From: Escherichia ruysiae
Lineage (GTDB): Bacteria > Pseudomonadota > Gammaproteobacteria > Enterobacterales > Enterobacteriaceae
Length of the DNA stretch: 64,000 bases
Assembly: GCF_031323975.1 (NCBI RefSeq)
Contig: NZ_JAVIWS010000002.1
Coordinates: forward strand, 1-64,000
Direction: 5' to 3'
Of the stretch, positions 1-64,000 are shown in pieces; within the stretch, counting starts at the first letter, position 1; each line of letters begins with the position of its first letter. The translations under genes and the position numbers were made by a program. The notes under the pieces were generated by a model. It saw nothing but the letters and a program-made list of their open reading frames with translations, was not told the DNA's origin and did no database searches.

Positions 1-247
1 CCTTACCCAGGAGTTCGCCAAATTCCGCCATCACTCTAGTAAGCCCGCGCCGCGCTTCCTCCTCCGTTGCATTCATCACAAAATGTTCAGCACTCCGCAT
101 ACTTTTAACGGGGAACGCAACAGATATCGAGTCGATATCAGGCATCCTATCGCTCAACTTTACGGTGACAATGACAGATGGTGACTGAATTTGAGAGCTT
201 ACAGACAGCACCACATATTTTCCGTCTATTTTGAAATCCTTCCGCAT
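1..247 (-). CDS. c8: c8-like protein, C-terminus cut off by window edge
   Basis: An open minus-strand frame begins at an ATG at 247, has GGTGA four bases upstream, and runs off the left edge after 82 codons. The N-terminus reads MRKDFKIDGKYVVLSVSS and the visible protein is small, soluble and strand-rich, with no domain I recognise. In P1 the gene directly downstream of cre is c8, implicated in the lysis/lysogeny decision. Position, orientation and the C1 operator just upstream (264-280) support that name; the sequence itself I do not recognise. Confidence 0.55.
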   Translation of the reverse strand, partial: MRKDFKIDGKYVVLSVSSQIQSPSVIVTVKLSDRMPDIDSISVAFPVKSMRSAEHFVMNATEEEARRGLTRVMAEFGELLGK

Positions 248-263
248 GTGTCACCATAAATAT

Positions 264-280
264 CAAATGATTAGAGCAAT
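264..280 (-). promoter_or_regulatory. C1 operator upstream of c8
   Basis: The minus strand matches the 17-bp C1 operator consensus at 14 of 17 positions, with the full ATTGCTCTAAT core. It lies 17 bp upstream of the c8 start, placing that promoter under immunity control. Confidence 0.75.
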
Positions 281-297
281 CAAGCGCAAATGAACGG

Positions 298-1329
298 CTA
301 ATCGCCATCTTCCAGCAGGCGCACCATTGCCCCCGTTTCACTATCCAGGTTACGAATGTAGTTCATGACAATATTTACGTTGGTCCAGCCACCAGCTTGC
401 ATGATCTCCGGTATTGAAACTCCGGCGCGGGCCATATCTCGCGCGGCACCGACACGGGCACTATGTCCAGACCAGGCCAGGTATCGCTGACCAGAGTCAT
501 CTTTTGCCCCGTAAATCAATCGGTGAGTTGCTTCAAAAATCCCTTCCAGGGCGCGAGTTGATAGCTGGCTGGTGGATGATGGCGCGGCAACACCATTTTT
601 TCTGACGCGGCAAAACAGGTAGTTATTCGGATCATCAGCTACACCAGAGACAGAAATCCATCGCTCAACCAGTTTAGTTACCCCCAGGCTAAGTGCCTTC
701 TCTACACCTGCGGTGCTAACCAGCGTTTTCGTTCTGCCAATATGGATTAACATTCTCCCACCGTCAGTACGTGAGATATCTTTAACCCTGATCCTGGAAA
801 TTTCAGCTATACGTAACAGGGTGTTATAAGCAATCCCCAGAAATGCCAGATTACGTATATCCTGGCAGCGATCGCTATTTTCCATGAGTGAACGAACCTG
901 GTCGAAATCAGTGCGTTCGAACGCCAGCGCCTGTTTTGCACGCTCACCGGCATCAACGTTTTCTTTTCGGATCCGTCGCATGACCAGTGAAACAGCATTG
1001 CTGTCACTTGGTCGTGGCAGCCCGGACCGACGATGAAGCATATTTAGCTGGCCCAAATGTTGCTGGATAGTTTTCACTGCCAGACCGCGCGCCTGAAGAT
1101 ATAGAAGGTAATCGCGAACATCTTCAGGTTCTGCGGGAAACCATTTCCGGTTATTCAACTTGCACCATGCCGCCCACGACCGGCAAACGGACAGAAGCAT
1201 TTTCCAGGTATGCTCAGAAAACGCCTGGCGATCCCTGAACATGTCCATCAGGTTCTTGCGAACCTCATCACTCGTTGCATCGACCGGTAATGCAGGCAAA
1301 TTTTGGTGTACGGTCAGTAAATTGGACAT
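298..1329 (-). CDS. cre: Cre tyrosine recombinase
   Basis: The 343-residue protein is Cre, which recombines loxP sites to circularise incoming phage DNA and resolve plasmid dimers. It begins MSNLLTVHQNLPALPVDATS. The tyrosine-recombinase catalytic set is visible: Arg173 in LLRIAEISRIRV, His289 and Arg292 in HSARVGAARD, Trp315 in GGWTNV, and the nucleophile Tyr324 in VMNYIRNL. It has the standard length of P1 Cre. It lies just downstream of cra and is presumably co-transcribed with it from promoters between cra and loxP. Its target loxP is present 420 bp upstream. Confidence 0.98.
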   Translation of the reverse strand: MSNLLTVHQNLPALPVDATSDEVRKNLMDMFRDRQAFSEHTWKMLLSVCRSWAAWCKLNNRKWFPAEPEDVRDYLLYLQARGLAVKTIQQHLGQLNMLHRRSGLPRPSDSNAVSLVMRRIRKENVDAGERAKQALAFERTDFDQVRSLMENSDRCQDIRNLAFLGIAYNTLLRIAEISRIRVKDISRTDGGRMLIHIGRTKTLVSTAGVEKALSLGVTKLVERWISVSGVADDPNNYLFCRVRKNGVAAPSSTSQLSTRALEGIFEATHRLIYGAKDDSGQRYLAWSGHSARVGAARDMARAGVSIPEIMQAGGWTNVNIVMNYIRNLDSETGAMVRLLEDGD

Positions 1330-1336
1330 TTAACAC

Positions 1337-1558
1337 TCAGATGATGGTTTTAAGTAAAGTGTACAGGATCGGCTCTGCCTTTACCTGTTTATGGTTCTCG
1401 TCATAGAAACGCCAGCGACCGCGCGTGCGTTCTATTTTCTCTTCACCGCGCGATAATGACAGTTGACAACTATCACGATCAAACCCTTTTGCCCGCCAGT
1501 AACCACGGTTTTTCTCAAGCTCAATATGAGTGGACACTTTAGCAGCTGAATATCCCAT
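1337..1558 (-). CDS. cra: Cra, small protein upstream of cre
   Basis: A 73-codon gene between loxP and cre, preceded by AGAGGTG six bases before the ATG. It matches the position and size of P1 cra, a cre-associated gene of unknown function. The protein is basic (WRAKGFDRD, RTRGRWRFYDENHK) with no recognised domain. It ends eight bases before the cre start, so the two genes are almost certainly one transcript. Confidence 0.8.
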   Translation of the reverse strand: MGYSAAKVSTHIELEKNRGYWRAKGFDRDSCQLSLSRGEEKIERTRGRWRFYDENHKQVKAEPILYTLLKTII

Positions 1559-1590
1559 TTTTCACCTCTGATTGATTGGTGGTGCTAAGT

Positions 1591-1649
1591 GCGCTACGCA
1601 AAATCTGGAGCACTAACACTGCCAACATTTCGCAGATTTTACGTAGCGC
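1591..1649. repeat. 17-bp inverted repeat in the cra-cre leader
   Basis: The arms at 1591-1607 and 1633-1649 are complementary over 17 bp with one mismatch, separated by 25 bases. The repeat lies between loxP and cra, where the cre promoters are expected. There is no U-run on either side, so it is not a simple terminator. In the cra-cre mRNA it would form a strong hairpin upstream of the cra ribosome binding site. Confidence 0.8.
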
Positions 1650-1653
1650 AACC

Positions 1654-1729
1654 TTGATCAAATGATCAAGTGATCACTATTTGACCTGATAAGGTATTGA
1701 ACTGTATGGATTTACAGGTAAATTGATCA
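1654..1729 (-). promoter_or_regulatory. Cluster of TGATCA Dam sites in the cre promoter region
   Basis: TGATCA occurs three times within about 25 bp (near 1655, 1663 and 1671) and again near 1723. The cluster sits between loxP and cra where the minus-strand cre promoters should lie. Adenine-methylation control of a cre promoter is known in P1; that these are the same sites is inference. Confidence 0.5.
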
Positions 1730-1747
1730 TGTTCAATAACCCTTAAG

Positions 1748-1781
1748 ATAACTTCGTATAATGTATGCTATACGAAGTTAT
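1748..1781 (+). other. loxP: loxP site
   Basis: A perfect canonical 34-bp loxP: two 13-bp inverted arms (1748-1760 and 1769-1781) around the 8-bp spacer ATGTATGC (1761-1768). Cre acts here to circularise redundant phage DNA and to resolve plasmid dimers. Confidence 0.99.
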
Positions 1782-1824
1782 CAGGTCAGAAGAGGAGTTT
1801 ACGTCCAGCTGCGCACAAAAATCA

Positions 1825-1841
1825 AGAATTATTAGAGCAAT
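1825..1841 (-). promoter_or_regulatory. C1 operator
   Basis: A minus-strand match to the C1 consensus at 15 of 17 positions, between loxP and the immC promoter. It is one of the cluster of operators expected around c1. Confidence 0.8.
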
Positions 1842-1892
1842 ACAATAAACCACTTTCTTCCAGCAAAAATCTGGATTGTTTTTCATAGTTGT

Positions 1893-1919
1893 TTGACAAT
1901 TGCTCTAATAAATTATAGT
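1893..1919 (+). promoter_or_regulatory. immC promoter with overlapping C1 operator
   Basis: TTGACA at 1893-1898 and TATAGT at 1914-1919 form a plus-strand promoter reading into the small immC genes and coi. The C1 operator at 1899-1915 (16 of 17 consensus positions) fills the spacer, so C1 binding would exclude polymerase. This fits repression of the antirepressor gene coi by C1. Confidence 0.8.
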
Positions 1920-1938
1920 TTTGCCGCCGTTTCGTAAT

Positions 1939-1989
1939 ATGACACCAAGGCCACCTTCAGGTGTTATAGAGCGGCTCAGAGGGAAATGA
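1939..1989 (+). CDS. 16-codon immC peptide (probable imcA)
   Basis: A tiny frame, MTPRPPSGVIERLRGK, is the first coding sequence after the immC promoter. Its TGA overlaps the ATG of the next small frame (ATGA), which suggests translational coupling. P1 has two very short immC genes upstream of coi, imcA and imcB; this fits imcA by position. No function is known to me. Confidence 0.45.
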   Translation: MTPRPPSGVIERLRGK

Positions 1990-2090
1990 GCAAACAGGGA
2001 AACCTTATACAAACGGCATTACGGCTATGCATTGCTCATCTTACACACAGCGCAATGTTGTTAGATAACCCCAGCATGGATTATGGGTGA
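1986..2090 (+). CDS. 34-codon immC peptide (probable imcB)
   Basis: A 34-residue frame starting MSKQGNLIQTALRLC overlaps the preceding 16-codon frame and ends 53 bp before coi. The internal stretch ALRLCIAHLTHSAML is mildly hydrophobic. By position it corresponds to P1 imcB. The evidence is gene order, coupling and lack of any competing frame. Confidence 0.45.
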   Translation: MSKQGNLIQTALRLCIAHLTHSAMLLDNPSMDYG

Positions 2091-2143
2091 AACAGTAGGT
2101 CAGAGCTTCAGGCTCTGTGTTGTCAATACAGTGAGGCATAATT

Positions 2144-2353
2144 ATGGCTTTCATTCCACCAACCATCGACGACGTTAGACATTGCTCTAACGCTTTATCT
2201 GTAGACCCCGCCGAAACCGACGCTGCTCGCGCCATTGCTGAACACTACTCAAAGATATCCAATCAGGAGTACCGCATCACCCAAGACGACCTTGATGATC
2301 TCACTGACACAATCGAATATCTCATGGCCACTAACCAGCCAGACTCACAATAA
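2144..2353 (+). CDS. coi: Coi, C1 inactivator
   Basis: A 69-residue acidic protein (MAFIPPTIDDVRHC...) with the length of P1 Coi, which binds the C1 repressor and inactivates it, favouring lysis. The gene starts after GTGAGG and is transcribed from the C1-repressed promoter at 1893-1919, giving mutual antagonism between coi and c1. A further C1 operator match lies inside the gene (2181-2197). No DNA-binding motif is apparent, consistent with action by protein binding. Confidence 0.93.
   Translation: MAFIPPTIDDVRHCSNALSVDPAETDAARAIAEHYSKISNQEYRITQDDLDDLTDTIEYLMATNQPDSQ
2181..2197 (+). promoter_or_regulatory. C1 operator within coi
   Basis: ATTGCTCTAA is intact and 12 of 17 positions match overall. 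An operator inside coi is known in P1 immC; here it is weaker than most. Confidence 0.5.
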
Positions 2354-2437
2354 ATGCACTAATAAATCTATTATTTTTGCTGGATCCTTCTATAATGGTG
2401 GTCAACAACTCTCAGTGTTATCCGCTGTGAGTTGTTG
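2353..2437 (+). promoter_or_regulatory. c1 promoter, operator and leader hairpin
   Basis: A C1 operator (2353-2369, 14 of 17 positions, with A at position 6) precedes a TATAAT box at 2391-2396. Transcription should start near 2403. The first bases of the mRNA form a hairpin with arms CAACAACTC (2403-2411) and GAGTTGTTG (2429-2437) plus an inner CAG/CTG pair. C1 would autoregulate here. A strong ribosome site (GGAGGAGG) follows, just before the ATG at 2464. Confidence 0.7.
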
Positions 2438-2463
2438 GCCATGTCAATTCTGGAGGAGGATCA

Positions 2464-3240
2464 ATGATAAATTATGTCTACGGCGAACAACTGTACCAGG
2501 AGTTCGTCAGCTTCAGGGATCTCTTTCTAAAAAAAGCTGTTGCACGCGCCCAACATGTTGATGCCGCCAGCGACGGACGTCCTGTACGCCCTGTTGTCGT
2601 TCTGCCGTTTAAAGAAACGGACAGCATTCAAGCTGAAATTGATAAATGGACATTAATGGCGAAGGAGCTGGAACAGTACCCAGACCTGAATATCCCAAAA
2701 ACAATTTTATATCCTGTTCCTAACATACTTCGCGGTGTGCGGAAGGTGACAACTTATCGGACGGAGGCTGTTAATAGCGTAAATATGACTGCCGGTCGCA
2801 TTATCCATCTGATCGACAGAGATATTCGAATCCAAAAAAGCGCAGGTATTAGCGAACACAGCGCAAAGTACATAGAGAACCTGGAAACAACGAAAGAGCT
2901 GATGATGCAGTATCCGGAAGATGAGAAATTCCGTATGCGCGTACACGGCTTTAGTGAGACCATGCTCCGCGTCCACTACATTTCCAGCAGTCCTAACTAT
3001 AATGGCGGTAAATCAGTTAGTTATCACGTCCCATTATGTGGCGTATTTATTTGTGACGAAACTCTCCGCGATGGGATTATCATCAATGGCGAGTTTGAGA
3101 AAGCAAAATTTAGTATTTACGACTCTATAGAGCCAATCATCTGCGATCGTTGGCCACAGGCGAAAATATATCGCCTGGCAGATATTGAAAACGTAAAAAA
3201 ACAAATTGCCATCACTCGCGAAGAGAAGAAGGTTAAATAA
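2464..3240 (+). CDS. c1: C1 repressor with premature stop
   Basis: This is the master immunity repressor of the P1 family, binding the asymmetric 17-bp operators found across the window. The visible protein has 258 residues, from MINYVYGEQLYQEFVSF to EEKKVK. The P1 protein has 283. After the TAA at 3238-3240 the same frame stays open for 24 more sense codons (3241-3312, basic then polar, ending PVNDNPESAQ) and stops at 3313-3315. So 258 + 1 + 24 = 283: one codon of a full-length gene has become a stop. The rest looks intact. Coi, which binds C1, is encoded just upstream. Whether the shortened repressor is fully active cannot be told from sequence. Confidence 0.95.
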   Translation: MINYVYGEQLYQEFVSFRDLFLKKAVARAQHVDAASDGRPVRPVVVLPFKETDSIQAEIDKWTLMAKELEQYPDLNIPKTILYPVPNILRGVRKVTTYRTEAVNSVNMTAGRIIHLIDRDIRIQKSAGISEHSAKYIENLETTKELMMQYPEDEKFRMRVHGFSETMLRVHYISSSPNYNGGKSVSYHVPLCGVFICDETLRDGIIINGEFEKAKFSIYDSIEPIICDRWPQAKIYRLADIENVKKQIAITREEKKVK

Positions 3241-3339
3241 GCCGCATCAGTTACGCGTAGCCGTAAAACTAAGAAGGGGCAGCCGGTTAACGACAACCCC
3301 GAAAGCGCGCAATAGTTTCCGCCCGGCATGGTTAAAGAG

Positions 3340-4824
3340 CTATTCATTAAGCCATGCCAGAGCTTCATCAACCTGTGCTTCGTCTTCGACGCTAAGCACC
3401 TCATCCTGGGGAACATAATCCGCCAGCATAGCGAAACAATACGTATCCCAATGGTCTGGTGAGTGCAGGTTGAACTTTTTCTTCATGTCTTCCTTAGTCA
3501 TCACCCTCCATTGACCTGCGGAGTTAATACCTACAGGTATTTTCGACGCCTCCTCAATGGTTGCATTCCCCTTATCCAGTCTCATACGACCAGATTTTAC
3601 GGCCTCTGCGGCTTGAACGTTCGCATACGCACGCTTATCGTAGTACAGGCTTTTATCTTCACGGCTATGCATCTTTTTACCCCAGCGTATACGCTGTACG
3701 GTAATTCCATAATGCTCGTACATCAGATCCGCCGTTGCTTTCCCCAGGCCATCGCCGTCAATAGCTATAGTGATATTAGGGAATCGTTCCGGGTTACATT
3801 CTGCGAAAATCTTTGCGGCAAGCTGCGTTTCTGTAACGTCTGTGTATTCCAGCATACGATAGTTAATTACACGGCGTTTATTTCGCTGTCCGGAAACCAT
3901 CATGATATTGATAACGGACTTATCCCGACCTGTGCCACCAGCAACGTCAACACATGCAACCCATCCCCATCCTTTGGCGATCTTGACCTTGCGCCGCGTC
4001 GCACGCTCAACCTCATCACGACCAAGAAGGAAGCCATCCTGTGATTTAGGGAATAGGCCGCGTACCTTGATCAGGTACATAGGGTTATCACGCCCGCCAT
4101 ACTCCGCAAGTTTTGCTCGTATAAATTTTGCGTCTACAAGCGGAGACTCTTCACTATTCAGTGTTATCGCAGTAAACAATCCATCAGGATTTCCTGGGCG
4201 AATCGCCAGTCTGTGGTGTGAATCGTAGAAATATCCAGAAGGTCGCGTAGGCTGAGAAAGAAGAAGAATACGGTTATCCTTACCAGTCAGCGCCCCTGTT
4301 ATCACACTGAATGCTTTATCGCTAACACCCGAAGCTTCGTCGATGATATACAGGAGATGATCGGCGTGTTCACCAGCCAACGCCTCCTCATTTCCCGGGC
4401 GACAGGACTTTATCAGTATTGTCCAAACACCCTTGCCGGTTATCTCAAAAAAAGACGTTTCTGTAAGAATGAAATACTTTGACAACCAGGGGAATCGGCT
4501 AACCGCAGTAGCCCAATTGCTCTTTATGTATTTAAAAATACCATCAAGCACTTGCTGTCTTTTGTTTGCGACCAGAATGACGCGAGCACCAGGGAAAAAT
4601 ATGATAAAGAGAATTGCAATGATACTCGTCATATCCGACTTACCAGTACCATGACCAGAGGTCACACTTGTCCAGCTTCCATCCTGTTGCGTGGACTCAA
4701 TTATCTCATCCTGCTGCCAGGTTGGCGTCTTCCCGAACAAAACATCGGCGGCCGCAATCCAGTCATAACGATATAGAGCCACCAGCTCCCGCCAGCGTGG
4801 ATCCGTAACGCAACTTCTGGCCAT
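3340..4824 (-). CDS. pacB: PacB, large terminase subunit
   Basis: The 494-residue ATPase/nuclease subunit of the headful packaging enzyme. A Walker A motif GHGTGKSD lies near residue 57, a Walker B segment [10 protein letters not shown] near 157, and the C-terminal half has the acidic motifs of a large-terminase nuclease ([25 protein letters not shown]). The ATG overlaps the pacA stop codon (TAATG), so translation is coupled. It works with PacA at the pac site encoded within pacA. Confidence 0.95.
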
Positions 4825-6017
4825 TAATCATTATCCCCGTATAGCTTGCGGGTAACCTCTTCGTCTTCCTCCTCGTCTTCGTCAAGGTCTTGTTCCAGCC
4901 ATGGATCGTTTGATACGCCTTCAGTATCAACATCGCCATAACCGCCTGTATCAACGATATCGGCGATTTCTTCCCTACGTTGTTCAATCCACAATGCAGC
5001 ATCAGCGCGACGGTTAGCGGCCCGTTCTCGCGCGATTTTATCCAGATCTTCAAGCGATGGTGCGCCTGATGCTGTTTGGCTTTCCTCGTCATCTGCATTA
5101 GCTTTAGGAGCGCGCAGATCGGCTTTGATTTGCTCCAGCATCAGGGGTGGTACTTTCCCACCATGCGCCTCGATGAATTCGGCTGCTTCCAGCACTGACC
5201 AGTTGTTTTCGCGCTTTCGTTCGTATGCCAGCTTAACAATGCCTGCCTGCCCCATAGACAAAGCGTGCTTTTCCGCCTCCCGGCTTTCCTTTCGATAGTT
5301 ATTCCGGATGCTGTAAATGGTGTTGATCAGGCTGCTTATCTGCGCGGAACAGCTGTTTAGCATGCTCGCGATACGGTATTCAGGCGGAGTCCCTTCATCA
5401 TCGTCTTTTTGCTGATCGCGCATTTCCTGCACCAGGCGAATACACGTATCCCTGGCGTTTTCCAGCATAAGGAGATGAGAGAGTGACTTTTCCAGAAGAG
5501 TGGTTTCCAGAACGTCAGCCCCGGAACGACGCAACATTGCGCGCGCTGCCTTCCGCGCTTCAACGTTATCTATCAGGTAATCGCCTGCTTCGAATTCAAA
5601 GCGTTCCCCATCATCATCAAGGGTGTCGCGCTCCAGGCGATCACGTAAAGTCCGGTGGGCGCGGGTGATCACATCATGATCATCCGAACGATCCTTTATG
5701 CGCTTATTTTGGCGTTTCGCATTCTCGACAGCGGCACTGACAACAGCATTAACCCTCTGTTTTTCCACAATTTCAGCCACAATATGATCACCAGCACGTT
5801 GATCATTAGCGTGATCAATGATCATGCTTTTCAGTGGCTTCCTGACCGGTTTATTTGGCTTGCGGCTGTCCGCTGTTCTGGTGTCTTCTTTGAAGGCACG
5901 GAGATAACGACGTGCGGTGTTTGGGTTGAGATTAAACTCGGCGGCATACTGTGCGATGGTGTAACCACCATCTCGCGCCAGGCGAGCAAAATTCTTCTTG
6001 TGATCGTCCCAGGTCAC
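4824..6017 (-). CDS. pacA: PacA, small terminase subunit (pac recognition)
   Basis: A 397-residue protein that recognises pac and, with PacB, starts headful packaging. The start is a GTG at 6017 with AAGGA seven bases upstream. The N-terminus has a helix-turn-helix-like segment ([20 protein letters not shown]). A long charged helical middle follows, and the C-terminus is very acidic ([15 protein letters not shown]). The pac hexamers lie inside its coding sequence (codons about 64-118), as in P1. Confidence 0.95.
5664..5826. other. pac: pac packaging site
   Basis: TGATCA hexamers cluster in two groups about 100 bp apart inside pacA. Four sit at 5785-5790, 5800-5805, 5812-5817 and 5819-5824. 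Two sit at 5666-5671 and 5677-5682, with a variant CGATCC at 5689. The 160-bp span and the 4 + 3 arrangement match the HexL/HexR layout of P1 pac. Each hexamer contains GATC, and Dam methylation of these sites governs cleavage in P1; the dmt gene of this element could supply it. Confidence 0.92.
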
Positions 6018-6075
6018 TTATGCTTCCTTTCGTATAAAACTCTTTTTGACGCGAGGGTAACGAAAGTCACATGTC

Positions 6076-6098
6076 AAAAGACCCGGAACGGGTAAACA
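6076..6098 (-). terminator. Weak terminator between lpa and pacA
   Basis: On the minus strand ACCCG-TTC-CGGGT is followed by CTTTTG. The five-pair stem and short U-run suggest a modest terminator downstream of lpa. Confidence 0.45.
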
Positions 6099-6103
6099 AT
6101 CAA

Positions 6104-6556
6104 TCAGATACGTGCTGAAGCGGCATTACCGAACTGACGGTGCTGACGGGCAACCTTATTGAAAAGTTGACGTGCCATTACCCAAGGCTGGTGTTCTCGG
6201 CGTTCCTTTTCGTCCTGCGTCATATAGAGTTCATTCTGGAGTTTTTCATCAAACCGGCGCGGGGCACGGCTACGGCGAAAGAATTCAGGGTTCAGAGAGT
6301 GGATCTGAAATCTACGCGGGCGCGTACTGTCATCAATCAGAACAGACGAATATTTAGACACTGCAATAGCCTTTAAGCGCAGATAGACATCGCGCTTATC
6401 GACATCAAGATGCGGGTATTCCTTTTCAAGGATTGCTGCGAGTTCTTTCGCTGATAGAAAAGACTTAGTGCGGATCATGTAATCCGCGATCTCATACGAT
6501 GTTATTCGTGAGTGGTTTATTTCCATGAATTGGCGTCCCTGCCAGCTAAGTAACAT
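6104..6556 (-). CDS. lpa: Lpa, late promoter activator (gene 10)
   Basis: A basic 150-residue protein in the exact P1 position between pdcB and pacA. Lpa activates phage late promoters with host RNA polymerase. The segment SYEIADYMIRTKSFLSAKELAAILEKEYPHL looks like a winged-helix region, and the C-terminal part is rich in Arg and Lys. Either the ATG at 6556 (GGTGA upstream) or the one at 6526 (AGGGA upstream) could be used. A C1 operator lies 71 bp upstream of the start, so the late switch is held off in lysogens. Three matching late promoters are listed elsewhere. Confidence 0.88.
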   Translation of the reverse strand: MLLSWQGRQFMEINHSRITSYEIADYMIRTKSFLSAKELAAILEKEYPHLDVDKRDVYLRLKAIAVSKYSSVLIDDSTRPRRFQIHSLNPEFFRRSRAPRRFDEKLQNELYMTQDEKERREHQPWVMARQLFNKVARQHRQFGNAASARI

Positions 6557-6626
6557 CCTGTCACCTACTGATTAGCCCATGTCAACTAATCAACGATGGA
6601 TATAATACTCTCGATTAAATAAATAG

Positions 6627-6643
6627 CAATACATTAGAGCAAT
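6627..6643 (-). promoter_or_regulatory. C1 operator of lpa
   Basis: Minus-strand match of 14 of 17 positions with the complete ATTGCTCTAAT core, directly upstream of lpa. Confidence 0.85.
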
Positions 6644-6644
6644 T

Positions 6645-7688
6645 TTATCTAACGATTGACGAGTGACTTGTGATAGCGCCTACTCCGAGCGCGTAATCAA
6701 AGAACAATCGTTGATGCATCGCCAGCCTGCCGTGCTTACTCTCCCAATCATCGCGGTCACGCTCAATATCACGCTGGCATGACTGACATAGCGGAATCGC
6801 GTAAATGTCATGCGCGCATAATCGACTATGACGAACGATATAGGGCGTAATGTGAGCACCATCCCCCGCAGCTCCACAAGCACAACATGGACGAGAAGCA
6901 ACAAAGTCCATGTATTCGGGCAATTTTAGCGATTGCAGTTTTGGTATTTTGAAATGCGCCATACCTGGATCGGGGTCAACATCCACAGGACATACTTTTG
7001 CACGCATCGGCGCGGCGCGTTCTTCCATCATCTGAACATATGCTGTAGCTCGATCGTCATACGGGCGAATATCCGCCTCTTTCAGAGGTCCGCTATCCTG
7101 CGGTGCAGCCTTCATCTTATTTATTGATATGCGGCAGACTTCTTCCGGCATCAGGTGCATCATGTTGCGCATGAAAGCCCACCAGCACAGCTCCTGAATA
7201 CTTAAATCATGCCCATCTGAAAGGCCCATTTCCTGACGGGCTACATCCAGTATCCAGTTAACGCGATTATTATGCAGCGTTTCTGTCAGCTCATTAAAAC
7301 CACGCATCCGGTAATGGTTATCGTGATGCCAGCACAACAACACCGCGCTATTGTCTCGTTCAGCGTGGACAATATGGTTGTCACACCAACTACGATCTGC
7401 GGCCTGGCATTGCCCCTCTTTCCTACGCAACCACGCCACCAGCGCGTCAATTCCACCAAGACGACGAAACAGTTCATCGCTGTTAAAAAACGGCTGCAAT
7501 GCTTCGTTTGTTGCCATGGATTGCTCGGTAACAACGAGGCCATCTTCCATGTGCTCGATTAACTCGCGCGGCACCGGCTCCATAATAAATTTACGGCCAG
7601 CCTCCACCAGCTTTCTGACCTCCTGATCCACTTTGAACGTGGCGAGGCCAAGCTCTTTCTGAACAAAGGGAGTAATTACGGCTTTCAC
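6645..7688 (-). CDS. pdcB: PdcB, post-doc protein with a Cys/His cluster
   Basis: A 347-residue protein downstream of doc and pdcA, starting at a GTG (7688) with AAGG six bases upstream. Near residue 270 a cluster [19 protein letters not shown] is followed by [17 protein letters not shown]. This Cys/His pattern resembles phage proteins with an HNH-like or DUF968-type metal-binding fold. P1 pdcB has no assigned role that I know. A nuclease-like fold is possible but not proven. The lpa operator begins immediately after its stop codon. Confidence 0.8.
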
Positions 7689-7715
7689 ATCACACCTTTC
7701 ATCACTGATTGGGCT

Positions 7716-7895
7716 TTATCTGCTGCCCGGCATTCTCTGTTTAAGCACAACCATTTCCTGACGGCATAACACAGCAATAGCGGTCCTGACTCCAATTTGC
7801 TTACCAACCAGGTATTGCTTTACCTTGCGGCGACTCACGCCATCAAGAAGCATCTTTAACGCTTCACGGGACAATTTGTTGTATTTGCGTGCCAT
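7716..7895 (-). CDS. pdcA: PdcA, small basic protein
   Basis: A 59-residue basic protein starting MARKYNKLSREALKMLLDG. I chose the ATG at 7895 because GGAG lies seven bases upstream. The segment LLDGVSRRKVKQYLVGKQ looks like a small helix-turn-helix. It begins five bases before the end of doc, so it belongs to the phd-doc transcript. The name rests on its P1 position. Confidence 0.72.
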   Translation of the reverse strand: MARKYNKLSREALKMLLDGVSRRKVKQYLVGKQIGVRTAIAVLCRQEMVVLKQRMPGSR

Positions 7896-7899
7896 TAAT

Positions 7900-8280
7900 C
7901 TACTCCGCAGAACCATACAATCTACGTAACGTGTCGGCGACAGAAGATACAGATATCTCGCCAGTCGCAGCGCCTACAGTAAGGTCTGCCAGTTCAGGTG
8001 AATCAAATACCTGCACCCCGTTACGGCGTAGAAATAGCAGCGCACTGTTTAGCGCGGTACGCTTATTGGCATCATTGAATATATGCCCTCTCGCAGTAGC
8101 CACCAGGTAGGTGGCGGAGACTTCGAAAAGGTCGGTGATCTCTTCGTAGGCAACTCTGGCCTGAACTCTCCCGATAATGGCCTCTGCCCTACCCGGATCT
8201 GACATTCCCGGCAGGCCGCCGTAGCGGTTTATATTCGCATCATGAAGCGCAATAAGTTCTTCCGGTGATATATGCCTCAT
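7900..8280 (-). CDS. doc: Doc toxin (Fic-fold kinase)
   Basis: The 126-residue toxin of the plasmid addiction module. Doc belongs to the Fic superfamily and phosphorylates elongation factor Tu, blocking translation in cells that lose the plasmid. The signature loop HIFNDANKR is present near residue 66. Its ATG overlaps the phd stop (TAATG), so toxin synthesis is coupled to antitoxin synthesis. Phd neutralises it. Confidence 0.97.
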
Positions 8281-8501
8281 TATCGGTTAACCAGTTCCTT
8301 GTTGGTGGAGTCCAGGGTGTCAAACAGGGATGCAAATTCAGCATCCAGCGCCGCTTTTTTGTAGGCTTCGAAAGTAGCCTTGCTGACAATTACTGCTGGC
8401 TCACGGCCTCTGCGGGTGATTTCAACCTCTTCCCCGGCTTCAACATTGTTGAGCACTTCAGAAAGGTTGCCGCGCGCGGTACGGAAGTTAATGGATTGCA
8501 T
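8280..8501 (-). CDS. phd: Phd antitoxin
   Basis: The 73-residue antitoxin [20 protein letters not shown]..., with an N-terminal Phd/YefM DNA-binding fold and a C-terminal segment that binds Doc. I chose the ATG at 8501 because GAGGTG lies just upstream and it gives the known P1 length. Phd represses its own operon through palindromes upstream. Confidence 0.97.
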
Positions 8502-8509
8502 AAACACCT

Positions 8510-8532
8510 CGTGTACTCGTTATGTGTACACA
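8510..8532 (-). promoter_or_regulatory. Phd operator
   Basis: Two palindromic half-related sites, CGTGTACTCG (8510-8519) and TGTGTACACA (8523-8532), lie immediately upstream of phd. Paired GTGTAC-type palindromes are the known Phd autorepression sites, bound cooperatively when Doc is present. Confidence 0.8.
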
Positions 8533-8573
8533 ATTATAAACCTCACAGGCATAAAGCACCAGCCCTTTGCAGC

Positions 8574-8963
8574 TTAAATAACCGGACAATCATCAAACTC
8601 CCCACTTCGGGCATCATTGATGACATGAGTGATCACACCAAAAACAGCATTACTGCCCGTGCATCCATCGTCATCTACTGGTAACGCCTCTTTCTTCCCG
8701 GTGCTTAAATCCTCCAGGTGCTGGCGCGGATACTTCCTGTATCTCTTTATGCGATATTCACCCTCCATAGCGCATATAAGCAGTGAACCATCAACCGGAG
8801 TAAGTGAGGAATCAACCACCAGCAAAGCACCTTGCAATATTCCCTCACGGTGATGGCTGTCTGCCGCCCGCATGAAGTAGGTCGCGGAAGGATGTCTGAT
8901 TAGTTGCTGATCAAGAGAAATGCGGCTCTCTGCATAATCCGCCGCAGGAGAAGGGAAGCCCAT
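8574..8963 (-). CDS. humD: HumD, UmuD'-like SOS protein
   Basis: A 129-residue homologue of processed UmuD (UmuD'). It begins MGFPSPAADYAESRISL, which aligns with UmuD from its self-cleavage point, so no cleavage is needed. It should replace UmuD' in error-prone DNA polymerase V. The region of the catalytic pair reads AADSHHREG and YRIKRYR: the Ser and Lys positions appear kept, but the usual GDSM motif is altered. AAGG lies nine bases before the ATG. A LexA box lies directly upstream. Confidence 0.93.
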   Translation of the reverse strand: MGFPSPAADYAESRISLDQQLIRHPSATYFMRAADSHHREGILQGALLVVDSSLTPVDGSLLICAMEGEYRIKRYRKYPRQHLEDLSTGKKEALPVDDDGCTGSNAVFGVITHVINDARSGEFDDCPVI

Positions 8964-8981
8964 AGCGTTTTACCTTAATGA

Positions 8982-9001
8982 TACTGTTTATTCATACAGT
9001 A
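8982..9001. promoter_or_regulatory. LexA (SOS) box upstream of humD
   Basis: TACTGTTTATTCATACAGTA is a near-perfect 20-bp LexA operator (CTG-N10-CAG with flanking TA). It overlaps the predicted humD promoter, placing humD in the SOS response. Confidence 0.93.
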
Positions 9002-9086
9002 TACATTGAAAAGGCATAGTTTGTGAAAGCGGGGTTTGTAGGCGCGCCACGCTGGGGGCTAATCACATTTCTCCCCCATCTTGCCG

Positions 9087-9338
9087 TTATTTTTTTGGTG
9101 CATCCTCGTTCTGATACACCGGATCGCTCCCTTTTGGCAACTGGAGGCTTAACTGCCGGTAGTGCCGTAGCCGTTCCATGAAATAGGCGCGCAGGTTTTC
9201 CGGTTGCTCACGGGCCACCTGCTCTGCAATCACAGGTATATTCAGCCGTTCTTTGTAAGCAACGCCGCTGGCGGCAAGGTCTACGTTCACCTTGTCTCGC
9301 TCTTCCTGGCTTTTATCTGCTATATTTCGATCTGACAT
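9087..9338 (-). CDS. hot: Hot, homologue of DNA polymerase III theta
   Basis: An 83-residue protein closely resembling the theta subunit (HolE) family and P1 Hot. The core [20 protein letters not shown] and the helical [20 protein letters not shown] segment are visible. Theta stabilises the epsilon proofreading subunit; Hot can replace it. The start has an excellent GGGAGG five bases upstream. A promoter-like TTGAAC/TATTGT pair about 70 bp upstream lies within the opposing small gene. P1 has an additional gene, lxr, near here; I see no room for it between hot and humD. Confidence 0.93.
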
Positions 9339-9369
9339 AAGAACCTCCCGGAGTTAGTGGATCAGGCAC

Positions 9370-9726
9370 ATGCACAATAACGTTCTCAATGTTAGCCGTT
9401 CAATTCAGACAATCAGAGACTGCACCAGTGTGGTGGCATCAATCCCATTGCGAAATAGCATAGACGAACTGCAAATTCGTGTATTGAACCTGAATCATGC
9501 CAATGCAATTAAGCAATTGCGCTTTATTTTGACGCTTAAAAGTGAAGCAGAGGGGGTAAAGCACAGCGTAAAAGTGTTTTCTGAGGCCATTCTGCTTAAT
9601 GGGAAGCTCCGGCATCTGGTAAGGCCAGAACGTCAATACCCTGACGTCCTGGCTCGTGAAAAATACCTTCTTTCCGAAGTTCAAGATAAGGTGATCGATT
9701 TCGTTAAATCTCATCCCCTGCATTGA
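9370..9726 (+). CDS. Hypothetical 118-residue protein
   Basis: A plus-strand frame divergent from hot, starting MHNNVLNVSRSIQTIRD. The protein is mostly helical, with amphipathic stretches and a C-terminus rich in charged residues (REKYLLSEVQDKVIDFVKSHP). The ribosome site is poor (AGG three bases before the ATG), and the frame overlaps the likely hot promoter. Composition looks like a genuine protein, but I recognise no family, and the opposite strand is also open for 94 codons. Confidence 0.45.
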   Translation: MHNNVLNVSRSIQTIRDCTSVVASIPLRNSIDELQIRVLNLNHANAIKQLRFILTLKSEAEGVKHSVKVFSEAILLNGKLRHLVRPERQYPDVLAREKYLLSEVQDKVIDFVKSHPLH

Positions 9727-9765
9727 GAGCAGGTGTTCCTCTTTGAAACAAAGATGCCACCAGCA

Positions 9766-10032
9766 TTATGGTTCGCATTTCCAAATGGTGTTCTGAACGC
9801 CCGTGCCGGGCGCGAGATGTGGATTAGCGTTCGCGCTATGCTGATATACGGCTTTAGACTTTCCATATTGCTGACAGGCTTTATCTGCGGTTTTTTGCAG
9901 ACTATCCAGCCCATACCAGCCATCTGACTGGATGCTTACCTTTTCACCGTCGTTGTATTGCACCATTGCACACCCAGACATAGCCAAGATCGCGCCGACA
10001 ATAACGCTTTTCCATAAAACTCTATGCAACAT
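9766..10032 (-). CDS. Small lipoprotein
   Basis: An 88-residue predicted lipoprotein. The N-terminus MLHRVLWKSVIVGAILAMSGCAMVQYND contains a signal peptide and the lipobox LAMSGC, giving a mature protein with an N-terminal lipidated Cys. The body has three further Cys residues. GAGGGG lies about ten bases upstream of the ATG at 10032 and is part of the hairpin at 10038-10067. Exported lipoproteins in prophage accessory regions often act at the cell surface; no specific role can be read here. Confidence 0.7.
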   Translation of the reverse strand: MLHRVLWKSVIVGAILAMSGCAMVQYNDGEKVSIQSDGWYGLDSLQKTADKACQQYGKSKAVYQHSANANPHLAPGTGVQNTIWKCEP

Positions 10033-10037
10033 ATACA

Positions 10038-10067
10038 AAAATCCCCTCTGTGAATTGAGGGGATTTT
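10038..10067. terminator. Bidirectional terminator
   Basis: Arms AAAATCCCCTC (10038-10048) and GAGGGGATTTT (10057-10067) form an 11-pair stem with U-runs in both directions. It follows the minus-strand accessory operon. The same GAGGGG serves as ribosome site for the lipoprotein gene, so read-through mRNA would hide that site. Confidence 0.85.
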
Positions 10068-10141
10068 AGCATGGTGATCAGATATCAGCTTTATTCAGAA
10101 TTTTACCCACCAGCTATGTGATTTTTTCTGACAGGTCATCT

Positions 10142-10948
10142 TTAATACTTGCACTTATGACATGCGAATCTCCACTGTTCATGGTCAAAGCACCAGAATA
10201 CTTCCCTGGGCAGATTGTGTTTTTTCATTTGCGCCAGCACGTGCGTTGGCGTATTTGCGGGGATTTCTGGTAGCAAAGCCTTAGCCATTTCATGAATTAA
10301 CATAGCATCTATTACCCCAAGCGTATGCCCCGCCTTAATCTTTAATGCGGTTTCAAGATGGCCCCTTTCCAGAGTTGTACTCACTCTTGGCTTCGGCGCT
10401 TGTGGATGGGTATCCAGACGGTTGCCAGATTCATAGGCTACCCGCAGCCAGTGCATGAATGTTTCCGTAGACACACAACCGCAGTCCTGGTCGATTTTTT
10501 CGTGTTGCTGCCCCAGCCACTGCTCAAAATTTAACTTGTTGGATGCTTCTAGAGCCTCTTCGTATTGTTTGCGCGAAATTATTTCCGTGTATTCCTCACG
10601 ATCAAGGTTACTTATCGGGAGTCTGACCTCAAGGCAAAAATGGCGTCCTCGCAGGCTTTTTGCCGGGTCAGAGCCAAAAGCAAAGAGGCCATATGATGGT
10701 TCATACTCGTCCTCTCTAACCATGCGACAATCGAGCACATCATCAGGCCACCCTCCACGCTTTGGCAGCTCCTGCACCAATAAGTCAATCAGCTTTATTG
10801 TTTCACCATCCTTGCAGGTTGCTAACGCTATTTTGGCAAGCTCCAACACCTCATCTGCCGTATATCCAGCACCGTGACCATACATTTCTATTCGTGCGAT
10901 AATGTCCAATAAACGAGTTTTAGTTATCCTCATATCGCTCACCATCAT
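10142..10948 (-). CDS. Accessory phage protein, unknown function
   Basis: A 268-residue protein whose ATG overlaps the stop of the preceding membrane-protein gene (ATGA); a second ATG 15 bases further in has GGTGAG upstream. The N-terminal part (MRITKTRLLDIIARIEMYG) is helical. The C-terminus FWCFDHEQWRFACHKCKY has a CxxC and two further Cys/His that could bind zinc. The style matches small mosaic genes of lambdoid prophages. It ends the accessory operon before the terminator at 10038-10067. Confidence 0.7.
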   Translation of the reverse strand: MMVSDMRITKTRLLDIIARIEMYGHGAGYTADEVLELAKIALATCKDGETIKLIDLLVQELPKRGGWPDDVLDCRMVREDEYEPSYGLFAFGSDPAKSLRGRHFCLEVRLPISNLDREEYTEIISRKQYEEALEASNKLNFEQWLGQQHEKIDQDCGCVSTETFMHWLRVAYESGNRLDTHPQAPKPRVSTTLERGHLETALKIKAGHTLGVIDAMLIHEMAKALLPEIPANTPTHVLAQMKKHNLPREVFWCFDHEQWRFACHKCKY

Positions 10949-11253
10949 AGATACACAAAAACCAAAACCCAAAGGCAGGCGACAGTAGGGACGGTAAAAT
11001 CCTGCAAGCTCGCCATATCCCATACGCGTGGATCGAAACCGCCCCACCAGGGCATATTGCTGCGCTTACCGTTCCCGAACTTGTTTATCCATCGGTATTC
11101 AGCCTGGGTGTGTTCACGCGCAATAAAGAACGTGATCCCTGCTATCGCTCCATAAATCCAGTTGCCAGTTAATGTGCCCATAAGCACCTGAGCTAAAACG
11201 GCACAAGCCGCATGTAATAATGGGGTAATATCAAAGGACTTATTATTTTTCAT
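10945..11253 (-). CDS. Membrane protein, lambdoid accessory type
   Basis: A 102-residue protein with three hydrophobic stretches: LLHAACAVLAQVLMGTL, WIYGAIAGITFFIA and VPTVACLWVLVFVYL. Between the second and third is a polar loop with EHTQAEYRWINKFGNG. Such proteins occur in lambdoid and Shiga-toxin prophage accessory regions; I know of no function. It overlaps its neighbours by a few bases at both ends. Confidence 0.7.
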   Translation of the reverse strand: MKNNKSFDITPLLHAACAVLAQVLMGTLTGNWIYGAIAGITFFIAREHTQAEYRWINKFGNGKRSNMPWWGGFDPRVWDMASLQDFTVPTVACLWVLVFVYL

Positions 11254-11629
11254 TGCGTGACATCCTCTTCCATTTCTTTTCGCATTCCTTAGTCCAATTT
11301 TTAATGTTCATTTTGGCAATGTCAGTCATTCCATCGCCTAAGAAATACTTTTTCCGGTATGTCTTACACTTAAACCACACTACAATAGCCACCAACCAGA
11401 AAATAAAAGGCCATACAGCAATGCCAACGACAGCCGCGATAAAGCCCAATAGCCATAAATGAAGCTCTCCTACTTCTGTTTCAGGCAATATCTTTAAAGA
11501 GTTAAACAGCAGACTGAACGAATGGTCGTATGCAGTGGCGGTATAAGACATGCAATCCATATAATTAAAATCATAGCCTGCGGCTGCCGCCCATAATGGG
11601 CGGTCAAGAAAATGTTTGAATGTCATCAT
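11243..11629 (-). CDS. Membrane protein, unknown
   Basis: A 128-residue protein with one long hydrophobic region, LHLWLLGFIAAVVGIAVWPFIFWLVAIVVWF, probably two membrane segments. A basic cytoplasmic tail (KCKTYRKKYF, KKWKRMSRNEK) follows. No ribosome site is obvious before ATGATG at 11629, so it may depend on coupling to the gene ending six bases upstream. Its end overlaps the next membrane-protein gene. Confidence 0.6.
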   Translation of the reverse strand: MMTFKHFLDRPLWAAAAGYDFNYMDCMSYTATAYDHSFSLLFNSLKILPETEVGELHLWLLGFIAAVVGIAVWPFIFWLVAIVVWFKCKTYRKKYFLGDGMTDIAKMNIKNWTKECEKKWKRMSRNEK

Positions 11630-11635
11630 ATGAAT

Positions 11636-11929
11636 TTAAGGTTCAGACCAGTTATCTTCAATAACAATACTTAATCTCTGTAGCCATTCTGCTAATTTCA
11701 GCATTGCTTCTCTTTCGCTTAACCCGCGCGGGAAATCATCAAGCGATATTGTTGGCTTGAAGTTCCCGAAATTATCCATTTCAACGGTCAGATTTTGCTC
11801 CAGCACGGTATTCCTTGCGCGACTATTGTGCCGAAGCAAATATACTGAATGTGATTCATTGGTTTTGTGGTCGAACGTATATTCGGTAAGTATCATCTGG
11901 CTTTTGCCATGACTATTACCTCTCCACAT
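11636..11929 (-). CDS. Hypothetical 97-residue protein
   Basis: I chose the ATG at 11929 because GAGGTAAGT precedes it, although the frame is open further upstream. The protein starts MWRGNSHGKSQMILTEYTF and ends with a helix (ALRLAEWLQRL-like: AMLKLAEWLQRLSIVI). No family recognised. The upstream 40-codon gene stops within this ribosome site, so the two are coupled. Confidence 0.6.
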   Translation of the reverse strand: MWRGNSHGKSQMILTEYTFDHKTNESHSVYLLRHNSRARNTVLEQNLTVEMDNFGNFKPTISLDDFPRGLSEREAMLKLAEWLQRLSIVIEDNWSEP

Positions 11930-11936
11930 ACTTACC

Positions 11937-12059
11937 TCACTTAATAAAACAACTCCATGCGTAGTTGATGATTTTTTCCCACGCAATATAAATCTGCACT
12001 CCGGCAGTAAAACCAAAGCCAACAATTGCTGAAAAAATCAAAATATTTACTTTTGACAT
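11937..12059 (-). CDS. 40-residue single-span membrane peptide
   Basis: A short gene, MSKVNILIFSAIVGFGFTAG... ending WSCFIK. Residues 5-24 form one hydrophobic span. GAGAG lies about nine bases before the ATG, and the TGA at 11937-11939 is embedded in the ribosome site of the next gene. Size, spacing and composition fit a real small membrane protein of the accessory operon. Confidence 0.6.
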   Translation of the reverse strand: MSKVNILIFSAIVGFGFTAGVQIYIAWEKIINYAWSCFIK

Positions 12060-12107
12060 TATAAAATTTCTCTCGGTGCAGTAGGTGATAGCACCATAAT
12101 TGATAAT

Positions 12108-12341
12108 TTAGTGAGTTAGCAGTTCCATTTTTTTGATGATTTCCGCATGAGCATCATCGTTATCAACACTTAGCTCGTTTAATGCTTCTCGCACTACATC
12201 AACCTCTTCAGGCTGAAGGAAGTCGTCGCGGTAATCACCAAATAGAACCGAAACCAGCCTGCCACCAGCAACATCAAGATTGGCGCTAACAGGTGGCTCT
12301 TTGCCATCCTCAAATTCGACTACAAAAGTTAATTTTCCCAT
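12108..12341 (-). CDS. Hypothetical acidic 77-residue protein
   Basis: The ATG at 12341 follows GGGGG by five bases, so I prefer it to a start 18 bases upstream. The protein (MGKLTFVVEFEDGKEPPVSA...) is acidic with a beta-rich first half and a helical second half. No family recognised. It overlaps by two bases the stop region of the 27-codon membrane peptide upstream. Confidence 0.65.
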   Translation of the reverse strand: MGKLTFVVEFEDGKEPPVSANLDVAGGRLVSVLFGDYRDDFLQPEEVDVVREALNELSVDNDDAHAEIIKKMELLTH

Positions 12342-12343
12342 CG

Positions 12344-12427
12344 TTACCCCCTGCGACAAATTGAATACACAACCAGTGCTACCGCCATTGCAATTCCGAC
12401 CGTGGTGAATGCCTCAGGCCAGCTCAT
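12344..12427 (-). CDS. 27-residue membrane peptide
   Basis: MSWPEAFTTVGIAMAVALVV followed by a short basic tail: one membrane span with a typical small phage-peptide pattern. AGGAGG lies seven bases before the ATG, which overlaps the stop codon of the upstream gene (ATGA). I have seen similar tiny MSWPEAF-type proteins in lambdoid phages. Confidence 0.65.
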   Translation of the reverse strand: MSWPEAFTTVGIAMAVALVVYSICRRG

Positions 12428-13128
12428 TGATCGACCTCCTGCGGCGGTTCTGGTAGCGACATCCAGTCGGTTACATTGCGACTCTGTGTTTCGAAAAATT
12501 CATCACCATTGCGGACAATATCGAAAAACTCTCCGTCTCGATATTGCGCATAAAGAACGAATGCGCCATCACATAAAATAATTACGTGCTGACCATCCTC
12601 TGGCATTCGCTCACTACAGCTTATCCAACCATCCGGAGTTACCGGATAGTTGCCATTCACAAGGTCAGCTCGAACATATAGCGTGTCATCATGGTGCTGA
12701 TTGTGGCTGCACCACGTTAATTCGCTTAACTCGCCATCTTCTGGCCATACTCCAGCTGTTTGCAGCCAGATATGGGCTGGCGCATCTTGGCAAGGTGTAT
12801 TAACTGGCAACTTGTAAGTTTGGCTTACAGGTTGGCTACCCTGAAGCATGGCAGCGTGGCAGGCATCCTCTACGCCCTTTACTGCATCTGCGCAGTAGTT
12901 ATAGCGATTGCATTCCACTAATTTCCGTTTGAGTTTTTCAATTGCTTGCGCGACATCAGCCTGTATTTCCGGAACTGGCGGTTCTGCCCGGCCTTTCCAG
13001 CCTTCCCACATGGCAGCCATCATCACGAACCAAGCGTTTCCACAGCCATCTTTTTTGTTATCAAAGAACCAGTCAGCGAACTCTAGGCTCATGCCATTTT
13101 GTTCTGCTATTTCATATCGATTATCCAT
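12424..13128 (-). CDS. Ea22/DUF551-type accessory protein
   Basis: A 234-residue mosaic protein. The N-terminal part (GMSLEFADWFFDNKKDGC) and the middle (CNRYNYCADAVKGVEDACHAAML) recur in lambdoid accessory proteins. The C-terminal ~65 residues, WISCSERMPEDGQHVII to VTDWMSLPEPP, have the pattern of DUF551. A GGAGAAGAACA site precedes the ATG and overlaps the end of the upstream gene. Function unknown; such genes are typically dispensable. Confidence 0.75.
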   Translation of the reverse strand: MDNRYEIAEQNGMSLEFADWFFDNKKDGCGNAWFVMMAAMWEGWKGRAEPPVPEIQADVAQAIEKLKRKLVECNRYNYCADAVKGVEDACHAAMLQGSQPVSQTYKLPVNTPCQDAPAHIWLQTAGVWPEDGELSELTWCSHNQHHDDTLYVRADLVNGNYPVTPDGWISCSERMPEDGQHVIILCDGAFVLYAQYRDGEFFDIVRNGDEFFETQSRNVTDWMSLPEPPQEVDQ

Positions 13129-13492
13129 TGTTCTTCTCCTTGTTTAGCATGGCAGCACGGCAGGCATTCCAGCCTCTCACCTCTGCAATAGCGGCAACAG
13201 CATCGACCGCGTACATTTTAAGAGGGTTGGGCATTGGTTTTTCTTCAGGTACTACTGGCACTGGAGGGGCGGCATAAACAGGAATAACGTCCGCTTGCTC
13301 TTTATTGCTTTCATCCGTTAAAGCCCAGAATAATTTCCCGGCAGGATGTTTGAAAATATAAGCAACTGGATCTGCTTCCAGCGATGCCAGTGCAATTTCA
13401 TAAGCACGGCGCTCAATATTGTCTCGAACGTCCAAGCTGCCTATGCGCTCTTTGATTTCTTTAATCAGTTCTTTGTCGGTAAAAGTGGTCAT
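13121..13492 (-). CDS. Ea22-like accessory protein
   Basis: A 123-residue protein with the recurring elements of lambdoid Ea22/EaD-type proteins: a helical N-terminus, then DPVAYIFKHPAGKLFWAL, a Pro-rich VYAAPPVPVVPEEKPMP linker and a helical AEVRGWNACRAAML end. GGAGA lies five bases before the ATG. It follows the repeat-containing gene closely. No biochemical role is known. Confidence 0.75.
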   Translation of the reverse strand: MTTFTDKELIKEIKERIGSLDVRDNIERRAYEIALASLEADPVAYIFKHPAGKLFWALTDESNKEQADVIPVYAAPPVPVVPEEKPMPNPLKMYAVDAVAAIAEVRGWNACRAAMLNKEKNNG

Positions 13493-13493
13493 G

Positions 13494-15335
13494 TCACTCT
13501 CCTTTGATGCGAATGCCAGCGTCAGACATCATATGCAGATACTCAACTGCATCCTGAACCCATTGACCGCCAATCCCGTAATAGCGATGCGTAATGATGT
13601 CGATAGTTACTAACGGGTCTTGTTCGATTAACTTCCGCAGAAACTCTTCCAGGTCACCAGTGCAGTGCTTGATGACAGGAGTTTTCCCAGGATGGCGAAC
13701 AACAAGAAACTGATTTCCGACTTCACGGACTTCGTTGCTTTCCAGTTCTGCAATGCGCTTCTCTGCGGATTCCAGCGCCGCAACCAATTCGTCTACAGTT
13801 CCGGCAGCTTGCAGTGCGTAATCGGTAATAGCCATCTCATGATCAATTTCAGTACCGTTCTCATTCGTTGAGGTGATAGCAAAATAATCAGAGTCGATTT
13901 CGTTATCAGCTAAGTGGCGTAGCGTATCGGCAACAAGCCGGCCGTTTTCGATTAGCAGCTTCCCTACCGTTAGCGCAATATCCTCGTTCTCCTGGTCGCG
14001 GGATTTGATGTATTGCTGGTTCCTTTCCCGTGCTTCCAGTTCTGCAATGCGCTTCTCTGCGGCTTCCAGCTCAACGCGCAGCTTCCCTACCGTTAGCGCA
14101 ATATCCTCGTTCTCCTGGTCGCGGGATTTGATGTATTGCTGGTTCCTTTCCCGTGCTTCCAGTTCTGCAATGCGCTTCTCTGCGGCTTCCAGCTCAACGC
14201 GCAGCTTCCCTACCGTTAGCGCAATATCCTCGTTCTCCTGGTCGCGGGATTTGATGTATTGCTGGTTCCTTTCCCGTGCTTCCAGTTCTGCAATGCGCTT
14301 CTCTGCGGCTTCCAGCTCAACGCGCAGCTTCCCTACCGTTAGCGCAATATCCTCGTTCTCCTGGTCGCGGGATTTGATGTATTGCTGGTTCCTTTCCCGT
14401 GCTTCCAGTTCTGCAATGCGCTTCTCTGCGGCTTCCAGCTCAACGCGCAGCTTCCCTACCGTTAGCGCAATATCCTCGTTCTCCTGGTCGCGGGATTTGA
14501 TGTATTGCTGGTTCCTTTCCCGTGCTTCCAGTTCTGCAATGCGCTTCTCTGCGGCTTCCAGCTCAACGCGCAGCTTCCCTACCGTTAGCGCAATATCCTC
14601 GTTCTCCTGGTCGCGGGATTTGATGTATTGCTGGTTCCTTTCCCGTGCTTCCAGTTCTGCAATGCGCTTCTCTGCGGCTTCCAGCTCAACGCGCAGCTTC
14701 CCTACCGTTAGCGCAATATCCTCGTTCTCCTGGTCGCGGGATTTGATGTATTGCTGGTTCCTTTCCCGTGCTTCCAGTTCTGCAATGCGCTTCTCTGCGG
14801 CTTCCAGCTCAACGCGCAGCTTCCCTACCGTTAGCGCAATATCCTCGTTCTCCTGGTCGCGGGATTTGATGTATTGCTGGTTCCTTTCCCGTGCTTCCAG
14901 TTCTGCAATGCGCTTCTCTGCGGCTTCCAGCTCAACGCGCAGCTTCCCTACCGTTAGCGCAATATCCTCGTTCTCCTGGTCGCGGGATTTGATGTATTGC
15001 TGGTTCCTTTCCCGTGCTTCCAGTTCTGCAATGCGCTTCTCTGCGGCTTCCAGCTCAACGCGCAGCTTCCCTACCGTTAGCGCAATATCCTCGTTCTCCT
15101 GGTCACGGCGTTTGATGTATTGCTGGTTTCTTTCCCTTTCATCCAGTAGTGCCAGCACGGTTTCTGGTCCGGCCAGAAATTTGAAGGCGTTGAGCACATC
15201 AATATCCACACCGTAATCTTTAAGTTCCTGTTCACTTAACAAATCATCATCAGCTGGCAACATTAACAGGCGTTCCATTGCTAGAATTGCACGTTCCGCC
15301 GCCTCACGCAGTGCCTGGTAATTAATTTCGCTCAC
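13494..15335 (-). CDS. Ea22-like coiled-coil protein with expanded repeats
   Basis: A 613-residue protein. The start is a GTG at 15335 with AAAGGAGG upstream, overlapping the previous stop (GTGA). The N-terminus (INYQALREAAERAILAMERL...) is the usual Ea22 start. Residues ~68-470 are ten copies of a 41-residue unit, ERNQQYIKSRDQENEDIAL then TVGKLRVELEAAEKRIAELE plus AR. The last copy is truncated and runs into a normal Ea22 middle (LRHLADNEIDSDYF). The unit is strongly helical and charged, so the repeat region should be a long coiled coil, perhaps 60 nm. Typical Ea22 proteins lack this expansion. Confidence 0.85.
   Translation of the reverse strand: MSEINYQALREAAERAILAMERLLMLPADDDLLSEQELKDYGVDIDVLNAFKFLAGPETVLALLDERERNQQYIKRRDQENEDIALTVGKLRVELEAAEKRIAELEARERNQQYIKSRDQENEDIALTVGKLRVELEAAEKRIAELEARERNQQYIKSRDQENEDIALTVGKLRVELEAAEKRIAELEARERNQQYIKSRDQENEDIALTVGKLRVELEAAEKRIAELEARERNQQYIKSRDQENEDIALTVGKLRVELEAAEKRIAELEARERNQQYIKSRDQENEDIALTVGKLRVELEAAEKRIAELEARERNQQYIKSRDQENEDIALTVGKLRVELEAAEKRIAELEARERNQQYIKSRDQENEDIALTVGKLRVELEAAEKRIAELEARERNQQYIKSRDQENEDIALTVGKLRVELEAAEKRIAELEARERNQQYIKSRDQENEDIALTVGKLLIENGRLVADTLRHLADNEIDSDYFAITSTNENGTEIDHEMAITDYALQAAGTVDELVAALESAEKRIAELESNEVREVGNQFLVVRHPGKTPVIKHCTGDLEEFLRKLIEQDPLVTIDIITHRYYGIGGQWVQDAVEYLHMMSDAGIRIKGE
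13960..15145. repeat. Tandem array of a 123-bp repeat, about 9.5 copies
   Basis: Successive copies begin every 123 bp (for example the string GATTTGATGTATTGCTGG recurs from about 14000 to 14985). All inner copies look identical base for base. Only the outermost copy at about 15107 diverges. The unit length keeps the reading frame (41 codons), so copy number can change without disrupting the gene. Confidence 0.95.
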
Positions 15336-15898
15336 TGGTTGCCTCCTTTGCGAAGCTCAGCGGCGAAGGCTACTGCGTGATCATGATGTTCAAGTGTGTA
15401 TGCACACTCCGCAAACATCTCCACGCCCTGCGCACGAATTTCAGCCAGAAAAGCATCGGTAGCTGGAGTTTCGCTGTGGTGCAGGGCATCGTTGATAATC
15501 ATTGCAGCAACTCCGGCCTGCCCTGCATCCGTGACCGACACATGCTCAAGAGTTACGGCCATTGCGTGTTTCAGCCCAGCGTTCTCTGCCACCAGCGCAG
15601 CGAGATTAGTCTCAAGCTCTGAAATTCGGCACGTGGCATCAATATTTGTGTCCTCCAAGCACTTAATTTCACCAAGCAGCTCCAGTGCAACCTTTGGGTT
15701 GAACGCGGCAACATGACGAGCGTTGTTCTCTGCATTTTTCTGTCCATCAAAGCCGGTCCATTTGATAACGTCTTCACATCGTTCATCACCGGGCGTGTGC
15801 ACCGCATAAGTACCAGTATCCGTCGAAATAAATGCGACCCATTCGTCTGGTGTTGCCTTTTCTGCCGCCTCACGCAGTACCTGATAGTCAATTGTCAT
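15332..15898 (-). CDS. Ea22-like accessory protein
   Basis: A 188-residue protein starting MTIDYQVLREAAEKATPDEW, the characteristic Ea22 start. It continues HVAAFNPKVALELLGEIKCLE, then a coiled-coil stretch and a helical C-terminus. The ATG at 15898 overlaps the preceding stop codon (ATGA), so I prefer it to the in-frame start three codons upstream. Its end overlaps the GTG start of the repeat protein, so the two genes are coupled. Confidence 0.75.
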   Translation of the reverse strand: MTIDYQVLREAAEKATPDEWVAFISTDTGTYAVHTPGDERCEDVIKWTGFDGQKNAENNARHVAAFNPKVALELLGEIKCLEDTNIDATCRISELETNLAALVAENAGLKHAMAVTLEHVSVTDAGQAGVAAMIINDALHHSETPATDAFLAEIRAQGVEMFAECAYTLEHHDHAVAFAAELRKGGNQ

Positions 15899-16539
15899 TC
15901 TCGCCATCCTTCACAGTTGTAATCACTACAGCCTTCAAAATCATATGGGCTGTACTGCCAAGTTATTTTTCCGCAATGCGGACAATTCCAACGCACCTTC
16001 CCGCTTCGCGACTTCTTTCTTCTGTTTTGCTTTTTCAACCAGTCAGGCATGACCAAACCTGCGCCCTGAACCATTGTTCTGCGGTTAAAGTTATTGATAT
16101 TGAACGTCCGGCGCTTTGCTGCATCAGCAATGGAAAATGGCAACCAAACTATTCCAGGTTCGTTTTTGTTGGCGACGCTAAAGATGGTTGCTTTACTGAA
16201 GTCATCTGTTGGCAATCCACCGTGTTGAAGCCAGTAAACATCGTTGCCGTTCCAGCTACCTTTTTTGTAGGCCACATACGCAGTGCAATCTGCCTCAATC
16301 AGGTTTTCTGTAGGGATGTACTGGCAATCAACGTGCCACACAGCCATTGCATCCACACTATCGGCACAAACAGGCTGATCGATATCTCGCCCACAATTCC
16401 AGGCTTTTTGGGCTTCTTCCAGCGTGTAAACATGAGCGCGATCGATATCAGAGCTGTAACCATTGCCGTTATGGCAATGGAATGAAGCGTTATTACCCAC
16501 AGTTTCACGCAAGCACATCATGTAAAAGCGGTTATTCAC
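15895..16539 (-). CDS. Accessory protein with C-terminal zinc-binding motif
   Basis: A 214-residue protein (MNNRFYMMCLRETVGNNAS...). The last 35 residues contain CPHC and a second pair C-x4-C (GCSDYNCEGW) about 20 residues later, which together could hold one zinc. The body has Trp/Tyr-rich beta-like sequence. Similar proteins occur in lambdoid prophage accessory regions; no function known to me. Confidence 0.65.
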   Translation of the reverse strand: MNNRFYMMCLRETVGNNASFHCHNGNGYSSDIDRAHVYTLEEAQKAWNCGRDIDQPVCADSVDAMAVWHVDCQYIPTENLIEADCTAYVAYKKGSWNGNDVYWLQHGGLPTDDFSKATIFSVANKNEPGIVWLPFSIADAAKRRTFNINNFNRRTMVQGAGLVMPDWLKKQNRRKKSRSGKVRWNCPHCGKITWQYSPYDFEGCSDYNCEGWRE

Positions 16540-16747
16540 TGGTCGCCTCCCAGCAAATTTGTCTTATATAAGAACTGTTAACGCGCTTTACTTTCCCGTC
16601 GAACTCCAGTTTCTTTAGACGACGCAAAACGTATGCCGTTTTGAGTGTGCGATATTTATCCCTAAGCCAGTTGGTCACGACGTAAGTCATACAGCGCCCG
16701 TGTTCTTCCAACACCCGAACTATTTCTTCGTCGGTTGGCTTGCTCAT
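16532..16747 (-). CDS. Small winged-helix-like protein
   Basis: A 71-residue protein starting MSKPTDEEIVRVLEEHGRCM. The pattern helix, helix with basic residues (NWLRDKYRTLKTAYVLRRLKKL), then FDGKVKRVNSSYIRQI looks like a minimal winged helix, so DNA binding is plausible. AAGGAG lies seven bases before the ATG, which overlaps the upstream stop. Confidence 0.6.
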   Translation of the reverse strand: MSKPTDEEIVRVLEEHGRCMTYVVTNWLRDKYRTLKTAYVLRRLKKLEFDGKVKRVNSSYIRQICWEATSE

Positions 16748-16965
16748 TTTGTCGCTCCTTCAGCTTTCTCTACTTTCGCTGCCATGATTTCCAGCTTTTG
16801 TGCTGCCGATACCGCTAACCTGTGAAATTCTTCATCTGTTTCAACTGGAATTGGTACAAACCTGACACCAATTTGAGCAAGGCTATGCGCCATTTCGAGA
16901 CTTGCTCTTAACTCTGCTGGGGATGCTTTATTCAGGCCGACTTCCTCACAAATAACTGATTGCAT
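16744..16965 (-). CDS. DUF1382-like small protein
   Basis: A 73-residue protein containing PAELRASLEMAHSLAQIGVR and FVPIPVETDEEFHRLA, the pattern I associate with the DUF1382 family of lambdoid phages. Function unknown. AGGG precedes the ATG by seven bases, and the stop overlaps the next gene. Confidence 0.65.
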   Translation of the reverse strand: MQSVICEEVGLNKASPAELRASLEMAHSLAQIGVRFVPIPVETDEEFHRLAVSAAQKLEIMAAKVEKAEGATK

Positions 16966-16974
16966 ACGCTCGCC

Positions 16975-17700
16975 CTACTGAATACGCTCAAACTCGATTA
17001 CCCAAACCCAGGGATTAGCACTCCAGCTTTCTTCGCCGTAGATGGACTCCCACAGACGCTGGAACGCAACCTTTGCCATTGCGAAGTCCCCATTGGGAGT
17101 AAGGAATGTTCCCGGGTAATCAGGAAGCAAACTTCCAGCAGGCGGAACGCCCTCAGCCCCTGCATCGCATTCGCTGATATCGTTCAACCGCTCAACGCGC
17201 ACGTTGGTAATTTCCAACAGAATGCGTGATGCCCATCGCGGCATGTGAATTGATGGACGCCACCCACCATCAAACTTTTCATTCACAGTGTGAGGTTTCC
17301 AGTCGGCATCATCGGGTATCGACCATAAGCCGTAATCACCAGGCTTTTGCTCACAACTGGCCCGATAAATCCTTGCTGCGCTCTTCTCATCGCCACGACA
17401 AAGGTTGTCGTTCCAGTCCACACTGCAACCATCCTCATTGCCTAATATCGCCCATGTTTCACGAACCCAAATTCGATCGCCGACGATACCAAAGGGGCAA
17501 TTGAAAACACTGCTTACACCATCAGCCCCGTACCACTGAAAACCTGCACCAATTTTTCTAACCATCACTGGTGCTTCTGGACCAACTTCCGCAGGCTGAT
17601 TTTTCATTATCCGCCGCGTCTGCGTTTTCCTTCCTTCGAGGATGGCCCGGACCATCTCATCGTTGAAAATCATGCCGCGCTCTTTCACTTCGCCTTTCAT
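16975..17700 (-). CDS. ASCH-like accessory protein
   Basis: A 241-residue protein. The segment MIFNDEMVRAILEGRKTQTR near the start and the central GDRIWVRETWAI are typical of a widespread prophage family with an ASCH-like (PUA-related) fold, which suggests RNA or nucleotide binding. The C-terminal FQRLWESIYGEESWSANPWV is also family-typical. The ATG at 17700 has GGGGG upstream; a second ATG nine codons in is possible. It is the first large gene of the accessory operon. Confidence 0.7.
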   Translation of the reverse strand: MKGEVKERGMIFNDEMVRAILEGRKTQTRRIMKNQPAEVGPEAPVMVRKIGAGFQWYGADGVSSVFNCPFGIVGDRIWVRETWAILGNEDGCSVDWNDNLCRGDEKSAARIYRASCEQKPGDYGLWSIPDDADWKPHTVNEKFDGGWRPSIHMPRWASRILLEITNVRVERLNDISECDAGAEGVPPAGSLLPDYPGTFLTPNGDFAMAKVAFQRLWESIYGEESWSANPWVWVIEFERIQ

Positions 17701-17709
17701 GCATCCCCC

Positions 17710-17796
17710 TTACCCATGCGCGACGATGCCGCCAAAAGTGATAGAGAACAGCCAGAAATAGATCGCGGCCATAATGATTTTGAATGCCGTGTTCAT
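17710..17796 (-). CDS. 28-residue membrane peptide
   Basis: MNTAFKIIMAAIYFWLFSIT followed by a short tail: one hydrophobic span. AGGAG lies eight bases before the ATG. It stops ten bases before the next gene. This is the first coding sequence behind the C1 operator at 17879-17895. Confidence 0.6.
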   Translation of the reverse strand: MNTAFKIIMAAIYFWLFSITFGGIVAHG

Positions 17797-17823
17797 ATTT
17801 TCAGCTCCTGTGATTGATTAGAT

Positions 17824-17850
17824 ACATGCCGCGCCTTGCGGCATGTTTTT
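17824..17850 (+). terminator. Hairpin with plus-strand U-run
   Basis: CATGCCGC-GCCTT-GCGGCATG is followed by TTTTTATTTT on the plus strand only. No plus-strand gene leads into it. On the minus strand it lies in the accessory-operon leader as a hairpin without a U-run. Confidence 0.55.
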
Positions 17851-17878
17851 ATTTTCACTTTCCCTGCTTTAAAAATCA

Positions 17879-17895
17879 AGATTTATTAGAGCAAT
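17879..17895 (-). promoter_or_regulatory. C1 operator of the accessory operon
   Basis: A 16 of 17 match on the minus strand. Overlapping TTGCTC and TAAAGC could be its -35 and -10. It overlaps the last base of pap and points into the 17.8-10.1 kb accessory operon, which is therefore probably silent in a lysogen. Confidence 0.85.
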
Positions 17896-18401
17896 TACTG
17901 CTGATGAAGAAGCGCATTTTCATACTCCCTGACCATTAACGTAAGCACGCCGTGTCTCCTGAAAACACGCGCCACTTCAATCTTATCTTCCAGCGCGAAC
18001 GCAATTTTACTTAGACCAATTTTCTTAAGGAGATCAATCTTTGCTGGGCCGTCATTTCTGTCATCAGTGGCAGGGCGCATAGATAGCAAAGGCTCAGCCC
18101 CGTTTGTTACGTACTTCCGCAGCCAAGCTCGTGTTTTATCCCTTGCGATCTCACAGCGCCCGGTTACAAACCAGACCGTGTAAACGTTAAATAACTGGCG
18201 CACAATATCAATAACTGGAGTTATGGGAGTATCAGTGTCACAGGCGAGATTAAACTCGTTCCAGTCCTTTGTTAATGCACCTTTACCTGGTGGCGGAAGC
18301 AAATGCAGTCTGTCTTCCGTTGCCTCCGATATTGTTCCATCAATATCGACTATGACGATATACGGACGTTCCTGGTGTGCGTGTTTATTGAAAATACTCA
18401 A
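17895..18401 (-). CDS. pap: HAD-family phosphatase (Pap)
   Basis: A 168-residue protein of the haloacid-dehalogenase fold. The nucleophile motif VIVDIDGTI is at about residues 16-24, motif II VWFVTGRCE near 78, and the acidic motif FALEDKIEVA near 135. The layout resembles the 3'-phosphatase half of T4 polynucleotide kinase. The start is a TTG at 18401 with GGAGG four bases before it. P1 has a putative acid phosphatase, pap, at this place in the gene order. The substrate is unknown. Confidence 0.75.
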   Translation of the reverse strand: MSIFNKHAHQERPYIVIVDIDGTISEATEDRLHLLPPPGKGALTKDWNEFNLACDTDTPITPVIDIVRQLFNVYTVWFVTGRCEIARDKTRAWLRKYVTNGAEPLLSMRPATDDRNDGPAKIDLLKKIGLSKIAFALEDKIEVARVFRRHGVLTLMVREYENALLHQQ

Positions 18402-18474
18402 ATGCCCTCCTCATTGGACGAAAAAAATGCTGGTGGGACGCACTCCACCAGCATTAAAAGTGACACTGTAACTA

Positions 18475-19737
18475 TCAGCGAACGTAAATAGTGCCGCCGT
18501 TCTCTTTTTCCCATGCGTCGCTACGTGCATAGCAAACATCGAGAAGTCTTCTTGCCGCTGTTTCCTCTAAACCCAATTCGACAACCAACTGTTCATGACG
18601 GCGGGTAACCACATCAAACAACGTATGCAGCCCTTTAGTTGCCAGTTCATCAATGAATTCCGGTTCGAACGGTAGCTCTGCATCTGCCAACATAACCTCT
18701 TGCGCCCACTCGACACGGCGGACCAGTTCCGGGCGGCGGCTTTCCATCTCTTTACAGATCAATTCATGGAAGAACTCTACCCAACCTTCCGGCTGGAACT
18801 CGCGGAAAATGGCCAGCGGCTGGAAGTTTGGCATCAACCATTCGTTGATTCGGATATCAATGGCATAGCCCATGTCACAGCAGAACTGATAAGCAAAGTC
18901 CAGCTTAGAAACGATATAAGGGCGCTCGTTATTGAACTCTTTAGGCGATGAGATCCCATAAGCCAGGAGGCGCGGGAAGAAGGATATTTGCCCTAACGTC
19001 GGATGGAGTTTACTTGCAGGGAAACGGCGCTCAGTAATGCCATACATTTCCTTCTTGAGTGTCGCAAATTTGGCATTTTCATTAACCAGCTCGGTAACCT
19101 CTGCTTTTTTATTAGCAAATGCCACGCGCGCCTCACTTGCATCTTTAATGGCCTTTTTGAGCTGTTGGTTAAGGTCGGCGACCTGCTTACGCAGTTCCTG
19201 GCGCTCGCTTTTGGCTTTGTTATAGCGTTTCTCAAGGTTAAAAGGATCAAGTTTCATGATCTCTTTATATTGAGATTTTAGCGTTGAAATCTGTGAGTTC
19301 CGCAGCTCAACCATCGCAGTCATTTCATTGAGTTTTGTTTCCAACTCAATGCTTATACGTTCGGCATTATCAGCACGCTGGTTGGCGTCATGCGTCGCAT
19401 CGTCGATGGCGTCCTGTTGCTGGCGTTTCAAATGCTCAATTTGCAGCTGAAGCTCTTCAATTTCTTTCCCCTTCAGACCGAGATCCAGCTGCATATTTTC
19501 AGCTGCATCTACCAGGTCGTTATGGCTATCAGCTTCTGCGTTATAAACATCAATAAGCTGTGCGTGAAGCATCTCAGCTGACTGAACCGCATTATCAAAA
19601 AAACGTGCTGTGAGGTCATCACAACTAACGCGGCGTTGCGCGGCTCGGATGTTCTGAATAATGGCCGGGATACCGGCATTCAGGACGTCAGGGATAGATA
19701 CATTTTCGATTGATTGGTTTTGTGCTGAAGTGCTCAT
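18475..19737 (-). CDS. pmgS: PmgS, coiled-coil protein
   Basis: A 420-residue protein (MSTSAQNQSIENVSIPDVLN...). Residues ~75-245 are heptad-like and charged (KEIEELQLQIEHLKRQQQDA, NKAKSERQELRKQVADLNQQL), predicting a long coiled coil. A globular C-terminal half includes WLMPNFQPLAIFREFQPEGW. P1 pmg genes are putative morphogenesis genes; the name is from gene order. No enzymatic motif is seen. Confidence 0.7.
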   Translation of the reverse strand: MSTSAQNQSIENVSIPDVLNAGIPAIIQNIRAAQRRVSCDDLTARFFDNAVQSAEMLHAQLIDVYNAEADSHNDLVDAAENMQLDLGLKGKEIEELQLQIEHLKRQQQDAIDDATHDANQRADNAERISIELETKLNEMTAMVELRNSQISTLKSQYKEIMKLDPFNLEKRYNKAKSERQELRKQVADLNQQLKKAIKDASEARVAFANKKAEVTELVNENAKFATLKKEMYGITERRFPASKLHPTLGQISFFPRLLAYGISSPKEFNNERPYIVSKLDFAYQFCCDMGYAIDIRINEWLMPNFQPLAIFREFQPEGWVEFFHELICKEMESRRPELVRRVEWAQEVMLADAELPFEPEFIDELATKGLHTLFDVVTRRHEQLVVELGLEETAARRLLDVCYARSDAWEKENGGTIYVR

Positions 19738-19738
19738 T

Positions 19739-19957
19739 TCAAAGTTCCGTATTAGCTTGTGCTTCGGTCATTTTTCCTAAGTATGAAGGTGGAAGGACTA
19801 CGCAATTTGTATCCAGTCCCTCACCAATGGCAGCCTGTAAAATTCTGGCTAAGGTGAGTCTCTTGTTGCGATACCGGGTGATGACATGCCTGATATCGCC
19901 GGACGGTGTAACAAAGGCGATCAGCCAGTAGTGATATTTCCGTCGGAATGGCCACAT
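19739..19957 (-). CDS. pmgR: PmgR, small protein
   Basis: A 72-residue basic protein starting MWPFRRKYHYWLIAFVTPSG. It lies one base upstream of pmgS, so they share a transcript. A C1 operator sits 15 bp upstream of its start. No domain recognised; the name follows P1 gene order. Confidence 0.65.
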   Translation of the reverse strand: MWPFRRKYHYWLIAFVTPSGDIRHVITRYRNKRLTLARILQAAIGEGLDTNCVVLPPSYLGKMTEAQANTEL

Positions 19958-19971
19958 AGTGCACCTTATGG

Positions 19972-19988
19972 ATTGCTCTAATAAAAAA
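19972..19988 (+). promoter_or_regulatory. C1 operator upstream of pmgR
   Basis: A plus-strand match of 14 of 17 positions, with the ATTGCTCTAATAAA core intact, just upstream of pmgR-pmgS. Confidence 0.75.
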
Positions 19989-20013
19989 CGTGATGAGTGT
20001 ACATCACGTTTTA
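19984..20013. terminator. Bidirectional terminator between pmgQ and pmgR
   Basis: AAAACGTGATG and CATCACGTTTT form an 11-pair stem with a five-base loop, flanked by A- and T-runs in both directions. It lies between two C1 operators and separates the pmgQ transcript from pmgR-pmgS. Confidence 0.8.
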
Positions 20014-20020
20014 AAAATAT

Positions 20021-20037
20021 GGAATTATTAGAGCAAT
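20021..20037 (-). promoter_or_regulatory. C1 operator downstream of pmgQ
   Basis: A minus-strand match of 14 of 17 positions. With the site at 19972 it forms a facing pair around the terminator, driving or blocking pmgR-pmgS transcription. Confidence 0.75.
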
Positions 20038-20038
20038 A

Positions 20039-20740
20039 TTATTCTGATTCTTGCTCAAAAAACGCGCTAATGAGGGGAAGCCAATCCTCTGACACTTCGC
20101 GAGGTCGCGGTTTGCCGTGGAAAAAGATTATTCGGCAGTCCTTTGGTAATGCCCCATTCCCCCTGGAGTAACGCGCGCTTGCATATTTAGAACCAGGTTC
20201 CACAACATCGGCCTTGTAACTTACAAACCATCCCGGATACAGATCCTGAAATGCTGGTGTGTCATCGCCCATAACCTTCCGCAAGAACCCCTGATCACCC
20301 CAGCACTCAGTAGTAACACAACGAGCAATCCAACCTTCCGGATCTTGCCAGAATGCACTCCAGATGTGCGCTTTTACACTATTTGGTATCCACAGAGCAC
20401 CGCTGCCACGATATTGTGGATGGTAAAAATCCCTAAGCATGGTGAAGCTGGTTGGTGGATTCTCAAGAATTGGGCGTATATCACCGGCAATAACCGTGTC
20501 CAAATCCAGGTAGAAGAGATCATCGGTTATATCCGGTCGAAACAACTCGATTTTCGCCCACCAGCCACGGCACTTTTGCCACTGGTTGATTAATGGGACA
20601 ACCTTAACGCCTGGCACATGTAAACTCTTCAGGTCTGTCAGGCAAATAATTTCATAGCCTTTTGGCAGCTGATTAACCAGCCACTGCACATCGGAAGCGT
20701 TATAGTCGCCACCAGAGCGAAGAACTAAAGCAATCTTCAT
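20039..20740 (-). CDS. pmgQ: PmgQ, glycosyltransferase-like
   Basis: A 233-residue protein with a GT-A-like pattern: [20 protein letters not shown] at the start and the metal-binding DxD in [12 protein letters not shown] near residue 98. A later [10 protein letters not shown] segment (His near the C-terminus) is also typical of GT8-like transferases. A sugar-transfer role is inferred; target unknown. Its start overlaps the ppp stop by a few bases. Confidence 0.75.
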
Positions 20741-21414
20741 GCTGCACCATCACCTTTCACTTTCATCAATGTCAGGTTTCCGCAAAATACGGCTCCAGTG
20801 TCGATATAATGCTGATTCCAGAATGTCTTCGGGCTTTTCACCGGGGTATGACCAAAGATAAAACGATCTGCTCCCGAAATTTCGCCACCAATATCATCCA
20901 TCGAATCACTGATACGCTCGCGCGCCCAGACAACATTGAAAAGCGGTACCTCCTTACCGAATTGATATTCATTATCCGGATAGTCGGCATGGGCTATAAC
21001 AATAGTTTCTCGCCCGGTGTTCAGCTCAATGATATAGGGCAGACGTCTTACCAGCTCCACCAGCGCCCTGGCTAATATTTCCTGATCAGTGTCGAGCATG
21101 AAGAACCATTGTCCGCCATTCATTAGCCAGTTATTCACGTTGCCATCGGGGCTTAACGCATCAATCATCAGCCGCTCATGGTTGCCCATGACCGCTCTGA
21201 ACCATGGCATCTGCAATAGCTCCAGACATTTAACATTTTCGGTGCCGCGATCGATAAGGTCGCCGACCGATATCAGTAAATCCTGCGCAGGGTCAAAATC
21301 CACACGATGGAGTTCGGACATCAGTCTGGTGTAGCAACCATGCAAATCACCAACAACCCAGACATTCCTGTATTTGGTACCGTCGATACGGTGATAAATT
21401 GTGGGTGCCATCAT
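20737..21414 (-). CDS. ppp: Ppp, serine/threonine protein phosphatase
   Basis: A member of the lambda-phosphatase-like metallophosphoesterases. All signature motifs are present: GDLHGCY, GDLIDRG and GNHER in the first 80 residues, then AHADYP and FGHTPV. I chose the ATG at 21414, which overlaps the pmgP stop (ATGA); an ATG at 21429 is also in frame. P1 ppp lies at the same place. It probably dephosphorylates protein substrates or small molecules during infection; the target is unknown. Confidence 0.92.
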
Positions 21415-22037
21415 GTATTCTTCAGCCATTCTTTAAGAGTCATCTGCGGAATACCTCCCATTTTCCCGCATGAAACAACATCAATCTGTTCACGCGCAGA
21501 CTGGAATAACAAAGGCAGGTGACTTAGATTTTTTGGCGTGCCGCCGGAATGAACGCGTGGTTCTTGTGTAGCGTCCACGCCCACCAGGGCGACATGTTTG
21601 AATCCGATATGGAAAGCCAGGTTCAGAGCACCATATGCACTATTGCCGCTGGCAATTTCATTCACATCTTCGCAAAGACCGAAATGTGCGGACCAGCGCC
21701 ACGCCCACCACTCGGGAGAATTCGTATTTTTTGGCTCCGTGCCGCGCTCAGCCACACGACGGAAGCACAGAACGCCGTCTCTGACTTCACGTTCTTTAAC
21801 ATCAGGTAGCGCCATGCAATAATAAACACCACGGCGACGGCGCCCACGACCAACGCGCCGCATATTGTCTGGGGATGGATCAAGGGTGAAAAAATAAGAA
21901 GCGCGGTTAAGCCAGTCGATGGCCCCATTGACCGCTATAATCGGCACTCCGCGCGGCGCAACAAAGTTTGCGGCGCTTGGGCCACTGCCGACGATAATAA
22001 CGCGATCACTGCCTCTAAATTTATTCTTGGGAAACAT
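21411..22037 (-). CDS. pmgP: PmgP, GSGPS-motif protein
   Basis: A 208-residue protein with a Rossmann-like opening [13 protein letters not shown], then [20 protein letters not shown] and VALVGVDAT. The same series occurs in the neighbouring PmgO, so the two are paralogues. The pattern recalls the DUF115/MptE-like and sialyltransferase-like nucleotide-binding folds. A nucleotide-sugar role is possible but unproven. Its first 103 bases overlap pmgO. Confidence 0.7.
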
Positions 22038-22564
22038 TGAATTGCACTGCTCCTACTTGCATTCAAAATATGTAAATCTGCGTGTTTTTTGCGGGTATCC
22101 AGGAACTGCTGTTGCCATTTTGAAATAGACACCTGCGTTGGATTCCGTAGTGCTTGAGGGTGCGCGCCATGCCAATGAAGGCCATTTTGCAGAGAACAGT
22201 CATAGCCGACTAATACAACTACTTCAGCCCCCGATTCAGCCGCCAGACTGATAGCCTGCGCGCCGCTATTCACCCCTTCCGCCGGTCCACAATATCGCCT
22301 GTACTCCAACGAAAATGATTTCGCCGCCGCCAGGTTGGCTGTCACTTTGCGGAATCTCCCCCCCGGTATGGTGGATCCGTATTGCTTCCACCATGACAAA
22401 TCACCTGCGTATAAGGCATAAATTTCATCGAACATCTGCCAGGAATTGTTAACCGCGATGATTGAACAGCCAGTTTTTTCTATAGCAGCACAGTCCTCGC
22501 GAGTGAGTGATGGGCCGCTACCGATACAAAAAACAGTCCTAGTCGCCCTGGGTGGTATGTTCAT
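21935..22564 (-). CDS. pmgO: PmgO, GSGPS-motif protein
   Basis: A 209-residue paralogue of PmgP: TVFCIGSGPSLTREDC, then IIAVNNSW, YALYAGDLSWW and VVVLVGYDCSL. The start is uncertain. I use the ATG at 22564 because the conserved fold begins there, but the frame is open to an ATG at 22597, and neither has a strong ribosome site. It overlaps pmgN and pmgP heavily, a compact arrangement suggesting coupled translation. Confidence 0.68.
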   Translation of the reverse strand: MNIPPRATRTVFCIGSGPSLTREDCAAIEKTGCSIIAVNNSWQMFDEIYALYAGDLSWWKQYGSTIPGGRFRKVTANLAAAKSFSLEYRRYCGPAEGVNSGAQAISLAAESGAEVVVLVGYDCSLQNGLHWHGAHPQALRNPTQVSISKWQQQFLDTRKKHADLHILNASRSSAIQCFPRINLEAVIALLSSAVAQAPQTLLRRAECRL

Positions 22565-22694
22565 TCTCAGCTGCAAATTCAGCCTCCAGGCGAGCATTCA
22601 TTTCAGCGATTACCGGGTCCACTACAGCATCTGCTTCCTGTTCATTACGCGGCATGACCGATGCCAGCGATTCATAATTAACCTTGGATGACAC
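22539..22694 (-). CDS. pmgN: PmgN, short acidic protein
   Basis: A 51-residue protein beginning at a GTG (22694) with GGGAG seven bases upstream, which decides the start over an in-frame ATG at 22736. The C-terminal half is a charged helix (PVIAEMNARLEAEFAAENEH). No family recognised. The end overlaps pmgO. Confidence 0.6.
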   Translation of the reverse strand: MSSKVNYESLASVMPRNEQEADAVVDPVIAEMNARLEAEFAAENEHTTQGD

Positions 22695-22737
22695 GATTAT
22701 TCTCCCGATGTTAATGTTCGCTATCTCAAAGAGCACA

Positions 22738-22754
22738 CATGCACTAATTAATTT
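22738..22754 (+). promoter_or_regulatory. Candidate C1 operator upstream of pmgN
   Basis: A match of 13 of 17 positions, with the TGCACTAAT variant core seen also at 2353 and 23645. It lies between pmgM and pmgN. Confidence 0.5.
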
Positions 22755-22760
22755 ATTATT

Positions 22761-23339
22761 TTACGCAGCGTACAACCACTTATCGCCGTTCAATACATAC
22801 TCAATAGCCTCACCCTTTTTAAGGCTTATGTATTCCAGGATGGCGGTAATCGCTTGTTCTGCACCATACGCGAGAACCACGTAGTAACCTTCCTCTCTAA
22901 GCCTGCGCATCCAGGCGATCTGCTCTTTCGTCGGGGCTTTACCATTTGGTTCTTTAAGCTCAATTCGCATGCCGTGATAAATGCCACATGCTTTATCGAG
23001 ACTCATGTCCGGATAACCTTTTTTCAGCCCTTCCGCCTTCAATTTCCCGGCGGTTGCTTTTGAACGCTTCCCTCCGTTAGGTGTTGCATGCAACAGCTCA
23101 TAAATTTCAGGGTAATAGCGTTCGAAGTAATCAAAAATCAAAACCTGTTCGTAGTGCTCGCAATTTCCTACTCGCAGATCAGGATTTTTTGCCAGTGCTG
23201 CAAGCGCCTTCGCATGTGGCGAAACTTCTTTTACCGGGGCAAGTGATAAGAACGGATCCTTTTTGGGCTTTGGCTTAGCCCATCCTTTCTTTCTGCGCTT
23301 ACTGAAAGCCAGATACTCTTGCTCAGTAAAGCGCAACAT
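22761..23339 (-). CDS. pmgM: PmgM, VRR-NUC-type nuclease
   Basis: A 192-residue protein. The C-terminal half has the VRR-NUC pattern: KGYPDMSLD, then MRIELKEPNGKAPTKEQIAW and YYVVLAYGAEQAI. These supply the acidic and lysine residues of a PD-(D/E)XK-type nuclease active site (D in YPDM, E-x-K in ELK). A role in DNA processing or Holliday junction resolution during phage growth is plausible. The N-terminus is basic (KRRKKGWAKPKPKK). Confidence 0.82.
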   Translation of the reverse strand: MLRFTEQEYLAFSKRRKKGWAKPKPKKDPFLSLAPVKEVSPHAKALAALAKNPDLRVGNCEHYEQVLIFDYFERYYPEIYELLHATPNGGKRSKATAGKLKAEGLKKGYPDMSLDKACGIYHGMRIELKEPNGKAPTKEQIAWMRRLREEGYYVVLAYGAEQAITAILEYISLKKGEAIEYVLNGDKWLYAA

Positions 23340-23341
23340 AA

Positions 23342-23587
23342 TCAGTCAAACTCTGCCGGTCGCATGCCATATTTACGCTGTTTTGCTGCCTGCTCTTCCC
23401 TGTGCCATTGCGCACAATCAGCGTCACAATAGATGCCGGATTCAATCGGTTCATTGCAGTACCGACACTTCCCTGTAAATACCTGACTCACGACCTGTGC
23501 CTGCTTTCTGATGTTATCGATGGCCATGTCTTTGAGAGCTTCTAACTGATTCATGCTCAGCTCTGCATCATCAACACGTTCTGCCAA
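23342..23587 (-). CDS. pmgL: PmgL, four-cysteine zinc protein
   Basis: An 81-residue protein with CRYCNEPIESGIYCDADC, a C-x2-C...C-x3-C zinc-binding motif of the DksA/TraR or recombination-NinG type. The start is a TTG at 23587 with GAGGAAAC upstream. It ends two bases before pmgM, so the nuclease and the zinc protein are made together. Confidence 0.7.
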   Translation of the reverse strand: MAERVDDAELSMNQLEALKDMAIDNIRKQAQVVSQVFTGKCRYCNEPIESGIYCDADCAQWHREEQAAKQRKYGMRPAEFD

Positions 23588-23644
23588 TTTTGTTTCCTCG
23601 TGAAGAACCTACTTAAGGGCAGAATGATACATTTCACAACCAAA

Positions 23645-23661
23645 ATTGCACTAATAATTTT
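23645..23661 (+). promoter_or_regulatory. C1 operator upstream of the pmgL operon
   Basis: ATTGCACTAATAATTTT matches the consensus at 15 of 17 positions, with A at position 6. It lies between the divergent pmgL-ppp operon and the gene 26 late promoter. Confidence 0.68.
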
Positions 23662-23680
23662 CTTTTATTGAGTTAAATAT

Positions 23681-23704
23681 TCAACAAATGACTAGCGGTA
23701 GAAT
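23681..23704 (+). promoter_or_regulatory. Lpa-type late promoter of the gene 26-5 operon
   Basis: TCAACAAATGACT starts at 23681 and a TAGAAT -10 box at 23699, with no normal -35. The same 13-bp element stands exactly 18 bp before the -10 at two other late operons (43451 and 55979). This is what an Lpa-dependent late promoter should look like: activator site near -22 plus a -10 box. Confidence 0.72.
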
Positions 23705-23733
23705 CACCATCATCTATTTCTGGCAGGCTGACT

Positions 23734-24111
23734 ATGGCTACATCAATCACTACAACCCAAAGCACCCGGCAATATCCTCTGTCGCGGTATGACGACCGCA
23801 ACATAGCCGATCCAATACTCAGGGCAGAGCTACGCAAAGAGGTGATGCTTATGTGTGAATCGAACGACAAGAATCTGACGATTTATTACGTTCTTCCCGA
23901 TGAGCAATACCGCCCGGATTTGCTGGCTTACCGTATGTGGGGCATAGCAGAGCTACGCTGGGTAGTGACGCTCGCCGCTGGGCTTGAGGATGAATCTCAG
24001 GGCATGACTGTTGGCAAAAAATTAAAACTCCCACCTGCCACCTGGGTCCGCGAAATGATTCGCCATTTCCAATATGACGGCCAGGTAATAGGGACATTAT
24101 CCATTGCGTAA
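23734..24111 (+). CDS. 26: Gene 26, baseplate wedge protein
   Basis: A 125-residue protein, first gene of a late tail operon. The segment PDLLAYRMWGIAELRWVVTLAAG resembles baseplate proteins of the T4 gp53 type (LAYxxYG...WW). AGG lies six bases before the ATG. The gene number follows P1 order (26, 25, 7, 24, 6, 5). Confidence 0.72.
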   Translation: MATSITTTQSTRQYPLSRYDDRNIADPILRAELRKEVMLMCESNDKNLTIYYVLPDEQYRPDLLAYRMWGIAELRWVVTLAAGLEDESQGMTVGKKLKLPPATWVREMIRHFQYDGQVIGTLSIA

Positions 24112-24120
24112 GGGAATTGA

Positions 24121-25338
24121 ATGCCAACTGAATATGCTCGCGACAACCTTGGTCGCTATCAGACCGATGGATTAAGTGCAAAAGACTTTAACAAGGTCTT
24201 CGATCTTATCCGTAAACAGCAGCGTCAGAGTCGGCGAAACGCGCGGCGTACACTCACCCCAAGGATTATGGGGATGCGTAACCGCGAACTTGAGGCATTC
24301 CTCAGCCTTGGGAAAAAGAAAGATGGCACCTACTTTACGCCCGAAGATATACGCAGTTTCAACACCTCAAGGCAGGCTCATAAAACCAAATTCAAGAGCA
24401 CGGTACCCGGCATTACCTATGCTCAGCTGGTGGCGCAGTCCACCAGCATTGATATAAAACGCGCTAACAACAAAGTTTCTGATGGCACAGGGATCAAAGC
24501 CGCGACATTCCTCGGGCTAAAACACAACCTTGCATTGATATCTGTTAATGCCTCGGATGAGTCGATCCACCAGCATCACCGTGTCAGAATTCGATTTGAG
24601 GAATGGGATAAAGCCGTTGAGGAAATTGCTGAAGACGGTGCGAAAAAAGCCCGAATCGCTGCCGATCTCTGCAAGGGCCGGGTATCTTTCGACTGTGATT
24701 GTGGACGCCATCAATACTGGTATCGTTATATGGCCACGGCTGGTAACTATGCTGTCGCGCCGCCAAAAGAGTATGCATTCCCCAAAATCCGCAACCCTGA
24801 TCTGACTGGTGTGGCTTGCAAACATGTTTTGCACGCTATGACGCGTTTTCAGTCTCCCACATGGCACAAGGCCATCATTATTGCCCTGGAAAAAGCAGCT
24901 GAACAGGTGGCCTTCGGCGATGACAAGCGGAAGACAACAACCTATTTCAAAGGCGAACTGGCTAAATCGCTCGCGCTCAACCGGACAACAACGACGGATC
25001 AGGCTAAAGCGGCGCGTGAGTATGAGTTATATCTGAAATCTCAGGATGCATTAGGCAAAAAACTACGCGCCAAAGATAGCGCCACGGACAACGTTCGCCG
25101 GTTGTTAAAAAAAGCTCGCACCACGGCAAACAGGAAGAATGCCGAACTAAAAGCCTCGCGGGTGAGGGAAGCCCAGGCTCGCGCTGAAGCCGACGCTCTC
25201 AAAAAAGCCCTGCAAACGCAGGCGAACAACCTCATAAAGTTTTTCATGAGTCAGGGAATGGACAAGGCCGCTGCCACCGCGCAGGCGCGAAACATTCTTG
25301 AGACACAAATTAACGAAGCCCGTAAACGGAAAGGATAA
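24121..25338 (+). CDS. 25: Gene 25, tail protein with SWIM-like zinc motif
   Basis: A 405-residue protein with AAGGG before the ATG. Near residues 197-245 the series CDCGRHQYW ... GVACKHVLHAM has the C-x-C...C-x-H arrangement of a SWIM zinc motif. The final 120 residues are a charged coiled coil (KAREYELYLKSQ-like, KNAELKASRVREAQARAEAD). Gene order assigns it to P1 gene 25, required for stable tails. A zinc motif of this kind in a tail protein is unusual. Confidence 0.68.
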   Translation: MPTEYARDNLGRYQTDGLSAKDFNKVFDLIRKQQRQSRRNARRTLTPRIMGMRNRELEAFLSLGKKKDGTYFTPEDIRSFNTSRQAHKTKFKSTVPGITYAQLVAQSTSIDIKRANNKVSDGTGIKAATFLGLKHNLALISVNASDESIHQHHRVRIRFEEWDKAVEEIAEDGAKKARIAADLCKGRVSFDCDCGRHQYWYRYMATAGNYAVAPPKEYAFPKIRNPDLTGVACKHVLHAMTRFQSPTWHKAIIIALEKAAEQVAFGDDKRKTTTYFKGELAKSLALNRTTTTDQAKAAREYELYLKSQDALGKKLRAKDSATDNVRRLLKKARTTANRKNAELKASRVREAQARAEADALKKALQTQANNLIKFFMSQGMDKAAATAQARNILETQINEARKRKG

Positions 25339-28485
<3,147 letters not shown>

Positions 28486-28487
28486 GA

Positions 28488-28508
28488 AAAGCCCGGCGAT
28501 CGGGCTTT
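28488..28508 (+). terminator. Terminator after gene 5
   Basis: AAAGCCCG-GCGAT-CGGGCTTT directly follows the gene 5 stop and ends the tail operon. It also faces the end of dbn. Confidence 0.85.
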
Positions 28509-28532
28509 ACTGTTACCACGGGTACAATGTTT

Positions 28533-29531
28533 TTATCCGTTACCGCACGACGGTTTCTGCGTGATAAACGTCCCAAGCATCTTTTCCGCGATTGCCGACC
28601 AGGTGTGACACTGGACCTTTTCAGCATTTTTCACGCGATCAACGCGAGCAATAACCTCATCCCAATCAATCCGCGACTTGATAACCATATGGTTCACCAA
28701 AGCCAGGCGATCTGGCGGAAGGCAATCGGGCGGCGTTAATATCAACGCCCCACACATTGCCGCCTCAAGAACAGTTAATCCAAGGCTTTCGGGATGCGTA
28801 ACGATAAAAACGTCACTCTTACGCAATTCAGCTGCAAATTCGGTTGCTGGTACCGGCGTCCGTCTGTATGGAGTTACCGAAATATTCCCCGGATCAATGG
28901 TAACCAATCCGTCATCGGTCAACGTTCTGGCCTCATACGGAACAGTCAGACGCTGAAGGTTCATAAGGATACTTAAGGAGTGATCAAACCCACTAACATC
29001 AAATGCAGCGTGGTCTACAAAAATACGCAGAACATCGTCTGTTTTGGTTTCCAGATGGAACAGCTCCTGATTCGCTGCCCATCCAACATGTTTGTTAAAG
29101 CGATTATGACGCTCTAACCTGCCGGGATTATCCAGGTACCGCCAGGTATCATCGCGGACAGTAAAAGTAATATCAACTGGTGCCGAATCCAGCATAGAAC
29201 CGTCGTATACCTGAGCTACCCATCCAGTGAATCGACGACGCAGTTGCACACCTATTTCCCTGGGCACCGTAGTAAAATACCGCAATCCTGGCGCTAAAAT
29301 GGCTTTCGCAGAACACGAGAGCGCAGCGGTCAACACAGCTTCAACATAATCCTCCGGGCTTTCGACGCCAGGGGAATATGGACGATGGTATTGCAATGTT
29401 ACCCCTGCCTCACTAAAGGCGCAGGCCAGGTTATAAGCCCACATTTCCGTATATGTTTTCACATCACTGATGGCTTCAAATTTTCGCCCAATGATCAGGA
29501 TGTTCATCGGCTTTTCCTCGTTCCATTGCAT
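28533..29531 (-). CDS. dbn: Dbn, GT-B glycosyltransferase-like protein
   Basis: A 332-residue protein downstream of ban, overlapping its stop (TAATG). The N-terminus NILIIGRKFEAISDVKTYTE looks like a GT-B opening, and near residue 248 HPESLGLTVLEAAMCGALIL carries the E-x7-E motif of GT4-type transferases. A glycosyl donor and target are unknown. An internal ATG at 29507 has GAGG upstream and could also be used. Confidence 0.8.
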   Translation of the reverse strand: MQWNEEKPMNILIIGRKFEAISDVKTYTEMWAYNLACAFSEAGVTLQYHRPYSPGVESPEDYVEAVLTAALSCSAKAILAPGLRYFTTVPREIGVQLRRRFTGWVAQVYDGSMLDSAPVDITFTVRDDTWRYLDNPGRLERHNRFNKHVGWAANQELFHLETKTDDVLRIFVDHAAFDVSGFDHSLSILMNLQRLTVPYEARTLTDDGLVTIDPGNISVTPYRRTPVPATEFAAELRKSDVFIVTHPESLGLTVLEAAMCGALILTPPDCLPPDRLALVNHMVIKSRIDWDEVIARVDRVKNAEKVQCHTWSAIAEKMLGTFITQKPSCGNG

Positions 29532-30895
29532 TAATAATCCTCTTGCCAGTCAGCACCAGCATAGTTATCAAATCGTGAATACTGGCCGTTAAAAGCCAAT
29601 CTCACCGTGCCAATTGGGCCATTTCGTTGCTTACCAATAATCACCTCGGCAATGCCCTTCATTTCGCTATCCGGGTGATAAACCTCGTCGCGATACAGAA
29701 ACATGATCAGGTCTGCGTCCTGTTCAATTGCTCCTGATTCGCGCAAATCTGAATTTACCGGTCGTTTGTCCGCACGCTGTTCAAGCGATCGATTAAGTTG
29801 TGACAATGCCACCACCGGTACTTGTAATTCCTTCGCTAACGCCTTCAGTGAGCGAGAAATCTCGGCAATTTCCAGCGTTCGGTTATCTTGCAGCTCGGGG
29901 ACACGCATAAGTTGCAGGTAGTCGATCATAATCATGCTCAATCCACCATTTTCTTTATAAACACGACGAGCGCGGGAACGTAGCTCTGTAGGCGTCAGGG
30001 CGCTTGAGTCATCAATAAAAATATTCTGCTTGTCCAACAGAATCCCCATTGCGCCAGAAACACGCGCCCAATCCTCGTCGTTAAGTTGCCCCGTTCTAAT
30101 ACGAGTCTGATCAACGCGTGCAAGAGAGGCCAGTGAGCGCATCACCAGCTGGTGGCTCGGCATCTCAAGGCTAAAAACCAATACGGGCTTATCGCTACGG
30201 ACTGCGGCATTTTCGACAAGATTCATCGCAAATGTGGTCTTCCCCATAGACGGGCGGGCGGCGACAATAATGAGATCGGACGGCTGAAGCCCAGCCGTCT
30301 TCTTATTGAGATCGGTAAACCCGGTATCAATCCCCGTTACACCATCATGCGGTCGCTGAAACAACTCTTCGATGCGAGATACCGTCGCATCAAGAACGCT
30401 GGCGATGTCTTTTGGTCCACTCCCGCTCTTTTGTCGTTTTTCAGCTATTTCAAAAACGCGGCGCTCGGCCATATCCAGCAATTCATTGCTGCCCCGGCCA
30501 TCCTGCGCATATCCAGCTTCGGCTATTTCATTTGCGACGGAAATCATTTCGCGAACAACCGCGCGTTCACGAACGATATCCGCATAAGCACAAATATTTG
30601 CCGCGCTGGGCGTGTTCTTTGACATCTCCGCAAGGTACGCAAAACCACCTGCACGTTCTAATTTACCGTTCTGTTCAAGTGCTTCAGCAAGCGTTATCAA
30701 ATCAATCGGTTTGCCATGACTTAATAACCTCTCCATCTCACTGAAAATTTCACGATGAGCACTGGTATAAAAATCATCAGCGACTACACGATCTGCAACT
30801 TCATCCCAGCGGTAGTTATCAAGCATTAAGCCACCAAGTACAGCTTGTTCTGCACTAAGTGAATTTGGCATGGATTCAAGAGGGGATGCAGACAT
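29531..30895 (-). CDS. ban: Ban, DnaB-like replicative helicase
   Basis: A 454-residue DnaB-family hexameric helicase, able to replace host DnaB. The N-terminal domain (LSAEQAVLGGLMLDN) and the RecA-like C-terminal domain with Walker A ARPSMGKTTFAMNL near residue 231 are clear. Further motifs include IFIDDSSALTPTELRSRARR and MIMIDYLQLMRVP. I chose the ATG at 30895 because GGAGGA is well spaced and it overlaps the stop of a short upstream frame. In P1, ban is repressed by C1 through Op72, found here at 33495-33522. Confidence 0.96.
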   Translation of the reverse strand: MSASPLESMPNSLSAEQAVLGGLMLDNYRWDEVADRVVADDFYTSAHREIFSEMERLLSHGKPIDLITLAEALEQNGKLERAGGFAYLAEMSKNTPSAANICAYADIVRERAVVREMISVANEIAEAGYAQDGRGSNELLDMAERRVFEIAEKRQKSGSGPKDIASVLDATVSRIEELFQRPHDGVTGIDTGFTDLNKKTAGLQPSDLIIVAARPSMGKTTFAMNLVENAAVRSDKPVLVFSLEMPSHQLVMRSLASLARVDQTRIRTGQLNDEDWARVSGAMGILLDKQNIFIDDSSALTPTELRSRARRVYKENGGLSMIMIDYLQLMRVPELQDNRTLEIAEISRSLKALAKELQVPVVALSQLNRSLEQRADKRPVNSDLRESGAIEQDADLIMFLYRDEVYHPDSEMKGIAEVIIGKQRNGPIGTVRLAFNGQYSRFDNYAGADWQEDY

Positions 30896-30945
30896 TAGCA
30901 CTCCTCCAAGGCGTGCTGAATGTCAGATATAATCGGCATACTCAA
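30895..30945 (-). CDS. 16-residue leader peptide of ban
   Basis: A short frame begins at TTG 30945 (AGGAG four bases upstream) or ATG 30939 and reads (MS)MPIISDIQHALEEC. Its TAA overlaps the ban ATG (TAATG). The ban ribosome site GGAGGAG is inside it. This is a plausible coupling leader controlling ban translation; it is too short to be sure. Confidence 0.4.
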   Translation of the reverse strand: MSMPIISDIQHALEEC

Positions 30946-30991
30946 ATCACTCCTAACGATATGAGTCATCACCAGAAAATCAGGATTAATT

Positions 30992-31051
30992 CGCCGGACT
31001 CTTCCCGGCTGTCACACCGAATCGCCAGGATGGTGAATCCGCAGTCCGACG
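30992..31051 (-). ncRNA. Stem-closed RNA element with T-arm-like hairpin
   Basis: Arms CGCCGGACT (30992-31000) and AGTCCGACG (31043-31051) pair over nine positions. Inside, on the minus strand, GGATTCACCATCC forms a hairpin resembling a tRNA T-arm. It lies between tRNA-Ile and ban and shares its architecture with elements at 32102, 32364, 32602 and 33040. Confidence 0.4.
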
Positions 31052-31175
31052 CTATGAACGGGGCTTGCACATTCCGGCTACCTGGTTCGTTGCCTGAGCT
31101 AGGGGCAAGGTTCCCCCTTTAACGTCACCAGACCGCTAACGACGCATGTGCCAGACGCCGTGTTACAACCAAATG

Positions 31176-31251
31176 TGGTGGCCCCTACCGGACTTGAACC
31201 GGTGACCGTGCGATTATGAGTCGCCAGCTCTAACCACTGAGCTAAAGGGCC
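31176..31251 (-). tRNA. trnI: tRNA-Ile(CAU)
   Basis: A complete cloverleaf with encoded CCA: acceptor GGCCCTT, D-arm TAGCTCAGTGGTTAGAGC, anticodon loop CTCATAA and T-arm GGTTCAAGTCC. The CAU anticodon could suggest Met, but the sequence closely follows the E. coli tRNA-Ile2 (ileX) type, in which the C is modified to lysidine to read AUA. P1 carries the equivalent trnI. Confidence 0.93.
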
Positions 31252-31254
31252 GGA

Positions 31255-31362
31255 TTACTGTTTACTAAGTGCTTCAATGGCGCTAACAATGCCGCCTACA
31301 ACTATGGCAACAATGATAATGAGAACAATTGGATACTTGTCAGCAAAATCCCAGAAGCCCAT
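31255..31362 (-). CDS. tciC: TciC, 35-residue membrane peptide
   Basis: MGFWDFADKYPIVLIIIVAI continues as a single membrane span and ends LSKQ. Its ATG overlaps the stop of the upstream tciB frame (ATGA), and it ends three bases before tRNA-Ile. By P1 order it is tciC, part of a small cluster suggested to affect tellurite or colicin resistance or division. Confidence 0.6.
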   Translation of the reverse strand: MGFWDFADKYPIVLIIIVAIVVGGIVSAIEALSKQ

Positions 31363-31526
31363 CACTGATCCTTCGAAGCTGTTTTAAATATCGGCCATAC
31401 CAATGTTACAGCTACTGCTACCAACGCACCGTCGGATAAAACCGACAGGACTGTGCTGGTGAAATCCACCAGCACAGATAGCACGAGAAAAACCAAAGCC
31501 AGAATTAGACGTGCTTTTATAACCAT
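31362..31526 (-). CDS. tciB: TciB, 54-residue membrane protein
   Basis: The protein has two hydrophobic stretches, LILALVFLVLSVLVDF and ALVAVAVTLVWPIF. The start overlaps the tciA stop (TGATG) and the end overlaps the tciC start, so the three genes form one coupled unit. Named from P1 gene order. Confidence 0.62.
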   Translation of the reverse strand: MVIKARLILALVFLVLSVLVDFTSTVLSVLSDGALVAVAVTLVWPIFKTASKDQ

Positions 31527-31951
31527 CAGATATACTGTTCCAGTGGCAATTGAAGAGCCTGGGCAATTTTCTTCAATTGCTCCTGCTCTTCTGCCCCAAT
31601 GCCATCCTGGTCAGCAATATCAATGCATAGGCACAGAACATCTACCGCATCATTAGTCCCGGACACATCAGCCAGCTCACGTAAAGCCTGGGCATTAGCT
31701 CGGCGCGGCGAGGCTTCATATTGAGCGCGAATATTGGCGCTCATCTGGGCAATTTCACCGGAGAACGGCGCAAAGGCAGGAAGTGCTGCAATGGTTTTTT
31801 CCAATACTGCAATTTCTTTCGCATCGCAGGTGCCGTCAGAGTATGCAATGGAATATGCGCCCCAGACGGTCGCTTCCACCGCATCACGGTTTTCCATCTT
31901 CTTGACTCCGCCAGCCGCTTTGCGGAATTTCTTTTTGAGAATGCCGAGCAT
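31526..31951 (-). CDS. tciA: TciA, TerB-like protein
   Basis: A 141-residue protein of the TerB (tellurite resistance) type: an all-helical domain with acidic loops, AYSDGTCDAKEIAVLEKTIA near residue 35 and DIADQDGIGAEEQEQLKKIA near 115, matching the D-G-x...E metal-binding pattern of TerB. Preceded by TAATGAGGTT. First protein gene after the structured leader of the ban operon. Confidence 0.82.
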   Translation of the reverse strand: MLGILKKKFRKAAGGVKKMENRDAVEATVWGAYSIAYSDGTCDAKEIAVLEKTIAALPAFAPFSGEIAQMSANIRAQYEASPRRANAQALRELADVSGTNDAVDVLCLCIDIADQDGIGAEEQEQLKKIAQALQLPLEQYI

Positions 31952-32101
31952 TTATTAACCTCATTACTGGTTGGGAAATAAGGTTGCGGTGCCGGGTGCC
32001 TCCCGGTGTCCTTTGGCTGGTTATCTACCGTGGACGGGGAAACAAGGAGAAATGAATGGACTGATATAACCATTTCCCCGCGTGCGCTTAGCCGCATTCA
32101 C

Positions 32102-32180
32102 CGCAACGGAAAGAGCATTCTTGGTGGACCTGTAGATTGGGATATGAACCCGTTACAGGAGAATGCTCTTACCTGTTGCG
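32102..32180 (-). ncRNA. Stem-closed RNA element 1
   Basis: An 11-pair stem (32111-32121 with 32160-32170) extends outward through CGCAAC/GTTGCG (32102-32107, 32175-32180). Inside is a second stem CCTGTA/TACAGG capped by GGG-ATATGAA-CCC, on the minus strand a T-arm-like GGGTTCATATCCC. The inner 25 bases (about 32131-32155) nearly repeat in element 2. Confidence 0.45.
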
Positions 32181-32363
32181 TACTCCGTTTCATGGAGCTA
32201 ACGGCGGGTGATCAGACCGCACCAGACTGGACTTATTTCAGCGTTATGCTCATGCCAGAGAATCAAACTGTGATGGTCGGTGCTGAACTCCGACACAGGG
32301 TTGTAGCAAGCCCCGCAAAGCGCGCACTACTGTAGTTGCGGCACATCAGCCTGTGCATTCACC

Positions 32364-32455
32364 ACAATGTTGAGAACACTGGTTGTCACGCTGCAACGCA
32401 ACATTTATTCGTAGATTGGGATATGACCCCGTTACGCCAGTGTTCTCAACGTTGT
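32364..32455 (-). ncRNA. Stem-closed RNA element 2
   Basis: Arms at 32364-32382 and 32437-32455 pair over 19 positions with a single wobble. The interior has the same core as element 1 (GTAGATTGGGATATGA then CCCCGTTAC) closed by one base pair that differs from element 1. Two unrelated outer stems around one conserved core suggest a structured RNA, not chance. Confidence 0.48.
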
Positions 32456-32543
32456 AGTGCCGGTTACGGTTCCGGCCAGGCCTCTTCCTCAACGGGGTGT
32501 TCTCCATACGGACTACCGTTTATTGGTCGTTCCTGCGGTTTAT

Positions 32544-32601
32544 GTTGTGAAGCCAGATGCTTATCTTCTGGTTGCTTCTAAGAGCTGCACTTCATCACAA
32601 C
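32544..32601 (-). ncRNA. Stem-closed RNA element 3
   Basis: GTTGTGA (32544-32550) pairs with TCACAAC (32595-32601), and an inner hairpin GAAGCCAGA/TCTGGTTGCTTC is present. It abuts the next element directly. It lacks the GGG-CCC core. Confidence 0.35.
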
Positions 32602-32675
32602 GGTAAGGGTACTTCGTAGGGATTCGAACCCTCTGCCAAGCACAGCGATCTCCGACGTCGCAAAATACCCTTACC
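32602..32675 (-). ncRNA. tRNA-like RNA element 4
   Basis: A perfect 10-pair outer stem GGTAAGGGTA/TACCCTTACC encloses, on the minus strand, a small hairpin (GCGA...TCGC) and a canonical T-arm AGGGTTCGAATCCCT on the 3' side. It looks like a tRNA with an over-long acceptor and only one other arm. It begins eight bases after the CCA end of tRNA-Thr. No anticodon arm can be drawn, so it is not an ordinary tRNA. Confidence 0.5.
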
Positions 32676-32683
32676 TGTTGTGT

Positions 32684-32759
32684 TGGTGCCGGTTAACGGA
32701 CTCGAACCGCTGACATCCTGCTTACAAGGCAGGCGTTCTACCAACTGAGCTAAACCGGC
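32684..32759 (-). tRNA. trnT: tRNA-Thr(UGU)
   Basis: Complete cloverleaf with encoded CCA: acceptor GCCGGTT pairs with AACCGGC, D-arm TAGCTCAGTTGGTAGAAC, anticodon loop CTTGTAA (anticodon UGU) and T-loop TTCGAGT. P1 carries the equivalent trnT. It lies two bases from tRNA-Asn. Confidence 0.95.
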
Positions 32760-32761
32760 AT

Positions 32762-32837
32762 TGGCGATGGAGGATGGATTTGAACCATCGACCCGTTGAT
32801 TAACAGTCAACCGCTCTAACCGCTGAGCTACACCATC
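32762..32837 (-). tRNA. tRNA-Asn(GUU)
   Basis: Cloverleaf with encoded CCA, D-arm TAGCTCAGCGGTTAGAGC, anticodon loop CTGTTAA (anticodon GUU) and T-arm ATGG-TTCAAAT-CCAT. The acceptor stem GATGGTG/CTCCATC has a T-T mismatch at the sixth pair. P1 itself is known for only two tRNAs, Ile and Thr, so this one appears to be extra. Confidence 0.88.
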
Positions 32838-33039
32838 ACTTGCCGGGTACGTCTCCGGCGAGGGCTTCCACCTCCGTATGCTTTTCGGCGCCCGCGCCCT
32901 GGCTGAAATTCGGTAACAGGGGATGCATAACCCTGGCTTCCAGCGTGATTAGCGCCTTCAGCATGACGGGATATACCCGTTACAAGAAATTATCCCAGGA
33001 TGCCATTAAGCAATGGCTGTTACGCTGAATGAAAAAGGA

Positions 33040-33121
33040 CGTAACAGGTAAGGACGCTGACCAAAGAGATGGCCCCTTCTCGCTCATCTGGTTAATCGAA
33101 CCAGCGCCCTTGCCTGTTATG
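33040..33121 (-). ncRNA. Stem-closed RNA element 5
   Basis: Arms 33040-33057 and 33104-33121 pair over 18 positions with one mismatch and two wobbles. Inside is CTGGTTAATCGAACCAG, on the minus strand a T-arm-like GGTTCGATTAACC hairpin. The left arm contains AACAGGTAAG, whose complement occurs at 32168 and 32670 next to elements 1 and 4. Confidence 0.45.
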
Positions 33122-33208
33122 CCTCCCCGTTCCCTAATACACAGACGGGGACACTCTGCGGTCGATTTTTTGACGGGGGACGACTCATACCCCGTGGCGT
33201 CAGGCTTC

Positions 33209-33289
33209 TTAGGCCGCTACCATCATCAGATCATCGTTTGCATTTACTTTAATGGTCAGTTTATAAACCGCCGCAAAGTCGCTAACCAT
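33209..33289 (-). CDS. 26-codon frame in the ban leader
   Basis: MVSDFAAVYKLTIKVNANDD and six more residues, with AGGG eight bases before the ATG. It starts 14 bases downstream of the UUCG terminator. Translation is possible, but the length gives weak support. Confidence 0.3.
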   Translation of the reverse strand: MVSDFAAVYKLTIKVNANDDLMMVAA

Positions 33290-33302
33290 GACGAAAACCC
33301 TG

Positions 33303-33327
33303 AAAAAACGCCCACCCGAAGATGGGC
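33303..33327 (-). terminator. UUCG-loop terminator in the ban leader
   Basis: On the minus strand GCCCATC-TTCG-GGTGGGC is followed by GTTTTTT: seven pairs, a stable tetraloop and a U-run. It lies about 180 bp downstream of the Op72 promoter region, upstream of the tRNAs, tci and ban. Confidence 0.85.
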
Positions 33328-33494
33328 AAACTGGATGAACAGATCGTTAGGCATTTCGGTGTCGCCACTTAGGTGCATGGTCAACCTGGCAACTCGGTGG
33401 CCATGTGGGCGGAGTAACCCAGCCATGCTTACCGCCGCGCCTATCGCGGGTAATAACTCAATCCGCTTTATAAATCCCGTTTCATTGAAACAAT

Positions 33495-33522
33495 ATTACT
33501 CTAATAAATTTATTAGAGCAAT
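33495..33522. promoter_or_regulatory. Op72, two overlapping C1 operators
   Basis: A plus-strand operator (33495-33511, 16 of 17) and a minus-strand operator (33506-33522, 17 of 17) overlap by six bases as a back-to-back pair. The dmt stop codon lies inside. In P1 the equivalent site represses ban; here it would control the whole leader-tRNA-tci-ban-dbn operon. Confidence 0.95.
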
Positions 33523-43315: not shown

Positions 43316-43410
43316 AATTTCATTTCTAATATTATGATTTGAATATATTTTTTAGAAAAATTTCAGACTGAAATTCCCACGATTTAACGCCTGCTTTCAC
43401 CGTCCACTTC
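43316..43410. other. parS: parS centromere
   Basis: Directly after parB. The right half contains ATTTCAGACTGAAAT followed by TCCCACGATTTAACG, which parallels the A-box/B-box arrangement of P1 parS (GAAATCGCCACGATTTCAC). The left half has ATTTCATTTC, and an AT-rich stretch between them would suit an IHF bend. Box sequences differ from P1, in keeping with the P7-like ParB. Confidence 0.75.
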
Positions 43411-43445
43411 CCCGCATAAAAAATTTAAAAAATTACTTTTCGTGA

Positions 43446-43474
43446 GAAAGTCAACAAGTGACTTTCAATAAAAT
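43446..43474 (+). promoter_or_regulatory. Lpa-type late promoter of gene 23
   Basis: The inverted repeat GAAAGTCA/TGACTTTC (43446-43453, 43459-43466) contains the element TCAACAAGTGACT starting at 43451. A TAAAAT -10 box starts at 43469, 18 bp on. This spacing and element recur at 23681 and 55979. Confidence 0.75.
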
Positions 43475-43525
43475 CTCTTCCGAAAAGGGATTCACACAAG
43501 TGCCTTGTGTTTAAGGAAGAGTAAC

Positions 43526-45232
43526 TTGAGTAACTTACGCGAATACCAGAATCGTATTGCAGATATCGCAAAACGCTCTAAAGCCGTTCTTGGCTGGGCA
43601 AGTACAGCACAGTTCGGTACTGATAACCAATTCATCAAAGATGATGCCGCACGTGCCGCATCTATCCTTGAAGCTGCACGCAAAGACCCGATTTTTGCAG
43701 GTATCTCTGATAATGCCACTGCTCAAATCGCTACAGCGTGGGCAAGTGCACTGGCTGACTACGCCGCAGCACATAAATCTATGCCGCGTCCGGAAATTCT
43801 GGCCTCCTGCCACCAGACTCTGGAAAACTGCCTGATTGAGTCCACCCGCAATAGCATGGATGCCACCAATAAAGCGATGCTGGAATCCGTCGCAGCAGAG
43901 ATGATGAGCGTTTCTGACGGTGTTATGCGTCTGCCTTTATTCCTCGCGATGATCCTGCCTGTTCAGTTGGGGGCAGCTACCGCTGATGCGTGTACCTTCA
44001 TTCCAGTTACGCGTGACAAGTCCGAAATCTATGAAATCTTTAACGTAGCGGGTTCCTCTTTTGGTTCTTATGCTTCGGGTGATGTTCTGGATATGCAATC
44101 TGTTGGTGTGTATAGCCAACTGCGCCGCCGCTATGTGTTGGTGGCAAGTTCCGATGGCACCAGCAAAACCGCAACCTTCAAGATGGAAGACTTTGAAGGC
44201 CAGAATGTCCCGATCCGCAAAGGCCGTACAAATATCTACGTTAACCGCATTAAGTCTGTTGTTGATAACGGCTCCGGTACTCTGCTTCACACATTCAATA
44301 ACAAAGCTGGCGAACAAATTACTGTTACCTGCTCTCTGAACTACAACATTGGTCAGATTGCCCTGTCGTTCTCCAAAGCGCCGGATAAAGGTACAGAGAT
44401 CGCCATTGAGGCGGAGATCAATATTGAAGCAGCTCCTGAGCTGATCCCACTTATCAACCACGAAATGAAGAGTTACACCCTGTTCCCAAGCCAGTTCGTC
44501 ATCGCGGCTGAGCACACGGTACAGGCGGCGTATGAAGCACAGCGTGAGTTTGGTCTGGACCTGGGGTCCCTACAGTTCCGCACCCTGAAGGAATACCTGT
44601 CTCATGAACAGGATATGCTGCGTCTTCGCATCATGATCTGGCGTACTCTTGCGACCGACTCCTTTGACATCGCTCTGCCGGTTAACCAGTCCTTTGATGT
44701 ATGGGCAACCATCATTCGCGGCAAATTCCAGACTGTATATCGCGACATTATTGAGCGCGTTAAATCTTCTGGTGCGATGGGGATGTTTGCTGGTGCTGAT
44801 GCTGCATCTTTCTTCAAACAGCTTCCGAAGGATTTCTTCCAGCCAGCTGAAGAATATACCCAGACTCCGTACGTTCACTTCATCGGCACCCTGTTCGGTA
44901 ACGTGAAGGTGTACGAAGTACCTGAAGGTATTTGCACGAACCTGACCGCCGAAGGTATCCAGTTCAGCCCGATGGATGTGCTGTGCTACGTCCGTGATGA
45001 AAATCCGGGCAAGGCAGGCTTCGTGACTGGTGATGCGGTCCCGGCTATCCCATTCCAGCATCCGACCACCCCGGCACTGGTCAACCGAACCACTCTGTGG
45101 GGTTCTGCTATCAACGATATGCATCCACGCAACGGTGCTGACTACTTCACCCGTGTAACTCTGACTATGGCAAAAAATGGCGGAATTAACTTCCTGACCG
45201 GTAACACGATTGATGCTGGTGACTCTGAGTAA
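43526..45232 (+). CDS. 23: Gene 23, major capsid protein
   Basis: A 568-residue protein, the major head protein of P1 by position between par and the sheath gene. It starts at a TTG (43526) with AAGGA eight bases upstream. Sequence features include a long helical N-terminus (NLREYQNRIADIAKRSKAVL) and a structural body (LPLFLAMILPVQLGAATADA). Codon use is strongly optimised. It is first in the capsid-sheath operon. Confidence 0.85.
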   Translation: MSNLREYQNRIADIAKRSKAVLGWASTAQFGTDNQFIKDDAARAASILEAARKDPIFAGISDNATAQIATAWASALADYAAAHKSMPRPEILASCHQTLENCLIESTRNSMDATNKAMLESVAAEMMSVSDGVMRLPLFLAMILPVQLGAATADACTFIPVTRDKSEIYEIFNVAGSSFGSYASGDVLDMQSVGVYSQLRRRYVLVASSDGTSKTATFKMEDFEGQNVPIRKGRTNIYVNRIKSVVDNGSGTLLHTFNNKAGEQITVTCSLNYNIGQIALSFSKAPDKGTEIAIEAEINIEAAPELIPLINHEMKSYTLFPSQFVIAAEHTVQAAYEAQREFGLDLGSLQFRTLKEYLSHEQDMLRLRIMIWRTLATDSFDIALPVNQSFDVWATIIRGKFQTVYRDIIERVKSSGAMGMFAGADAASFFKQLPKDFFQPAEEYTQTPYVHFIGTLFGNVKVYEVPEGICTNLTAEGIQFSPMDVLCYVRDENPGKAGFVTGDAVPAIPFQHPTTPALVNRTTLWGSAINDMHPRNGADYFTRVTLTMAKNGGINFLTGNTIDAGDSE

Positions 45233-45258
45233 TCAGGGGAAGCTCTCCGTTTAACATA

Positions 45259-45277
45259 GCGCCCCCGCGCGGGGCGC
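45259..45277. other. Hairpin between genes 23 and 22
   Basis: GCGCCCC and GGGGCGC form a very GC-rich seven-pair stem 15 bp before the gene 22 start, without a U-run. It may stabilise the abundant capsid mRNA or reduce read-through. Confidence 0.5.
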
Positions 45278-45292
45278 ATAACAGGGAAAGTT

Positions 45293-46882
45293 ATGTCTCA
45301 ATATTCAATTCAACAGTCATTAGGTAATGCATCCGGCGTAGCGGTTAGCCCGATCAATGCCGATGCGACGTTATCTACCGGTGTTGCATTAAATAGCAGC
45401 TTATGGGCTGGTATTGGCGTATTTGCGCGTGGCAAGCCGTTTACTGTTCTCGCTGTTACTGAGTCTAATTACGAAGATGTTCTCGGCGAACCGCTGAAGC
45501 CGTCTTCCGGCTCACAGTTCGAACCAATTCGTCATGTGTACGAAGCTATTCAGCAAACGTCTGGTTATGTTGTTCGTGCTGTTCCGGATGATGCGAAGTT
45601 CCCGATTATTATGTTCGATGAATCAGGCGAACCGGCTTACAGCGCGTTGCCATACGGTTCTGAAATTGAACTTGATAGCGGCGAAGCCTTTGCGATCTAC
45701 GTTGATGACGGCGACCCATGCGTTTCACCTACGCGTGAGTTAACCATCGAAACGGCAGCTGCGGACAGCGCAGGTAATGAACGCTTCCTCCTGAAACTGA
45801 CCCAGACGACTTCGCTCGGTGTGGTTACGACCCTGGAGACACATATTGTATCTTTGGCGGAAGAAGCGAAAGATGACATGGGCCGCTTGTGTTATCTGCC
45901 TACGGCTCTGGAAGCCCGTTCTAAATATCTGCGCGCGGTTGTTAATGAAGAGCTGATTTCTACCGCGAAAGTAACAAATAAAAAATCGCTGGCGTTCACT
46001 GGCGGTACCAACGGCGATCAGTCGAAAATCTCAACTGCTGCTTACCTGCGTGCGGTGAAAGTGCTGAACAATGCGCCGTACATGTACACCGCTGTTCTCG
46101 GCCTGGGTTGCTATGACAATGCGGCGATCACCGCGTTAGGTAATATCTGTTCTGATCGCCTGATTGATGGCTTCTTTGATGTCAAACCGACATTGACGTA
46201 CACGGAAGCGATCTCTGCTGTTGAAGATACCGGTTTACTTGGTACCGATTATGTAAGCTGTGCTGTCTATCACTTTCCGTTCTCCTGCAAAGACAAATGG
46301 ACCCAATCCCGTGTGGTCTTCGGTCTGTCTGGCGCGGCGTATGCGGCGAAAGCTCGTGGCGTTAAGAAAAACTCCGATGTCGGCGGTTGGCATTACTCAC
46401 CGGCTGGTGAAGAACGTGCCGTCATTGCTCGAGCATCACTTCAGCCGCTGTATCCGGAAGACACCCCGGACGAAGAAGCTATGGTTAAGGGGCGTCTCAA
46501 TAAAGTATCTGTAGGCACCTCTGGCCAGATGATCATCGATGATGCTTTAACTTGCTGCACGCAGGACAACTATCTGCATTTCCAGCACGTACCATCCTTG
46601 ATGAACGCAATCAGCCGTTTCTTTGTCCAGCTAGCCCGACAGATGAAGCATAACCCGGACGGCATTACTGAGTCTGGCCTGACTAAAGGGATGACCAAAC
46701 TTTTAGATCGCTTTGTCGCCTCTGGCGCTCTGGTGGCTCCGCGTGATCCGGATGCTGACGGTACAGAACCGTATGTGCTGAAAGTTACGCAGGCGGAATT
46801 CGATAAATGGGAAGTGGTCTGGGCCTGCTGCCCGACAGGTGTAGCCCGTCGTATCCAGGGCGTACCGCTGCTTATTAAGTAA
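45293..46882 (+). CDS. 22: Gene 22, tail sheath protein
   Basis: A 529-residue protein with GGGAAAG before the ATG. It has the layout of contractile sheath proteins, including the loop-rich N-terminus and the conserved C-terminal domain (HNPDGITESGLTKGMTKLLD, RDPDADGTEPYVLKV). Second in the capsid operon, as in P1. Good codon usage indicates high expression. Confidence 0.87.
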   Translation: MSQYSIQQSLGNASGVAVSPINADATLSTGVALNSSLWAGIGVFARGKPFTVLAVTESNYEDVLGEPLKPSSGSQFEPIRHVYEAIQQTSGYVVRAVPDDAKFPIIMFDESGEPAYSALPYGSEIELDSGEAFAIYVDDGDPCVSPTRELTIETAAADSAGNERFLLKLTQTTSLGVVTTLETHIVSLAEEAKDDMGRLCYLPTALEARSKYLRAVVNEELISTAKVTNKKSLAFTGGTNGDQSKISTAAYLRAVKVLNNAPYMYTAVLGLGCYDNAAITALGNICSDRLIDGFFDVKPTLTYTEAISAVEDTGLLGTDYVSCAVYHFPFSCKDKWTQSRVVFGLSGAAYAAKARGVKKNSDVGGWHYSPAGEERAVIARASLQPLYPEDTPDEEAMVKGRLNKVSVGTSGQMIIDDALTCCTQDNYLHFQHVPSLMNAISRFFVQLARQMKHNPDGITESGLTKGMTKLLDRFVASGALVAPRDPDADGTEPYVLKVTQAEFDKWEVVWACCPTGVARRIQGVPLLIK

Positions 46883-46891
46883 GGGAATACA

Positions 46892-47707
46892 ATGAGCAAA
46901 AACTTTTTTCAATCAGGGGCATTTTTGGGGAATGAATTGTCCCGTTTCGCTTTGAACGCTGATCCGGTGCAGTTAATGGAATCTGCCCGTGCAAGTGCCC
47001 AACCGCCAACCGAACCGGTGATTAATAATAATCCGGAACCGGCGGCACAGATTAACGAGAACGTTCAATCTGACCCGGCACCTGAGCAAATCCTGGAAGG
47101 GAAAGAAGGTAAAGAATGGACCGTCGAACAGGCGCACAAGATGATTCTGGAAGCTGCAAATCGAAGTGCTATGCAGAATGCGTTGAGTAATGCGGCCGAT
47201 GCCGTTTTCGCCTGGGCTGATAGCGGTGATCTGACTTTCGACTCCCTTGATGGTTTCGTTCAGGCTATTGCTGGTATCTCTGACGACGACGATACCGAAG
47301 TTACAGAAGAACAGGACGATGCCTATAACGAAGCATGGGCAAATGTTGCTGACTTCCTCGCAGCATGCGGTGTAGATGATGACCTGATCGAAGCATTGGC
47401 CGACGATGAAGACGACGACGCAGCTGCTGATGTTGGTTCCGCTATCGCTGGTTTGGATAGCGACGACCGCGACGAACTTGAAGCGGCGTTTGTTGTTGCT
47501 GGCACTTCTGATGAAATGCTGACTGAAGCATTTAAGAAGGTTGTTCGTAACGGCGAGATCAAACTCATCCGTAAACGTCTGCGTAAAAAACGTCTGACTG
47601 CGGCTCAAAAATCGGCGCTGAAAAAAGCGCGTCGTAAAGCCCAGACCGGCGCGGCAAAACTGGCCCGCAAAAAGTCAATGAAACTGCGCCGTAAGCGCCT
47701 CGGCTAA
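46892..47707 (+). CDS. 21: Gene 21, acidic/basic virion protein
   Basis: A 271-residue protein of striking composition. A Pro/Asn-rich start (PPTEPVINNNPEPAAQ) leads to a very acidic middle (residues ~128-205, SDDDDTEVTEEQDD, ADDEDDDAAAD). The last ~45 residues are almost entirely Lys/Arg/Ala (RKRLRKKRLTAAQKSALKKA). Gene order gives P1 gene 21, needed for tails. The charge layout would also suit a scaffold or DNA-binding role. Confidence 0.72.
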   Translation: MSKNFFQSGAFLGNELSRFALNADPVQLMESARASAQPPTEPVINNNPEPAAQINENVQSDPAPEQILEGKEGKEWTVEQAHKMILEAANRSAMQNALSNAADAVFAWADSGDLTFDSLDGFVQAIAGISDDDDTEVTEEQDDAYNEAWANVADFLAACGVDDDLIEALADDEDDDAAADVGSAIAGLDSDDRDELEAAFVVAGTSDEMLTEAFKKVVRNGEIKLIRKRLRKKRLTAAQKSALKKARRKAQTGAAKLARKKSMKLRRKRLG

Positions 47708-47745
47708 AGGAGGAGGCCGGAGAACTCCGGCCTTTAACTTGAATG
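47708..47745 (+). promoter_or_regulatory. Split ribosome binding site with hairpin
   Basis: GGAGG (47709-47713) is followed immediately by a nine-pair hairpin, AGGCCGGAG (47714-47722) and CTCCGGCCT (47725-47733). Nine bases then lead to the ATG at 47743. Folding would bring the Shine-Dalgarno sequence to a normal distance. No other ribosome site is present for this gene. Confidence 0.65.
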
Positions 47746-48324
47746 GCACCTATACCTTTTGGGGTTTACAGCCAGGCTGACGGTGTATCGCCATTTCTGA
47801 AAGTTACTTTAACGAACTCTCAGTACCAGGTTACCGGATATATCAGCCAGGGGGCGGCAATGAATCTGGCCCAGAATTGGGAAGCGCCGTTTACTGGTAT
47901 GTCTATGGGTTCTGTTGCTGGTGCCTTCAGTGGTTTTGCGCAGGTTGGTACTGAAACAACGTCAGTTGCCCGTTGGAACAGCTTAATGGTTTGGGAGGGG
48001 GGAACTCCGCCGACGTTCACGCTGCCAGTAATTTTCATTGCTTTGTTTAACCCATATACGGAAGTTTCAGGTGCTATCGCCGCGTTGTCAGCAATGATTA
48101 GCCCGGAACTTAAAGACGCCAGTATTGGTGGTCGAATCCCGGAGCGGGTGACGCTAAACATTGGTCGCCGGATCAACATCATTGATGTCGCTATCCAGGA
48201 CATAAGTTTCGATCTCGATGCGCCCAGGGACAGCAATGGGCATTTCCTGAAAAACACCGTCAACCTCCAGTTGACCGGTTCTTCGATATATAACAGTTCC
48301 GATATTGTTCGGGCGTTCCAGTAA
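47743..48324 (+). CDS. pmgG: PmgG, tail/baseplate protein
   Basis: A 193-residue protein (MAPIPFGVYSQADGVSPFLK) in the sheath operon; the ORF NVGRRINIIDVAIQDISFDL near the C-terminus is strand-rich as in baseplate or tail-completion proteins. The ribosome site is separated by a hairpin (see 47708-47745). Named from P1 order; no specific motif. Confidence 0.68.
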   Translation: MAPIPFGVYSQADGVSPFLKVTLTNSQYQVTGYISQGAAMNLAQNWEAPFTGMSMGSVAGAFSGFAQVGTETTSVARWNSLMVWEGGTPPTFTLPVIFIALFNPYTEVSGAIAALSAMISPELKDASIGGRIPERVTLNIGRRINIIDVAIQDISFDLDAPRDSNGHFLKNTVNLQLTGSSIYNSSDIVRAFQ

Positions 48325-48335
48325 AAGGATTTTAT

Positions 48336-48845
48336 ATGGGGCACAATAACACTAAGGGAAACCGTAAATTTATTAAGGGCCGCTATACTGCCAACGCGGC
48401 TAAAGGCGAACGTCTGGTATCGTCTGAATTCCAGCTCACTTTTGCAGGCTATGAAGATATCAGTGTACTGGTTCGCACGTCGCAAATTCCTGAAATGACC
48501 CGCGAGGATGTGGAGGACTATGGTCCGAATGGTGTGAAGTTCAACCAGCACGGACCAATTCGAAACTCTGGGGAAATCCAGGTCCAGTGCGTGGAGACTA
48601 TCGAAGGCGATATTCTTCAGTTCATTAAGGATCGCATTGCGGCGAAGGACTATGTTGATATCACGATGGCTGCTACCCCTGAATCCAAATCTTCCGGGGT
48701 TAACGCTGTGACAAAAGCTGCTACAACAATTGAAATGTTGGACTGCAAAATCTACAGTGATGCAATCGACTTTAGTACCGAAGATGTGACTGCCGCTGTG
48801 CGCCCGTCACTTCGTATCGTCTACAACTGGATTGAGTGGGATTAA
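48336..48845 (+). CDS. bplB: BplB, putative baseplate protein
   Basis: A 169-residue protein with AAGGA six bases before the ATG. Segments such as VRTSQIPEMTREDVEDYGPNGVKFNQHGP (shared style with tail-tube-like proteins) point to a tube or baseplate fold. Last gene of this transcript before a terminator. Name from P1 order. Confidence 0.68.
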   Translation: MGHNNTKGNRKFIKGRYTANAAKGERLVSSEFQLTFAGYEDISVLVRTSQIPEMTREDVEDYGPNGVKFNQHGPIRNSGEIQVQCVETIEGDILQFIKDRIAAKDYVDITMAATPESKSSGVNAVTKAATTIEMLDCKIYSDAIDFSTEDVTAAVRPSLRIVYNWIEWD

Positions 48846-48864
48846 GAGTCATCCCTTGTATTTT

Positions 48865-48888
48865 AAAGCTCCTTCGGGAGCTTTTTTT
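48865..48888 (+). terminator. Terminator of the capsid-sheath operon
   Basis: AAAGCTCC-TTCG-GGAGCTTT followed by a long T-run directly after bplB. Confidence 0.92.
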
Positions 48889-48948
48889 ATAACCTTTTTA
48901 TATAAAAATGCATCGATAACATTGTCTGGAGTTTTATGTTAGATTATT

Positions 48949-48965
48949 AATGTTCTAATAAACTA
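48949..48965 (+). promoter_or_regulatory. Candidate C1 operator upstream of pmgF
   Basis: A 13 of 17 match with TCTAATAAA intact, between the operon terminator and pmgF. It would give pmgF its own immunity-controlled promoter. Confidence 0.5.
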
Positions 48966-49017
48966 CAATTATTGAGGTAGATGTTTGTGCCTGTACTGTT
49001 AAAGGGGGACTCTAAAA

Positions 49018-49613
49018 TGGCTGTGATTCCAATGTCGTACTCCCCGGGTACTGTCGCTCGTCGATTTTCGATCCTGGACGGAGTTACCATCCAGGGTGTG
49101 CTTTACCAGGTTATATGGGATTCCAAAACCCCATTTGCAGCTGTAATAGAGGCTGCGCCTTCTGTTATCGATGGTGATATGCGCCATAAGGTTGTCGCTA
49201 CTCTTGAACTTCAACGTCGCCCGCAGCTTGAAGGCGTACTGGTAAGGAAGTTCTGGGAGGATAGCGATGTTGCCCAGATTGAAGGTATCGTGGTTGATGG
49301 AACCGTCCGGGATGTCGGTTTAGCTACTTTTGTTTACGAAACCGTAGCCTCAAAAGCTGGTGTTGTTTTGCTCAGTGATAATGAGCAATACGAAGGTGGA
49401 AAAGCTCTTTGGCAACACATCGCCCGTCGCTCTTCCGAGCTAAAAGTGTTTATCCTCGACACCGATGCCGCTCAGTATTACCCGTTTGACGGCGAACGTG
49501 TTTGCTATGACGGGGAAAGTATTCCTGAATCCGAGATATGGAGTGAACACCCAGATCGAAGTAAGCATGGGGTTGTTCTTGTCGCTGAATCCATAACTGG
49601 AAAGGCGGCATAG
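49018..49613 (+). CDS. pmgF: PmgF, unknown protein
   Basis: A 198-residue protein; the ATG at 49018 has GGGGG upstream, which decides it over a start 36 bases earlier. The body is strand-rich (RRFSILDGVTIQGVLYQVIW), with an acidic C-terminal half (FDGERVCYDGESIPESEIW). No domain recognised. Separate transcript with its own terminator. Name from P1 order. Confidence 0.62.
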
Positions 49614-49678
49614 CAGTAAAAAATTCCTTGCTCCTTAAAAGGGGAGAGGGCTAATCTACGTATGCTAAGCATAGATAT

Positions 49679-49742
49679 GGCCTCAGATTAATGTTAAGCG
49701 TCTTGCAGGACGCGTAATGTTATCTGGGGCTTTTTTCTATCT
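49679..49742 (+). terminator. Long terminator after pmgF
   Basis: GCCTCAGAT pairs with ATCTGGGGC, and an inner GCGTC pairs with GACGC, ending in TTTTTTC. The two arms carry the same octamer TAATGTTA as an internal loop. A second hairpin (CTATCTGCTT/AAGCAGATAG) and CACCCGC/GCGGGTG follow to 49795. Confidence 0.8.
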
Positions 49743-49795
49743 GCTTGTCGGGTAATGCCTGAAGCAGATAGCCTCAAGCACCCGCAGCGGGTGTA

Positions 49796-50041
49796 TCAAT
49801 GTCTGGCTTTTTTTCTATAGAAATCACCTGGAAGGGTGAATATCCACATCAGAAGAAATGTTGCAGCAAACATGATCCCTAATGGCCAGACCGCGCCAAA
49901 GAAAATCCATACTAAGATTTCCTCTGCTCGTTCTTTGCGGTCGATATCGACAAGTATTTTTCGGCTGATCATGTATACACAGAAGCCAATGCAAACATAT
50001 CCTGCAAAAGCGATCGCTAACTGTAAAAAATCAGATTGCAT
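49796..50041 (-). CDS. Membrane protein of the rlf region
   Basis: An 81-residue protein with two hydrophobic regions (FLQLAIAFAGYVCIGFCVYM and ILVWIFFGAVWPLGIMFAAT...). I chose the ATG at 50041 because GAGG lies six bases upstream. It is downstream of repL and behind a C1 operator match. P1 has rlfA and rlfB at this place; which, if either, this is I cannot say. Confidence 0.6.
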   Translation of the reverse strand: MQSDFLQLAIAFAGYVCIGFCVYMISRKILVDIDRKERAEEILVWIFFGAVWPLGIMFAATFLLMWIFTLPGDFYRKKARH

Positions 50042-50071
50042 CTCCGACCTCAAACTGAAAACGCCAGGTGA

Positions 50072-50088
50072 CTCCAGATTAGAGCAAT
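50072..50088 (-). promoter_or_regulatory. Candidate C1 operator downstream of repL
   Basis: ATTGCTCTAAT core intact on the minus strand, but only 11 of 17 positions overall. It lies upstream of the small membrane protein gene. Confidence 0.45.
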
Positions 50089-50091
50089 CTA

Positions 50092-50937
50092 TCACCCTCT
50101 GAATCCCGCCGGTATACCCCATTGTTCGTTATCTTTATTTTTGGCTAAAACCGCATTAAGAGCTTCGTTTACCGTCATGCAATGCGGTAGGTTATCGAAG
50201 TTTGATATCCCGCCAATATCAGGCGAACGCTTGTTCTTCAGGTAAGCATATTTCCGCGCAGCCGCCTCTACTTTCTGCTTGAACTCATGTTTTTGAGCGC
50301 GTTTTTTGGATAACCGCAGATTGTCAGCCTTTGCTTTTGCCTCAGCGATCCATGAAGTCAATTTTTTGAGTCTGGTCGTTCCGGCACCGCCGGAAACTGA
50401 TCTTTTTGTTTTTTTAACTTGTGACTTCTTATTCTTTATTGCCACGTCATCCTGACAGGGGGAGGGGGTATCATTTTGACATGGGGGTGTGGATAAAAAA
50501 TCAAATAAAGCCAATGTCTTAGCGAGAACAGCTTTAACCTTGGTTGCGGCTGAAGAGATCTTTAATTTGCTTTCAGTCAGCGCGTTTTTAGCTTGTTGTG
50601 CGAAGGCCAAAAAGGATGGTGTAAACCGGTACAGGTTAGCGCGGCGTTCACGGTGATCGCCGATAACAATCTCTACAGACAGGATTCCTTTGTTTACAGC
50701 TTCACGGAATGCACGAACGACGGTTGATTGGCTATAACCAGTTTCTGCCGCGATCAGGCGGTGAGGCTTGTGAATGAAGTATTCACTGGTTGTTGCCGCG
50801 AGATTTGCACATTGCGACAGGATATGCCCGGCGCTACGGGATAGACCGGAGTGTGTTACAAAGCAGGCCAATTCATAGCCAGAAAAAGTAAAATCGCTCA
50901 TCGTTATACAGCTCAGGAAAGTGACTTTAGCCAGCAT
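50092..50937 (-). CDS. repL: RepL, lytic replication initiator
   Basis: A 281-residue protein, the length of P1 RepL, which drives lytic replication from oriL inside its own gene. A helix-turn-helix segment is visible near residue 70 (LIAAETGYSQSTVVRAFREA). The second half is very basic (KNKKSQVKKTKRSV, KKRAQKHEFKQKVEAAARK). The annotated ATG lies inside a hairpin (CCAGCATT-GT-AATGCTGG) without a ribosome site; an internal ATG at 50901 is an alternative. kilA is just upstream in the Op53 operon. Confidence 0.9.
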   Translation of the reverse strand: MLAKVTFLSCITMSDFTFSGYELACFVTHSGLSRSAGHILSQCANLAATTSEYFIHKPHRLIAAETGYSQSTVVRAFREAVNKGILSVEIVIGDHRERRANLYRFTPSFLAFAQQAKNALTESKLKISSAATKVKAVLAKTLALFDFLSTPPCQNDTPSPCQDDVAIKNKKSQVKKTKRSVSGGAGTTRLKKLTSWIAEAKAKADNLRLSKKRAQKHEFKQKVEAAARKYAYLKNKRSPDIGGISNFDNLPHCMTVNEALNAVLAKNKDNEQWGIPAGFRG

Positions 50938-50966
50938 TACAATGCTGGTGGTTCTTACTACGTCTG

Positions 50967-51767
50967 TTAGCGCGTCGCCGCGATAGGCACCAGCACACCA
51001 GCATCAAGCAATCGCTTCATAAGCCACTGCTGACCTTTGCCGGTTATACGAGTCGTGAAAGAAATCCTGCTTCCATTGCTTGTATCGATCACGGTTTCTT
51101 TAAGGGTGAAATACCCACGGGATATGTATTCTTGTTTGGGGACGTTCCTGCGTTCACCGGTTGCGATCAGAATTCCGTTATCACGCAACCAGGTGAAGAG
51201 ATAGTTTTGGCCCAGGCCGAGCACTTTGGCATAGTTGCCGATTAGAACCCCGCTGGCGGTAGCAACGCGTTCGGCGAATTCGACTTTAGGGGCATCCATA
51301 AGCATTTTTTGCTCCAGGCGTTGCTTTTGCTCTGCCAGGTCGGCTGCCAAACGGAGTGCTTCAGGGAGACTCTGCGGAATAGCTGGTTGTAATCTTCCGG
51401 CTCGATAGTCGATAAATGTCTGGTTTACCTTCAGCCGAAACGCGGGAGAAATCCAACCTGCGTACTCCACAGCGAGCAATTCATGGGCAAAAGTGCCGCC
51501 GCCACGACCTTCGAACGAAACTATGCAATTCTGCATAGTTTCTTTTTCAAGCTCTTCAATGAGCTGTTTGGCTGACAGCGTTCTTAGCCATTGAGCTGGC
51601 GCTTTATGGGCACCGAGTCCGCTCGCTCTGTGTAGAGCATTAAGGTTGTAACGGCCAGCGCGGTCGGTCGTAATTTCAACACCACAAATAACAGGTAGAG
51701 TGGTTGAAGGATCGACATTTTGATGAAGGTTTGATATATTCATATCCGCATTGAATGTTTGTTGCAT
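50967..51767 (-). CDS. kilA: KilA, KilA-N plus antirepressor-type protein
   Basis: A 266-residue protein. The N-terminal ~110 residues are a KilA-N domain (RAGRYNLNALHRASGLGAHK, ELLAVEYAGWISPAFRLKVN). The C-terminal ~110 residues are the phage antirepressor KilAC/Ant domain, very similar to the end of Ant1. P1 KilA kills when overproduced and is not needed for replication. GGAGAAAAA precedes the ATG. It is the first gene after Op53. Confidence 0.95.
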   Translation of the reverse strand: MQQTFNADMNISNLHQNVDPSTTLPVICGVEITTDRAGRYNLNALHRASGLGAHKAPAQWLRTLSAKQLIEELEKETMQNCIVSFEGRGGGTFAHELLAVEYAGWISPAFRLKVNQTFIDYRAGRLQPAIPQSLPEALRLAADLAEQKQRLEQKMLMDAPKVEFAERVATASGVLIGNYAKVLGLGQNYLFTWLRDNGILIATGERRNVPKQEYISRGYFTLKETVIDTSNGSRISFTTRITGKGQQWLMKRLLDAGVLVPIAATR

Positions 51768-51836
51768 TTTTTCTCCAAATTTGCATCAACCTTCAATCAC
51801 CAGCTCGAAATGGTGATTCTTTGCACTTAGAAAACG

Positions 51837-51853
51837 AAATTTATTAGAGCAAA
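51837..51853 (-). promoter_or_regulatory. Op53, C1 operator of kilA-repL
   Basis: A 16 of 17 match on the minus strand, 70 bp upstream of kilA. In P1 the P53 promoter of the lytic replicon is controlled here. Confidence 0.92.
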
Positions 51854-51896
51854 TTTTTCTAACTCGATCCAGATCGGGTTGGTCGAACTGCTCAGA

Positions 51897-51929
51897 AACC
51901 TGCCAGTTCGCTGGCAGGTTTTTTCTTTT
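51897..51929 (+). terminator. Strong hairpin between ant and kilA
   Basis: AACCTGCCAG-TTCG-CTGGCAGGTT followed by TTTTCTTTT on the plus strand. On the minus strand only a short U-run follows, so it is mainly a plus-strand terminator, protecting ant from antisense transcription, with weaker action on ant mRNA. Confidence 0.75.
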
Positions 51930-51930
51930 G

Positions 51931-52728
51931 TTAACCTATTGCTACTGGTTTTAACAAACCAGCATCAAGTAGCTTGCGAGTCAACCACTGCTGGCCTTTA
52001 CCCGTTAATTGGGGCGTCAGCCGTATCTGGTAGCCATTTTCATCATCCAGCACCACTTCTTTCACCGTGAAATACCCGGCGTTGATGTACTGTTGGCGCG
52101 GTACGTTTTTGCGCGCACCAAAAGCCATGAGAATGCCGTTCTGGCGCAACCATGAGAAAAGGGCGTTTTGCTTCAGTCCAACGACCTTTGCAAAGTTCCC
52201 GATCAGGATTCCATTAGCCACTGATACCCGGTCGGCAAAATCGACTTTAGGGGCTGCGGCCACCAGCTGTTGTTCCAGCTGCATTTTCTGTTCTGCTAAC
52301 TCGGCAGCCAGGCGCAGTGCTTCCGGTAATGTTTGGGGGATCGATGGGGTAGGGGAGTTTGCCTGCTGCAATTCTTCCAGTTTGTCGATCAGCGAACGGC
52401 GGACCGCTTTCGATTCGCGAGCAGCAACGCGCAGGGCTTGTTTGTATGTCATTACTATAACTACCTGATCCGCTCCACCTTTTTTCTTATCCATAGGGGT
52501 TACGAAGATTTCGTAACCCTCCCCATCAAGCTCATCCTTAACTCTGGCAATGAAATCATTGTTGCGAACTGGTTTTTCGCTACATAATTTCCGTGCCTCA
52601 TTGACCATCTTTAACAGTGTCAGGCTGTCGATTGTGTCTCCGGTGGTGGGGATGACATTCACGGCTGGTGCTGGCGTTGCTGAAGCAACAGGTGCTGGTT
52701 TTTTAACATTCAAATTATTACTGGTCAT
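51931..52728 (-). CDS. ant2: Ant2, internal in-frame product
   Basis: A 265-residue protein starting at codon 84 of ant1 (MTSNNLNVKKPAP). AGGAGG lies eight bases upstream of this ATG, a far better site than most in the window. In P1 the Ant1/Ant2 complex gives antirepressor activity. Confidence 0.88.
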   Translation of the reverse strand: MTSNNLNVKKPAPVASATPAPAVNVIPTTGDTIDSLTLLKMVNEARKLCSEKPVRNNDFIARVKDELDGEGYEIFVTPMDKKKGGADQVVIVMTYKQALRVAARESKAVRRSLIDKLEELQQANSPTPSIPQTLPEALRLAAELAEQKMQLEQQLVAAAPKVDFADRVSVANGILIGNFAKVVGLKQNALFSWLRQNGILMAFGARKNVPRQQYINAGYFTVKEVVLDDENGYQIRLTPQLTGKGQQWLTRKLLDAGLLKPVAIG

Positions 52729-52977
52729 TCTATGTGCCTCCTTTCTCATTTCTGCTGCCACCGTTGCGTAACGTAGACGTCCTTGTTCAATCAAATAATC
52801 CCTGATCTCGGCTATCAGTAGCCTGTTGATCACAGCCTTATCTGTTCGGGTATAAAAACGCCTGGTTATCATGAAATAGTTGGCAATTGCGCCGGGGATC
52901 TCCCGTGTCGGTATACAGGCAGTATGCAGGGCGATCGCTTCGGCTATGTCATTACGGGTGACGAGAGGTTTTTTCAT
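51931..52977 (-). CDS. ant1: Ant1 antirepressor
   Basis: A 348-residue antirepressor of C1 whose ATG overlaps the icd stop (ATGA). The N-terminal part is specific to Ant1. A middle domain (DSLTLLKMVNEARKLCSEKP, VIVMTYKQALRVAARESKAV) is a Rha/AntA-like region, and the C-terminal ~110 residues are the Ant/KilAC domain shared with KilA. A second protein, Ant2, starts inside the same frame. Confidence 0.94.
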   Translation of the reverse strand: MKKPLVTRNDIAEAIALHTACIPTREIPGAIANYFMITRRFYTRTDKAVINRLLIAEIRDYLIEQGRLRYATVAAEMRKEAHRMTSNNLNVKKPAPVASATPAPAVNVIPTTGDTIDSLTLLKMVNEARKLCSEKPVRNNDFIARVKDELDGEGYEIFVTPMDKKKGGADQVVIVMTYKQALRVAARESKAVRRSLIDKLEELQQANSPTPSIPQTLPEALRLAAELAEQKMQLEQQLVAAAPKVDFADRVSVANGILIGNFAKVVGLKQNALFSWLRQNGILMAFGARKNVPRQQYINAGYFTVKEVVLDDENGYQIRLTPQLTGKGQQWLTRKLLDAGLLKPVAIG

Positions 52978-53195
52978 AAACCCCCCTGAACGTCGGCAGA
53001 GAAGGGGAGGCTCCAGTAACTAAGTGAATTGCGCGAGTTAGTTGAAAAACGGGCAGTAAAAATGCAGGGGCCATCAGGCAATTGAGAGCGTGCTTCGTCT
53101 TCAGTTGCTGCGATAACGAAGTGATAGTGGTGTTTTTTACAGGAATAGAAACGCCAGATGAATTCTGGGCGTGCGCAAGGATTGGCATTAACCAT
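52974..53195 (-). CDS. icd: Icd, reversible cell division inhibitor
   Basis: A 73-residue protein with the P1 Icd length, starting MVNANPCARPEFIWRFYSCK and related to the phage Ash family (WRFYSCKKHHYHFVIAATED-type). Icd translation is coupled to ant. Its ribosome site GTGAGG lies within a sequence targeted by c4 antisense RNA. It overlaps ant1 by four bases. Confidence 0.92.
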   Translation of the reverse strand: MVNANPCARPEFIWRFYSCKKHHYHFVIAATEDEARSQLPDGPCIFTARFSTNSRNSLSYWSLPFSADVQGGL

Positions 53196-53199
53196 AGTT

Positions 53200-53436
53200 A
53201 CGGCCTCACAATCAGGTTTAACAACCTGCTACCCGCTGCTAAACAGGTGGCAGGACGTGACGGGGTTAGCAGACTGGCGATTGTGAAACCAGCAGGCCGA
53301 AGCCTCCCCATCACGCCCCACCATAATTTGGGCGTAACGCGGTTTTACGGACACAAAAATACCGCAATATCGGATATCTGCGGCTGTCCGCACAATCATT
53401 CAGGCTGCTAAACCCGGTCGCAGAATTTGCTACGAC
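53200..53436 (-). ncRNA. c4: c4 antisense RNA locus of immI
   Basis: The transcript leader between the promoter and icd holds three related blocks. Minus-strand direct copies (TTTAGCAGCCTGAATGATTG near 53400 and TTTAGCAGC...CCTGATTGTGAGG just before icd) flank a complementary copy (CACAATCGCCAGTCTGCTAA near 53270). The inner copy can pair with the one covering the icd ribosome site. This is the a'/b' logic of P1 c4 RNA, which blocks icd-ant translation. RNA ends cannot be fixed from sequence. Confidence 0.75.
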
Positions 53437-53442
53437 GGCGGA

Positions 53443-53471
53443 ACTATAAGCCTGAACGATTAAAAGGTCAA
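53443..53471 (-). promoter_or_regulatory. Constitutive c4 promoter
   Basis: On the minus strand TTGACC (53466-53471) and TATAGT (53443-53448) with a 17-bp spacer make a strong sigma-70 promoter, the expected P51b position for c4-icd-ant. Confidence 0.82.
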
Positions 53472-53509
53472 TATGATGCGAAAAGATAGCATTCGTGACT
53501 TAAAAATAC

Positions 53510-53526
53510 AAATTTATTAGAGCATT
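53510..53526 (-). promoter_or_regulatory. Op51, C1 operator of immI
   Basis: A 16 of 17 match on the minus strand upstream of the c4 promoter, controlling the second immI promoter in P1. Confidence 0.9.
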
Positions 53527-53622
53527 ATCTGCTTAATAAATACACAGTTGGATCTAATAACCTCTTTTTTTTAAAGGCGAAAATATGTACCCTAAATGGG
53601 TGATAAGGCAGGTGAGTTTATA

Positions 53623-54114
53623 ATGAGAAAACTATTACTATCGTTATTATTTATGGCTGGGACTGTTAATGCAGCATCAAGTGTAAAGGCGATTTGTACC
53701 GACTACACGAAATACCTTGGGCACGTTTACGGCTTTGCTGTCAGTCAAGACGAATCCATGCGCAAGAAGTTACTATCAGATATGAAACGCCTTAAACTTT
53801 CTGAAGCGATGGTGCAGCAAGAACTGTATAAAGTCGCAACCAACGAAAATGCTAAATATCAATATTCTCGCCTATTAAACCCCGATGCAAATGAGATCAA
53901 TCGAAGCACTTTCGATTATATGGTAAAGGCATGCGAAACCGCTCCTGATTTTGCTATCCCTAGCTGGGGCGTACTGGTGGCGAGCAATGCCGTTAATAAA
54001 GAAGACGTTGGAAGAAATGGCATTGATTCAATCAGAAACGCCCCGGGAATGCGCCATCAAAACGTGCAGGGTACGCTTGAAGAACGAGCCAGGGGGCCGG
54101 GTGTAGCTCCATAA
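53623..54114 (+). CDS. Exported Sim-like superinfection exclusion protein
   Basis: A 163-residue protein; the ATG at 53623 has GGTGAG six bases upstream, which decides it over the ATG at 53596. A signal peptide MRKLLLSLLFMAGTVNA precedes a helical Cys-containing domain (AICTDYTKYLGHVYGFAVSQ). P1 has the sim genes, whose exported product blocks DNA entry of superinfecting P1, at this place. The C-terminal ~25 residues (RNAPGMRHQNVQ, then GTLEERARGPGVAP) repeat motifs of the tail lytic transglycosylase encoded at 58200-61574. Which sim gene it is, I cannot tell. Confidence 0.62.
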   Translation: MRKLLLSLLFMAGTVNAASSVKAICTDYTKYLGHVYGFAVSQDESMRKKLLSDMKRLKLSEAMVQQELYKVATNENAKYQYSRLLNPDANEINRSTFDYMVKACETAPDFAIPSWGVLVASNAVNKEDVGRNGIDSIRNAPGMRHQNVQGTLEERARGPGVAP

Positions 54115-54202
54115 TTTAATGAATAATATTAAATTCTCTGGGCATAGTGGACCTAACAATATGGACTATGCCTATAATATCTAAATTCAAAAGGATAAAA
54201 AT

Positions 54203-54709
54203 ATGAAATTGTATAAGTCATTGTATAGCTTTTTATTAATGTCCTCTTTTCTGCCATTATCAGCAGTGGCAGGTTCTACCGTTTGGACGGTAGGAGGTGA
54301 GCAAGGGTGGAGAGAAATCTCTGCAACCAATGACGATGGTTATACAATTAACTTTTCTTGTGATGCTGGAGCAAGGGAAGGTTCCGAAGATCATATCGCT
54401 GGAAGAAATTTGTATGTAAGTGGAGGGAAAGAGAATGCTGATTTTTCTACACGCGACACAATTTCTCGTAAAGCTGATGTAATTACCTTAATTGTTGGTC
54501 CGGATAGCTTTAATATTGGTACGCAAAACACTGCTCCAAATCGTAGGGAATGGTATTCTTTTTGGAAGTCAGCGTCAGCCACAAAAGAAAAAAACATGGA
54601 TGTATATATCGGATCGCGTCGAATTACATCATTCTCTCTTGATGGAATTTCAAGTATTTACAAGGAAGCTAAAAATGATGGATGTTTAAAGCAAGATAAC
54701 GGTGAATAA
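54203..54709 (+). CDS. Exported protein, unknown (AT-rich cargo)
   Basis: A 168-residue protein with a clear signal peptide (MKLYKSLYSFLLMSSFLPLS, cleavage after AVA near residue 23). The mature part is small, soluble and strand-rich with two Cys residues that could pair (NFSCDAGA and NDGCLKQ). AAAGGATAAAA precedes the ATG. Base composition is much more AT-rich than the surrounding late genes, suggesting recent acquisition. The next gene starts before it ends, so they form a unit. No family recognised. Confidence 0.65.
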   Translation: MKLYKSLYSFLLMSSFLPLSAVAGSTVWTVGGEQGWREISATNDDGYTINFSCDAGAREGSEDHIAGRNLYVSGGKENADFSTRDTISRKADVITLIVGPDSFNIGTQNTAPNRREWYSFWKSASATKEKNMDVYIGSRRITSFSLDGISSIYKEAKNDGCLKQDNGE

Positions 54710-55880
54710 AGTGAAGGATATTAAAAAACTTGCACTTGGCTCAGTAAGCGATCTCTATAATAGAGATTCAAATATTACTTGGCGTGATAATTTAAGTAAA
54801 ATCAAAATGCCAGGATATACATCGGCAAGTGATTTATTAAAATCAGAATATGCTTCTAATAATTTGGTTAGACAGTTGGCAGAACTGCAAAAAAACGCAA
54901 TCATTCCATCGTATAAAGAACATATGGCAATCTTACACAAACAGTTAAGAATATCGCGCCATGCTCAAGAACAACTTGCAAAGTTGAGTACACAAGCCTT
55001 AATTAGTGATTCTATTCTAAAACAGTTTTCGCATAGACCGAATTTGGCAGAAATAGGCAACGAGTATCGTAAACATATTGATATTTTACAGAAACAGGCT
55101 CTGGCTTTTTTCCCGCGTGATGCCAATAAATACATTCAAATGCTAAGGAAACAGGCAGAAATTGCTATGCCGTTACGAAACCAGTTCGAGATGCTTAATA
55201 AGCAAGCTGGTTTAAATAACATGCAAGCAATACTTAATGAATTGCGACAAAATGTAAGTCATAAGATAGATTTAAACAATGAAATAAAAGAATCATTAAA
55301 ACAATATACCCTAGCGCAAAAGGCTTCATTACATCAAATAATGGAGCAAAGTCTTTCATCAATTGCACAGGCTTATGTCGAAGGTGCTATTGAAACATCT
55401 CACAACGAAAGTGATGTTCAAGACAAAGGATTAAATAAATCCAGTTCGACGTTCATTGATTCATTTAAGTCGCTCCCTCACCCGCTTCAGTTTATTATTA
55501 TGTGGCTTTTAACAGAAGTGGTGCTTGGCGCTATTGCTGATTATGCAAAAGAACAAATCTTATCGCAAATACACAAGACAGAATCATATTCTGTATCCCT
55601 ATATGAGGATGCACCAATATCAAAACAAAAATTAATTAAAGAAAACACAGAAATTAAGTGGGAAGATCTCAATGGTTTTAGGTTTATAACTGGTGATAAC
55701 GTAAGATTACATGTCAGTCCTTCTTTAAATAGTGAAGTGATTGAATGCATTGGCAAAAACACAATTGTTGCTATTTTAGATAAAAAAGATCGCCAATGGC
55801 TTTTCGTGCAGGTTAAATCAGGGGACGAGTTTATTACTGGATGGATTACACGAACATACACAAAGCCTCTTAAGGCTTGA
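54702..55880 (+). CDS. Membrane-anchored coiled-coil protein with C-terminal SH3 domain
   Basis: A 392-residue protein, AT-rich. Residues ~55-230 are helical and repetitive (AILHKQLRISRHAQEQLAKL, HIDILQKQALAFFPRD, MLRKQAEIAMPLRNQFEMLN). A hydrophobic segment PLQFIIMWLLTEVVLGAIAD near residue 265 could span the membrane. The last ~65 residues (GDNVRLHVSPSLNSEVIECI, RQWLFVQVKSGDEFITGWI) are a bacterial SH3 (SH3_3) domain. It overlaps the exported protein gene. The pair may be exclusion or defence cargo; that is inference. Confidence 0.68.
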   Translation: MNKVKDIKKLALGSVSDLYNRDSNITWRDNLSKIKMPGYTSASDLLKSEYASNNLVRQLAELQKNAIIPSYKEHMAILHKQLRISRHAQEQLAKLSTQALISDSILKQFSHRPNLAEIGNEYRKHIDILQKQALAFFPRDANKYIQMLRKQAEIAMPLRNQFEMLNKQAGLNNMQAILNELRQNVSHKIDLNNEIKESLKQYTLAQKASLHQIMEQSLSSIAQAYVEGAIETSHNESDVQDKGLNKSSSTFIDSFKSLPHPLQFIIMWLLTEVVLGAIADYAKEQILSQIHKTESYSVSLYEDAPISKQKLIKENTEIKWEDLNGFRFITGDNVRLHVSPSLNSEVIECIGKNTIVAILDKKDRQWLFVQVKSGDEFITGWITRTYTKPLKA

Positions 55881-55978
55881 ATTTTATCCCCGCATCTTGG
55901 GGCTGGGTGTTGATGACGATGTGCTACCTGAAGCACTTGAGTTTTTTAACACAGCATCTCAAATGTGTAGACTGACCG

Positions 55979-56002
55979 GTAACAAATGACAACTCGTAGA
56001 AT
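55979..56002 (+). promoter_or_regulatory. Lpa-type late promoter of the pmgB-tub operon
   Basis: GTAACAAATGACA starts at 55979 and TAGAAT at 55997, again 18 bp apart, as at 23681 and 43451. The -10 lies inside the left arm of an 11-bp inverted repeat, CTCGTAGAATC (55993-56003) and GATTCTACGAG (56017-56027), whose right arm runs into the pmgB ribosome site. Confidence 0.7.
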
Positions 56003-56009
56003 CGGTTAA

Positions 56010-56600
<591 letters not shown>

Positions 56601-56610
56601 GGGGGCTGAT

Positions 56611-57222
56611 ATGGGGCTTAATGTTGCTTCAGTAAAGTCTTATGTATCTTCGGCATTAACGACGACATTATTTGGCTCCGGCGTTGGTGAGCGGGAAGTT
56701 GGTAAGCTGACGTCAATCATCATGAACAAAATGCTGTTCGCGCAAGGATGGCAGTTCTCTGTCGAAGTTGATGGACTGGAGGGGGCAGATTTCTTTGCCA
56801 AAGATATTACCTACCACGATTACAGCATCGAATATGAAACGATTAAAATCGGCGGAGGGAATATCCTTCAGCCAACGGAGCGTTCGCCTGGGCAGATAAC
56901 AATGATGGTCAGGGATACCGTTGATGGCCTCGTTTTGGACTGGTTTAAGACGGCAAAAGGTCGGGTGATCAATCCGGACGGTACCGGGAATATACCGTCT
57001 AAATATTTGCTCAATGTGCGTATTTATCGGTTGCTGTCCTCCGGTTTAACCAAACTGGAAAATGAGATGACGGTATTCCCGGTCACTACCGGCGATGTCA
57101 CCTATGCGCGGGATCAGGTTACGGAATTTAAGTCATTCCCAATGACCTTCGCATTGCACAGCACGTTTAACCAATCCTCAAGTTCTTTAGCTTCCCTTCT
57201 GGGCTTTAGTTTTTCTCTTTGA
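56611..57222 (+). CDS. tub: Tub, tail tube protein
   Basis: A 203-residue protein in the P1 tub position, upstream of the chaperone-like and tape-measure-like genes as is usual for contractile tails. The strand-rich core (GWQFSVEVDGLEGADFFAKD, EYETIKIGGGNILQPTERSP) fits a T4 gp19-like tube fold. Confidence 0.85.
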   Translation: MGLNVASVKSYVSSALTTTLFGSGVGEREVGKLTSIIMNKMLFAQGWQFSVEVDGLEGADFFAKDITYHDYSIEYETIKIGGGNILQPTERSPGQITMMVRDTVDGLVLDWFKTAKGRVINPDGTGNIPSKYLLNVRIYRLLSSGLTKLENEMTVFPVTTGDVTYARDQVTEFKSFPMTFALHSTFNQSSSSLASLLGFSFSL

Positions 57223-57236
57223 ATTAAGGAGCAAGG

Positions 57237-58118
57237 ATGCTTTTACCTCTTTTCCCGCTACCATCGCGGCCAACTGAATTGATCCAGTTCCGTCAGCCAA
57301 ATATTGCTGATGCGATGCGTTTCAACTCGATAACACCGGAGGAACAAGAACAACAGACAACGGCGTATTTAAAAGCCTTGCTGGCTGAACCCGCGAAATA
57401 TGATCCCCTGACATGGACGGCGCAGGACCGGATTACCGCGTTATGGTGGATATTTACTGGCTCCCGTGAAACACCGGTCGAGACATTCACCTACACCTGT
57501 AAACATTGCGGTAAAGAGCATTATTACGATTGCGATATGAATGCTCTGGCTGAAGATATCCAGGTCCTGGAAGTGGAACCGTTCATTGACGATATTGAGG
57601 TGTCTGTAGAGGGCGTGCCTTATCAATGGCGTATCGTGCCGCTTGATGGTTGGGCAATGGAAATGCTGGAGATGCGCCGTGCAGCATTGCCACCTGAAGA
57701 CGACGCGGAATTCAAAGAAGCGATCGTTGATTTGCGTTTTTGGGAATTCGCTTATCAGTGTGAACTTTATAACGATGTTAGCGGTACTCGTGAAGAGCAG
57801 GCTGAGCGTCGTTATGAAACGATCAAACGGATGGCCATTGATACTGAATTTATGAAGCTGGCGGCACACATCCGACTGGCTCATGAAAAGCTCGAACATG
57901 GTTTACCGTGCTACATCGATAAAGGCGAAATGCGTCTTCGTCTCCCGCCGCACAAATGCCCAAACCAGGATAAAAAGGAGTCCACAGAGGGTGCGTATAC
58001 CCGTCTGTGGGTGCCCTTTCGGGCTACCGACTTCATTCCACAGGTGGGGATTGAAAAGCTATCAGACCTTAGTGTCCAACCTGGTTTTGTATGGGGGTAT
58101 ACCGATTCAGGACGCTGA
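57237..58118 (+). CDS. pmgA: PmgA, tail assembly protein with zinc motif
   Basis: A 293-residue protein. A C-x2-C motif (TYTCKHCGKEHYYDCD near residue 88) resembles the zinc motif of T4 gp26-type baseplate proteins. The rest is helical. It lies between the tube gene and the long tape-measure-like gene, the position of tail assembly chaperones. Near its end a run of five G (58093-58097) could shift ribosomes into a longer frame (next entry). Named from P1 order. Confidence 0.75.
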   Translation: MLLPLFPLPSRPTELIQFRQPNIADAMRFNSITPEEQEQQTTAYLKALLAEPAKYDPLTWTAQDRITALWWIFTGSRETPVETFTYTCKHCGKEHYYDCDMNALAEDIQVLEVEPFIDDIEVSVEGVPYQWRIVPLDGWAMEMLEMRRAALPPEDDAEFKEAIVDLRFWEFAYQCELYNDVSGTREEQAERRYETIKRMAIDTEFMKLAAHIRLAHEKLEHGLPCYIDKGEMRLRLPPHKCPNQDKKESTEGAYTRLWVPFRATDFIPQVGIEKLSDLSVQPGFVWGYTDSGR

Positions 58119-58188
58119 AAGGCTCACTGAATCCTATGCGTTTTTCCTGTTGGAGAAACTGGAAGAAAAACTTAAACCGAAGCGGTAG
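57237..58188 (+). CDS. Probable frameshifted extension of PmgA
   Basis: The frame that is -2 (or +1) to pmgA is open from before the G-run at 58093-58097 to a stop at 58186-58188. After TGG GGG, a slip of two bases back would continue GGT ATA CCG and add about 30 residues (GIPIQDAERLTESYAFF, then LLEKLEEKLKPKR) where the unshifted frame stops after only six more codons. The extension is protein-like and ends 12 bases before the next gene. Frameshifted chaperone pairs are conserved in phage tails, and a -2 shift is known in Mu. Confidence 0.55.
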
Positions 58189-58199
58189 GCGATAAGATC

Positions 58200-61100
58200 A
58201 TGGAAAGAAAAAACGCCAACATTGACGATGTGATAAGGACGGTTGAAACCGCCAGCGCAAAAGAGCTGGAAGAGCTTGCAGGTATTCGGGAAGCCGTTGA
58301 AGATTTGAAAGGGGGGCGAGTTGCTACAGTTGATCCTGTCTCTCGCAGTGTGTCGGCATTAAATCGCACAATCGAAAATTCCCGGCCAGACTTTGTGGCC
58401 AATGCGCCATCAGTGGACCCTATTGTTGAGGCAATGAAACGGCTTAATTTAGGGGACGTTTCTCGTGTAGTTCAGGAGGATGTTGCTCTACAGGAACCGC
58501 AGGCCAAATCAACTACGCGAAAGGGTAAAAAACGACGCAAGAAGGCTATAACAGAAGATGTAAAGGCGCAACGGACCGAAGCAGCCGAACACGCTCGCGA
58601 AATGTTCGGTCAAAAAGGCGGTGCGCAAAAAAGCCAAAACCAACGCGATGCGCGTGGTCGTTTTATTGGAAAGTCAGGGAGTAAGGCCGCAGCGGAAGAT
58701 GCCCGTGCTGAACGTGCTGAAAAGGCCAGGCGCAAAGAGGATGATGAGCGTCTAAATGCTGAATCAGGTTTATTAAAAAAACTGTCAAAAGTAGCTGAAG
58801 GCATAGGTAACCCTTCAGAGACTCGTGCCGTCGATGCGTTAGGTTATGCCGTTGCTGGTCCATTGTGGGCAGCAGGGAAGGAGCTTGGCGGGATATCAAA
58901 AGAAGTTGGTGGATCGCTTAATGGTGCCAGAAAGTCTATTGCCGATGTGATTCGTGGCAATGACGATAACAGCCGTAGAAAAGGTTTTTTTAGGCGTAAA
59001 TCGCAAAATAGTGCCGATGTCGTTCAGGTTAACACCCAAAAACGGACGGTTCAGGAACTTCAGGAGCAGACCAGCGAAATTAAAGAGGGCAATGACAAGA
59101 TTCTCAGCGCCCTTGATCAGATAGCCAAAAACACCGGGAAAAAGAAGGGCGGCTTGCTGTCCAAACTATTTAGCCTGTTAGGGAAGGGGGCCGGTGGCGT
59201 CGCGTCGTTGTTAATGGGGCGTGGCATGCTGAAAAAAGCTGGAGCACTCGCTTTTGGCGCTCTGGGGGCAAAGAAACTTGTAGGAATGCTACGCGGTGGT
59301 GGCAAGAAGGCTCTCGCCCATGAAGGCGGAGATTTGGCTGCCCGGGCAGCTGGTAAACTGGGGTTAAAGGCAGTTGGTAAAGGGGCGTTACGCGCAATTC
59401 CCCTAGTCGGCACAGTGGCTGGAGGTATTTATGATGCGGTAACCGGTTGGAATGATACAGAAGCTCAACGTCGAGCGTTTGGGCTTAAATCAGGACAAGA
59501 TCCATCATTCCAGCAAAAAGCCGCTTATACGTTAGCCAATGTTCTTGATATGGGGGGACTGGTATCTGGTATTAGCAGTGCTATTGGTGATGTTCTCAAA
59601 TCACTTGGATTTGAGGATATCGGTAATATGTTGCAATCATTTTCGACGGAAAGTATTGCCCAGGCCATTGATAGTGGGATTACCAACTTAGAAACATATA
59701 TTTCTAACCTTGGCGACACCATTTCTACCAAGTTCGATGATTACACAGCAAAGATTGGTGATGCTGTTTCAGCATGGTTTAGCGATACATCTAATAAGCT
59801 GCTTGAAAAGCTGGATGCCATAAAAGACTTCTTTACTGTCGATAACCTGAAACAGGTTTTCAGTGATGCAATTGATAGTGCAATTGACTTCATTAAGAAC
59901 CCAGGGAAACACATTAAAGAGGCGGCTGGTAATATTTGGGATGGGGTTAAAAATTTACCCGGTAAAGCATTAGATGCAGCGGTTGATGCCGTTAAAAATA
60001 CCCCTGCGGCAATGATTGTATCAAAAATACCCAATCCGATCGGCGAGGCTAATGCAAAAGAAATCACTCCAGAGTTAAAAGCTCCGGTTAATAGCCACCA
60101 GGAGACATCTGATTCTAAAACTGAATCCGATGCTAAACAGACTAATATTGCTACCCGCGTGATAAATGCGGCACTGGACACGGCGAAAGATAGCAATAAA
60201 ACAGTTAAAGAAACTGCCAATCAGATTATCAATGCAAATGCCGTAGAAACAGGCAATAAAGCAGCGCAGACAATTGATGCTGCCCTGGGCCAGTCTGCTA
60301 CAGACAGGGAGGAAGCATTAAGTGCGTATGAGATAGATAAACGTCGATTTAACAATGGCAAAGATGTTTCTTTGCCAAAATTAAATGCTGCCGGATACCA
60401 ATGGATTTCTGACAATGCCGATTATTTTGATGAGCTTGAACGTAAGTATGGGCTTGAAAAAGGGATTCTGTCAGCAGTTGCATCCGCAGAGTCTAGTGCA
60501 GGCCAGAGAACTGGAAATCCAGTAGACAAAAACGGGAAAAAACTTTCATCTGCCCTTGGGGCTTTTCAGATCACTAAAGGTACAAGGGAGGATCTTGGAC
60601 TCAGCGATGCTGATGCCATGGATACACGAAAAGCCGCTGATGGTGCCGCCAGATACCTAAGTATGCTGATGAACCGTTATAACGGTGATCAGGGGCGTGC
60701 AATAGCTGCCTATCATGCTGGTATGGGGCATGTTGATAAGGGGAGAGTAGTCGCCGGTACCGGCGAATATGTTACTCGTGTCAGAGGGTATCAGCAGATG
60801 CTCAATAATGGTGCCGTTTATGGCTCTAAGGTAGAGCATAGCGCACCAGCAATTTACGAAAAGATACCTGATAACGCCGTTATCGATCAGTCTACTAGCC
60901 TGGCATTTACCCCTGGTGATAGCCCGTTTGAGAAAGGCGGTTTGGTAGACAAAATCGGCAATGCTGTTGGCGTTAACGATCTGGTCAACAAATTTATGAA
61001 TGGCCGGGGGATGCGTCGAGAAGTCGTCCAGGGAACGCTCGAAGAACGCGCACGAGGAAAGGGAACCGCAACGGCAGCTGGCAATGTGTATGTCGATACG

Positions 61101-61574
61101 CCTATGCCAGTTGAAGAGGCGCGTCCGGTTGCCAACAACTCAAGTTACTTTGACCAGATCGGCGCACAAATGGGGATTGATGGACTATTCGATAAACTCC
61201 GCAACGCGCCGGGGATGCGGAAAAGTAATGCGCCTGAACCAGCCTCCACGTCCCAGGTGACGACTGCCGCCAACGATTTGCAGCAACCAACCGGTCGTAT
61301 GCAGATAGACGGGCAGGTTATTAGTGACCTTGGCGGTTCCGGTGCCAAGCCGACAATGCAGTTGGCTGATAATACCGTTTCACTTGATGGTGAAACGAAG
61401 CGGCTGTTTGCGCAGATGACCTCATTGCTTGCCAGGATTGAAGAGCACACCAAAGACTCGGCGAAAGGCCAGGGAACTGTCGTAAAGGTCAGCACGCCTC
61501 AGCCGGGCGTTATGCGCACGGTACCACTGTCAATTGATGATCCGTTGATGAATGACTACGCGAGAGTTGATTGA
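58200..61574 (+). CDS. Tail lytic transglycosylase, probable tape measure protein
   Basis: A 1124-residue protein directly after the chaperone-like gene. Charged, Lys-rich N-terminus; coiled coil near residue 280; a hydrophobic Gly/Ala/Leu block near 330-360 (GAGGVASLLMGRGMLKKAGA); amphipathic helices up to 640. Residues ~735-865 form a soluble lytic transglycosylase domain: YGLEKGILSAVASAESSAGQ with the catalytic Glu, LGAFQITKGT and AIAAYHAGMGHV. A disordered tail follows, with GMRREVVQGTLEERARG near 945 and RNAPGMRKSN near 1003. It probably sets tail length and cuts peptidoglycan during entry. I am not sure of the P1 gene name. Confidence 0.78.
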   Translation: MERKNANIDDVIRTVETASAKELEELAGIREAVEDLKGGRVATVDPVSRSVSALNRTIENSRPDFVANAPSVDPIVEAMKRLNLGDVSRVVQEDVALQEPQAKSTTRKGKKRRKKAITEDVKAQRTEAAEHAREMFGQKGGAQKSQNQRDARGRFIGKSGSKAAAEDARAERAEKARRKEDDERLNAESGLLKKLSKVAEGIGNPSETRAVDALGYAVAGPLWAAGKELGGISKEVGGSLNGARKSIADVIRGNDDNSRRKGFFRRKSQNSADVVQVNTQKRTVQELQEQTSEIKEGNDKILSALDQIAKNTGKKKGGLLSKLFSLLGKGAGGVASLLMGRGMLKKAGALAFGALGAKKLVGMLRGGGKKALAHEGGDLAARAAGKLGLKAVGKGALRAIPLVGTVAGGIYDAVTGWNDTEAQRRAFGLKSGQDPSFQQKAAYTLANVLDMGGLVSGISSAIGDVLKSLGFEDIGNMLQSFSTESIAQAIDSGITNLETYISNLGDTISTKFDDYTAKIGDAVSAWFSDTSNKLLEKLDAIKDFFTVDNLKQVFSDAIDSAIDFIKNPGKHIKEAAGNIWDGVKNLPGKALDAAVDAVKNTPAAMIVSKIPNPIGEANAKEITPELKAPVNSHQETSDSKTESDAKQTNIATRVINAALDTAKDSNKTVKETANQIINANAVETGNKAAQTIDAALGQSATDREEALSAYEIDKRRFNNGKDVSLPKLNAAGYQWISDNADYFDELERKYGLEKGILSAVASAESSAGQRTGNPVDKNGKKLSSALGAFQITKGTREDLGLSDADAMDTRKAADGAARYLSMLMNRYNGDQGRAIAAYHAGMGHVDKGRVVAGTGEYVTRVRGYQQMLNNGAVYGSKVEHSAPAIYEKIPDNAVIDQSTSLAFTPGDSPFEKGGLVDKIGNAVGVNDLVNKFMNGRGMRREVVQGTLEERARGKGTATAAGNVYVDTPMPVEEARPVANNSSYFDQIGAQMGIDGLFDKLRNAPGMRKSNAPEPASTSQVTTAANDLQQPTGRMQIDGQVISDLGGSGAKPTMQLADNTVSLDGETKRLFAQMTSLLARIEEHTKDSAKGQGTVVKVSTPQPGVMRTVPLSIDDPLMNDYARVD

Positions 61575-61930
61575 TGGCCAACAATAACGAAATTGATCCT
61601 TTGCTGACGCTGGAGTTATCCGGCGTAAAAACGTATGAGTCCCAGGAGGAGGCCTGGGGCGCTCGTTTATATGAGTGGCTAAACACTTATCAGGGTGAGG
61701 TATACGGCGATCCGTCATGGGGCAATGTTTTACCGCAGTTTAAACACGAACCGACCAACTTGTCGCATGTTCAAATTGCGGTTGAGGCAATGCTATTGCA
61801 AAAACTGACGGTAGATTTACCCGACATACCGATTTCTGGCTTGTCAGTAGCCGAGGGGGATGCTTTTGATAAGTTGAAAATATCCATTCTTATCAGGGAT
61901 ATAACTATCACACAGGACGTGGTGCTATGA
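61574..61930 (+). CDS. Baseplate wedge protein, gp25-like
   Basis: A 118-residue protein whose ATG overlaps the preceding stop (TGATG). The segment GEVYGDPSWGNVLPQFKHEP resembles the T4 gp25 / P2 gpW family of baseplate wedge proteins with their lysozyme-like fold. It precedes a gpJ/gp6-like gene, the standard baseplate order. Confidence 0.78.
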   Translation: MANNNEIDPLLTLELSGVKTYESQEEAWGARLYEWLNTYQGEVYGDPSWGNVLPQFKHEPTNLSHVQIAVEAMLLQKLTVDLPDIPISGLSVAEGDAFDKLKISILIRDITITQDVVL

Positions 61931-63360
61931 GTAAAACAACACCGACTAAAGACAGTATTCGCGCAGAGTTTGAAGAGCTTGTCGAGAAAGATTCATTCTG
62001 GTCGAAGTTTGTCGGCTCTCAATTTGTCTCGATGCTGACATTGTTTATTACCCAGATTGTATACAGGTGCTTTCAGTATGCCGATGCGGCGCTGGCTGAA
62101 GGCTTTATATCGACCGCGACGCGGCGTTCCTCTATCCTGGCAGCGGCAGAAACGAATAGTTACGTTGGTGCCAAGCCAACACCGTCATCGGGGATGGTTG
62201 AGATCACAGCCACAAGTGAAGATGCTCCAGCGGTAATCCCCAAAAACACGCCTTTAATATCTGACGACCAGTACCCTTACATGACTATGGATGTATGCAG
62301 GTTGGTTGACGGCACCGGTACGGTAGAAGTGGCGCAGTTGGAAATTCAGGAGGTGACATATACCGTTACGGCGGCCAAAGAATTTCTGGAAGTCGTATTA
62401 TCAAAGGCTCTCACTGCTGTCTGCTATAAGCTGGAAGTATTCGTGACGACCGATGGTAAGACTACGCAGTGGTCTTCCAGCACTATGTTCCGGTTAGCTG
62501 GTAGTAAAAGCCAGGTCTACGTTGAGTTTTATAAACCATCCGAACAGTTAGGCGTTCGATTCGGCGATGGATTAATTGGGCAAATACCGCCGGAAGGTTC
62601 GACAATTACGCTTAAGGTCTGGTGTACCAACGGCGATATAACCTTGGTTGCTGGCCAAAATCTGACGCCTGTCGATTCTGCGGCTAATTTAGCTAACTCG
62701 ATTTCAGTTAAGACAACGACACCTATAACCGCCGGTACCGATGCCGAAACAACGGAGATCACACGTAACCGTGCACAATATTACCTTGCCTATGATGATC
62801 AGGTCGTATGGGGCGGGGACTATACGTATTTTCTGGTGCGTAACATCCCAGGCCTGTCCTGGGTAAAAGCTTGGGGTGAGGGCCAGCAAGAGAAATTAGA
62901 TGGTGCTTATAATGTTAAGAATATCAATAAGATATTTATTTCAGGATGGCATCCAAATAAAAGTCAGTCAGAGCTTGAAGAAATGATCCTGGCTGCCTTT
63001 AAGAAGGTACCGAATGAGCTGAACAAGAAATTCTCTTATAAAGAGGTCAGAAAACTACCATTTAAGATAACAATCACCGGGCGGATATCGGCAAGCCTGA
63101 CCATTGAAAACGTGACCGATGAACTGACGTCGGCGCTGGAAACAAAATTCGGGCGCGACTCAGCTTTCTTTGACCCAAACCGCGTTGGTAAGTACATCCT
63201 GATTAAGAAAAAAGACGTTTGGGCGTATATCGAAACGCTTGGCTATTTCCGCGATTTTTATCTGGAGTTTGTCAAGTGGAATGAGTCCAACGGCTTTTAC
63301 GATTTCGTTTATCTGGATACAGAAAACTCCACCTTTAATATTTCGTATGAGGAGGAGTGA
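61927..63360 (+). CDS. bplA: Baseplate protein, gpJ/gp6-like
   Basis: A 477-residue protein overlapping its upstream neighbour (ATGA). The pattern of the baseplate J family is visible: GFISTATRRSSILAAAETNSY near residue 58, then VGAKPTPSSGMVEITA with later GVRFGDGLIGQIPPEGSTIT and the ITVKTTTPITAGTDAETTEI region. It should be the wedge component that ties the baseplate to fibres. The symbol bplA is from P1 order and is tentative. Confidence 0.75.
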   Translation: MSKTTPTKDSIRAEFEELVEKDSFWSKFVGSQFVSMLTLFITQIVYRCFQYADAALAEGFISTATRRSSILAAAETNSYVGAKPTPSSGMVEITATSEDAPAVIPKNTPLISDDQYPYMTMDVCRLVDGTGTVEVAQLEIQEVTYTVTAAKEFLEVVLSKALTAVCYKLEVFVTTDGKTTQWSSSTMFRLAGSKSQVYVEFYKPSEQLGVRFGDGLIGQIPPEGSTITLKVWCTNGDITLVAGQNLTPVDSAANLANSISVKTTTPITAGTDAETTEITRNRAQYYLAYDDQVVWGGDYTYFLVRNIPGLSWVKAWGEGQQEKLDGAYNVKNINKIFISGWHPNKSQSELEEMILAAFKKVPNELNKKFSYKEVRKLPFKITITGRISASLTIENVTDELTSALETKFGRDSAFFDPNRVGKYILIKKKDVWAYIETLGYFRDFYLEFVKWNESNGFYDFVYLDTENSTFNISYEEE

Positions 63361-64000
63361 TGCAACGTTCCTGGTTTAATAACCGGCTTACATCAGCTAA
63401 GCAAAAGTCATTGCTCTATAAATCATTGGCTGATTTGGTTCAGTCTATGATGGACACTTTTGTTGACCCATGGTTGGAGCGAATTACCAACCGGAAGTCT
63501 ATTTTCTCCATGAGCAAGGAGGATCTGGAGACCAGGACAAATGAACTTGGCCAGTTCTTTACTATCAGAACGTCGAATTCGTCTTCCGTACCAATGCTGT
63601 TACAACAGCGGCTTGACGAGATCCACTTTAAGGGGACTGAACGCCCTATAAACCAGACCATTTACCGCGAATTTAACGGTATTTCTGTTTTATGGGATCC
63701 GATATATGCCCCGGTGGACCTTGAACGTCATCCCTATGGCACGGTCCTGATTCCAGAAAGCACACTGGAAACCACCGGCGGCACATTCGGCGAGATGTTT
63801 CTGACTTCCAGAGGGATGATCAGTATTCCCATAAACGACCTGGCCCGGACAATGGGAATTACCGGCACGATAGATCAGTCCGCAATCACAGAAGAAATTC
63901 TCAGAAAGTTTAATCAGTTCGTAAAGCCTCTACTACCACTGCATATAGTGTTTGATGGGCTTACGCTCTATTTGTCGGTTGTTGTGAATGAACAGGCCGA
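63360..64000 (+). CDS. Baseplate/tail-fibre connector protein, runs off window
   Basis: The ATG overlaps the preceding stop (TGATG). 213 residues are visible, starting MQRSWFNNRLTSAKQKSLLY. The stretch RKFNQFVKPLLPLHIVFDGL near residue 185 recalls tail protein I (P2 gpI-like), which follows gpJ in many contractile tails. The C-terminus lies outside the window. In P1 the genes here are 16 and R; I cannot say which this is. Confidence 0.7.
   Translation, partial: MQRSWFNNRLTSAKQKSLLYKSLADLVQSMMDTFVDPWLERITNRKSIFSMSKEDLETRTNELGQFFTIRTSNSSSVPMLLQQRLDEIHFKGTERPINQTIYREFNGISVLWDPIYAPVDLERHPYGTVLIPESTLETTGGTFGEMFLTSRGMISIPINDLARTMGITGTIDQSAITEEILRKFNQFVKPLLPLHIVFDGLTLYLSVVVNEQA

Follow-up and report, generated by a model that had tools for sequence, protein, structure and literature searches.

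A phage RNA with a tmRNA-type tag frame and a domain complementary to host tmRNA: a candidate for reprogramming ribosome rescue

Introduction

Several phages carry tmRNA genes of their own. One paper describes tmRNAs that are either whole or reduced to the tRNA-like domain in Bacillus phage G, mycobacteriophages and DS6A (PMC4131195), and another describes two-piece forms in marine phages (PMC9004378). The permuted Rfam tmRNA model, as one account presents it, contains base pairs only of the tRNA-like domain (PMC11915505).

Here we analyse a 64,000-nucleotide stretch of Escherichia ruysiae DNA (contig NZ_JAVIWS010000002.1, hereafter the window), in which a phage-plasmid like P1 is present. An earlier note on the bare sequence had singled out an array of long-stemmed, T-arm-like RNA elements interleaved with tRNAs in the leader of the ban operon, and had proposed that these are tRNA mimics or relics, perhaps decoys for tRNA-directed nucleases. 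It missed a larger finding, a tmRNA-related RNA that lies directly 5' of the first element and that we call the tag RNA (Table 1). We lean towards a reading in which this RNA of ~180 nt would hijack the host tmRNA, exchanging the host tag for its own.

Table 1. Features of the tag RNA and its surroundings in the window
Feature	Position	Strand	Basis or remarks
UUCG-loop hairpin immediately 5' of the tag RNA	33310..33327	-	sequence, position, other loci
Tag RNA module (antisense domain, tag, stop-codon helix, two pseudoknots)	33124..33300	-	blastn and nhmmer family
5' domain complementary to host tmRNA	33253..33300	-	predicted to pair with tmRNA nt 56-106
Tag frame GCA...TAA, peptide ANDDLMMVAA	33209..33241	-	frame conservation, synonymous variation
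First H-type pseudoknot after the tag	33161..33195	-	ACGGGG/CCCCGT and GTCG/CGAC
Second H-type pseudoknot	33124..33160	-	CGCAG/CTGTG and TCCCCGT/ACGGGGA
Long-stemmed hairpin immediately 3' of the tag RNA	33038..33123	-	23 pairs, 2 mismatches; counterparts in P1, P7, D6
tRNA-Asn (GTT)	32762..32837	-	ARAGORN
tRNA-Thr (TGT)	32684..32759	-	ARAGORN
Long-stemmed hairpin with perfect T-arm	32602..32675	-	15 pairs and further outer pairs
Long-stemmed hairpin with 25-base core	32360..32459	-	22 pairs, 1 mismatch
Long-stemmed hairpin with 25-base core and CCACCA	32108..32173	-	13 pairs, 1 mismatch
CAU tRNA	31176..31251	-	Met by ARAGORN, Ile2 in the P1 record
Element	near 30992-31051	-	~9 closing pairs including GU (by eye)

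Results

The tag RNA belongs to a family found in many phages

The phage P1 record annotates no RNA gene at the tag RNA and places a 'dicF-like region' over the 5' part of the module. By blastn and nhmmer, numerous other phages that infect gut bacteria have members of the family; 770 phage records and 666 E. coli genomes match a 231-nt query, some of them only in part rather than over the whole module. Counts over our 49 representatives do not amount to 49 independent events, because these sequences are related to one another. Some loci were collected through the tag pattern, which makes for a degree of selection in their tags; among the 49, no more than five (L107, L110, L121, L122 and L165) rest on the pattern alone. 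Alignment A1 differs from the set used for the computations in having the window and L003 where that set has L122 and L165.

The flanks of the module vary among loci: some are promoter-like, others hold a tRNA, a long hairpin or a UUCG hairpin. Where the window has its UUCG hairpin, the corresponding site of other phages is occupied by promoter-like sequence, seen by eye ahead of the module in L168 and L171, or by a longer hairpin whose inner part varies.

A conserved tag frame precedes a stop-codon helix and two pseudoknots

By its sequence, the tag RNA has a tag frame of the tmRNA type, with a resume codon and a stop. A frame of exactly ten codons beginning GCN AAY occurs in 139 of 140 unique sequences, and the exception also has ten codons, with AAA as codon 2. 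Among the 49 representatives, the last codon encodes alanine in all 48 readable cases, spelled in three ways (17, 16 and 15 cases), so that its variation is synonymous only. The base at -4 to the resume codon is A in 49/49; at the equivalent position of E. coli tmRNA, A86, every mutation is reported in one study to lower activity strongly (PMC2481249). A peptide starting from an ATG ahead of the tag in P1 was ruled out, as this ATG is not conserved in the alignment.

A helix around the stop codon and the two pseudoknots are placed as in tmRNA. Changes on both sides were found in 20 of the 22 pairs of these structures. The structure was derived from one aligned sequence and so has an advantage in the sliding control; the alignment holds 169 cells changed on both sides compared with 46.5 in shuffles, and none of 500 shuffles reaches 169. 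The first pseudoknot is weak in single-sequence scoring, where ~10% of shuffles reach the real median, and the claim for it therefore rests on covariation. The sequences thus contain two covarying pseudoknots after the tag; a pseudoknot ahead of the tag is not established.

No tRNA-like domain is found on the module

Neither ARAGORN nor Rfam finds a tRNA-like domain (acceptor stem, T-arm and CCA end) on the module, and a search with both programs and by eye turned up no complete or permuted tmRNA with a tRNA-like domain of its own. This absence fits borrowing of the host's domain. We compared the standard and the permuted two-piece forms of tmRNA (Rfam RF00023, RF01849, RF01850 and RF04321). 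The window scores below the gathering score against both tmRNA_permuted (25.7 bits, gathering score 47) and beta_tmRNA (17 bits, gathering score 84), and so does the best relative seen, L003, at 33.5 of 47 bits. Because tmRNA finders depend on the tRNA-like domain, which the module lacks, they may have passed it over.

The 5' domain is complementary to host tmRNA beyond chance

The target site in tmRNA comprises the 3' part of pseudoknot 1, the resume codon and tag codons 1-5. The window's 5' domain and the tmRNA of the same genome give a predicted duplex of -45.3 kcal/mol, an energy that ignores tmRNA folding; in E. coli tmRNA, pseudoknot 1 takes up part of this site. When the whole 363-nt host tmRNA is offered, the best duplex includes the resume codon in 49/49 representatives, and in 49/49 the antisense domain prefers the host tag region over that of its own RNA. 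The duplex energy is better than in all 100 own shuffles in 38/49. The other 11 are seven short forms, which are not significant by energy (z -2.2 to +0.1), together with L172, L009, L060 and L126 (a tie). Against dinucleotide shuffles, the 41 scored members range from z -2.3 to -7.5. The P1-type member, L015, exceeds its best shuffle by a margin of 0.1 kcal/mol, and a 45-nt slice of the window RNA reaches z only -2.4. A 14-mer of L143 has a single match in the host genome, which lies antisense within ssrA.

Of the 25 tmRNA variants compared, that of E. coli type gives the most favourable mean energy, with close variants differing little (-39.9, -39.5, -39.5 and -39.1 kcal/mol). A GAG codon was predicted for Serratia/Erwinia-type tmRNA, and the pattern was absent from the genome contigs searched. 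As judged from these sequences, the tag RNA is complementary to tmRNA beyond chance and at a fixed site.

In a scan of 576 slice-target pairs for host-RNA partners of other island parts, the top hit of rnpB was with HK620 (z -6.4). The rnpB target was in reversed orientation, so the score meant likeness rather than pairing, and aligning the two directly did not outscore shuffles. In the window, 32831-32875(-) is predicted to pair with 4.5S RNA (-51.4 kcal/mol, z -4.3).

The neighbouring hairpins recur with exchanged inner parts

The long-stemmed elements of the earlier note are real. Stems are seen at all five places. In related loci (93 non-redundant islands, 152,076 bases) we counted 221 stems; under identical stem criteria, the islands after dinucleotide shuffling, once each, gave 35. 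The shared 25-base core, GTAACGGGKTCATATCCCAATCTAC, is common to the hairpins at 32108 and 32360 with one difference, and the repeated 11-mer, CTTACCTGTTG, stands at 32168 and 32670 as claimed; its complement in a third element is present at 33042-33052, with a match of only 10/11 bases. The T-arm likeness attributed to every element is clear in the hairpin at 32602 (GAGGGTTCGAATCCCTA), whereas the loops at 32108 and 32360, TTCATAT and GTCATAT, are not canonical T-loops, and the hairpin at 33038 has a 5-pair, 7-base shape and nothing else that resembles a T-arm.

Stems and inner parts both recur in other phages, which bears out the proposal of a recurrent structured-RNA family in the ban leader. 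The stem type of the hairpin at 32360-32459 is also found in Serratia and Klebsiella phage loci, and the closing stem type CACAACGTTGAGAACACTGG is shared by the window, Serratia phage Kevin and a Klebsiella phage-plasmid. At one position, P7 and P1 have different inner parts within similar stems, and the P7 inner part nearly equals that of the IMG/VR locus L109. P7 and Ro157 have a different inner part at the place corresponding to 32602-32675, and near the place of 32108-32173 both stem and inner part are different in D6 and P7. Unrelated enterobacterial phages thus share long-stemmed hairpins whose inner parts have been exchanged.

Setting aside inner parts that overlap an ARAGORN tRNA leaves 118 distinct ones, and 11 of these contain a perfect T-arm hairpin; 100 mononucleotide shuffles gave 0.21 on average and never more than 3. 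The tRNA-like reading therefore holds in part: T-arms are enriched, yet in only about a tenth of inner parts, and with 107/118 lacking one they are not a general feature. Anticodon-loop-like hairpins are at the level of chance (10/126 against 7.4 in shuffles), so nothing speaks for decoys of anticodon nucleases. We dropped the idea that a G-U pair conserved in the long stems serves as an alanine signal, since by eye many stems have it but not all.

The tRNAs said to alternate with the elements are present, the third being the CAU tRNA. It was also fair to say that no protein gene fits the stretch, since plp, which the P1 record places with upl on the opposite strand, overlaps tRNA-Thr, and the only frames of the window at that place are of 109 and 81 aa. 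STnc100 (RF02076) aligns with window 31985-32105(-) at E 6.3e-6, below threshold (36.5 bits, gathering score 47); eight further loci, among them L167 and L109, gave no match at E up to 0.5.

Discussion

The family, its tag frame, its structure and its complementarity rest on sequence evidence. From this we infer that the tag RNA would form a hybrid with tmRNA in cells, function in trans-translation and swap the tag. The 5' domain would anneal to host tmRNA over the tag codons and, further back, over the resume codon and part of pseudoknot 1. The host resume codon would thereby be hidden, and the intermolecular helix would take the place of pseudoknot 1. The phage resume codon would then lie ~10 nt past the helix end, near the charged tRNA-like domain of the host with SmpB, both of which the phage RNA would borrow. 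A rescued ribosome would decode the phage tag, ANDDLMMVAA in the window, rather than the host ANDENYALAA, on one working tmRNA built from a host and a viral molecule. On balance, we think it somewhat probable that a widespread class of phage RNAs reprograms ribosome rescue in this manner, by strand invasion of tmRNA, replacement of pseudoknot 1 and provision of its own tag.

The main rival is a plain tmRNA inhibitor, an antisense RNA that would mask the resume codon and tag of tmRNA and lower trans-translation, with the phage tag going unused. The complementarity would be equally expected of it, and a tRNA-like-domain-only RNA of the mycobacteriophage DS6A type is described as a tmRNA inhibitor in two accounts (PMC4131195, PMC11915505). 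A mere mask, however, needs neither an exact ten-codon frame with synonymous change, nor an A at -4, nor a helix around the stop codon, and we regard inhibition as rather unlikely while giving it real weight. It is doubtful, and more so than inhibition, that the RNA is a self-sufficient tmRNA variant whose charged tRNA-like domain went unrecognised and comes from a neighbouring hairpin or another phage RNA. The module is otherwise tmRNA-like throughout, and some hairpins that adjoin it have T-arms, such as the 5' hairpins of L170 and L147; against this stand the variable flanks and the failure of ARAGORN and Rfam to find a CCA-ended domain, and the antisense domain would be left unexplained.

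The earlier view of the ban leader as tRNA relics or decoys would make the conserved upstream RNA one more structured leader RNA, which we consider very improbable. The strong over-representation of long stems and the perfect T-arms in some inner parts agree with it; most inner parts lack a T-arm, anticodon-like loops are at chance, and the conserved RNA shows a tag frame and tmRNA-like pseudoknots rather than a tRNA shape. For the hairpins themselves that view may hold, and they are best read as a separate modular RNA set, of which some members are tRNA-like.

If trans-assembly with host tmRNA is correct, phages would re-edit trans-translation through RNA-RNA pairing, beyond copying or blocking it. 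The phages concerned would include P1, itself a classic, as well as HK620 and common lytic phages that infect Salmonella, Klebsiella and E. coli. The same reading would account for a recurring stretch that for the most part lacks annotation, provide a natural precedent for a trans-assembled tmRNA, and make the role of ssrA tagging in infection directly testable in E. coli K-12.

Among known systems, the T4 RNAs rnaC and rnaD are likewise phage RNAs beside tRNA genes, with a function called unknown in one account (PMC9697503). T4 rnaC contains a perfect T-arm, like some long-stemmed hairpins of the window; as relatives of the tag RNA both were rejected, as three-frame translation of either gave no ssrA-like tag. 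With tmRNA, the module shares a resume codon with A at -4, a ten-codon tag of the AND...A type, a helix around the stop codon and pseudoknots after the tag, and the beta-type permuted form aligns with it around and after the tag, below threshold. It differs from tmRNA in that no tRNA-like domain was found and in its 5' domain antisense to host tmRNA. Our literature search listed no antisense RNA or sponge that targets the tmRNA resume site and has its own tag. In the proposed reading, the tag RNA is like trans-acting antisense small RNAs and RNA sponges in pairing in trans with another RNA, and differs from them in targeting the tmRNA resume site and in bringing a predicted translated tag of its own.

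A ten-codon tag RNA in the ban leader

The flagged locus, the leader of the ban operon in a P1-like phage-plasmid, shares 95.4% identity with P1 across 5 kb, and the window lies at the start of one contig of a two-contig, 4.6-Mb genome. A distant blastn search with the leader returned stretches of Ackermannviridae and Schitoviridae phages that carry no annotated feature, and the aligned matches revealed a ten-codon frame resembling an ssrA tag (Table). The 232 full-length hits reduced to 140 unique sequences, 139 of which carry a frame of exactly ten codons beginning GCN AAY; the lone exception (L216; L numbers denote related phage, plasmid or IMG/VR loci) also has ten codons, with AAA as codon 2. 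Among 49 representatives chosen at <93% identity, the last tag codon encodes Ala in 48/48 readable cases (GCG 17, GCT 16, GCC 15) and codon 7 encodes Leu in 45/49. Relative to the resume codon, the first of the tag, base -4 is A in 49/49 and base -5 is T in 48/49. The -4 base of E. coli tmRNA is A86; in the excerpts of PMC2481249 used here, every A86 mutation strongly lowered activity, and changes to C or U left no measurable activity in one assay.

The module is also found in HK620, where the late leader runs from the pR'/qut sites to terminator tQ, in tRNA arrays of Felixounavirus and Kolesnikvirus, and further in Kuttervirus, Grimontviridae, Drexlerviridae, Schitoviridae and P1 relatives. 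Records matching some part of one 231-nt member numbered 770 of 50,697 for phages and 666 of 5,426 for E. coli genomes. The P1 record has a "dicF-like region" annotated across the 5' part of the module. In the P1-like plasmid pHYEC7-mcr1, a tnpB-type gene lies within a broken or rearranged module copy.

Features of the window and of related loci
Feature	Locus	Position (strand)	Remark
Tag RNA module	window	33124-33300 (-)	tag ANDDLMMVAA; flanking UUCG hairpin
blastn-matched stretch	window	33108-33299
Long-stemmed hairpin	window	33038-33123 (-)
Long-stemmed hairpin	window	32602-32675 (-)
Long-stemmed hairpin	window	32360-32459 (-)
Long-stemmed hairpin	window	32108-32173 (-)
Long-stemmed hairpin	window	near 30992-31051 (-)
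STnc100-like stretch	window	31985-32105 (-)	sub-threshold, 36.5 of 47 bits, E 6.3e-6
Predicted pairing with host 4.5S RNA	window	32831-32875 (-)	-51.4 kcal/mol, z -4.3; 1 of 576 slice-target pairs scanned
Module	HK620 (L167)	1301-1522
tnpB-type gene	pHYEC7-mcr1 (L010)	1291-2460	inside island
plp, predicted gene	P1 (L001)	4342-4719
tRNA-Thr	P1 (L001)	4690-4765	opposite strand to plp
rnaC	T4 (L262)	909-1047	perfect T-arm
Tag	Serratia phage 3M		ANDNAFLMAA
Tag	Erwinia phage Ea2809		ANDNEFKVAA
Tag	PD205		ANDDVVLMAA
Promoter-like sequence	L168, L171 (two Ounavirinae loci)		directly 5' of module; by eye
Long hairpins	other loci		flanking module
tRNA	L118		directly 3' of module

An antisense domain against host tmRNA

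The 30-50 nt 5' of the tag are predicted to pair with nt 56-106 of the tmRNA of the same genome (-45.3 kcal/mol for the window RNA), in a duplex that would reach from the 3' part of pseudoknot 1 through UAGUC and the resume codon across tag codons 1-5, some As looping out. Of all sites in the 363 nt of tmRNA, the one giving the best duplex includes the resume codon in 49/49 representatives, an agreement that does not amount to 49 independent events because the representatives are related. Duplex energy was better than in all 100 own shuffles for 38/49; the remainder were L172, L009, L060, L126 (tie) and seven short forms (L168, L171, L251, L258, L211, L239 and L011; z -2.2 to +0.1), and the margin of the P1-type member L015 over its best shuffle was just 0.1 kcal/mol. 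A 45-nt slice of the window RNA gave z -2.4. Against dinucleotide shuffles, z ranged from -2.3 to -7.5 in the 41 representatives scored. A 14-mer of L143 has a single occurrence in the host genome, in ssrA, antisense. When 25 tmRNA variants drawn from 30 loci of the same order were compared, the E. coli type had the lowest mean energy (-39.9 vs -39.5 for the next) and was best or tied for 30/49 representatives.

The 5' domain folds weakly on itself (mean -5.4) and in 49/49 favours the host tag region over its own (mean -21.4 vs -12.6 kcal/mol). Host tag codons 4-5, Glu-Asn, lie under the antisense domain; no phage tag has Glu-Asn at these positions, and codon 5 is Asn in 0/49.

A proposed tag swap, with inhibition as the rival

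No tRNA-like domain was found in the module by ARAGORN or Rfam. A tag without such a domain, fused to an antisense domain against the tmRNA resume site, is most simply read as a tag swap in trans. Pairing may begin at the host tag codons and open pseudoknot 1; the host resume codon would be hidden by the duplex and the phage resume codon would end up ~10 nt past the new helix. Pseudoknot 1 of E. coli tmRNA lies 12 nt upstream of the resume codon and is replaceable with unrelated sequence, as described in the same excerpts (PMC2481249). An RNA that merely blocked host tmRNA by pairing would account for the duplex but leave the tag unexplained. The tag swap is the favoured reading; in it, the hybrid of phage RNA and tmRNA would form and work.

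Long-stemmed hairpins of the leader

The long-stemmed hairpins flagged here in the earlier note are borne out by the window sequence, and 221 long stems occur in 93 islands of related loci, against 35 in shuffled islands. They are modular: at the same place, P7 and P1 have similar stems and differing inner parts, that of P7 being nearly identical to one in phage locus L109. The likeness to tRNA T-arms, which had been ascribed to each hairpin, holds for some: of 118 distinct inner parts, 11 contain a perfect T-arm (shuffle mean 0.21; eight overlapping an ARAGORN tRNA had been removed) and the rest none. Six of these 11 T-arms stop 1-6 bases short of the 3' strand, a tRNA-like placement, and four begin 0-2 bases after the 5' strand. 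Anticodon-loop-like hairpins occurred in long-stem inner parts at chance level.

The STnc100-like stretch adjoins the last long-stemmed hairpin on its 3' side, and hairpins of this type in several phages are followed by a comparable GTGGTGAATGCG... sequence. T4 rnaC has a perfect T-arm adjoining its 3' end. In P1, plp overlaps tRNA-Thr and covers hairpins, and may be a spurious annotation. A match between the 32602-32675 stem and host rnpB was rejected: CAGGTAAGGGT is an 11-mer present in both, and the alignment did not exceed shuffles.

Structure of the module and comparison with known tmRNAs

Downstream of the tag, a helix around the stop codon is followed by two H-type pseudoknots. In the alignment of 49 sequences, 20/22 pairs have both-sided changes, and doubly changed cells number 169 vs 46.5 (sd 8.8) in shuffles, none of 500 being as high. 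When partners were slid, paired cells fell from 91% to 37-47%, a control biased toward the structure because it was derived from one of the aligned sequences. By single sequences the first pseudoknot is a weak signal, with ~10% of shuffles attaining the real median.

ARAGORN called no tmRNA in the window or ten related loci. A tag-pattern search yielded ordinary tmRNAs above the Rfam cut-off in eight IMG/VR contigs (L105, L106, L117, L134, L139, L151, L156 and L159), with tags, e.g. ANDNAFLMAA, identical to phage-module tags. Among open-licence papers searched by title and abstract opening, none described the module RNA or any RNA antisense to tmRNA. Phage tmRNAs reported in the available excerpts of PMC4131195, PMC9004378 and PMC11915505 are whole or consist of the tRNA-like domain only. 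Rfam tmRNA models gave only sub-threshold matches to the module, whose tag and first pseudoknot can be aligned, below threshold, to the beta-type permuted tmRNA model.
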